Notes: generated from the letters alone by a model not told the origin. Shown: positions 1 through 37,139, counted from the stretch's first letter. The stretch: 37,139 nt of DNA from Myxococcales bacterium (GCA_003154095.1 PMCK01000251.1:1-37139); one strand, 5' to 3'. Made by a program: numbers and translations.

Positions 1-717
1 TCTAGCCAAAGTTTGCGGGGTGATGTGTGGCTCCGCATGGATCAATCACGCTCCGGTCTGATCGAATCACTTTGGACTTCTCCCAACCCGCGCTATGAAA
101 CGTACGTCGAGTGGGCGCTCGACGCGGGCATGTTCCTGTTCAAGCGGGGCAGTCATATTATCGCCAACACGGGGCAGACTTTCCGCAGTTTCATGCAAGA
201 CGGCTTCGAGGGTCACAAGGCCACCTTTGATGATTGGGTCCTGCACCTCAACACGCTTTTCCCCGAAATTCGGTTGAAAAAGACGATTGAGGTTCGCAGC
301 TGTGATGCGCAACCCATGGACACCTTGTTGGCCGTGCCGGCGCTTTGGACAGGGATTGGTTATGACGATACGGCGCTGGAGCTTGCGGATCGCCTGACCC
401 ATTCGCTGACGTATTACGAGGTGCAGAGTGCCCGGCCAGATCTCGTGCGCTCCGGGCTGCAGTCGACGCTTGCCGGGCATACGGTTCGCGAGTGGGCCGA
501 GGACATCTTGACAATAGCGAAAGATGGTCTACGTCGCAGGGCGCGCCATAACGCGACGGGTTCAGACGAGACTCGCTTCTTGCTGCCGTTGACCCGATTG
601 GTAGAATCCGGCCTTACTCCCGCAACGCGCCTGCGACGAAAGATCGAGCGTTCAGGGACATTCGACACCCAAAGTGTAATCGAAGCCACACGAATAATAC
701 CAGATTTTTACGCATAA
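1..717 (+). CDS. gshA: glutamate--cysteine ligase (plant/alphaproteobacterial GCS2 type), C-terminal part, 5' truncated by window edge
   Basis: Reading frame is open from base 1. Motif TFRSFMQDGFEGHKATFDDWVLHLNTLFPEIRLKKTIEVRSCDAQPMDTLLAVPALW is characteristic of this family. Confidence 0.85.
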   Translation, partial: SSQSLRGDVWLRMDQSRSGLIESLWTSPNPRYETYVEWALDAGMFLFKRGSHIIANTGQTFRSFMQDGFEGHKATFDDWVLHLNTLFPEIRLKKTIEVRSCDAQPMDTLLAVPALWTGIGYDDTALELADRLTHSLTYYEVQSARPDLVRSGLQSTLAGHTVREWAEDILTIAKDGLRRRARHNATGSDETRFLLPLTRLVESGLTPATRLRRKIERSGTFDTQSVIEATRIIPDFYA

Positions 718-767
718 ACGGCCACGGCGCTGTCTGCGCGCTGGCGATCCCCGCACGGTCACATTCA

Positions 768-1457
768 TCATCCCAACATTCCGAAAAATAAATTCAGCGC
801 CATGCCTAAGATGATAGTGTTATACGCGAATGAAAGGATCGATTGCATCAAGGCGGTGCGCCGAATTACTTTGTTGGTGATAACGACATCGGAAACTTGA
901 AAGCACATTCCGACTGTAAATGCGAAATAGGCAAAGTCCATGGCGTCGGGAACTTCACCGCCCGGGAACTCGAGACCACCTTCCCCGGACCCGTCGTCAC
1001 GAAAATACAAGTGTGCGTAGCGCAAGGTGAACGATGCATTGGTGAGCAACCAAGCACAGACTACAGCCGTCAGACTCATGACGCAGGCATAGCTTGGATT
1101 TTCTGGCGCCAACGAATGTGCTCTTCGCAGCACGAAGGCGGCAGCGAATAGGCCTACGGCACTTCCCAATAACACGATGACCCATATCAAAGTGCGACCT
1201 GGGTCTTCCGCGGCCGCTCGCTTTCGAATGACATCCGCCCGTGTACCAAAGATAATAATGAAGTCGAAGAGCAGCATCGTAAGGACACCCGCATCGAAGG
1301 CGGAGAGGCTGCGCAACACCCAACCATACTCGCGGGCCACCGTGATGGCCCCTAAGAGCGTCGCAAGCCCCGCTATAATCAGGCGTCCGCGGGCCTGACG
1401 TGGGTCAAGAGTGTGGTAGGCGAATCCAGACTTTGGTGCAAGAATTGGTCGAGACAC
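768..1457 (-). CDS. DUF1345-like integral membrane protein
   Basis: Several hydrophobic segments; ...DAMDFAYFAFTVGMCFQVSDVVITNKVIRRTALMQSILSFAYNTIILGMALNL resembles the DUF1345 C-terminal region. Confidence 0.75.
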   Translation of the reverse strand: MSRPILAPKSGFAYHTLDPRQARGRLIIAGLATLLGAITVAREYGWVLRSLSAFDAGVLTMLLFDFIIIFGTRADVIRKRAAAEDPGRTLIWVIVLLGSAVGLFAAAFVLRRAHSLAPENPSYACVMSLTAVVCAWLLTNASFTLRYAHLYFRDDGSGEGGLEFPGGEVPDAMDFAYFAFTVGMCFQVSDVVITNKVIRRTALMQSILSFAYNTIILGMALNLFFGMLG

Positions 1458-1539
1458 GACCCGAGCATAACCCAGGGCCGAAGCTTGTCCCGACGCTGAC
1501 TTCCCTAATCCGCGAAACTGCTACCTTTCCCGTGCCGTA

Positions 1540-2547
1540 ATGCCAAAAATCCCCAACCCAGGTTCAACTGAACAGACGCAGGAGCCCTGGCTCGTGGGAA
1601 CTCTCGGACCCAGTTCTTCGGGCCAAGAGGCAGAGTTTGCCAAATGTGGAGTCACACATTTTCGAATTAATTCATCGCACCTTACCCTCGAGGGTCTAAG
1701 CGAATACATCGACAATGCCCAATCGCGGGCGCCGCAGATACCTATCATCATCGACTTGCAAGGCGCAAAAATGCGTCTCGGGGACTTCGAGCCGCGCAAC
1801 GTAGTAGCCGGACAACAGGTGTCTTTCGCGCTCGCCGAAACGGCGTCGACGGACAACATTCCCTTGCCGCACCCCGAGCCCTACGCCGTGCTGAAGGCCG
1901 ATGACGCCGTTAGCATTGATGACGGTCGCCTATTGGCGGTGGTAAGAGCCGTTCAAAGCCAGCGTATCGACGTATGCATGCAGAGCGAGGGCCAACTTCG
2001 CCCGCGCAAGGGGTTCAATCGTGCGGTCCACCCCGTGGCTCTGGACAATCTCACGCTTCGCGACACCGAGATTGTTAAGGTCGGATATGCCGCGGGGTGC
2101 CGTCGCTTTGCGCTTTCGTTCGTGGGCGACGGTCGTGAATGTGATTGGGTTAGGCGGCAAGTGGGCCCCGTCGAAGTGATAGCAAAAATCGAGCGGCAAG
2201 ATGCATTGGCGAACATCGAACGCATCGCGCAGGCTTCCGACACTTTGTGGATCTGTCGTGGTGACCTGGGTGCTCAATTGGGTCTGGCTGCACTGGGTCG
2301 AACCGTCGCGGCGATTTTCCCTAAGAGCTTTTCAATTCCGGTTTTGATGGCTGGTCAAGTTTTTGAACATCTCACCGAGCATCGGACCCCTACGCGTTCG
2401 GAGGCTTGTCATCTTTACGACTTATTGGCACGTGGCTATGCTGGTATCGTGTTGTCCGACGAGACTGCCATCGGATGTGATCCGCAAAACGCGCTGTGCG
2501 TGGCTCACGAATTAATCGACGCATTCGTGAGGGGGCGCGCGTTGTGA
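1540..2547 (+). CDS. pyruvate kinase-like protein, short form without an obvious C-terminal domain
   Basis: TLGPSS, FRINSSH, IDLQGAKMRLGDF, AKIERQDALANI, RGDLGAQL, RTPTRSEACHLYDLLARGYAGIVLSDETAIG align with pyruvate kinase motifs; ends about 30 aa after the SxETA motif. Confidence 0.85.
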   Translation: MPKIPNPGSTEQTQEPWLVGTLGPSSSGQEAEFAKCGVTHFRINSSHLTLEGLSEYIDNAQSRAPQIPIIIDLQGAKMRLGDFEPRNVVAGQQVSFALAETASTDNIPLPHPEPYAVLKADDAVSIDDGRLLAVVRAVQSQRIDVCMQSEGQLRPRKGFNRAVHPVALDNLTLRDTEIVKVGYAAGCRRFALSFVGDGRECDWVRRQVGPVEVIAKIERQDALANIERIAQASDTLWICRGDLGAQLGLAALGRTVAAIFPKSFSIPVLMAGQVFEHLTEHRTPTRSEACHLYDLLARGYAGIVLSDETAIGCDPQNALCVAHELIDAFVRGRAL

Positions 2548-2557
2548 GGCCTATGAA

Positions 2558-3250
2558 ATGAGCTTCACCCGTCAGTTCCTAGTTCGCCTGTGCATGCTCA
2601 TATTCGTACTTGCGATTGCTTTGGCGATTGGGGCCTACCCTGGGGGCACCTGGTGGGACAGGGACCGTATCGGGCATTCATTTTGGCAAAACTTCTTGTG
2701 TGACTTACTGCATAACCCTGCGCTCAACCACTCACCCAACAGGTTTGGATCGCAAATGGCCACGTTGGGGATGCTGGTATTCGTCGTGGGACTCTGCGTT
2801 TTCTGGTCCATAGCGGGCCGGTTGTTTTGCTGTCTTCCCCGCCTGTCGAAACTCATAACAATTATAGGTGCGATTGGAACACCTCTGGTTGCCGCCGTAC
2901 CCCTACTACCGAGCAACCGATTCCCCAGGTTGCATACGGCCTCCGTAACATTAGGAGGTTTGCCGGCAATACTCGCGCTGGTCTCGATCTGTCTGGGATT
3001 CTACTTCGAGCCACACATTAGCCGAATGGTTCGTGCCGCAACTTCGGGTTTTGCCGTGTTAGTTCTCACTTGCCTCGGTCTTTATACTAGAGAAGCGGTG
3101 TTGGGTGGAGCGTCACTGCGCATTTTGCCCATCTTGGAGCGGATAGCGTCAATCGCGACGATCCTCTGGGTACTCACGTTGACCCGAACAGTCGAGCTGC
3201 GGAGGAAAAGGACGACTTCGACCAATTCATTCTTTAGTACTACGACCTGA
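2558..3250 (+). CDS. conserved multi-pass membrane protein (DUF998-like architecture)
   Basis: ATG start 10 bp after the previous stop; about 6 hydrophobic segments; WWDRDRIGHSFWQNFLCDLLHNPALN after the first TM. Confidence 0.65.
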   Translation: MSFTRQFLVRLCMLIFVLAIALAIGAYPGGTWWDRDRIGHSFWQNFLCDLLHNPALNHSPNRFGSQMATLGMLVFVVGLCVFWSIAGRLFCCLPRLSKLITIIGAIGTPLVAAVPLLPSNRFPRLHTASVTLGGLPAILALVSICLGFYFEPHISRMVRAATSGFAVLVLTCLGLYTREAVLGGASLRILPILERIASIATILWVLTLTRTVELRRKRTTSTNSFFSTTT

Positions 3251-3535
3251 AAGATTTTCCAACTCCCCGGGGACGAAGGAGAACCGCTCTGTACGGTCAT
3301 CACCGCGAACACTGCGCGCCTGAGCTAAAAGTGAGATGGCACTGCGCTCTCCATCTTCCTCGGCGCGCTGAAGGTACGCTATTGCCGTACCGAAGTCCGC
3401 GCCCGCCTGGCGATCTCGATTAGCTCGAAGTGAAGCTGCGCAACGTTCGAAAAGCAATGCAACTTCATTTCTCCAAGCGTCTTGGCCCATCGATGCAATG
3501 TAGCGGAAACTCGTCGAGCCTGCACGCGTCGCCAT
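3227..3535 (-). CDS. hypothetical protein
   Basis: 102-aa ORF with protein-like composition (ALLFERCAASLRANRDRQAGADFGTAIAYLQRAEEDGERSAISLLAQARSVRG); slight convergent overlap with the preceding gene. Confidence 0.4.
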   Translation of the reverse strand: MATRAGSTSFRYIASMGQDAWRNEVALLFERCAASLRANRDRQAGADFGTAIAYLQRAEEDGERSAISLLAQARSVRGDDRTERFSFVPGELENLSGRSTKE

Positions 3536-3643
3536 TACCCCAGACGTGCCATTTGTCTTGAGCGAAGCTGATTCTCACATGTTAGGCGCCCAGGTGCGCG
3601 TGGGCCACACCTCCCGGCCGCCGTTACGGCTGAGGGTGCAACC

Positions 3644-4711
3644 TTGGTTAGTTCCTATATTGACGGCTCGGCTTGCAGGGTGTTTGGACCGGCTGGTAAC
3701 GTCGACGACGTGCAGGCACTGGAGGCAGCCCTGGGCGCGGTATCCATTTTCGCCCAACTTCGCGCTGACGAAGTCGGTCGAATTGCGCGTCGCTTCGAGC
3801 TGATCGCTATTGCAAGTGGAGCCTCGCGGGAGTTTTTGGCCGAACCGGCACAGGCGCGACTCATCGTTGTCGTTTCGGGTGTTGTCGATGCGGTCATCGA
3901 CGACCCAGCGGGCGAAGTACATGTGCGAATGCGACCGGGCGATCGATGTGGTGACGCAATGCTACTCACCTGCAGTCTGTGGCGCGTTCACCTTAGGGCC
4001 AATACCGATTGCGAGATCGCGGCCATCAATCGCGCCGACTTCGATCGAGTACTTGCCGAATATCCCGCCGTCGCGTTGCCCTTGGCGGCAGAATTGGCAT
4101 CCGAGCTCCGAACGAGAAATGACCAAGTTCGACGGGTGGCAGAACTCCGCATAGCGGGACACGATATCACTCGAATCGAGAATGCAATCCGGCGACTGCG
4201 GCGAACATTGGCGCTGCGCAGTGCCAGCGTTAGGCGCCCTTCGACAGGGGGACTGTTCCGTCGCTTGGTAGTCGATCAAGGTGCGGAACCGCCCTTTTGG
4301 ATGCTGCTCGGATTCGTTGCGGGTCTGGCCGGCGCGCGCCTCGTTGTGTACTTGATCCTCAAGTACAAGTTGGAGAAGCAGTTCTTCGCCTTGGTGGCTG
4401 GCCAAGAGAAAAACCCCGTTCACATTCACCATTTCAACTATGGGCTCGTGCTCGTGGGACTTGCTGGCCTTCTTGCGCTGTCCCCTTACGGTCGGAGATC
4501 GCTTCGCGTCCTGTCTTTTCTATTTGGCCTGGGGTGTGGTTTGGTGTTCGATGAGTTTGCGCTGTTTTGGAACCTCAATCCCAACTACGCGCAAGGCTTG
4601 AGTCTGATATCAGCGGCGATAGCATTCATGGCGCTGATTCAGTTGGCGTATTTCCGCAGGTTCTGGATTGCTCTACTAGCGCGCGTCTCGCAAAGGATCC
4701 GAGGCGAATGA
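3644..4711 (+). CDS. cyclic-nucleotide-binding-like domain fused to membrane domain with HIHHFNYG motif
   Basis: N-terminal CNB-like beta roll (LIVVVSGVVDAVIDDPAGEVHVRMRPGDRCGDAMLLT); C-terminal TM region with VHIHHFNYGLVLVGLAGLLAL and FGLGCGLVFDEFALFWNL. Start codon (TTG) uncertain. Confidence 0.75.
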   Translation: MVSSYIDGSACRVFGPAGNVDDVQALEAALGAVSIFAQLRADEVGRIARRFELIAIASGASREFLAEPAQARLIVVVSGVVDAVIDDPAGEVHVRMRPGDRCGDAMLLTCSLWRVHLRANTDCEIAAINRADFDRVLAEYPAVALPLAAELASELRTRNDQVRRVAELRIAGHDITRIENAIRRLRRTLALRSASVRRPSTGGLFRRLVVDQGAEPPFWMLLGFVAGLAGARLVVYLILKYKLEKQFFALVAGQEKNPVHIHHFNYGLVLVGLAGLLALSPYGRRSLRVLSFLFGLGCGLVFDEFALFWNLNPNYAQGLSLISAAIAFMALIQLAYFRRFWIALLARVSQRIRGE

Positions 4712-5703
4712 AGCAGAGTGATAAGATCGCGGTCTTGCGCAGCGTGGGATTTCTGTCAGGCCTTGATGAAGTCTCGCTTGCCGAAGTGGCAGAGCGGGCG
4801 AAGGTTCAGCATTTTGTCACAGGTAAGCGCATCGTATCCGAATTGGAATTCGGAACCGAAATTTACGTAATTGCCAAGGGTCAAGCAGAGGTGTCAGTAC
4901 ATCCGCTATCCGGAGCGCGACAAGTGCTTGGAGTAATTGGGCCCGGCGCCACATTTGGCGAGATGGCATCGCTGACCGGTGAATTGCGTTCCGCAACCGT
5001 GCGCGCGGTTTCCAGTGTCGATGTGCTCGTGATAGCGGACCGTGATTTCGATCAGCTTCGGACCTTGCGGCCCGAGGTTGCCGTGTCACTGGTGCGAGTG
5101 TTGGCGAGTCGACTGGCCGAGGCGGAGCAGACGCTGAAGTCCCTGCTAACTGGCAATGGTGATATCCCGGTCGTAGTAGAACCTAGGACTACGCGCGGTG
5201 CATTCAGTTTGCTGTGGAGAGAGCTCGTCGTGAATCACGAGCGGGATCTTGCTTTTCTAACCTTATCGGCCTTCGTCCTCACCCTGGTTTTCGTCCGTCT
5301 TGCGGTCTATCTATCGTTCACTTTCGATTTCGCCCCTCGTGATGTGCTGCGTGTGGCGTACGTGTCTGGATTCGGTCTTGTGATCCTGAGCGCTTGTGTG
5401 GCATTGCTCACATTTCGTCCCAATTGGCGTCGCGCCGTAGCTCTAGCTTTCGGTGTTGGTGCGGCGCTCATCATCAATGAGCTCGGAGTCACGCTGGCAT
5501 TTGACATCTTTTTCAAGGACATAAATACTCCGGACCCGACGGTGCCATTCGACATTGAACGCCTGTACCGGCGCATGGAACCCATTCGCGCCATGGTCGT
5601 TGGCATTGTGGTGCTGGTGCAAGCGGTCTACCTGAAGTCGTTCTATGCTCGCGCCTGGTTCCTAGCGAGAATGCGGCTGCGCCGGGCTTTGCGCATGCCC
5701 TGA
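4708..5703 (+). CDS. cyclic-nucleotide-binding domain protein with C-terminal membrane domain (paralogue of upstream gene)
   Basis: ATGA overlap with the upstream stop; FGTEIYVIAKGQAEVSVHPLSGARQVLGVIGPGATFGEMASLTGELRSATVRAVSSVDVLVI is a canonical CNB domain; TM region with FGVGAALIINELGV. The longer ORF-track start (4567) is unnecessary. Confidence 0.88.
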   Translation: MKQSDKIAVLRSVGFLSGLDEVSLAEVAERAKVQHFVTGKRIVSELEFGTEIYVIAKGQAEVSVHPLSGARQVLGVIGPGATFGEMASLTGELRSATVRAVSSVDVLVIADRDFDQLRTLRPEVAVSLVRVLASRLAEAEQTLKSLLTGNGDIPVVVEPRTTRGAFSLLWRELVVNHERDLAFLTLSAFVLTLVFVRLAVYLSFTFDFAPRDVLRVAYVSGFGLVILSACVALLTFRPNWRRAVALAFGVGAALIINELGVTLAFDIFFKDINTPDPTVPFDIERLYRRMEPIRAMVVGIVVLVQAVYLKSFYARAWFLARMRLRRALRMP

Positions 5704-5782
5704 GCTGGCGCATGTGCCTTGGCCGGGCGGTGTGCTATATCTGGCGGGAGCCGGCTTTTCGCCGCGGGAAGTACTTGGACTT

Positions 5783-6829
5783 ATGCGAAGTGTGCAGACT
5801 AGTGTGTTGGCATATTTGGTATTGCTCAGCGGCTGCGGCGCTAGCACGGGTTTGCCGCTTGGTACGTCAGAAGGTTCAGGCGCCGACGGGAATTATCCTT
5901 CAGAAGTGGGTGGCTCGGCGTTTGGAGGCGCCCATGGTGAAGTCGGAGGCGATGCGACGGGTGGCACGGGCGGCACGTATGACGTTAAGTACCCGACCGG
6001 CGGTTACTCGTACGCCGCGGGCGGTACACGTCCCATCTACGCCACCAGTACCGGCGGTTCTAGGGCGACGGGAGGCGCCAAAGCGTACCCGCTCGGCGGA
6101 GCCAATTCGAACACGGGCGGTTCTTATCTTTACACGGGCGGCGTCAAGGGGAGTGGTGGTACCAGTTACTACTATCCCACCTACACGGGCGGCACCCAGT
6201 CGACCGGTGGTGCAAAAGCGTACACGGGTGGCGCAAGTTACAATCCCACGGGCGGCGCAAAGTCGACTGGTGGCACGTATGGTACGGGTGGCTCGACGCC
6301 GATGGGTTCAATGAAAATTGCCACCGATGGCTGGGCGTCCGTCCCTGCCGGCATTTATACACTGCACGGATACATTTTCTCATTTGCTGGAGGCTCCTCG
6401 TCATCGATTACACTTACGTACGGGCTTACCTCCTTTTGCGCCATGGGTAATGTGGCAGCTAATCCCACTTATATTTCATATGCGGGAGCAGGCTTTAGCG
6501 TAAATCAGCCATCATCGTCAACCGGCGGTCCAGCGGATTTACTGGCAATCAATGCCAAGGTAATGACCGTATCGTTCACCAATCCGGGGAACTCGCCACT
6601 GCGAATACAAATGAACGATCCCGCCAACGACAACTGGTGTTACGACATTTCAAACGCGACAAGCCCAGTTACAATTCCATTGACTCTTTTCAACACTCAT
6701 TGTTGGGACGGTTCTGGAAACTCTTTCACGCCAGGTACACCAATTACTTCGATTCAATTGGTCGTCCCGGGCGATTCGATAGTGAACCGATCTTACAGTT
6801 TTTGTTTACTGGGCATCACTTTTCAGTAA
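5783..6829 (+). CDS. lipoprotein with Thr-Gly-Gly-rich linker and C-terminal beta-rich (carbohydrate-binding-like) domain
   Basis: Start chosen at MRSVQTSVLAYLVLLSGCGAS (lipobox LSGC); many TGG repeats; C-terminal ...SPVTIPLTLFNTHCWDGSGNSFTPGTPITSIQLVVPGDSIVNRSYSFCLLGITFQ. Confidence 0.8.
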   Translation: MRSVQTSVLAYLVLLSGCGASTGLPLGTSEGSGADGNYPSEVGGSAFGGAHGEVGGDATGGTGGTYDVKYPTGGYSYAAGGTRPIYATSTGGSRATGGAKAYPLGGANSNTGGSYLYTGGVKGSGGTSYYYPTYTGGTQSTGGAKAYTGGASYNPTGGAKSTGGTYGTGGSTPMGSMKIATDGWASVPAGIYTLHGYIFSFAGGSSSSITLTYGLTSFCAMGNVAANPTYISYAGAGFSVNQPSSSTGGPADLLAINAKVMTVSFTNPGNSPLRIQMNDPANDNWCYDISNATSPVTIPLTLFNTHCWDGSGNSFTPGTPITSIQLVVPGDSIVNRSYSFCLLGITFQ

Positions 6830-6876
6830 AAGTAGAGTCGTGGCGCCAAAGCCTCAAAGGACTTGGGCGTCACACC

Positions 6877-7302
6877 TCAATCATCCGAAGTCGCGCGACG
6901 CGCTTGCTTCTTTTCCGCAATGTGCCGTTTGTCGCGCATTCTGGAGGCGCGTGCCGCAGCTGATGGCTTCGTTTTGCGCCGCTTGCGCGGCACGACGAGC
7001 GCGCGTTGAATAGTTTCGGCCAACAACGACCGTGCCTGTTCCAGGTTTTGTTTCTGTGTGCGAGCTGTCTGGCAAGTGATAACAATTCTGCCCTCGGCGT
7101 CGAGACTGCCCCGGGCTAGACGACGCAGGCGCACTTTGACCGAGTCATCGAGCGCTTCAGATTCGTTCAACTCGAATCGCAGTTCCACTTTGGTTGAAAC
7201 CTTGTTGACGTTTTGCCCGCCGGGGCCAGAAGCGCGCACGGCCCGCCACCGCAGTTCGCTGGCTGGAATGCTGAGGCTTGATGTGACCAGGAGGGCTTGC
7301 AC
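6877..7302 (-). CDS. arfB: alternative ribosome-rescue factor / aminoacyl-tRNA hydrolase ArfB (YaeJ)
   Basis: RASGPGGQNVNKVSTKVELRF GGQ motif and basic C-terminal tail (RKRRKTKPSAAARASRMRDKRHIAEKKQARR). Confidence 0.92.
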   Translation of the reverse strand: MQALLVTSSLSIPASELRWRAVRASGPGGQNVNKVSTKVELRFELNESEALDDSVKVRLRRLARGSLDAEGRIVITCQTARTQKQNLEQARSLLAETIQRALVVPRKRRKTKPSAAARASRMRDKRHIAEKKQARRATSDD

Positions 7303-7525
7303 GGCGCCACACAGGCTAGCGTATCTGACGCTAAAGCACCAACACGGGCCGCCTGCGACGCTCGCTTCAGGGCACGCTCGACGGTTCCGGTGGGTCGGAG
7401 CGTAGCCGATACTTCACAATTCTTAACACGATTGGCAGGCCTACCTTCACAGGTGCGCCTCAGATTCATTAGGACGACGCGCCGCATCGAAGGCTGGCGC
7501 GCTTGCAAAGAAAGGGAACGCGACA

Positions 7526-7945
7526 ATGTCACATATCATATTCGGGTCGGTGTTATTGCTTCTGGCCGGCGTATTTGCGGTCAAGCACCACCACTTCTCC
7601 AAGCACCGGCGACTGCGCAGATTGTTCGGAGCTCTCGATGCAACCCCGGCTCAAGAGCGCGCGCTTCGGGATCTTGTGCATTCCGCCCGCGATCAGCTCC
7701 AGCAACTGCATCTCGATGGTCGGGCTTTGCGCCAAGAGATTGGCGAAGTAGTTCGAGCAGAGAAATTCGACGAGGTTCGTTTCGTGGGAGCGGAGGCCAA
7801 AATTGGCGAGAAGTTTCGTCAGGCAACCGGCATCTTCCGCGGTACGCTCGAACAAATGCACGAAATCCTCGACGTGCGGCAGCGTGCCAAGCTCGCCGAC
7901 TGGCTAACGTCCGGCCATCACTGCTATAGGTATTCTCACTGGTGA
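7526..7945 (+). CDS. Spy/CpxP-like periplasmic stress/metal sensor protein
   Basis: N-terminal hydrophobic segment, helical LxPAQxxxLRDLVHSARDQLQQL...FRGTLEQMHEILDVRQRAKLADWL; next to an OmpR-family two-component system. Confidence 0.72.
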   Translation: MSHIIFGSVLLLLAGVFAVKHHHFSKHRRLRRLFGALDATPAQERALRDLVHSARDQLQQLHLDGRALRQEIGEVVRAEKFDEVRFVGAEAKIGEKFRQATGIFRGTLEQMHEILDVRQRAKLADWLTSGHHCYRYSHW

Positions 7946-7958
7946 AGGAGCCCCAACC

Positions 7959-8144
7959 ATGCGTCACCCGATCCTAGTACTACTATTGACCATTTCCGGT
8001 CTGTTCAGCATTGCCGTCGGAGTGCACCACCTCAGGGGGCCCCACTCCGACAGGCAGGCCTTCGAACGACATGTCGCCGAGCTCTGCGTTCAGGCGGCGG
8101 AGCGCACTTGTGCGCGAAATTGCAACAATAACCCCGCGAAGTAA
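7959..8144 (+). CDS. small exported/membrane protein
   Basis: 61 aa, N-terminal hydrophobic segment, ribosome-binding-like GAAGGAG upstream, between the CpxP-like gene and the response regulator. Confidence 0.5.
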   Translation: MRHPILVLLLTISGLFSIAVGVHHLRGPHSDRQAFERHVAELCVQAAERTCARNCNNNPAK

Positions 8145-8152
8145 TTTCAACA

Positions 8153-8830
8153 ATGACCGTCCGTGCCCTCATCGTTGACGACGACCGTCGCCTATTCGAA
8201 TTGCTTGCCGACTACTTGGGGCAAAACGACATTCGGGCAACTTGGGCCAAAGATGGTAGCACTGCCCTCTCGATCCTTTCGCAGGGTGCATTCGACGTCG
8301 TTCTTCTGGACGTGATGATGCCGGGCATGGATGGCCTGATGACACTCAAGGAAATCAGACGGCTATCAAGGGTTCCCGTCTTGATGTTGACAGCCAAGGG
8401 CGACGAGACCGATCGAGTCGTCGGTCTCGAGCTCGGGGCGGATGATTACCTGCCCAAGCCCTTTAGTCCGCGCGAATTGCTCGCGCGCCTGCGTGCGGTG
8501 CTGCGCCGGACCCAAGCATCCGAGGGTGAGCGAATCAACGTCGGAAATCTATGTGTTGACGTCGAGGCTCGCTCGGTGCGAGTCGACAAAACCCTGATCG
8601 AGCTCACCGGTCTCGAATTCGATCTCTTGTTGGCGCTGGTGCGAAGAGCCGGACGTGTAGTTCCGCGGGGTGCGTTGCTCGAACTTGCCGGTCGCAACGA
8701 CGTTACCGTCAGCGACAGGACGGTCGATGTGCACGTGTCCCATTTGCGAAGGAAATTGGGGGATGAACCGCCCAAGTTGATCCGAACCGTGAGAGGGGTC
8801 GGGTATCAGGTGGCGAAAGAAGAACCATGA
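8153..8830 (+). CDS. OmpR-family response regulator (CpxR-like)
   Basis: ALIVDDDRRL...DVVLLDVMMPGMDGL...LMLTAKGDETDRVVGLELGADDYLPKPFSPRELLARL receiver domain plus winged-helix TVDVHVSHLRRKLGDEPPKLIRTVRGVGY. Confidence 0.96.
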   Translation: MTVRALIVDDDRRLFELLADYLGQNDIRATWAKDGSTALSILSQGAFDVVLLDVMMPGMDGLMTLKEIRRLSRVPVLMLTAKGDETDRVVGLELGADDYLPKPFSPRELLARLRAVLRRTQASEGERINVGNLCVDVEARSVRVDKTLIELTGLEFDLLLALVRRAGRVVPRGALLELAGRNDVTVSDRTVDVHVSHLRRKLGDEPPKLIRTVRGVGYQVAKEEP

Positions 8831-10080
8831 ATCGGTGTTGGCCGAGAGGGCGCTACATTCATTTGCGGCACCGGATATTTGCGGCCATCGTGGTCTCAAT
8901 CATCGTAACGGCGGGTTGTGTCGTGCTAGCTACCCGTCTCCTCGGTAGCCAAGAATTCCAGAGCGACATTGCGAATGCCCAGCACTTCGTGGGAGGGCGA
9001 TTCGCGGATGTTTGGGACGACCCTATGCGACGCCAGCGCATGGTCACCGAGATTGAATCGAGCTTCGGCGTATCCTTGCTATTGCGCGATTCCACGGCGC
9101 GGCTGATTTACGGGGATGCCTCGCGCTGCGGGCGTCCCGACTTTCAATTCGATGTCCCGGGTCCTCCGGGATCGCAGAACGACAAAGGTAAAGTTGCACT
9201 CTGCTTCAATCATACGCCCCGACACGGAATGCCCGTCGCCATTGGATTGATTGTTGGGGCGCTGATTCTCTGGGGGTTCTCGGGAAAAATAGCGCGACGT
9301 CTGGCTCGTCCTATCGACGAACTGTTGCGTGTCGCGCGCGAGATTGGCGAGGGGAACCTGGCGGCTCGCATGAGATTGCGACGGCACCACAGGGACGAGG
9401 TGGGTGAGATCGCAGAGGCCGTCAACGACATGGCGGTCCGCATCGAGCGACAACTCTCCGGACAACGCGAGCTATTGGCCGCCGTTTCACACGAGATTCG
9501 AACGCCGCTAGCGCGTCTGCGGGTCCTGGTGGAGCTCGAACGTACGAAGCCGCAAGATCCAAGGCGACTTGATGCAATCGAGGCCGAACTCGTCGAAATC
9601 GACAGCCTCGTGGGGCAATTGTTGGCCCAATCAAAGCTCGACTTTAGCGCGGTGGACCGACGACGACTCTGCGTGGCAGAGGTTGCCAGCACCGCCTTAG
9701 CACGTGCAAACTTGCCGCAGCAATTGTTGAATGACAAGAGCGATGGTGCTTGCGCTTTGGTTGACCCAAGCCTGATTGCCAGAGCCCTGGCCAATCTAGT
9801 CGACAATGCTCAGGGGCATGGTCAAGGCCTAACGGAACTGGCAATTACCCTCGAGCAAAACTGGGTAGTATTGGCCGTAAACGATCGTGGACCAGGAATC
9901 ACGAGCGACGTGTTTCCAAGGCTATTCAAACCCTTTGAACGCAGTGGCGAAAAGGCAGGGCTCGGATTGGGTCTGGCACTGGTCGAACGCATCGCGCAGG
10001 CCCACGGTGGGAGTGCGTTCGCGCTGCCACGCGATGAGGGTGGCGCCTCTGTGGGCTTTCGCATCGCATGCGAAAGTTGA
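8827..10080 (+). CDS. sensor histidine kinase (CpxA-like, HAMP + HisKA + HATPase)
   Basis: ATGA overlap with the regulator; HAMP-like region, AAVSHEIRTPLARLRVLVELE H-box, NLVDNAQGHG N-box, VNDRGPGI and GLGLGLALVERI G-boxes. Confidence 0.96.
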   Translation: MNRCWPRGRYIHLRHRIFAAIVVSIIVTAGCVVLATRLLGSQEFQSDIANAQHFVGGRFADVWDDPMRRQRMVTEIESSFGVSLLLRDSTARLIYGDASRCGRPDFQFDVPGPPGSQNDKGKVALCFNHTPRHGMPVAIGLIVGALILWGFSGKIARRLARPIDELLRVAREIGEGNLAARMRLRRHHRDEVGEIAEAVNDMAVRIERQLSGQRELLAAVSHEIRTPLARLRVLVELERTKPQDPRRLDAIEAELVEIDSLVGQLLAQSKLDFSAVDRRRLCVAEVASTALARANLPQQLLNDKSDGACALVDPSLIARALANLVDNAQGHGQGLTELAITLEQNWVVLAVNDRGPGITSDVFPRLFKPFERSGEKAGLGLGLALVERIAQAHGGSAFALPRDEGGASVGFRIACES

Positions 10081-10124
10081 CAGCGGGTATCGTGAAGGCA
10101 GATACTAACCAACTCGCAACCCCG

Positions 10125-10679
10125 ATGAGCCGACGATTGCAAAATGCTTCGACCGCGCGCCGAATCGCGAATCTTTTGGTACTGGCGGGCGTTGCGACGG
10201 CAATCTTCTGGTTTGCGGTACGAAAGCCCGACAAAAGCCCGCCTAGTCGTGACGCCTCGGGTGGGCAGTCCGAAGGTGTCCCCGCAACTTCGGCAACGCA
10301 AATGCCGGTTGGCGCAAATCCTTCGCCAACGACCGTCAATACTGCAGCGGTACTCCCCACGTTGAATGTCCCGATCGACGAAGCCCAGCTCATGGTACAA
10401 CTTCGTCGCGTCAAAGAATCGAACCCCGAACTCGCGATTCAACTCGCCAGGGATGGAAATCGACGCTTCCCGAATAGCGCCGACGCCCCCGAGCGAACGT
10501 CAATCCTGATTCATGCCCTGTCCAGTCAAAATCGCCCGTCCGAAGCCCGCGGTGAAGCCGAAGACATGGTCAATCGATATCCAGATTCAGCTTGGGTCCA
10601 CGAAATCGAAGCTTTCACCGGTGCACATCGACATCGAAACGCGCGCGTGAACGACGCCGGAGAGCTCGAGTACAATTGA
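10125..10679 (+). CDS. single-TM protein with C-terminal TPR-like module
   Basis: TM segment RIANLLVLAGVATAIFWFAV, low-complexity linker, then SNPELAIQLARDGNRRFPNSADAPERTSILIHALSSQNRPSEARGEAEDMVNRYPDS. Start may be 10068. Confidence 0.65.
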   Translation: MSRRLQNASTARRIANLLVLAGVATAIFWFAVRKPDKSPPSRDASGGQSEGVPATSATQMPVGANPSPTTVNTAAVLPTLNVPIDEAQLMVQLRRVKESNPELAIQLARDGNRRFPNSADAPERTSILIHALSSQNRPSEARGEAEDMVNRYPDSAWVHEIEAFTGAHRHRNARVNDAGELEYN

Positions 10680-10801
10680 AGTACGGGCGACCGAACCGGC
10701 GCGTAGTCAAGTGTCGGACACGACAAAACATCCCAAATTCCAGTAACTCGGCTCAAGAGAATCGCAATACTAGCGGGTACCAAATGGTCTAGGATGGTAT
10801 C

Positions 10802-12133
10802 GTGAACTCTTCTGATATGGACTTCGGTATTCGACGGTTGGGTGACTGCCAGTTTGATTCGCCCATTACGCTATCCACAACGAATGACGATAACATTGCG
10901 AATTACGTTACCGACAATCAACGCGTCATTTATCAGGTTGATGTCGATTTCGAAGACTGTGAAAGAACTCGGCTCAGCGCGGGGCTATTCGAGAAAGCCG
11001 GACCGCGACAACGGATATTCTTCAATCCGAGCGAGGTACATGCTGCAATACTGACAGCCGGTGGGTTGTGCCCGGGCCTCAACGACGTGATTCGCTCGAT
11101 TGTAATGACCCTGTGGTACCGGTACGGCGTGCGGCAGATTACGGGTGTGCGCTTTGGATACCGCGGACTTTACGATATCGATGACAGCCTGCGAGTGAGC
11201 TTGGATCCGGCCGCGGTGCGCGACATTCATCGCACTGGTGGGACGGTGCTGGGTTCCTCTCGCGGGGGCGGTAATCGCATCGCTGATATGGCGCAAGCCT
11301 GTCTGCGTCTCAATATCAATCTGCTTTTCTGTATTGGGGGAGACGGCACGCAAAAAGGCGCAATGGCCCTGGCCCGTGAATTCTCGAGAATCAATTCAAG
11401 TTGTGCCGTCGTCGGCATACCGAAGACCATCGACAATGACTTGAGTTTCGTCGAGCGCTCCTTCGGTTTCGATACGGCAGTTTCAGAGGCCGTCATGGCC
11501 GTTGCTGCCGCGCACACGGAGGCCCGCGCCGCCGTTGACGGAATTGGTCTAGTCAAGGTCATGGGAAGGCAATCCGGTTTCATTGCCGTGCACACAGCGC
11601 TCGCCCAAAATGACGTGAATTTCGTCCTAATTCCGGAGGTACCGTTCGAGCTCAAGGGTGTAAACGGCCTGCTTCGACATCTGGAAGATCGGCTCAAGGC
11701 CCGTCATCATGCCGTGATACTCGTGGCTGAAGGAGCAGGCCAACAACTGCTGGAAGCAACCAATCGGACCGACGCTTCCGGCAACGTGAAGCTGGCCGAC
11801 ATTGGGCCTTTCTTGTGCGACAACATCAACGCACATTTCCGCAATTTGGGGCGCGAAGTGAGTATCAAGTACATTGATCCGAGCTACATCATTCGGAGCG
11901 CGCCCACGATTGCGAATGATTCAATCTATTGTCAACGGCTTGGGGCCAACGGTGTGCACGCTGCAATGGCGGGAAGAACGGAATGCCTGGTTGGTCTCGT
12001 CAACGGCAGATTCGTGCATGTGCCGATGGCGCTGGCTGCCGGCAAACGCAACTTCGTCGACCCCGAAAGCGCGCTCTGGCGCGACGTCATCGAAGCCACG
12101 GGCCAGCCGCCATTAATGTTGAATTTGCTGTAA
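10802..12133 (+). CDS. ATP-dependent 6-phosphofructokinase (plant-like / group III type)
   Basis: ILTAGGLCPGLNDVIRSIV, GVRFGYRGL, GGDGTQKGA, GIPKTIDNDL, FGFDTAVSEA, VKVMGRQSGFIAV. Confidence 0.92.
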   Translation: MNSSDMDFGIRRLGDCQFDSPITLSTTNDDNIANYVTDNQRVIYQVDVDFEDCERTRLSAGLFEKAGPRQRIFFNPSEVHAAILTAGGLCPGLNDVIRSIVMTLWYRYGVRQITGVRFGYRGLYDIDDSLRVSLDPAAVRDIHRTGGTVLGSSRGGGNRIADMAQACLRLNINLLFCIGGDGTQKGAMALAREFSRINSSCAVVGIPKTIDNDLSFVERSFGFDTAVSEAVMAVAAAHTEARAAVDGIGLVKVMGRQSGFIAVHTALAQNDVNFVLIPEVPFELKGVNGLLRHLEDRLKARHHAVILVAEGAGQQLLEATNRTDASGNVKLADIGPFLCDNINAHFRNLGREVSIKYIDPSYIIRSAPTIANDSIYCQRLGANGVHAAMAGRTECLVGLVNGRFVHVPMALAAGKRNFVDPESALWRDVIEATGQPPLMLNLL

Positions 12134-12525
12134 TTGAACTCCTTCCGACTGTATCGTTGACCTCTCACATTCCACTTGAGAAGTTGGTGACCTCTACCTT
12201 GGATTTTCATGGGCTACCTGTACCTCCGTCGCGACGTTCGCGACCTGCGGTGCTGCGCGCAAGGTCGGATCTTTTGTTGGTACCTATTTTTCCGACGGAT
12301 ATGGTCTAAGAGCTCACTTGGAAATATTGCTGCCGAAGCTGGTTTTCACGGAATTTCGCGCTCAGAGTTGCCCCTATCGTCCGTCGACACTGTGAAAACA
12401 AAGGATATTTGGGCGTCCGACCGAAGTATTCTGGGTCCGGATGTGATATCGACCTCTGCGCTAGTACTTGGCGGCGCCGCTATGATTAAAGCAAAATAGT
12501 GCGGCCCACTCGGGGACCCCCCACG

Positions 12526-14070
12526 ATGCGACTAGGAATCGATTTTGGCACTACGCGAACCGTCGTTGCGGCCGTTGATAAGGGTCGTTATCCGGTGGCG
12601 ATCTTCGATACCCCCCAGGGACTCGCCGATTTTCTTCCGGGCCTTGCATTTGCAAATAGTACCGGCATCGATTTTGGTTATGAACCTGGCACCGAGGCGG
12701 AAGGTTCCCGGGCACTGAGATCGATTAAGCGAGTCGTGGGTTCATTGGCTCCGGATGATCCAGTCCCGGGCCTCGAAACGCATACGGCAGCAAAGGCGCT
12801 GGCCACGGACTATCTGCGATTCGTTCGGCGAATGTTGGTTGAGCAATCCAATTTGGAAATTGGTGCGAACGAACCGCTGGAGGCAATGGTGGCCGTTCCG
12901 GCAAATTCGAACACTGGCCAGCGCTTCGTCACGGTCGAGGCGTTTACTCGAGCGGGCTTTCAGGTCGTCGGTATGCTGAACGAGCCCACGGCGGCGGCGA
13001 TTGAATTTGCGCACAGAAATCTCGGCGCAATTGGCAAACGGACTCCTAAACGTTATGTCGTTGTCTATGACCTGGGTGGGGGCACTTTCGATACTTCGGC
13101 TGTGTCCCTGGCGGAGCGTCGGTTCGAATTGCTCCGAAGCGAAGGCATCGGGCAACTCGGCGGAGACGACTTTGACGAGGTGATATTCGACTATGCGCTC
13201 GAAGTTGCCAATATCGACCGTTCGAGCATTGGGCGTTCGAATCAGTCAAGAATGCTCGAATTGTGCCGCGAAGCGAAGGAATCACTCACCACGGCGAGTC
13301 GCAAGCTGCTGATCGACTTTAGCCGAGTCTTGCCGATTGAAACTTCAATCGTGCTCGACGTCGATGAGATTTACGGGCGTTGCCAGCCCCTGATTGATCG
13401 AACTCTCGAGCTTCTGGATCGCGTGCTTGGTAGCCTGACCAGCTTCGGAATCGACCCGGGTAATCAACGGGAATTGGGCGCAATCTATCTGGTGGGTGGA
13501 GCCACGTCGTTTCCTCCGGTGAGTCGTGCGCTACGCAAGCTTTACAAACGAAAAATCCTGCTCGCGCCGCAACCGCACGCGGCAACTGCAGTGGGCTTGG
13601 CAATTGCCTGTGATCCGGATGCTGGCATATTCGTTCGCGAGTCGGTTACGCGCCATTTTGGTGTTTGGCGCGAAGGGGAAGGGGGGCGAGCCAAGATCTT
13701 CGACCCAATTTTGCTCAAAGATACGGCCGCATCGGATCAAAACGGGATTCGAATCGAGCGCAGTTATCGCCCTGCGCATCGGGTGGGCCACTTGCGGTTT
13801 CTCGAATGCACCGACATCGACGTTCACGGACAACCCGCTGGAGATCTAACGCCCTGGGGTGATCTTTACTTCCCTTACGATCCGGATCTCGCGGACCGCA
13901 ATGACCTGGAACGACTACCAGCGGCGCGTTGCGATGGCCTCACGAGTGAAGAAATCGTGGAGGTTTACGAATACGGTGCCGGCGGTGGAGTGACCATCTC
14001 GATCGAAAACAGAACTCACGGTTATCGCAGGAGGTACGCCGTACCCTGGGGCGCCAGCAGCACCGAATAG
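12526..14070 (+). CDS. Hsp70/DnaK-family protein
   Basis: GIDFGTTRTVVAAV, VVAVPAN region, LNEPTAAAIEFA, VYDLGGGTFDTS, LVGGATSFPPV. C-terminal region short and atypical for DnaK. Confidence 0.9.
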   Translation: MRLGIDFGTTRTVVAAVDKGRYPVAIFDTPQGLADFLPGLAFANSTGIDFGYEPGTEAEGSRALRSIKRVVGSLAPDDPVPGLETHTAAKALATDYLRFVRRMLVEQSNLEIGANEPLEAMVAVPANSNTGQRFVTVEAFTRAGFQVVGMLNEPTAAAIEFAHRNLGAIGKRTPKRYVVVYDLGGGTFDTSAVSLAERRFELLRSEGIGQLGGDDFDEVIFDYALEVANIDRSSIGRSNQSRMLELCREAKESLTTASRKLLIDFSRVLPIETSIVLDVDEIYGRCQPLIDRTLELLDRVLGSLTSFGIDPGNQRELGAIYLVGGATSFPPVSRALRKLYKRKILLAPQPHAATAVGLAIACDPDAGIFVRESVTRHFGVWREGEGGRAKIFDPILLKDTAASDQNGIRIERSYRPAHRVGHLRFLECTDIDVHGQPAGDLTPWGDLYFPYDPDLADRNDLERLPAARCDGLTSEEIVEVYEYGAGGGVTISIENRTHGYRRRYAVPWGASSTE

Positions 14071-14097
14071 CGAAGCCAGACCCAAACAGGACGTCTG

Positions 14098-14164
14098 GCT
14101 TTCAGCTGTCAGCGATCAGCTGTCAGCCGGCACTCCGAAACACTAATTGCTGACGGCTGAAAGC
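14098..14164. repeat. inverted repeat with internally duplicated left arm, between convergent genes
   Basis: Left arm GCTTTCAGCTGTCAGC (14098-14113) pairs with GCTGACGGCTGAAAGC (14149-14164), the one mismatch being a possible G-U wobble. TCAGCTGTCAGC is duplicated at 14102-14113 and 14116-14127. No obvious U-tract. Confidence 0.7.
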
Positions 14165-14220
14165 TGGTAGCCATGACAACATTGAGAAATATTTCGCCAA
14201 ATTGGTCAAGAGTACGCCGC

Positions 14221-14754
14221 TCAGGGCTTAATAACCGCCTGTCCCTTTTCCCAGTTACACGGGCACAGTTCCCCACTTTGTAGTCCGTCGAGTACTCGAA
14301 TCACTTCGCCGGTATTGCGGCCTACGGATAGATCATTGACGTTGACCCAGCGAATTGCTCCTCCGGGATCAATGGCGAAGGTTGCGCGTAGCGCGACGCC
14401 ACTGCCGTGAAGTACACCAAATGCCGAAGCTAACTCGCGTTTCGTGTCCGCCAGCATCGGATACGGCAGATGTTTCAGTTCCGGGTTGGCGTTACGCCAC
14501 GCCAAATGCACGTACTGTGTGTCGATGCTCACGCCGAGCACTTGAACGTCTCGATCTTCGAAGTCATTGATTCGCTTGCCAAAATCAGCAATTTCAGTCG
14601 GGCATATGAACGTGAAGTCCATCGGCCAGAAGAAGATGACCAGCCACTTACCCCGATATGAATCATGGCTTATCTCTTGAAACTCACGGCCCTTTTCCAG
14701 GCTTACTACTGCTGTTAGCCTAAACTCAGGCACTCTGTCTCCCACGGTCAGCAT
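14221..14754 (-). CDS. peroxiredoxin (AhpC/TSA, 2-Cys type)
   Basis: FFWPMDFTFICPTEIADFGKR peroxidatic motif; resolving-Cys region GELCPCNWEKGQAVIKP. Start chosen at MLTVGDRVPEF. Confidence 0.92.
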   Translation of the reverse strand: MLTVGDRVPEFRLTAVVSLEKGREFQEISHDSYRGKWLVIFFWPMDFTFICPTEIADFGKRINDFEDRDVQVLGVSIDTQYVHLAWRNANPELKHLPYPMLADTKRELASAFGVLHGSGVALRATFAIDPGGAIRWVNVNDLSVGRNTGEVIRVLDGLQSGELCPCNWEKGQAVIKP

Positions 14755-14979
14755 GAAATCAGGTCCTTGTCGATTGCGGATCAGACTCAGCGGCTGGAGC
14801 CCTAAAGTCCGCCGCACAGTAAAGCACGGGTAGGCCAAGACCCACAAATAGCAATTGCATTTATTGCCGGGTCAATCGCAAAGTCGCGGGTTCTTCCGCA
14901 GTTCACGTGTGAATCGTACTGGATTTTTACGTAGCGGGTTGATTGATTGGACGACCATTGCTACTTTCATGCGAGGCAC

Positions 14980-15543
14980 ATGTCACCGCTTGCTCCCGGG
15001 TTACTCGTAGCTGCGCCGCCCCTCGGTGATCCTAACTTCGATCGGTCCGTTGTGTTGTTGGCTACTCACGGCCCCGAAGGGGCCTTTGGGTGGGTCATCA
15101 ATGGTCGAGAATTGATGTCGCTCTCCGATCTACTTGTACGTGCCGATGTTACAAATACACCGCCCGCCCTTCGAGGAGTTGTGCGCGTTGGTGGCCCCGT
15201 CTCGCAAGAGCAAATATGGCTGCTATATCGAAACGAAGATCGATTCGATGAAATCGATGGCCAGTTCGACGTAGGCACGCAAATACTCGCCACGGCTTCG
15301 CGTCGAGTTCTGGAGGCGCTGGGTGACGGCCGCCCGCGCGGCAATGTCGTAGGCCTAGCGGGATATGCGGGTTGGGCGCCATCTCAGTTGGAGAATGAAA
15401 TCCGTCAAGGTGCATGGCTGCCAACGGAAATCGATCCGGCGGTTGTCTTCGACGTGCCGGCGGATGAAGCCTGGCAAAGGGCCTATGCCCTGGTGGGTGC
15501 GACTCCGATGTCATTCACTACGCGGACGGTGGGTTTGGCGTAG
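14980..15543 (+). CDS. YqgE/AlgH family (UPF0301) protein
   Basis: LAPGLLVAAPPLGDPNFDRSVVLLATHGPEGAFGWVINGR...GYAGWAPSQLENEIRQGAWL is diagnostic for the family. Confidence 0.93.
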   Translation: MSPLAPGLLVAAPPLGDPNFDRSVVLLATHGPEGAFGWVINGRELMSLSDLLVRADVTNTPPALRGVVRVGGPVSQEQIWLLYRNEDRFDEIDGQFDVGTQILATASRRVLEALGDGRPRGNVVGLAGYAGWAPSQLENEIRQGAWLPTEIDPAVVFDVPADEAWQRAYALVGATPMSFTTRTVGLA

Positions 15544-15561
15544 TCGACCGAGGGCGTTAGC

Positions 15562-16437
15562 TTGAAGCCATCGTTTCAATTGTTCGCGCTCGCAGCCGGC
15601 GTACTTTACGCAACCTTCGGGCAGCCTGCCCATTGCCAGCAAACTTCGGCGGTCGCAGCATCTGCTTCACACATCGCCAGGCAGGCTCGTTGCCCCCCCG
15701 AGATGGTGCAAGTCGAAAGAAGCTGCATCGATCGCTGGGAAATCACGACAGTCGATGTGCGGACGCATCGTGAGCTTTCGCCCTATTTTCCGCCGCATCC
15801 AGTCTCGCTCAGACGAGTCTTCGATACCTGGCAAATTGAGCGATCCAGTACAGGTGATGCCCAGGCCAGGCTTTTGCCACTGCCCGAATTGCCCGATTGG
15901 CAATTGACCGAGGACTTCGAACCCCTGGCGGTGAGTCGTGAGGGCGTCACGCCGCAAGGATATCTCTCACGCGACATGGCTCGACGTGCCTGCACCAATG
16001 CCGGCAAACGACTGTGTCGCATGGACGAATGGAAGCGCGCGTGTCGTGGGAGTGCGAACCGCGACTTCCCGTACGGAAGTAACTACGTGCCGGGGGCCTG
16101 CAACGTTGGGCGTTTGACTCATGCCGCATATGTCCTTCACGGCAATGCGTCGATAGGACATCTCGACCCGAGGCTCAATCTAGTCTGGGAGCAAGGGCGC
16201 AGCCCACTATTGCGAACCACCGGAGCCACCAAGACCTGCGTAAGTCGCTGGCACGACGACGGCATCTACGACATGGTTGGAAATCTCGATGAATGGGTCG
16301 ACGATGACGGAGCGGGATTCGTCGGCGGTTTCTACGCGCGATCATCCACCAAGGGCTGCGACGCCCGAGTTCGAACTCACCCCCCCAGTTACTTCGATTA
16401 CTCGACGGGTGCTCGCTGCTGCCGCGATGCCGAATAG
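15562..16437 (+). CDS. exported SUMF1/formylglycine-generating-enzyme-like domain protein
   Basis: Signal-like N-terminus; CPPEMVQVERSCIDRWEIT...ACTNAGKRLCRMDEWKRACRGSANRDFPYGSNYVPGACN...YDMVGNLDEWVDD...GGFYARSSTKGCDAR...GARCC. TTG start. Confidence 0.87.
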   Translation: MKPSFQLFALAAGVLYATFGQPAHCQQTSAVAASASHIARQARCPPEMVQVERSCIDRWEITTVDVRTHRELSPYFPPHPVSLRRVFDTWQIERSSTGDAQARLLPLPELPDWQLTEDFEPLAVSREGVTPQGYLSRDMARRACTNAGKRLCRMDEWKRACRGSANRDFPYGSNYVPGACNVGRLTHAAYVLHGNASIGHLDPRLNLVWEQGRSPLLRTTGATKTCVSRWHDDGIYDMVGNLDEWVDDDGAGFVGGFYARSSTKGCDARVRTHPPSYFDYSTGARCCRDAE

Positions 16438-16443
16438 GTGCGG

Positions 16444-16617
16444 TCAGTCGAGCGACAGTGCCGTCTCGGGACAAACATCGACGCAGGCTGCGCAATCCGA
16501 GCAATCGTCTTCACTCACGTGAACTTTGCCGTCATTGACTTTGAGCGCTTCACTCGGGCAACTTTCAGTGCAATCGCCACAACCCGTGCATTTTGCTTCC
16601 GTAACTTTGACTGCCAT
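16444..16617 (-). CDS. 2[4Fe-4S] ferredoxin, 57 aa
   Basis: Translated by eye: MAVKVTEAKCTGCGDCTESCPSEALKVNDGKVHVSEDDCSDCAACVDVCPETALSLD. Two CxxCxxCxxxCP motifs; AAGGAGAT ribosome-binding site upstream on the minus strand. Below the ORF-track size cutoff. Confidence 0.95.
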   Translation of the reverse strand: MAVKVTEAKCTGCGDCTESCPSEALKVNDGKVHVSEDDCSDCAACVDVCPETALSLD

Positions 16618-16858
16618 TGGGATCTCCTTAGTAACTCTAAATTCTTAGCGTGGAATCGCTGTGAAGTTGTCGCCTCAATTTGGGTCAACTAGCGAACTTC
16701 GCAAGGCAATTTTGAGGCTTCGACCTCAAGAATATCCTACCGTCGGTTTTATACTGACCACGTTCAATGATTGTTTGCGTATATTACGCGCAGTCGATGT
16801 GACTGTTAAGCGGCGGACTCACCTCGACCGTTGCTGCAAAACAGTCCGTATTTTAGCG

Positions 16859-17689
16859 CTAAGCACTGCCCATACGGCTCAAAACGCGGCCGAGGCGGTC
16901 CAGGGAGGACTGCAAACCTTGCGCGCTTGATTCTGGAAAAATCGGGTTGCCATAGTAGGACCATGACAAGGCCAAGAGTCGCTCGTCGGGGGACCGGGGA
17001 GAGGGAAACGTTCGGAACACCAAGCATGACTCGGATTGCTCACTCCAGGTGAGCGCGACGTCTCGTTCGGGAGTATTTGCTAACACTCGACCGGTCAGAC
17101 TCTCTCCCCAAGCCAAATCGAGGCGACAATCTCCACCATCATCGGTAGGCACGCCGCCGGAGACCGTCAGCCATTGAGCCAGCGCCGCAGGATCGGTAAA
17201 GAACACGTGTGCAAATCCGGGCGTGGTCTGCACGGGCTGCAGGAACCAACGCACGTGGCGAGGCAAATCCGGGTGACAACTGATCCCATGGTCCAGTATC
17301 CCGAGCGCGGTCCGCCACGCGGACACCATTCCGTCTTCCTCGTCTTCGCTGCGCAATCCCTCATGGGTCAGCACGACTTCGCCGTCCGCGACCTCGATCG
17401 TCAGCCGTGACGAGCCCACCTCATACACGACACACTTGTCGGGAATTGACTGCGCGACGTGCACGCGCACGCTTAGGCCCATTGCAGGCCAAGACAGCGT
17501 GAGGACGCTGCCTTTCGTCGCATCGCCGACGACAGCATCCGCTTGCCAGCGTGTCAGCCCACGAGCCGTGGCGCATTCCTGCCAAAGCCGATTACGACTG
17601 GCGGAAACGGATCGGTGAACGGTGATGCAACGGCTCACGGTACGAGTTCTGGCACTTAGCGAACAATCGGCACTAACCGATTGCTCCAC
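16859..17689 (-). CDS. SRPBCC/START-like (AHSA1-type) domain protein, probable
   Basis: SRCITVHRSVSASRNRLWQECATARGLTRWQADAV... and ...HEGLRSEDEEDGMVSAWRTALGILDHGIS...HVRWFLQPV resemble SRPBCC architecture. True start is likely internal. Confidence 0.55.
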   Translation of the reverse strand: MEQSVSADCSLSARTRTVSRCITVHRSVSASRNRLWQECATARGLTRWQADAVVGDATKGSVLTLSWPAMGLSVRVHVAQSIPDKCVVYEVGSSRLTIEVADGEVVLTHEGLRSEDEEDGMVSAWRTALGILDHGISCHPDLPRHVRWFLQPVQTTPGFAHVFFTDPAALAQWLTVSGGVPTDDGGDCRLDLAWGESLTGRVLANTPERDVALTWSEQSESCLVFRTFPSPRSPDERLLALSWSYYGNPIFPESSAQGLQSSLDRLGRVLSRMGSA

Positions 17690-17958
17690 GACGGGTGGGC
17701 ACGGGGCGAATCATGCGAACCGTCTGCGCGGTCGAACTAGAATTCGTTGTGTTCACCCAGGGAGAGCAATTCAATATCAGCGAATCGGCCCCGAAGCTAG
17801 GGTAATGCGACACCAAAGCCGCGAGGTTTGGCCGAGTGGGGTCAACATGCGGGACCCGCCCGCACGCTGTCGCGCCGGCCTCGGGATTCGAGTGACAAGC
17901 ATGTTGGGTCTGATTTTTTTGATGGCACTGCGGCACGGTAAAGGTGGTGACGCGGTGG

Positions 17959-18012
17959 CTGTGATCAGAGTGCAGTGTGCAGGGGCAGTGGGTGGTGCGG
18001 GGGTGGAATGGG
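17959..18012. repeat. 54-bp repeat copy 1 (CTGTGATCAGAGTGCAG...GGTGGAATGGG), direct repeat of 19079-19132
   Basis: By-eye alignment with 19079-19132 shows 52/54 identity. Confidence 0.9.
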
Positions 18013-18115
18013 TCTTGTGGTGGGTGGCGTGGGTTGTGGTTGGGGGGAATTAGTTCGGGCGCAGTGGGTCGAAAGTCACTTGAGGCCCGGAAGTTAGTGT
18101 GTACACTTTTTTACC

Positions 18116-18328
18116 ATGAGTCATACGATTACCATCCGTCTTGACAAGGAACTCGCGGCTTGGCTCGAAGAAGCCGCTGCCGAGAGCGGCGTGCCTCAAG
18201 GTAAGATCATTCGCGATCAACTGGAAAAAGTGCGACAAAGTGCAACGGTTCGCCCATTCATGCGCCTGGCAGGCAGCATCGACGGACCCAAGAATCTCTC
18301 CTCGCGTAAAGGCTTTTCAACCAAATGA
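18116..18328 (+). CDS. ribbon-helix-helix antitoxin
   Basis: MSHTITIRLDKELAAWLEEAAAESGVPQGKIIRDQLEKVR is an RHH-type N-terminus; ATGA overlap with the downstream PIN gene. Confidence 0.83.
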   Translation: MSHTITIRLDKELAAWLEEAAAESGVPQGKIIRDQLEKVRQSATVRPFMRLAGSIDGPKNLSSRKGFSTK

Positions 18329-18732
18329 AAGGCATTGCGGATACTGGATTTCTGGTTGCTTTCGTAAACCGAACTGATCGGCATCATCGTTGGGCCTTAA
18401 GCCTTGCTGAGCGCGTCACTGAACCGCTGCTCACATGCGAAGCCGTTCTGGCAGAAACGGCTTTTCACCTCAAGAACGTGGGTATTGTTTTGGCGATGAT
18501 CCGAGAAGGATTGGTGGCCATTGCCTTTGATTGCGCCGACCACCTTCCAGAGCTCGAAGCGCTTGCAAAACGCTTTGCCGATCGCGAACCGGATTTGGCG
18601 GATCTGTGCCTGATTCGCATGAGTGAGCTCTATTCGCGTCACAGTGTAATCACAACGGACCGCAAAGACTTCCGAATCTACCGGCGCCACAAGCGGGAGG
18701 TTATCCCGATCATTTGCCCACCTGGAAAATAG
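18325..18732 (+). CDS. PIN-domain ribonuclease toxin (VapC-like)
   Basis: MKGIADTGFLVAFVNRTDRHHRWAL (conserved Asp), CEAVLAETAFHL, DREPDLADLCLIRM, HSVITTDRKDFRIYRR. Confidence 0.88.
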   Translation: MKGIADTGFLVAFVNRTDRHHRWALSLAERVTEPLLTCEAVLAETAFHLKNVGIVLAMIREGLVAIAFDCADHLPELEALAKRFADREPDLADLCLIRMSELYSRHSVITTDRKDFRIYRRHKREVIPIICPPGK

Positions 18733-18836
18733 GCACTGAGCCTTTTGGATATCTCCCCGAAACGTTGAACAGCTTACAATTGAGTGGTGTCGGGGGAAGC
18801 TCGCCCTTCGGCAGGGCGGCCAAGCGAAAGACGACG

Positions 18837-19070
18837 ATGACTATAAATTGGACAGATTCCCAGACAACCGATCCTTCAACAGTCGTAACTGTCCTCGAAG
18901 CAACGCTTGCGGGTAAGAAGGTTCACGTCGACGTTACCAAAGAGGCGATTGAAAGCCATGGGGTAGAGGCCTGCAAGCGCGTCGCGGAGCAGAAGATTAC
19001 GGAGGCGACGAAGAGGAAGGGTGTAGTGGTCGGGCGGGTGACCGTCACGAGTTATGATTTTGGAGAGTAA
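18837..19070 (+). CDS. small hypothetical protein (77 aa)
   Basis: MTINWTDSQTTDPSTVVTVLEATLAGKKVHVDVTKEAIESHGVEACKRVAEQKITEATKRKGVVVGRVTVTSYDFGE; internal ATG of the longer ORF. Confidence 0.55.
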   Translation: MTINWTDSQTTDPSTVVTVLEATLAGKKVHVDVTKEAIESHGVEACKRVAEQKITEATKRKGVVVGRVTVTSYDFGE

Positions 19071-19078
19071 CGCGCAGC

Positions 19079-19247
19079 CTGTGATCAGAGTGCAGGGTGC
19101 AGGGGCAGTGGGGGGTGCGGGGGTGGAATGGGATTTGGGGCGTGGGTTGGGGGTGGGGCGCACTTCGCGTTCCCCACCACGCCCGCCCCATTCAACAAAA
19201 CCCTCGCCGCATTGCCCCTGCGCGCTGCACCCTGCACGCTGATCACA
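19079..19247. repeat. MITE-like imperfect inverted repeat of about 165 bp with GTGATCAG/CTGATCAC ends; left end is copy 2 of the 54-bp direct repeat
   Basis: Left GTGATCAGAGTGCAGGGTGCAGGGGCAGTG vs right CATTGCCCCTGCGCGCTGCACCCTGCACGCTGATCAC; centre GGTGGGG...CCCCACC. Confidence 0.8.
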
Positions 19248-19280
19248 ATTTGAGCTGCCTCCGCTTGGCTCTTTGATTGT

Positions 19281-19380
19281 GCCGTCGTGCTCGGGCGCGT
19301 CAAGGACTGCGCTGGCTTCGCCAGCTTGCCGCGCATGCGCGCGGTGCTTTGTATCCTTGACACGCCCTGCGCGCGACGGC
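19281..19380. repeat. 100-bp inverted repeat with nested hairpins upstream of four-helix-bundle gene
   Basis: GCCGTCGTGCTCGGGCGCGTCAAGGA (19281-19306) vs TCCTTGACACGCCCTGCGCGCGACGGC (19354-19380); internal GCTGGCTTCGCCAGC and CGCGCATGCGCG. Confidence 0.85.
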
Positions 19381-19414
19381 GTTGGGGTGGGTGCTTTTGT
19401 TAAGGAGGCAATCA

Positions 19415-19741
19415 ATGCTCAATATCTATCCGGTCGTTCTCGAATTCATTGGTTCTATTCGCCCGCTCTTGGCGCAGATTGAGCGCCGGGACCGTGACCT
19501 TGGGCGGCAATTGCGGCGCGCTGCTAGCAGCGTCGCGTTAAACCTTGGGGAAGGCATGTACTCGCGCGGGGAGTTAAAGACGGCGCGCTATCACACAGCG
19601 CTTGGCTCCATGCGCGAGAGCTGGTCCTGCTTAGAGGTGGCTCAGGCGTTTGGCTATGTTCGCGCGTTTGATGCCACTTTGGGTGCGCAGATGAATCAGA
19701 TCATTGGCACGCTGGTTCGGCTGGTTGAGGGGAAGCGGTAG
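19415..19741 (+). CDS. four-helix-bundle protein (S23 / 23S rRNA intervening-sequence protein family)
   Basis: RDLGRQLRRAASSVALNLGEGMYSRGELKTARYHTALGSMRESWSCLEVAQAFGYV; start ATG at 19415 preceded by AAGGAGG. Confidence 0.9.
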   Translation: MLNIYPVVLEFIGSIRPLLAQIERRDRDLGRQLRRAASSVALNLGEGMYSRGELKTARYHTALGSMRESWSCLEVAQAFGYVRAFDATLGAQMNQIIGTLVRLVEGKR

Positions 19742-19804
19742 GGGGGTTGACGCTAACCACCGGCGGTTGGCTTTAGCCGGTTTCCGAGTCAGCTACTGCT
19801 CCAC

Positions 19805-21517
19805 CTACGGCGTTAAAACCCCAAAACTCCCATCTTTCCCAATTCGTACCGCGACGGGTAACTCATCCCTGAACAGTAGCAGTGCAGCGTCATTCGAGAC
19901 AATCGTGCTCGCCTCGGTGTTCGTTGGGCCGCCGTAGTCGCTGGTGTCGAACATTATCTTTTCGGCGGCGGTTGCTAGGGATGCAATGGGTGCAATGCGC
20001 ATGCGGGTGTCGCCGAGGCCTGAGCGCCATACAATGATTACGTTTTCGCCCATTGGGGAGAGGAGCCACCACCATTTGCTTTCAATTCCGGGTAACTTGG
20101 CAGAGCTCGTTTTGCAGGCGTCGGGGGTGCAATCGAGGCGAGTGATTTCGAAGGAATTCTCGACGTGGGTGGCCCACGCTATGCTGACGCCATCTTTTGT
20201 GCAGTGGAGTTCGGATTCGGCGGCGCGATCAGCGGGTAGTGTGGTTTCGACTGGTTTTGACCAGTTGCCGTCGTGGAGTTGGGTGACGGCGAGTACGGTC
20301 TTGCCACCTGCTTCCGCGCCTTTGGTTTTGGAGCTCACTTTGCGATCCCAGACGGCTAGTCCTACGACGCCCTCGCTTTCACAGGTGTGAAAGGTGCCTT
20401 TGAGGGTTGCTTTGAAGTCGCCCGCGTCGTGCAGGCGCCCGCCGACTACGTTCTTCATTACCAGTCGCGTTGAGTCCGGCATGCCTTCGACCCAGACTGC
20501 GTAACCGTGTAGGCTGATGGGTTTGATTGCGGGGGCTTTGGTCGGTAGTTTGAGTGAGGGTCCCGCTTTGCCGTTGTTCACGAGTACCGCAACGGTTCCT
20601 GGCGCCGCCATGGCGGGATCGGGGCCATGGCCTTTGCCTTTCTTTGCAGGTTTCGGCGGCTCTTTTTCTTCGGGGACGACTTCGTCTTCGACGGCGAGTC
20701 CATTGACCAAGAGCCTTCCCGTGCCGCCGTGAACACCAAAGGCTTTTCCGGTTTCTAGGTTGTAGGCCATCATGCCTTTTTCTTGCAGGCCTGCGGCGAA
20801 GATACCACTCGTCTCTGCAACGAGTTGTACGGTTTGCTGTGGCAGCTCGGGCACAGCGGCGTTGGTTGCCTTGCACGTGATTTTGGCAAAGCCTTTGGCG
20901 AGTTCACACCCGAGAGGTCTTCCCTTGCCCTCTTGATCTTTGAGCAAAAGGAGGGCTTTACCATCTGGTTCGAGCCACGGACCATCGGTGCGTTTTGGTT
21001 TGTCGCTGAGGGCTTTCCAGTTCTGCTGGGTGATGGGAGGTTCGGTTGCCGGCGTCGGTTTCGGTACGCCCACGACGATTGCAGCGGGGAGTTCCGCGTC
21101 TTTTGCGGTTTCCCAGATTGAAGTAGTGGCGGGGATGAGCGTTTCGTCGTTAGCAAGCTTACAGCTGGATTTGCCTTCGGCACAGAAGAGTTTTTCTTCG
21201 AGCTTACGACGCAGCATCGCTGGCTTGCCAGTGGTGTCGAGCGAACCATAAAGGTCGTTCGCGTATTTCATGCAGGGGCCTGGCCACGTGTCTTTGGGGT
21301 CCGGCACCGAGGGATTGCTGAGCTGGATCAGGCGGAGTTGCCTGAGGCGCACTGGAAGAGCGGAGGTCGCGGCATCGCCCGCCAAGCATGTCGAAAGTGC
21401 GCTCCACGACTTGGACGCCTTGTCATCGGAACAACCCGCAGCCAGCCAAACGCAAGCGGCCGCCGCAGCAAGAGTCAACACGCCAGTACGCCCTCGTTCA
21501 ACACCGAGCTTTTTCAT
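19805..21517 (-). CDS. hypothetical lipoprotein
   Basis: MKKLGVERGRTGVLTLAAAAACVWLAAGCSDD lipobox; long uninterrupted frame with charged Pro/Lys linker (EEKEPPKPAKKGKGHGPDP). Confidence 0.78.
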   Translation of the reverse strand: MKKLGVERGRTGVLTLAAAAACVWLAAGCSDDKASKSWSALSTCLAGDAATSALPVRLRQLRLIQLSNPSVPDPKDTWPGPCMKYANDLYGSLDTTGKPAMLRRKLEEKLFCAEGKSSCKLANDETLIPATTSIWETAKDAELPAAIVVGVPKPTPATEPPITQQNWKALSDKPKRTDGPWLEPDGKALLLLKDQEGKGRPLGCELAKGFAKITCKATNAAVPELPQQTVQLVAETSGIFAAGLQEKGMMAYNLETGKAFGVHGGTGRLLVNGLAVEDEVVPEEKEPPKPAKKGKGHGPDPAMAAPGTVAVLVNNGKAGPSLKLPTKAPAIKPISLHGYAVWVEGMPDSTRLVMKNVVGGRLHDAGDFKATLKGTFHTCESEGVVGLAVWDRKVSSKTKGAEAGGKTVLAVTQLHDGNWSKPVETTLPADRAAESELHCTKDGVSIAWATHVENSFEITRLDCTPDACKTSSAKLPGIESKWWWLLSPMGENVIIVWRSGLGDTRMRIAPIASLATAAEKIMFDTSDYGGPTNTEASTIVSNDAALLLFRDELPVAVRIGKDGSFGVLTP

Positions 21518-21989
21518 GTGGCGGACGATAAGCCACATCCGCGCGAAGCACACGCTGAATCGAAAGAGTGACGGCTAGATGAACATCACACTTCGAAATT
21601 GGCCAACGCCGCTACCAAAATGGGAGAATTATCCAGTCATGCCGGTTCAAATCGTTCACACTTTGGGGGGCTGAGCCGTCAAGGTGCGCGATTCACTGTG
21701 ATAGCGTCAATGCTCCGGCATCGAGCGAAATCTCGTAGTAGCCGTGACTGTCCCGCACCGCTTTGGCGGAGCGTGCCGCCGTGCGGTCCCCAAAGAATCC
21801 CAGGGCACTGTAGTCACGTGCGGCTCAACTTGCCGCCTTTTTGCCTCAGACGTGATTGTGCTTGCCTTTCGGCGAAAATCAGCGGCAATAACTGTCTTAT
21901 GGCTAGGATTATGGGCTCCGGGTCGAAATTTGTGCGAGCCGAGCGCGCCTGGCTATAGATCGAAACAAACTAACGCAGGGAACACTACG

Positions 21990-22532
21990 ATGGGAAATTG
22001 GATTAAGAATTGTGTAGTTGGTTCAGCAATTGTGGGCAGCTTAATCGCCGCTCGACCCGCGCTGGCAGCCGTTAGCATGGTTCTCAAGGCTGGTGACATC
22101 CGAGGGGAAAGCGCCGTCACGAAGCACGAAGGCGAAATTGACGTGCTGGCGTGGAGTTGGGGAGTGGCTCAGCCTAACGTCAGAGTTGGTTCTGCTGCCA
22201 CCGGGAAGGCCGCTGTCAATGCTTTGGTCATTACCAAGTACGTTGATCAGGCGAGTCCGCTGCTATTTCAGGATTCAGCTCAAGGCAAGGTATTGCCACA
22301 AGCCAACTTCGTGGCGATCAGGGTAGGTGGTAAGGGGAACATAGAGTTCATAAAGATCAAATTGGAGAACGTGATCGTCGCTTCGGTGAGCACAGGCAAG
22401 GCTTCGGCAAACGACCGCTTCACGGAAGAGGTATCACTTGTGTTCTCGGCCGCGGAATACACCTACGTGCCGACCAAAGCCGACGGAAGCGCTGGCGCTG
22501 CGGTAACCATTCGTTGGAGTTTGGGCAAGTAA
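21990..22532 (+). CDS. Hcp-family (type VI secretion tube-like) protein with N-terminal signal-peptide-like sequence
   Basis: KAGDIRGES...KHEGEIDVLAWSWGV...ALVITKYVDQASPLLFQDSAQGKVL...EFIKIKLENVIVASVSTG...DRFTEEVSLVFSAAEYTYVPTKADGSAG matches Hcp; N-terminus MGNWIKNCVVGSAIVGSLIAARPALA. Confidence 0.88.
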   Translation: MGNWIKNCVVGSAIVGSLIAARPALAAVSMVLKAGDIRGESAVTKHEGEIDVLAWSWGVAQPNVRVGSAATGKAAVNALVITKYVDQASPLLFQDSAQGKVLPQANFVAIRVGGKGNIEFIKIKLENVIVASVSTGKASANDRFTEEVSLVFSAAEYTYVPTKADGSAGAAVTIRWSLGK

Positions 22533-22616
22533 CTCATGGCTACGGCGGTGGCACGGGCTGCCTTCGTCGCGCCACATTTCTTTCTATGACATGACGGCAC
22601 GGAAAGCCACGTGCCG

Positions 22617-23570
22617 TCATGTCCCAAATCGGCACGAGACGCCGACTTTTGGCAGCTCAACGATGAAGCGCGACCCGCGAGGTTGAGCAGGCTCGTGGCG
22701 CAGCACGCCCGCATGTTCACGTACGATTCCATGGGAGAGTGACAAACCCAGCCCCATCCCAATGCCGACACTCTTGGTGGTGAAGAACGGGTCGAAAATG
22801 CGCTGGGCGATGGTTTCTGGGATACCAGGCCCGTTGTCTGTGAACGAATACACAACGCGATCCCTTTCGCTCCGAATCTCTATGATGAGCTCAGGTGGGG
22901 TTTGCCCGGGCAGTTCGCTGAGTGCGTCGCGCGCGTTCGTGAGCAGGTTGATGAACACTTGCTGTAATCGGTCCGCATCGCCCATGACCTTGGGCAATGC
23001 GGGCTCGACACGCAACTCTGCGTGCACCCCTTGGCGCTCCAGGCCCTCGGACAGTAGCGCCAAAGCCGCCTGGACCGCCGCAGGCGCGGCCAGTGGAACC
23101 ATCTTCAACGGTGCCGCGCGACCAAACATCCGCACGCTGTCGACGATGCGACCCATGCGACGAGCCGCCTCCGAAAGTGTCTCGAGATCCCCGTGACTCT
23201 CCGCGATCGTCGCGTTGGGGCGTGCCGTCAGCAGCTCGACCAGCATGTGGATAGCGGTGAGCGGCTGGTTGAGTTCGTGTGCAACTCCCGCGGCGAGTTC
23301 GCCGAGCGACGTGAGTTTCGCGGCAAGCAGCAGTTGGTCTCGGGTCCGTTGAAGTTCCTGCCGCTCTTCGTGGAGTTGGCGGACCAGGTCACCGACCTCT
23401 TCCGCCATTGAATTGACGAGGAACGCCAACACATCCGTGGGGCTACCGGTAAAGTCGCGATTGGCACGAACACCAAAATCACCTCGGGCAACTCCAAGTA
23501 AGACATCGCTCAGCGCTGCGATCTCGGGTCCGATCTGCTCGTTCGGCGGGTTGTCGTCAGAGGGGGCCAC
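22617..23570 (-). CDS. sensor histidine kinase (HAMP-like + HisKA + HATPase)
   Basis: LTSLGELAAGVAHELNQPLTAIHMLVELL, NLLTNARDAL, FTDNGPGIPE, GIGMGLGLSLSHGIVREHAG. GTG start inferred at 23570, overlapping the upstream gene by 14 bp. Confidence 0.92.
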   Translation of the reverse strand: MAPSDDNPPNEQIGPEIAALSDVLLGVARGDFGVRANRDFTGSPTDVLAFLVNSMAEEVGDLVRQLHEERQELQRTRDQLLLAAKLTSLGELAAGVAHELNQPLTAIHMLVELLTARPNATIAESHGDLETLSEAARRMGRIVDSVRMFGRAAPLKMVPLAAPAAVQAALALLSEGLERQGVHAELRVEPALPKVMGDADRLQQVFINLLTNARDALSELPGQTPPELIIEIRSERDRVVYSFTDNGPGIPETIAQRIFDPFFTTKSVGIGMGLGLSLSHGIVREHAGVLRHEPAQPRGSRFIVELPKVGVSCRFGT

Positions 23571-23991
23571 TGCACTCCTCCGCCATCTGGCGCGCCCAAA
23601 TCTGGGCGCTCTCGAGATCGGCAAACATGCGGGTTGGAATCGCGGCCTTGTTGAGGCCCAGGAAGAATGAGCCAATGGCTCGGGCGAGCAGCGTGTTGCA
23701 GACGAGTGCATGTGCGCAGCGCGTTTCGCTTGGCCGCGGGCTCGACCAAACGCGGCGCGCAGCCGCATCTTGTGAAGCCACGCGGTCGACCAGCACGATG
23801 ACGGCCTGCTTGCGACCCTCCGCCTGTGCGATCCGATCGAGAGCCTCGAGCGAAGCCTGTGCCGATTGTGGACTTTGTTGGTAGCCGGGTTTGGGTACGG
23901 CCACGATCACGCCGGGCTGTAACCGGTAGTAGGCGCCCGCGTCAGTACTTGGCAGCTGCTCCCAATTGGGGATCGGGGGAGGGGCAGTCAT
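23557..23991 (-). CDS. STAS/SpoIIAA-like domain protein, probable
   Basis: QAVIVLVDRVASQDAAARRVWSSPRPSETRCAHALVCNTLLARAIGSFFLGLNKAAIPTRMFADLESAQIWARQ; overlaps the kinase gene. Confidence 0.65.
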   Translation of the reverse strand: MTAPPPIPNWEQLPSTDAGAYYRLQPGVIVAVPKPGYQQSPQSAQASLEALDRIAQAEGRKQAVIVLVDRVASQDAAARRVWSSPRPSETRCAHALVCNTLLARAIGSFFLGLNKAAIPTRMFADLESAQIWARQMAEECSGPL

Positions 23992-24381
23992 GGTCGGGGA
24001 GAGTACACGATGCGGAGCCAGTGCGCGATCGAGAGTCGAGCGCGCACTGGCCCCAATCCTGATTGTAGCCAAGGAATGGCTGCCTCGAACGTCGCTCCGA
24101 CGCTCGGCACGAGGAGCCTGCCACACCACTCAAGAGTTCGGTTACTGGGCCAGGTGCCCAGACCAAGCCGACATCCTATGCGAGATTGGCGACGAGGCGG
24201 CTAACGCCGCGCCCAACGTGCAGATGACCGTGCTCCACTTGAAGAGGGTGGTCAAGTTCGCTTGAATTGCATAATCGGTCGCGTCGCTGGTTTGCGCCGC
24301 GATGAATGGACGATGCGGACGCCGGTTGGCGCTCACCCAGGGTCGCGTCACCCGGCAATCTTTGCTAATGTGGCCGCCTTG

Positions 24382-25773
24382 ATGGCAAAAGGACTGGTGC
24401 TTGCAAAGCGATTTCGCTTAGTAACTAAGCTAGGCGAAGGAGGCATGGGGTCAGTCTGGAGAGCCGATGACCTTACGCTCGATTCGCAAGTGGCAGTCAA
24501 GCTTATCGACCCGAACATTGCGAGCTCCGCCGAAGCGCTCGGTCGCTTCAAACGCGAAGCGCAAGCTGCGGCAGCCCTCCGAAGCGTACACGTGGTTCAG
24601 ATTCTGGACCACGGCTTCGACGTCGAGAACGGCCTTCCATTCATTGCGATGGAGCTGCTCGAAGGTGAGAGTTTGGCGGCGCGTCTGACGCGAATGCAGC
24701 GCCTGCCGGCAATGGATACAGCTGACATCTTATCGCAGGTCGCACGCGCGCTGACCCGCGCCCATGAAAAGGGCATTGTTCATCGCGACCTCAAGCCAGA
24801 TAACATCTTTCTCGTGCATGAGGGCGAAAACGAGATCGCCAAGGTGCTCGACTTTGGCATAGCCAAACGCACGGGCGTGCTCGGAAACACCGGCGGCGTA
24901 AAGACCAACACGGGCGCAATGCTCGGCACGCCGTATTACATGAGCCCCGAGCAGGCGCTGGGGCAGTCCACCATCGATCACCGCACGGACATCTGGTCGC
25001 TCGGCATCATTGCTTATGAGTGCCTCACTGGCATGCGTCCGTTCGACAAGGAAACACTCGGTGCGTTATTGATGGCGATTTGCAATGAACCACTGCCAGT
25101 GCCATCCACGGTAGCTCCAGTTCCATCGGGCTTCGATGCCTGGTTCGCCAAGGTGGCAGCCCGAAAGCCCGAGGAGCGCTTTGCTTCCGCTGCGGAGGCG
25201 ACGGCTGAATTGCGCCTGGTCTGCGGGAATGCGCCGGGTCGCCTGTCAAACGCGGGCTTGCCGCCGGAATCAGCCGTGCCGTCCGTGAACCGTCCAGCAT
25301 TGCTCGACCAAACAGCTGCACCGTCTTCAGTGACGATGTCTGGCACGAAGCAAACGCGGCCTGCGAAAACTCTGCTCGCGGCAGTGACGGCATTGCTGAT
25401 CGTTGGCGCGGCCGTGTTCGTATGGCTCAAGGTGCTAAGGGATCCGGCAAAGGCCGTCGAGCGCGCGACGGCAAGCGCCGCGATATCTCCCCCGAGCATG
25501 GAGCCACTAGCGGTCGTGACCCATGCGGCACCTGTTGCAGCAGCGTCCGCGCCGGTTGCGCACGATGTTGTATTGACGGCCCAGTCGACTTCGAGCGTGT
25601 CCCCGTCGGCAACGACCAACCCCACACCGGCACCGATAAATAAGCGAGCACCCGCATCTCCTGGGTCCAAGCATGAAGTCGCGCCCACGCCACCGAACGC
25701 CGCTCCAGTAACGTCAGCAGCCGCGCCCCGCCCAGCGAGCCACCCCGGCAAGCCGGAAGATTTTGGCTTCTAG
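24382..25773 (+). CDS. serine/threonine protein kinase with TM and Ala/Pro-rich tail
   Basis: KLGEGGMGSVWRADD, VAVKLI, GIVHRDLKPDNIFL, KVLDFGIAK, GTPYYMSPEQA, DIWSLGIIAYECLTG; TM LLAAVTALLIVGAAVFVWL. Confidence 0.96.
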   Translation: MAKGLVLAKRFRLVTKLGEGGMGSVWRADDLTLDSQVAVKLIDPNIASSAEALGRFKREAQAAAALRSVHVVQILDHGFDVENGLPFIAMELLEGESLAARLTRMQRLPAMDTADILSQVARALTRAHEKGIVHRDLKPDNIFLVHEGENEIAKVLDFGIAKRTGVLGNTGGVKTNTGAMLGTPYYMSPEQALGQSTIDHRTDIWSLGIIAYECLTGMRPFDKETLGALLMAICNEPLPVPSTVAPVPSGFDAWFAKVAARKPEERFASAAEATAELRLVCGNAPGRLSNAGLPPESAVPSVNRPALLDQTAAPSSVTMSGTKQTRPAKTLLAAVTALLIVGAAVFVWLKVLRDPAKAVERATASAAISPPSMEPLAVVTHAAPVAAASAPVAHDVVLTAQSTSSVSPSATTNPTPAPINKRAPASPGSKHEVAPTPPNAAPVTSAAAPRPASHPGKPEDFGF

Positions 25774-25928
25774 TCATCGTTGAACGTGTGCTGGCCGGCG
25801 GCCGTGATTGGAAAACCGCGCGTAGCGGAGACGTTGCCGCTGAAAAAGGCAACTGCGCTCGTTGTGTTTGCTTGGCCGCTCCACTCCCAAAAGCCCGCTG
25901 CGGCCTACGATTCGACGGCCATCAGCCA

Positions 25929-27053
25929 TCACCACCCGTGCGCATACCCGACGGTAGGCTGCAGAACTAGGCCAGAGTGAGGAAGGGAGACTGCCGCGGA
26001 CAGAGCTAGCGTTAGGCCGTGGCGCTGTGCCAATTTCCAACGCAAGCCCGTGGTGGCGGATGCGTAACCAAGGCCGTAGCTTCGCTCCGCTGAGAGGCGC
26101 TGCACCGAACCGTCAGCCTTCATAACCATCACATCAGTACGCGTGTCGAAGGACGCGACTCCGATGTCTGCTCCTTCGAACGCGCGTACTGGTGACGAAT
26201 CCTCGCCAAACCAATATCGGATACCGGCTTCGACCTGTGCCGGAAATGAATGGAATGACGGCCCGCCAACGGCCATGCCGGAGCGCATATGAAATGCAAC
26301 ATTGCTCGATCGCCGGTACTGCATTGACAGCAAGAGACGGGTACTCGAAGGTGCTAGCCCGCCGCTAATCTGGTCTCCCATGGATGACGCAGAAGTGAAT
26401 CGGGTGCGCGATCCGTCTGTCGTGTAGCAACTGTATGCACTGCCGGGCGCGCATACTCCGGTTGAACTTGCAATGTAGGGCAAATCCATGGCAAGTTCGA
26501 GCTCAAAGGCGGAACGTGGCGACGGTTGAGCAATGCGATGAGGCTCCGGATTCGGCAATGCGGTCTGCTGGCGAGGCGGCGGGTTCGCAGGCGGCGTTGG
26601 TAGCGGTTTTGACGGCGCCTTCGGTGAGCTTTGCGGTCGTGTAGAAGGCCCGGGCGGGCTCGCAACGGCCGTAGGTTCCGGTGCAGGCTCGACTCCGCCC
26701 AGCATCACAGACAAGGCAGCCACGACCGCCGAGAACACCCCGCTGCAATCAGACTCGTTGGCGGTGAGTTCTTGGGTTCCGATAGTGGCACCGTTCGCGT
26801 CCTGCGCGCTGATGGTGGCGCGCCATGCAGAACCATCGCGGCCGAGTTCAACCGACAATCTGCCCGTCGATGGGCCCGCAAAGGGATCGTAGCCGAGCTT
26901 GCCAACCAGTAATTGCACCAACAATGCTCGATCCGGGCATTGTTCGGCTCCAGCGGAGCGCGACAAGTTGAGTGAGTATCCATTCGATGTAGCAGCGGAC
27001 CGTGTGCAGGTAAGAAGCAAAGTCAAGCAAGCCGCGTATCGCAAACTATTCAT
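25929..27053 (-). CDS. exported hypothetical protein, possibly outer-membrane beta-barrel-like at C-terminus
   Basis: Signal-like N-terminus, Pro/Thr-rich linker, alternating beta-like C-terminus (TGLRWKLAQRHGLTLALSAAVSLPHSGLVLQPTVGYAHGW). Confidence 0.7.
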   Translation of the reverse strand: MNSLRYAACLTLLLTCTRSAATSNGYSLNLSRSAGAEQCPDRALLVQLLVGKLGYDPFAGPSTGRLSVELGRDGSAWRATISAQDANGATIGTQELTANESDCSGVFSAVVAALSVMLGGVEPAPEPTAVASPPGPSTRPQSSPKAPSKPLPTPPANPPPRQQTALPNPEPHRIAQPSPRSAFELELAMDLPYIASSTGVCAPGSAYSCYTTDGSRTRFTSASSMGDQISGGLAPSSTRLLLSMQYRRSSNVAFHMRSGMAVGGPSFHSFPAQVEAGIRYWFGEDSSPVRAFEGADIGVASFDTRTDVMVMKADGSVQRLSAERSYGLGYASATTGLRWKLAQRHGLTLALSAAVSLPHSGLVLQPTVGYAHGW

Positions 27054-27095
27054 ACGCGTACATCACTCCAAGGACTTAGAATCTTCAAAAAAAGA

Positions 27096-27770
27096 TCAAG
27101 GTCGTGGAGAATCGAGCAGCCATCGGAGCCGCTGCGTGTAAAGTCCGTTCGGATCCATTGCGAGCCATGCTGCGGCCGTTGCCCGTGCCTCGTCGCGTCG
27201 ATTGAGTCGCAATAGTGCTTCAATTGCCACCACCTGACACGCACTTCGTAGCTGGCCGCGCGGAAAGCGCCGTTCGTATTCGCGACTCAACTCGAGCGCC
27301 AACTCTGGGTTGCTGGCAAGACTGCCACGCGCGTGCTCAACGAGCTCAGTCTCGACTCTCAACGTGCTGGTGTGTGGAACTGAGGCCAACGTCGGTTCGG
27401 CCAGTGGCAGGTCACTTGGCTCCACCGTTGGAACCTCACCCGACGTGGACGGCGCCCGTTCAATCTTGGGAGGGGTCGCAATGACCGCTGGGGCCGGGAG
27501 TTCGTCGAAATGACCCGGAGCCGAACGATGTGTGGCCGCCCATGCCATCGCCGTACTTACGACGCAACCCAGAATCACGCCCGTGACGTACTTGCCTCCC
27601 AACAAATTGAGCAGAGGCGCGCGGGGAGCAGGGCCAAGCTGAACTGTACGCATCAAGGCCCTCGCGTGAGTCTTCGCCGGCAGCGGTCGCAAGGGACGCG
27701 CCGCCTCGAGTAGTTCACGCACGCCTTTTGGCGCGTGCTCGTCATCGGTCCAGCGTGTGAGTTCAATCAT
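27096..27770 (-). CDS. single-TM putative sigma-associated protein with C-terminal TPR-like module
   Basis: Directly downstream of and overlapping the sigma gene; TM GVILGCVVSTAMAWAA; SNPELALELSREYERRFPRGQLRSACQVVAIEALLRLNRRDEARATAAAWLAMDPNG. Confidence 0.72.
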   Translation of the reverse strand: MIELTRWTDDEHAPKGVRELLEAARPLRPLPAKTHARALMRTVQLGPAPRAPLLNLLGGKYVTGVILGCVVSTAMAWAATHRSAPGHFDELPAPAVIATPPKIERAPSTSGEVPTVEPSDLPLAEPTLASVPHTSTLRVETELVEHARGSLASNPELALELSREYERRFPRGQLRSACQVVAIEALLRLNRRDEARATAAAWLAMDPNGLYTQRLRWLLDSPRP

Positions 27771-28341
27771 GATGGCTCCGAGCTCGCGCAACGGCCCGTT
27801 CCATGAATCGGCGAGCGCCGTGAAGGCGAGAATGGACGGTTCCCACCGGGACTCTCATGAGCTCAGCAATGGCTTCGGCATTTAAACCCTCTAGCTCGAA
27901 CAGTAGGAAGGTGGCGCGCTTCTCCAGGCTCATGCCATCTAAGATGCGCTCAAACCGAACTCGCTCTTGCGTCTGGACCAGTGCTTCCTCAGGGCCGTTA
28001 CCAGTTGCTTCGACTTCTATTGAGACTCCGTAGCGCTCGCGCCGGAAGTACGCCCGACGGCGTTGACGTTTTGCAATGCGCAGGCAAATTCCAAAGAGCC
28101 AGGTAGTGAGCTTGCAGCAGCTCGGCTCATAACTATCGATTCGCCGGTGCACCACGAGGAGTACGTCCTGCAGCGCGTCGTCGAGATCGGCATCTCGCAC
28201 ACCAAGACGTTGCAGTGTGTACCAAATGAATTCACCGTGACGGACGTACACATCCCGCACGCAGAGCGCGGACAACGCCGTCTCACAGTTGGTCAGAGCT
28301 AGACTCGATGCCGGCACGTCGACCATGAATGCCCCTTCCAT
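27763..28341 (-). CDS. ECF-type RNA polymerase sigma factor
   Basis: DADLDDALQDVLLVVHRRIDSYEPSCCKLTTWLFGICLRIAKRQRRRAYFRRER region 2; LEGLNAEAIAELMRVPVGTVHSRLHGARR region 4. Confidence 0.92.
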   Translation of the reverse strand: MEGAFMVDVPASSLALTNCETALSALCVRDVYVRHGEFIWYTLQRLGVRDADLDDALQDVLLVVHRRIDSYEPSCCKLTTWLFGICLRIAKRQRRRAYFRRERYGVSIEVEATGNGPEEALVQTQERVRFERILDGMSLEKRATFLLFELEGLNAEAIAELMRVPVGTVHSRLHGARRFMERAVARARSHHD

Positions 28342-28645
28342 CTAGCTATCTTCAACAAAAGTGAGGTTTTTCCGATTCGGCGAACGTCGGACCGAATGAG
28401 TATTCTCTATGGAGGCCCACCGAAGCAATACTACGGCGCCGCATGCGCTGTCAGCGCCTAACAAGGGGGACAGCTTGGTATGATTAGGGCAAAGGGCCTA
28501 TCGCAGTCGGGCCCCCGATCAAGCTCTGGCCGCCTCGCCACAGCTGCTCAAGGCAATCAGCCTCACGGCGCTGGGGACTTTGAATTAGGCCCAGGCGGGC
28601 ATTCAGGTTGCGCTTGCCTGTGGCCAGGTTGAAAACTCCGACGGC

Positions 28646-28716
28646 GCCGCAGCTGTAGCCGCATCAGGTGCCGTTGCCGCGGCAGGGCTGTGGCCGCATC
28701 AGGTGCCGGTGCCGCC
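28646..28716 (+). repeat. GNN-periodic (Ala-codon-like) repeat tract A
   Basis: GCCGCAGCTGTAGCCGCATCAGGTGCCGTTGCCGCGGCAGGGCTGTGGCCGCATCAGGTGCCGGTGCCGCC. Confidence 0.85.
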
Positions 28717-28812
28717 CCGTTCGGGCGAGGTCTCGAGACGCGCTGCCCTGCGCGCGCCGTCACGACAAGAGATAACTGCGTTCGGCTGAGTGCACGTGCT
28801 ATTGGGGATTGC

Positions 28813-29445
28813 GTGAGCAAGGACGTCGAACTCCAGTGTCGGTGCGGTCAAGTTCACGGATGGCTACGCGATGTTTCGCCGAGCAGAGTCAATCGACCCC
28901 TCTGTTACTGCGACGATTGCCAGGCGTTCCTGCACTACCTCGGGCGAGCAGACCTTCTCGACGAACACGGCGGTACGGACGTCGTTCAAGTTGCGCCGAG
29001 CTCCGTGACGTTCGATCACGGTGAGGAATGTATCGTTGCCGTGCGATTGACTTCCAAAGGAATGCACCGGTGGTACGCCACTTGTTGCAAAACGCCACTC
29101 GGAAACACGTTGACCCCCGCAGTGCCCTTCATTGGAATGCCGCTCGAAGTACTTCGAGGTGCACCCACGGCTTCGGATCGCGATCAAACATTCGGCAAGG
29201 TCCGCGCCGCAATCATGGGAAAATTCGCGGTTGGTGGCCCTCCTAAAGGTTCGACAGGCTTCCCCATTGGAATGATTGCGCACGTAGCCCGTCTTTTACT
29301 GGGCTGGAAGCTTGGAGGTCGAGCGTGGCCACATCCGTTCTTCCGCAAAGGGACCGCTGCTCCAATATACCCCGTGACGATCCTAGAAGCCGGCGAGCGG
29401 GAAGCGCTGCGCGCGAAATGCGGACCGAATCCAACGGAGAGATAG
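28813..29445 (+). CDS. DUF6151/GFA-like zinc-binding protein
   Basis: VELQCRCGQVHGWLRDVSPSRVNRPLCYCDDCQAFLHYLGRADLLDEHGGTDVVQVAPSSVTF...WYATCCKTPLGNT Cys motifs. GTG start inferred. Confidence 0.75.
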   Translation: MSKDVELQCRCGQVHGWLRDVSPSRVNRPLCYCDDCQAFLHYLGRADLLDEHGGTDVVQVAPSSVTFDHGEECIVAVRLTSKGMHRWYATCCKTPLGNTLTPAVPFIGMPLEVLRGAPTASDRDQTFGKVRAAIMGKFAVGGPPKGSTGFPIGMIAHVARLLLGWKLGGRAWPHPFFRKGTAAPIYPVTILEAGEREALRAKCGPNPTER

Positions 29446-29457
29446 CGCATGTCGCCA

Positions 29458-29565
29458 GCTGTAGCCGCATCAAGTGCCGCTGCCGCGGCAGGTGCTGAGG
29501 CTGTTGCAGGTGCTGTGGCTGCTGCCGCAGCCGCTGCCGCAGCCGCCGCTGCGACCGCCGTGGTT
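29458..29565 (+). repeat. GNN-periodic repeat tract B (contains the exact 65-bp repeat, 29464-29528)
   Basis: 33 of 36 consecutive triplets begin with G (GCT GTA GCC GCA TCA AGT GCC GCT ... GCC GTG GTT). Confidence 0.92.
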
Positions 29566-29756
29566 TACTGACTTCGACCACTTACCAGTTCACTTGGGCG
29601 CAATTAGGGCTAGACACGCCGAGCGCCATCACGGGTATCACATTCCAGTTCACCGATCCCTGCGGGTTCAATAACGGTTATTCAACTTCCCCCTGCACCC
29701 CAACGCCATTTGCCGTGGACGTAACCGTCGACGATCTGCAGTTCACGACTAACTAA
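29562..29756 (+). pseudogene. 3' remnant of a TGG-lipoprotein-type carbohydrate-binding domain gene
   Basis: Translated by eye: TSTTYQFTWAQLGLDTPSAITGITFQFTDPCGFNNGYSTSPCTPTPFAVDVTVDDLQFTTN*. No start codon or N-terminal part; begins right at the end of repeat B. Confidence 0.75.
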
Positions 29757-29791
29757 TTAGAGTCCGCATCGGGCGGCGGCCGAACCGGCTC

Positions 29792-29933
29792 GCCGCGGCT
29801 GTGGCTGCATCAGGTACCGTTGCCGTTGCCGTTGCCGCTGCAGGGGCTGTGGCTGCTGCTGATGCTGGTGCTGTTGCAAGCGCTGCCGCAGCTGCGGCTG
29901 CTGTGACCGCCACCGTCGCCGGTGCCGCCGTCC
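29792..29933 (+). repeat. GNN-periodic repeat tract C
   Basis: GCTGTGGCTGCATCAGGTACCGTTGCCGTTGCCGTTGCCGCTGCAGGGGCTGTGGCTGCTGCTGATGCTGGTGCTGTTGCAAGC..., ends at the RCC1 gene stop. Confidence 0.9.
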
Positions 29934-29934
29934 C

Positions 29935-30852
29935 TCAGAATCCGGTCACCGTGACGGGTACCGAGCTGTTCTTCGCGGTGCCGTCACCGAGTTGGCCGGA
30001 AGCGTTGTCGCCCCAGCACTGAATCGAGCCATTCGGTAGTAACGCGCATGTGTAGTCAAGGCCTGCAGCGACAGCCGTAGCATTGGTGATGCCCGACACC
30101 GTGACGGGCACCGAACTGTTCGTTGTAGAGCCGTCGCCAAGCTCGCCATAACCGTTCCAGCCCCAGCACTGTATCGTGCCATCCGTTAGAACTGCGCATG
30201 TGTGGTTAGCGCCAGTGGCAATGTTAGTGGCGCTTGAGATGCCCGACACCATGACTGGCACCGAACTACTTATTGTACTGCCGTTGCCGAGTTCGCCGTA
30301 ACCGTTGTACCCCCAGCACTGAACCGTGCCCCCTATCAGAATCGCGCACGTGTGTGCGTCCGCGGCAACAGCAGTGGCGCTCGTGATGCCTGAAACCAGG
30401 ACTGGCACCGAACTGTTGGTCCAGGTGTTATTGCCGAGTTGGCCGTAGCCGTCGTGCCCCCAGCACTGAACCGTGCCGTCCGTCAGAACCGCGCATGCAT
30501 CGTACGAGCCCGCGGCAACAGCGGTGGCGCTCGTGATGCCCAAGACCGTAACTGGCACGGAACTATCGGTAGTCGTGCCGTTGCCGAGTTGGCCGAACGT
30601 GTTCACGCCCCAGCAGCGAACCGTGCCGTCCGCCAGTCGTGCGCACGCGTCGTAAGGGCCTGCGGCGACAGCCTTTGCCACCAGTTTTGCACTCGCAGCA
30701 CCTCCGCTCGACTCGGTTCCGCCCGTGCCGTCGGTTGCTAGGGTTCCGCCAGCACTCGGGGCGCCACCCGATCCTGCGTTGCTTTCGGCGCTTGTGGCAC
30801 CGCCGCACCCGATGCCAGCCAGTAGCAAGAGAGCAGCACGAAATTCACGCAT
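29935..30852 (-). CDS. lipoprotein with RCC1-like repeats
   Basis: MREFRAALLLLAGIGCGG lipobox; tandem repeats AVAAGSYDACAVLTDGTVQCWGHDGYGQLGNNTWTNSSVPV, five tandem units of about 50 aa. Confidence 0.92.
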   Translation of the reverse strand: MREFRAALLLLAGIGCGGATSAESNAGSGGAPSAGGTLATDGTGGTESSGGAASAKLVAKAVAAGPYDACARLADGTVRCWGVNTFGQLGNGTTTDSSVPVTVLGITSATAVAAGSYDACAVLTDGTVQCWGHDGYGQLGNNTWTNSSVPVLVSGITSATAVAADAHTCAILIGGTVQCWGYNGYGELGNGSTISSSVPVMVSGISSATNIATGANHTCAVLTDGTIQCWGWNGYGELGDGSTTNSSVPVTVSGITNATAVAAGLDYTCALLPNGSIQCWGDNASGQLGDGTAKNSSVPVTVTGF

Positions 30853-30951
30853 AACGTTACCAGGTGCCTGGCTCCTCGATGAGCCGACAGCGGTGCCCTA
30901 AAACAAGTCCCACGGACATATGGACAAATAGGTTACCAGATTCGGCTTACC

Positions 30952-31073
30952 GCCGCTAATGCAGCCGCAGCAGTGGCCGCATCAGGTGCTGTGGCCGCTG
31001 CAGGGCTGCCGCATCAAGTGCCGCTGCCGCGGCAGGTGCTGAGGCTGTTGCAGGTGCTGTGGCTGCTGCCGCC
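30952..31073 (+). repeat. GNN-periodic repeat tract D (contains the exact 65-bp repeat, 31008-31072)
   Basis: GCCGCTAATGCAGCCGCAGCAGTGGCCGCATCAGGTGCTGTGGCCGCTGCAGGGCTGCCGCATCAAGTGCCGCTGCCGCGGCAGGTGCTGAGGCTGTTGCAGGTGCTGTGGCTGCTGCCGCC. Confidence 0.92.
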
Positions 31074-31114
31074 GTTCGAGGGTCTCGCTTGTCTTTGCTT
31101 CTTGCGAACTGTAG

Positions 31115-31285
31115 TGCTCGGACGCTTCTATTGGTGAAAGCTGGCGCTCGGCCGTCACGGCTTGCGCAGAACTCTATCGCACATTGCGTAACGAGTACCC
31201 TGAAGTTCAACGCCGCGCGAACGCGGAACACGTCTCCATGGAGTATCTCCGCTGTACCGCCGCACGCTACGGTTCCGCCCAATAA
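31115..31285 (+). pseudogene. 3' remnant of unknown gene (about 56 aa tail)
   Basis: Protein-like frame without ATG: CSDASIGESWRSAVTACAELYRTLRNEYPEVQRRANAEHVSMEYLRCTAARYGSAQ*, lying between repeats D and E. Confidence 0.5.
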
Positions 31286-31292
31286 TCAGCAT

Positions 31293-31338
31293 GCAGCCAC
31301 AGTTGCTGCTGCCGCCGCAGCGCCAGGTCCAGCAGGCA
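31293..31338 (+). repeat. GNN-periodic repeat tract E (short)
   Basis: GCAGCCACAGTTGCTGCTGCCGCCGCAGCGCCAGGTCCAGCAGGCA. Confidence 0.65.
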
Positions 31339-31656
31339 CGCACCCCCAAATGTTCACTAGGCCTACGCCGATTGTTCATTATGAGTAATTTCAAACCAAC
31401 ATGATTGCGTCGGTGCATCGTGGTTCGAAACCCATTGCCTGTAACCTACACGAAAGTGCGCTTCGCCGGGTGCATGCTGCATTGGATGGGTGTCGTCGAT
31501 TCGGTTGCGTGCATGGTAGGCAATCGAAATTGCTCTCTGCGCACTAGTTACGTGCTTGACCGTCGGGCAAGCACCTGACAGTGTGCCCCTCCCGACGGAC
31601 GGCTACACGGGTCGTTCCGATCTTGTCCGCGACACGCGCAATACAGAGGAGACACA

Positions 31657-31920
31657 ATGGCAACTGTTATCGGTTATCACAAAGTGAAAGACACCAAACA
31701 TTGGCTTGCCTCGCCGATGCGAGAGAAGTTCTTCGGACCTCTCGGAATCACGGGTATCCGGAAATTCGTTGACCCCCAGGACCCAAATCGTGTGGCGGTG
31801 CTCATGGACGTTCCTAATATGGATGCCCTCCAAGCCGCGATGAAGACCACTGGGGCGGCCGAGGCGATGGCTCATGACGGAGTGTTAGCCGACTCATTGG
31901 TTATCCTCGTCGAGGCGTAG
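31657..31920 (+). CDS. small conserved hypothetical protein (87 aa, alpha/beta, possibly dimeric alpha+beta barrel type)
   Basis: MATVIGYHKVKDTKHWLASPMREKFFGPLGITGIRKFVDPQDPNRVAVLMDVPNMDALQAAMKTTGAAEAMAHDGVLADSLVILVEA; AGAGGAGACACA upstream. Confidence 0.8.
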   Translation: MATVIGYHKVKDTKHWLASPMREKFFGPLGITGIRKFVDPQDPNRVAVLMDVPNMDALQAAMKTTGAAEAMAHDGVLADSLVILVEA

Positions 31921-32078
31921 TGCACAGTCAGGAGTCCATAGCACCGGAACACTGACGGGGTGGCTCCTCTCCCACAACAAGGGTAAATGAAACCACACAG
32001 CCCTACGCGGACATTGTCGCAAGCGACATTGTGTTGCTTCATTTAGCTGGCGACGTCGAATCCGCGGCGTTTCGATCT

Positions 32079-32147
32079 GCTGCCGCCGCTGCCGCAGGTG
32101 CTGCTGCCACCGCAGGTGCGGCCCCTGCCGCAGCAGCCTCAGCGCGC
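32079..32147 (+). repeat. GNN-periodic repeat tract F
   Basis: GCTGCCGCCGCTGCCGCAGGTGCTGCTGCCACCGCAGGTGCGGCCCCTGCCGCAGCAGCCTCAGCG. Confidence 0.8.
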
Positions 32148-32189
32148 AGTGGCGTCAATCCCCAATTGCCCTAACTATGGGCCCCAGTC

Positions 32190-32408
32190 TCAGCCCGTGT
32201 GCACTCGACTCGTGTACTCAGCGTACGCCTTGGCCAGCGATCGGTCCGTGATGAACGAAAAGGTTGCTGGCTGGATCGCCTGCGGGTGCTTGGCCCGGGG
32301 CGAGTTCAATGCTTTGAGCATGTTGTCCACGATTGAAAACACACCTCCGCGCTTGGCTCGGCCCTTCGCGTAAATTGCGGCGCCATGCGCTAGAGACAGG
32401 TTACGCAA
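32190..32408 (-). CDS. possible small hypothetical protein or gene remnant
   Basis: RNLSLAHGAAIYAKGRAKRGGVFSIVDNMLKALNSPRAKHPQAIQPATFSFITDRSLAKAYAEYTSRVHTG has protein-like composition; no family recognised. Confidence 0.3.
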   Translation of the reverse strand: MRNLSLAHGAAIYAKGRAKRGGVFSIVDNMLKALNSPRAKHPQAIQPATFSFITDRSLAKAYAEYTSRVHTG

Positions 32409-32511
32409 TCGTGAGCGCTGCGCTAGCGAACGGCGAAAGTCAAGTTCATGCAGTGGGGCGAATCATGCAGGCTTTTCCTTCTCAAAGGCACGAGTAGCGT
32501 TGCCAGCGTGC

Positions 32512-33102
32512 TCACTCGCGCTTTCGGCGCGGGGTATCTGACTCGCCACGGACAGAAGTAGTTGGCTCAGCGTCATCCAAGACTACACGCGTATGGCGCT
32601 CGATATTGGGCGGCACCACAGGAAGCCCGTCATCGAGATCCAGCTCGCGAGCATTCGAGCGAACGCGCTGTTTCATTTCGCGGCGCCCGTCGAGACTGCG
32701 AAGCTGCTCGAGATGGTACTGTTGATGTTGCCGACTCGGGAACAGAACCGCCCACAAATGTGACGCGAGCCCGATACCCCAGCCAAGTGCGGGAAAGACA
32801 GCCCAAGGGAAATGCGTTGTCAATACGTTGATGGTTACCAACAATGCGTTGACCATAACGTAAGGGATCAAATGTGCAACGAACCCCCGCCACTGATCGC
32901 GACGCAATTCCATCAGTTCAGTGCGCTCACTGCGTTCAGCAGCGATCTCGATAGCGGCGGTTTCGATTGCGTCTTCCGGAATTCCAATTTCGCGCGCCGC
33001 AGCCAAGAGATCCTCGTGAGCCAACTCCCCGTGGTCCTCTCGCTCGATGGCGCGCCCTAGGATTGCATCCACTTCCTGTCGACTGTATTTACGCTGGGCC
33101 AT
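32512..33102 (-). CDS. 2TM-domain-containing protein
   Basis: MAQRKYSRQEVDAILGRAIEREDHGELAHEDLLAAAREIGIPEDAIETAAIEI then two TM segments (FVAHLIPYVMVNALLVTINVLT; WAVFPALGWGIGLASHLWAVLF). Confidence 0.82.
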   Translation of the reverse strand: MAQRKYSRQEVDAILGRAIEREDHGELAHEDLLAAAREIGIPEDAIETAAIEIAAERSERTELMELRRDQWRGFVAHLIPYVMVNALLVTINVLTTHFPWAVFPALGWGIGLASHLWAVLFPSRQHQQYHLEQLRSLDGRREMKQRVRSNARELDLDDGLPVVPPNIERHTRVVLDDAEPTTSVRGESDTPRRKRE

Positions 33103-33320
33103 GGCAATGGGGTTTAGATTGGGGTGATCGTGAAACCGACAGCTGTTTGGGGCAAGTCGACATCTCGATCTACCGTGTTTCAGTGTAATCAGGGGCGCGC
33201 TTGACGTTTGGGTTGCCGGAGCCACAGGGCTCATTGTGCGTTGAGATGGCAACGCGTGGGCCCTGTCCGAACGTGGCACCAAGCGCTCGCTCACTACCGA
33301 AATTGACGGGGCCGCGGGGA

Positions 33321-33449
33321 GTCGCGGCAGGTGCTGAGGCTGCTGCAGGTGCAGATGCAGATGCCGAAGCCACTGCAGGCCCTGCCCCCGCCGCAGGTGC
33401 CGTTGCCGCGGCAGGTGCCGCCGCGGCCGCAGATGCAGCTGCTGATGCC
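33321..33449 (+). repeat. GNN-periodic repeat tract G
   Basis: GTCGCGGCAGGTGCTGAGGCTGCTGCAGGTGCAGATGCAGATGCCGAAGCCACTGCAGGC...GCCGCAGGTGCCGTTGCCGCGGCAGGTGCCGCCGCGGCCGCAGATGCAGCTGCTGATGCC. Confidence 0.9.
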
Positions 33450-33559
33450 ATGTTGCCTCCCTCTCGTCTATTTGTGTGGAACTTGGCGCACTTGCATTAC
33501 AGAATACCGCCGAACGAATTGCGCATCCAAGGAAGCGATGTTCGCAGTAGGGTCAATTT

Positions 33560-34552
33560 GTGAAAACACCGAGACCGTCACCACCGAAGTCGTCGCAATG
33601 GCAGCGCCGGTATGACCAGGTGCTTACTTCTGACGTCGTTGCAGGCAAAATGCCCGGACCTCGTCCTCCGCCTGAGTGGGCTCCTGCCCTGAGTCAGCTC
33701 ACGAAGGTATCTCGCTCACCGACACTGGCCCCGTCGTGGTGGACGCCAGGGACGGCATTCTTTGGCAGTATCGAGACTCGGGCCGATCCGAGCAGTTACT
33801 ACTGGGACGGCATGAAGCGTCTGGGTCGCAGGGACCATCCGCTGTTTTTCTTTCAATTCACTTTGGCAGGTTGGGGACAATTCGAGCTCTATGGTCAGCC
33901 GCCGCGGCAGATTTCTCCGGGCACTGGATTTTTCGCGATTTTACCTTCGAAACATCGCTACTACTTACCGGAGGATTCGCCGGGATGGACCTTTGGTTGG
34001 ATTGGCATCTATCACCCGTACTTGCTTACACGAGTCATCAAGCAAGTTGCAGCGACTGGTCCAATTATCGAGATGCCACCTGATTCAGCCCTGACTGCAA
34101 GTGCATTGCGCCTTGTGTGCGGCGCCATCAAGAAGGACTTTCGCGATCGATACGACGTGGAACTGGCACTGTTCGAGTTCCTTTTGGCCTACGAACGCCA
34201 AGCACACGAAGCCAGCGATAGTTCCGGTGAACGCAAGCGGCTGCTCGAAGAAGTCCGGGCGCGAATTGTTGCAAGCTTGCCCAATGCGCTCAGCGTCGAC
34301 TCGCTTGCCACCGAATACGGTATGAGTCGCAGCCACTTCAGCCACTTCTTTCGGGCACGCACGGGAATGACACCGGCACGGTTCGCGACCGAGGTGCGGA
34401 TTCATGAAGCGACGCGAATGCTGCTCAATAGTCACGCAGCACTAAAACAGGTCGCCGACGCGTGCGGGTTCGCTAACGCCAACCATTTCTGTAAGGTCTT
34501 TCGTCGGTTCCAACATCTCAGTCCGGCGTCATACCGAAATGCGGTTCGGTAG
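33560..34552 (+). CDS. AraC-family transcriptional regulator
   Basis: N-terminal cupin-like domain; C-terminal LSVDSLATEYGMSRSHFSHFFRARTGMTPARFATEVRIHEATRMLLNSHAALKQVADACGFANANHFCKVFRRFQHLSPASYR. GTG start, exact start uncertain. Confidence 0.93.
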   Translation: MKTPRPSPPKSSQWQRRYDQVLTSDVVAGKMPGPRPPPEWAPALSQLTKVSRSPTLAPSWWTPGTAFFGSIETRADPSSYYWDGMKRLGRRDHPLFFFQFTLAGWGQFELYGQPPRQISPGTGFFAILPSKHRYYLPEDSPGWTFGWIGIYHPYLLTRVIKQVAATGPIIEMPPDSALTASALRLVCGAIKKDFRDRYDVELALFEFLLAYERQAHEASDSSGERKRLLEEVRARIVASLPNALSVDSLATEYGMSRSHFSHFFRARTGMTPARFATEVRIHEATRMLLNSHAALKQVADACGFANANHFCKVFRRFQHLSPASYRNAVR

Positions 34553-34606
34553 GCGCCGCCGATGCCGCCGATGCAGCCGCTGGAGCAGCAACCGCCACAG
34601 CGCCGC
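34553..34606 (+). repeat. GNN-periodic repeat tract H (short, directly after AraC stop)
   Basis: GGCGCCGCCGATGCCGCCGATGCAGCCGCTGGAGCAGCAACCGCCACAGCGCCG. Confidence 0.65.
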
Positions 34607-34725
34607 GTGCGCTCGGTGAGCACGAGGGCCGGGTCGCTGCACACAATGCAGCGCGAATACTTCGAATTGTGGCCCTGGTCGGGAACCCTCGACTGCGGAC
34701 GGGTGTCAGCACACGATGTGTGAGC

Positions 34726-37139
34726 ATGATGTCATCTTCGGTACGGCCATTCGTTCGTGGTCTCGCGCTGCTGGGTTTGCTGGTGGCTTCGTGCTTAGTG
34801 GGAGAGACGCCGCCCCGAGTGACACCCTCCCGATCACTGGGCGTTGAGCGTTTGGTACCGCCATTGCGCAGTCTGGCGGACCGGCGTCCGCTGGGCGTCG
34901 AGTTCGCCTCGCCGCGCGGTGAAACGGGCAGCGACGTAGATATCGTCCTTGTATTCAATAAATCGATGCGGAGTCTCGAGTTCTACGATCCCCAGGCCCT
35001 ATCGCCCGTAAGCCTGACCCCGAGTGTCGCCGGGCACTGGGAATGGATTGGAGTGCGTGCATTACACTTCGTGCCAGCCTCGTGGATTGTGCCACGCGCC
35101 ACGGAGTTCAAAGTGGTGGTTCCAGCCGGAACCCGTGCGGTCGACGGGAGCCAGCTGGCTCAGCCTTATGAACTAGATTTTCAGACCCCACGTCCCAGCG
35201 TTGAGTCCGTCGAGATCGAGAACAAGCCGAACGGCGTAATTACACTGCATTTGGACCAGAAAGCCAGCGTGGATGAAGTCCAGCACGCATTGCACTTGAC
35301 CCTATCGACGGGTGGAAAGACTGTCGACGTTCCGTTCAAGACTCGACAAGCCAGCGGCGGCAAAGGATTCGACCTCATCCCCTTGCAGCCGCTCCCCCGT
35401 GACGTCGCCGTCGCGGTTTCGGTGGATGGGCGGCTTCATTCCGCAGAAGGGCCGCGAACGCTAGGCGAGCCCTGGCACGGATCAGTCCACACCTATGGCC
35501 CGCTTAAGATTCATGGTGAGTGCAACGGAAAAGACGCGGACGAAGACGAGCCCGCCGAGCGCACCAAGAGCACCGACGGAATGTGTTCGTGGGGCGAGAT
35601 TTCGCTCAAGTTCAGCAGCCCGGTATACGCCAAAGACGTGATGCGTGCCGTGTCGATCGTACCTAGCGTCGAACTCGAGCCGCTCGATACCTCTGATGGC
35701 GAGCCGACACAAGAGGTGGCACTTCGCGCGAGCTTTGCTCCAGGGGGCCAATATTCCGTTCGCATCTCGCCAGGCAGTAGCAGCCGCAATGGCAAGCGCG
35801 GCCTGCGGGACGCCTACGGGGAGGCGCTATTGATGCCCTGGTCTCAAAATTTCCGGTTTCGCCCGGAGCCCGAAGTGGACACAATGCCACGAGCCTGGAT
35901 TGCAGCCAGTGGCTCCGTTATCGACACAAAACCACCGACCGCAGTGGACGCTTTTGCAACGAAACTTTCAGAACTCGGCGTTACGACTGCGCCGTTATCA
36001 TTGCCACAATACGTTTCTTTCTGGAACAGCGGCGCGACCAGTGAGGTTAACTCTATTGTGGGTGCCAAGCACTGGACGGTGCCTTTGCCACCCGCCAAAA
36101 CGAGTAAGATCCCCATTGCACTCGACGGCTTGTTGAGTGAGTCGGGACACGAGAGCCGAGGTGCCATCATCGCGCTCGACGACAACGGCAAACAGCTTGC
36201 AACTTGGATGGCCCACGTCACCGATCTCGGGCTCACCACCGTATCGACACCCTTTGACAGGCTCGCGTGGGTGACTCACTTGTCAACGGGTGCGCCCATC
36301 GCGGGTGTTACGGTCGATTTCATGTCGGGCGCGACTGGACCCGTGAGTTCGACGGGAATGACCAACGCGGACGGTTTCTTCTACGATTCGACGACCGAGC
36401 CGCGCACGCTGCCGAACAGCGTTTCCGCTCGCCAGCAGGACGCTTGGACCCACGCCCATAGCGATTACACGCCCGCTCTGCCTGACATGGGAACCGCTTC
36501 GATGTTCACCAATCAGGGCATTTATCGACCCGGAGAAACGGTTCGAATCAAGGGGATCGTGCGAGCCTACGGCCGCGCCGGCATCGAGATTCCGAAGGAA
36601 CGAACCGTTTCCGTGAGTATCGATTCATATGATCGTCCGGCGGAAGCAAACTTGTCGCCAAAGCTCGACGACTTCGGTGCGTACTCGACTTCCTGGATCA
36701 TTCCGGCTAGCGCCAAGGTCGGTTTTCGCTTCATCAAATCCTGCTCGACGGTGTGGGGAAAGCCTGTTTGCAGCCATGCGCGGATTCGAGTCGCGGAATT
36801 TCGGCCGCCTGAGTTTCTGGTCGATGCAAGTGCCGAGCGTGAGGAGTACATTCGCGGCGACACAGTGCGCTGCAATGCGGAGGCTCGGCTCTTGCTCGGA
36901 ATGCCGCTGCGCGATGGGCTCATCGAATGGGAGTCGAGTTCGTACTCCGCATTCGTGCAACCGCCGAGTGACGAAAGGTACTTCTGGAGCGGCGCGGGAG
37001 GCAGCCTGAATCATCCGGAACGCGACAGCCACAAAGCAACCGCGAAGCTTAGCCGAGCCGGGACCCATGTCATGCAGCACAAGCTCAGCCCGGGTGAAGC
37101 CGGCGACCCCGCCGTGCGCTGGACATGCCAAGCAGGTGT
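34726..37139 (+). CDS. bacterial alpha-2-macroglobulin-family lipoprotein, 5' part (runs off window end)
   Basis: Translated by eye: MMSSSVRPFVRGLALLGLLVASCLVGETPPR (lipobox LVASC); MG domains including MFTNQGIYRPGETVRIKGIVRAYG. No stop before 37139, which is why the ORF track omits it. Confidence 0.92.
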   Translation, partial: MMSSSVRPFVRGLALLGLLVASCLVGETPPRVTPSRSLGVERLVPPLRSLADRRPLGVEFASPRGETGSDVDIVLVFNKSMRSLEFYDPQALSPVSLTPSVAGHWEWIGVRALHFVPASWIVPRATEFKVVVPAGTRAVDGSQLAQPYELDFQTPRPSVESVEIENKPNGVITLHLDQKASVDEVQHALHLTLSTGGKTVDVPFKTRQASGGKGFDLIPLQPLPRDVAVAVSVDGRLHSAEGPRTLGEPWHGSVHTYGPLKIHGECNGKDADEDEPAERTKSTDGMCSWGEISLKFSSPVYAKDVMRAVSIVPSVELEPLDTSDGEPTQEVALRASFAPGGQYSVRISPGSSSRNGKRGLRDAYGEALLMPWSQNFRFRPEPEVDTMPRAWIAASGSVIDTKPPTAVDAFATKLSELGVTTAPLSLPQYVSFWNSGATSEVNSIVGAKHWTVPLPPAKTSKIPIALDGLLSESGHESRGAIIALDDNGKQLATWMAHVTDLGLTTVSTPFDRLAWVTHLSTGAPIAGVTVDFMSGATGPVSSTGMTNADGFFYDSTTEPRTLPNSVSARQQDAWTHAHSDYTPALPDMGTASMFTNQGIYRPGETVRIKGIVRAYGRAGIEIPKERTVSVSIDSYDRPAEANLSPKLDDFGAYSTSWIIPASAKVGFRFIKSCSTVWGKPVCSHARIRVAEFRPPEFLVDASAEREEYIRGDTVRCNAEARLLLGMPLRDGLIEWESSSYSAFVQPPSDERYFWSGAGGSLNHPERDSHKATAKLSRAGTHVMQHKLSPGEAGDPAVRWTCQAG

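Follow-up and report, generated by a model that had tools for sequence, protein, structure and literature searches.

The eight degenerate repeat tracts that alternate with unrelated genes in this DNA are, on balance, probably solo copies of a repeat that is linked to S23 genes and marks the junctions of gene modules; they would behave as slippage-prone direct repeats, and the block that contains them would be an old cluster of a single repeat dialect, GCN. Our analysis revealed that in several families S23 genes are physically coupled to such tracts, that the tracts change rapidly in length, and that units are present in one congener and absent from another. The window, i.e., the whole stretch of 37,139 nucleotides that was analyzed, is contig C87 of a Myxococcales genome (G000), a fragmented MAG of 8.66 Mb in 714 contigs.

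The whole window was scanned for GNN runs at a segment threshold score of at least 12, with 20 order-2 Markov shuffles as the null. Eight segments on the + strand reached the threshold, all within 28,640-34,590, and none was detected in the shuffles. They cover tracts A, B, C, D (in two pieces), F, G and H, with tract E below the threshold; the eight tracts of the preliminary description are real, seven of them clear and one weak. Its statement that all of them read on the + strand was borne out except for tract F, whose strand is ambiguous, with a score of 17 on the - strand and 14 on the + strand, because GCN is self-complementary. The accompanying remark that no equivalent intergenic tract was noticed in the first 28 kb needs correction: a related feature there, a palindromic repeat, precedes the S23 gene at ~19.4 kb, and nothing else in the window exceeds the 99th percentile for self-complementarity. 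The preliminary description also missed the link to S23 genes. Pfam confirmed the earlier gene calls for DUF6151, RCC1 repeats, 2TM and AraC, and the A2M call matched as MG2/bMG3 (alpha-2-macroglobulin-like). The features of the window are as follows.

19081-19246, strand not assigned: palindromic repeat that lies upstream of the S23 gene and belongs to another dialect (self-alignment)
19415-19741, + strand: S23 / 23S_rRNA_IVP gene of the four-helix-bundle type, the copy carried by the window itself (Pfam PF05635, E=1.7e-9)
28640-28720, + strand: tract A, GCN-type degenerate repeat (GNN scan; TRF period 18)
28690-29445, + strand: ORF with a DUF6151 domain from residue 43 (Pfam E=1.4e-31), the first codons of which lie in tract A
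29448-29568, + strand: tract B, between the DUF6151 stop codon and a 5'-truncated gene, with 65 bp that match tract D exactly
29577-29757, + strand: headless tail of a gene, flanked by tracts B and C, 64% identical to an intact 377-codon paralogue on contig C711
29785-29935, + strand: tract C, running up to the RCC1 stop codon (GNN scan)
29935-30852, - strand: RCC1-repeat lipoprotein (Pfam)
30950-31076, + strand: tract D, in two pieces, with the 65-bp exact match to tract B (GNN scan)
31077-31286, + strand: headless frame ending at tract E (ORF reading)
31285-31345, + strand: tract E, weak and sub-threshold, starting at the stop codon of the headless frame (read from the sequence)
31657-31920, + strand: 87-aa protein, for which a Pfam search gave no match
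32072-32145, strand ambiguous: tract F (GNN scan, 14 on + and 17 on -)
32512-33294, - strand: 2TM-domain protein (Pfam)
33310-33452, + strand: tract G, with 20-22-mers in common with tracts A, B and D (GNN scan)
33560-34552, + strand: AraC-type regulator (Pfam)
34548-34605, + strand: tract H, starting at the AraC stop codon (GNN scan)

When the tracts of the window were pooled with those of a second contig of the genome, C622, 95% of first positions were G and 74% of second positions were C, with the third position nearly free (entropy of 1.84 bits). The tracts are composed of short tandem units (TRF), and tracts at orthologous loci of relatives vary in length, as microsatellites do. Folding of the tracts as single-stranded DNA did not exceed that of dinucleotide shuffles, and we therefore credit the GCN tracts with no special structure.

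Inside the block several tracts adjoin or nearly adjoin gene ends. Tract B begins just past the DUF6151 stop codon and ends at the start of the truncated gene, where it stands in place of the first ~300 residues, as judged from the length of the intact paralogue; stop codons are likewise met by tracts C (RCC1), E (another headless frame) and H (AraC). On C622, the frame of a PIN-like toxin gene, as read from the ORFs, is cut short beside a tract of the same kind. The exact 65-mer common to tracts B and D, which are 1.5 kb apart, together with 22 bases common to tracts A and G, indicates that tracts were copied or converted within the block. The order of the block was not conserved in any of 59 relatives, none of which is a congener. 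No S23 gene is present in the block or within 9 kb of it on the window side, the nearest being that at 19.4 kb.

Within the genome the tracts proved to be clustered on few contigs, with unselected contigs almost free of this type; uniform spread was not seen. C622, a contig of 6.7 kb, contains eight GCN tracts in one direction, mostly 0.7-1.8 kb apart, and tracts of the GCN dialect were also found on C242, C273 and C170. Contigs C130, C418, C492, C15 and C16 carry tracts of other dialects (among them TCNGAN, GTNCCN/ACNGRN and GCCGAA). The genome also harbors a dispersed 15-base motif, CGTKCSCGTGCCGYC, with 109 sites compared to 37 for the reversed control (e.g., C622:2732, C418:6018 and C16:11174), often just beyond tracts and also alone. 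We considered this motif as an element end and rejected it, as it is a dispersed repeat that occurs with and without tracts.

Flank comparison revealed that many tracts precede an S23 gene, which encodes a four-helix bundle, and are separated from it by a leader with an inverted repeat. The genome encodes 27 S23 (PF05635) matches in three apparent subfamilies, and an S23 gene stands beside a tract on C170, C130 and C418 and in relatives; the block itself has none. The tract of the C170 S23 gene is also of the GCN dialect, and the flanks of the C622 tracts match the outer arm of the leader inverted repeat of this gene. We applied a strict test, a tract within 800 bp upstream of an S23 gene compared to background windows. 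An upstream tract was detected at 6/24 S23 genes of the window genome against 1/731 background windows (p=4e-9), and at all 19 of the 19 S23 genes of G038, a relative from another family, against 8/216 (p=5e-22). Further relatives gave 16/40 against 4/162 (p=9e-10), where just three genomes of this mixed set supplied the background. In G038, tracts were also frequent downstream (10/17), and the 5' bias there is therefore partial.

The S23 leaders themselves appear structured, with a folding z<-2 relative to shuffles in 12/24 leaders compared to 2/28 controls. By self-alignment, 10/22 S23 upstream regions exceeded the 99th percentile, part of this signal being the leader's own inverted repeat; self-alignment replaced a 7-mer inverted-repeat measure, which was dropped when its controls reached 1.0. 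When C622, C22, C130, C418 and the block were searched against Rfam, no rRNA was matched, which gives no support for a location inside a 23S rRNA gene, and the sub-threshold matches returned (isrG, miRNA, lncRNA) were discarded as chance and composition-driven. Scans of genome-contig and viral-contig collections with the S23 alignment of the window genome returned no relatives. Avd is a relative of S23, and a diversity-generating retroelement was considered on that ground only. By eye, the leader region upstream of S23 at one locus (L201, C50) is apparently broken by an IS3-like transposase fragment, and two S23 elements (L200 on C15 and L214 on C368) end near what look like tRNA genes.

Changes in tract length were apparent when G038 was compared with the Sandaracinaceae MAG MED-G138. 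Orthologous S23 genes with their leaders are 95-99% identical and gap-free between the two, while the tracts beside them measure 498/366, 360/258 and 144/414 bp (G038/MED-G138). At the first two loci the outer flanks are kept and the leaders are 97-99% identical; for the 144/414 pair the outer flanks are not kept, and it is possible that the wrong copies were paired. Such unequal tracts beside near-identical leaders indicate fast length change and also that not every tract is a breakpoint.

Comparison of the congeners G040 and G049 revealed differences in DNA content at 3/3 tract sites compared. G040 carries convergent S23 gene pairs, and in all six visible pairs both flanking tracts run in the same direction, following the orientation of the element. 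At L264, where G040 has a pair, 28 bp separate the flanks in G049, in which a three-unit tract stays; the junction showed no clean target-site duplication. At L303, the pair of G040 is matched in G049 by two short tracts with ~110 bp of other DNA between them, including a dispersed repeat. The third site, a region taken as control, has a solo tract in G040, in place of which G049 has ~1.2 kb of different DNA that looks by eye like a gene. Collinearity between the two genomes extended over 17.3 kb in a tract-free control, which had a single indel close to its start. The S23-pair unit is thus filled or empty between congeners at two collinear sites, which is a gain in G040 or a loss in G049. G049 has no S23 gene, yet it contains ~40 tract or motif matches, and tracts therefore persist or spread without S23. 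One S23-pair region of G040 (L263) is flanked by a 155-bp direct repeat, 89% identical (positions 1-156 and 1892-2046); the core of this repeat, GAGCACGCCCGTCCCG, recurs beside tracts in G040 and G049.

The preliminary description took the tracts as marking junctions of inserted or exchanged gene modules. That tracts lie where DNA was inserted, lost or cut off is supported by the cut gene at tract B, the cut PIN-like frame on C622 and the three G040/G049 sites; it does not fit the two G038/MED-G138 loci, which are syntenic. The same two loci show the pattern that the description had set against its own reading, conserved synteny with tracts varying only by slippage. The cassette idea is thus partly supported, its pattern being partly right and its mechanism unproven.

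The reading that we favor begins with a fast-evolving degenerate unit of 3 or 6 bases that would make up the leader of S23 elements or their end. A full element would run from tract to structured leader to S23 gene, with two convergent S23 genes in one relative, and some elements would close with another tract that runs the same way. Tracts of the same dialect and direction may then act as direct repeats, between which slippage, unequal recombination or end-joining would delete or swap the intervening DNA, and solo tracts would be leftovers of S23 elements beside unrelated or truncated genes. The block in the window would accordingly represent an old cluster of GCN-dialect tracts, neither an integron nor a site-specific cassette system. 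Against this reading, the link between the block and S23 runs via the dialect, the C622 flanks and C170, the strict tract test was passed by only 6/24 S23 genes of the window genome, and this genome is a fragmented MAG, of a kind of assembly that tends to break or misjoin at repeats. The two syntenic G038/MED-G138 loci and the G049 tracts without S23 also count against it.

A less probable explanation, though one with a real claim, is plain low-complexity expansion, in which slippage-prone GC-rich repeats without function pile up in permissive intergenic space, above all in islands of recent insertion. The shifts in tract length between unchanged flanks at two orthologous loci, the folding at the level of dinucleotide shuffles and the G049 tracts without S23 agree with it, while it does not account for the strong association with the 5' side of S23 genes, which recurs in different families, the nearly tract-free unselected contigs, the directional flanking tracts in 6/6 G040 pairs, or the identical 65-mer of tracts B and D. 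Somewhat less likely again is a bolder extension of the S23 link, namely that S23 elements are a mobile class with self-made degenerate microsatellite ends, and that the S23 protein helps to create, bind or recombine the tracts, which would seed cassette-like gene turnover without a known recombinase.

We consider it improbable that the tracts are recognition sites of a dedicated cassette system, in which a recombinase yet to be identified, perhaps with the use of the S23 protein, would insert and excise tract-bounded modules. The stop codons of several genes that abut or nearly abut tracts would fit such a system, as would the different modules held between the same short tracts by congeners. 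All four contigs with integron-type integrases carry S23 genes, with a chance of about 1e-6 when contig size is ignored, which would also fit. No dedicated recombinase was found for the tracts themselves. The dialects also diverge so far between elements that a single sequence-specific enzyme is hard to picture, and genes are truncated at tracts, contrary to precise excision. An integron cassette array with unusual attC sites is very improbable. The genome encodes four integron integrases above the NCBIfam cut-off (on C613, C22, C130 and C418), and C622 contains NTase-like and PIN-like genes (by eye), which are common in cassette arrays. The search for attC-like sites gave a clear instance only at L048 (C22, 4915-5046), where the long arms pair, and this indicates an ordinary integron somewhere in the genome, and on C418 the integrase frame stops against an S23 gene. 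As described earlier, no integron integrase is present on C87, nor is there one on C622, within the limits set by the contig ends; RYYYAAC/GTTRRRY pairs with matching arms are absent from the window block and from C622, and genes are cut, all of which speaks against an orthodox cassette array. Equally remote is an origin of the tracts as coding remnants of alanine-rich linkers, as in the lipoproteins of these bacteria: the freedom of the third position resembles synonymous codon drift and repeat linkers are present in a lipoprotein-like paralogue of the same genome, but the frame relation to the flanks is not kept among the C622 copies, the dialects freely mix aspartate and glutamate codons, and several tracts follow stop codons.

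The link of S23 to fast repeats, structured leaders and presence/absence sites makes the role and mobility of S23 testable in culturable relatives, and it could explain the shuffling of single genes at places in these large genomes that lack integrons and transposases. No function is known for S23 proteins (PMC4990558). In the Coxiella IVS, a short heptamer repeat lies just before the S23 start codon and its number varies between strains (PMC4990558). Our literature search, which left most subscription papers outside its scope, found S23 only in rRNA intervening sequences and no free-standing S23 elements with such tracts; we could not find an earlier description of the S23-tract pairing.

The elements resemble the 23S rRNA IVS in that both are short and structured, look selfish and contain a gene of the S23 family. 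In contrast to the IVS, they are free-standing in the chromosome with up to ~30 copies and have tracts of about 60-500 bp, with paired convergent S23 genes in one genus. Integron cassette arrays share the arrangement of single unrelated genes split by repeated sites in one direction; here, however, there is no attC structure and no adjacent integrase, and genes are truncated at the sites. Bacterial MITEs and REP elements are similar in their many dispersed, intergenic, non-coding copies, whereas the solo tracts lack conserved terminal inverted repeats and keep a pattern, not a sequence. Short tandem units and fast length change are shared with bacterial microsatellites (SSRs), from which the tracts differ by their element-specific dialects, by two fixed bases with a free third, and by their ties to S23 genes and module junctions. 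The logic of eukaryotic LTR elements and solo LTRs, in which direct repeats bound a unit and solo repeats occur elsewhere, is also similar, although the repeats here are degenerate microsatellites and clear two-sided tracts occur in one genus only.
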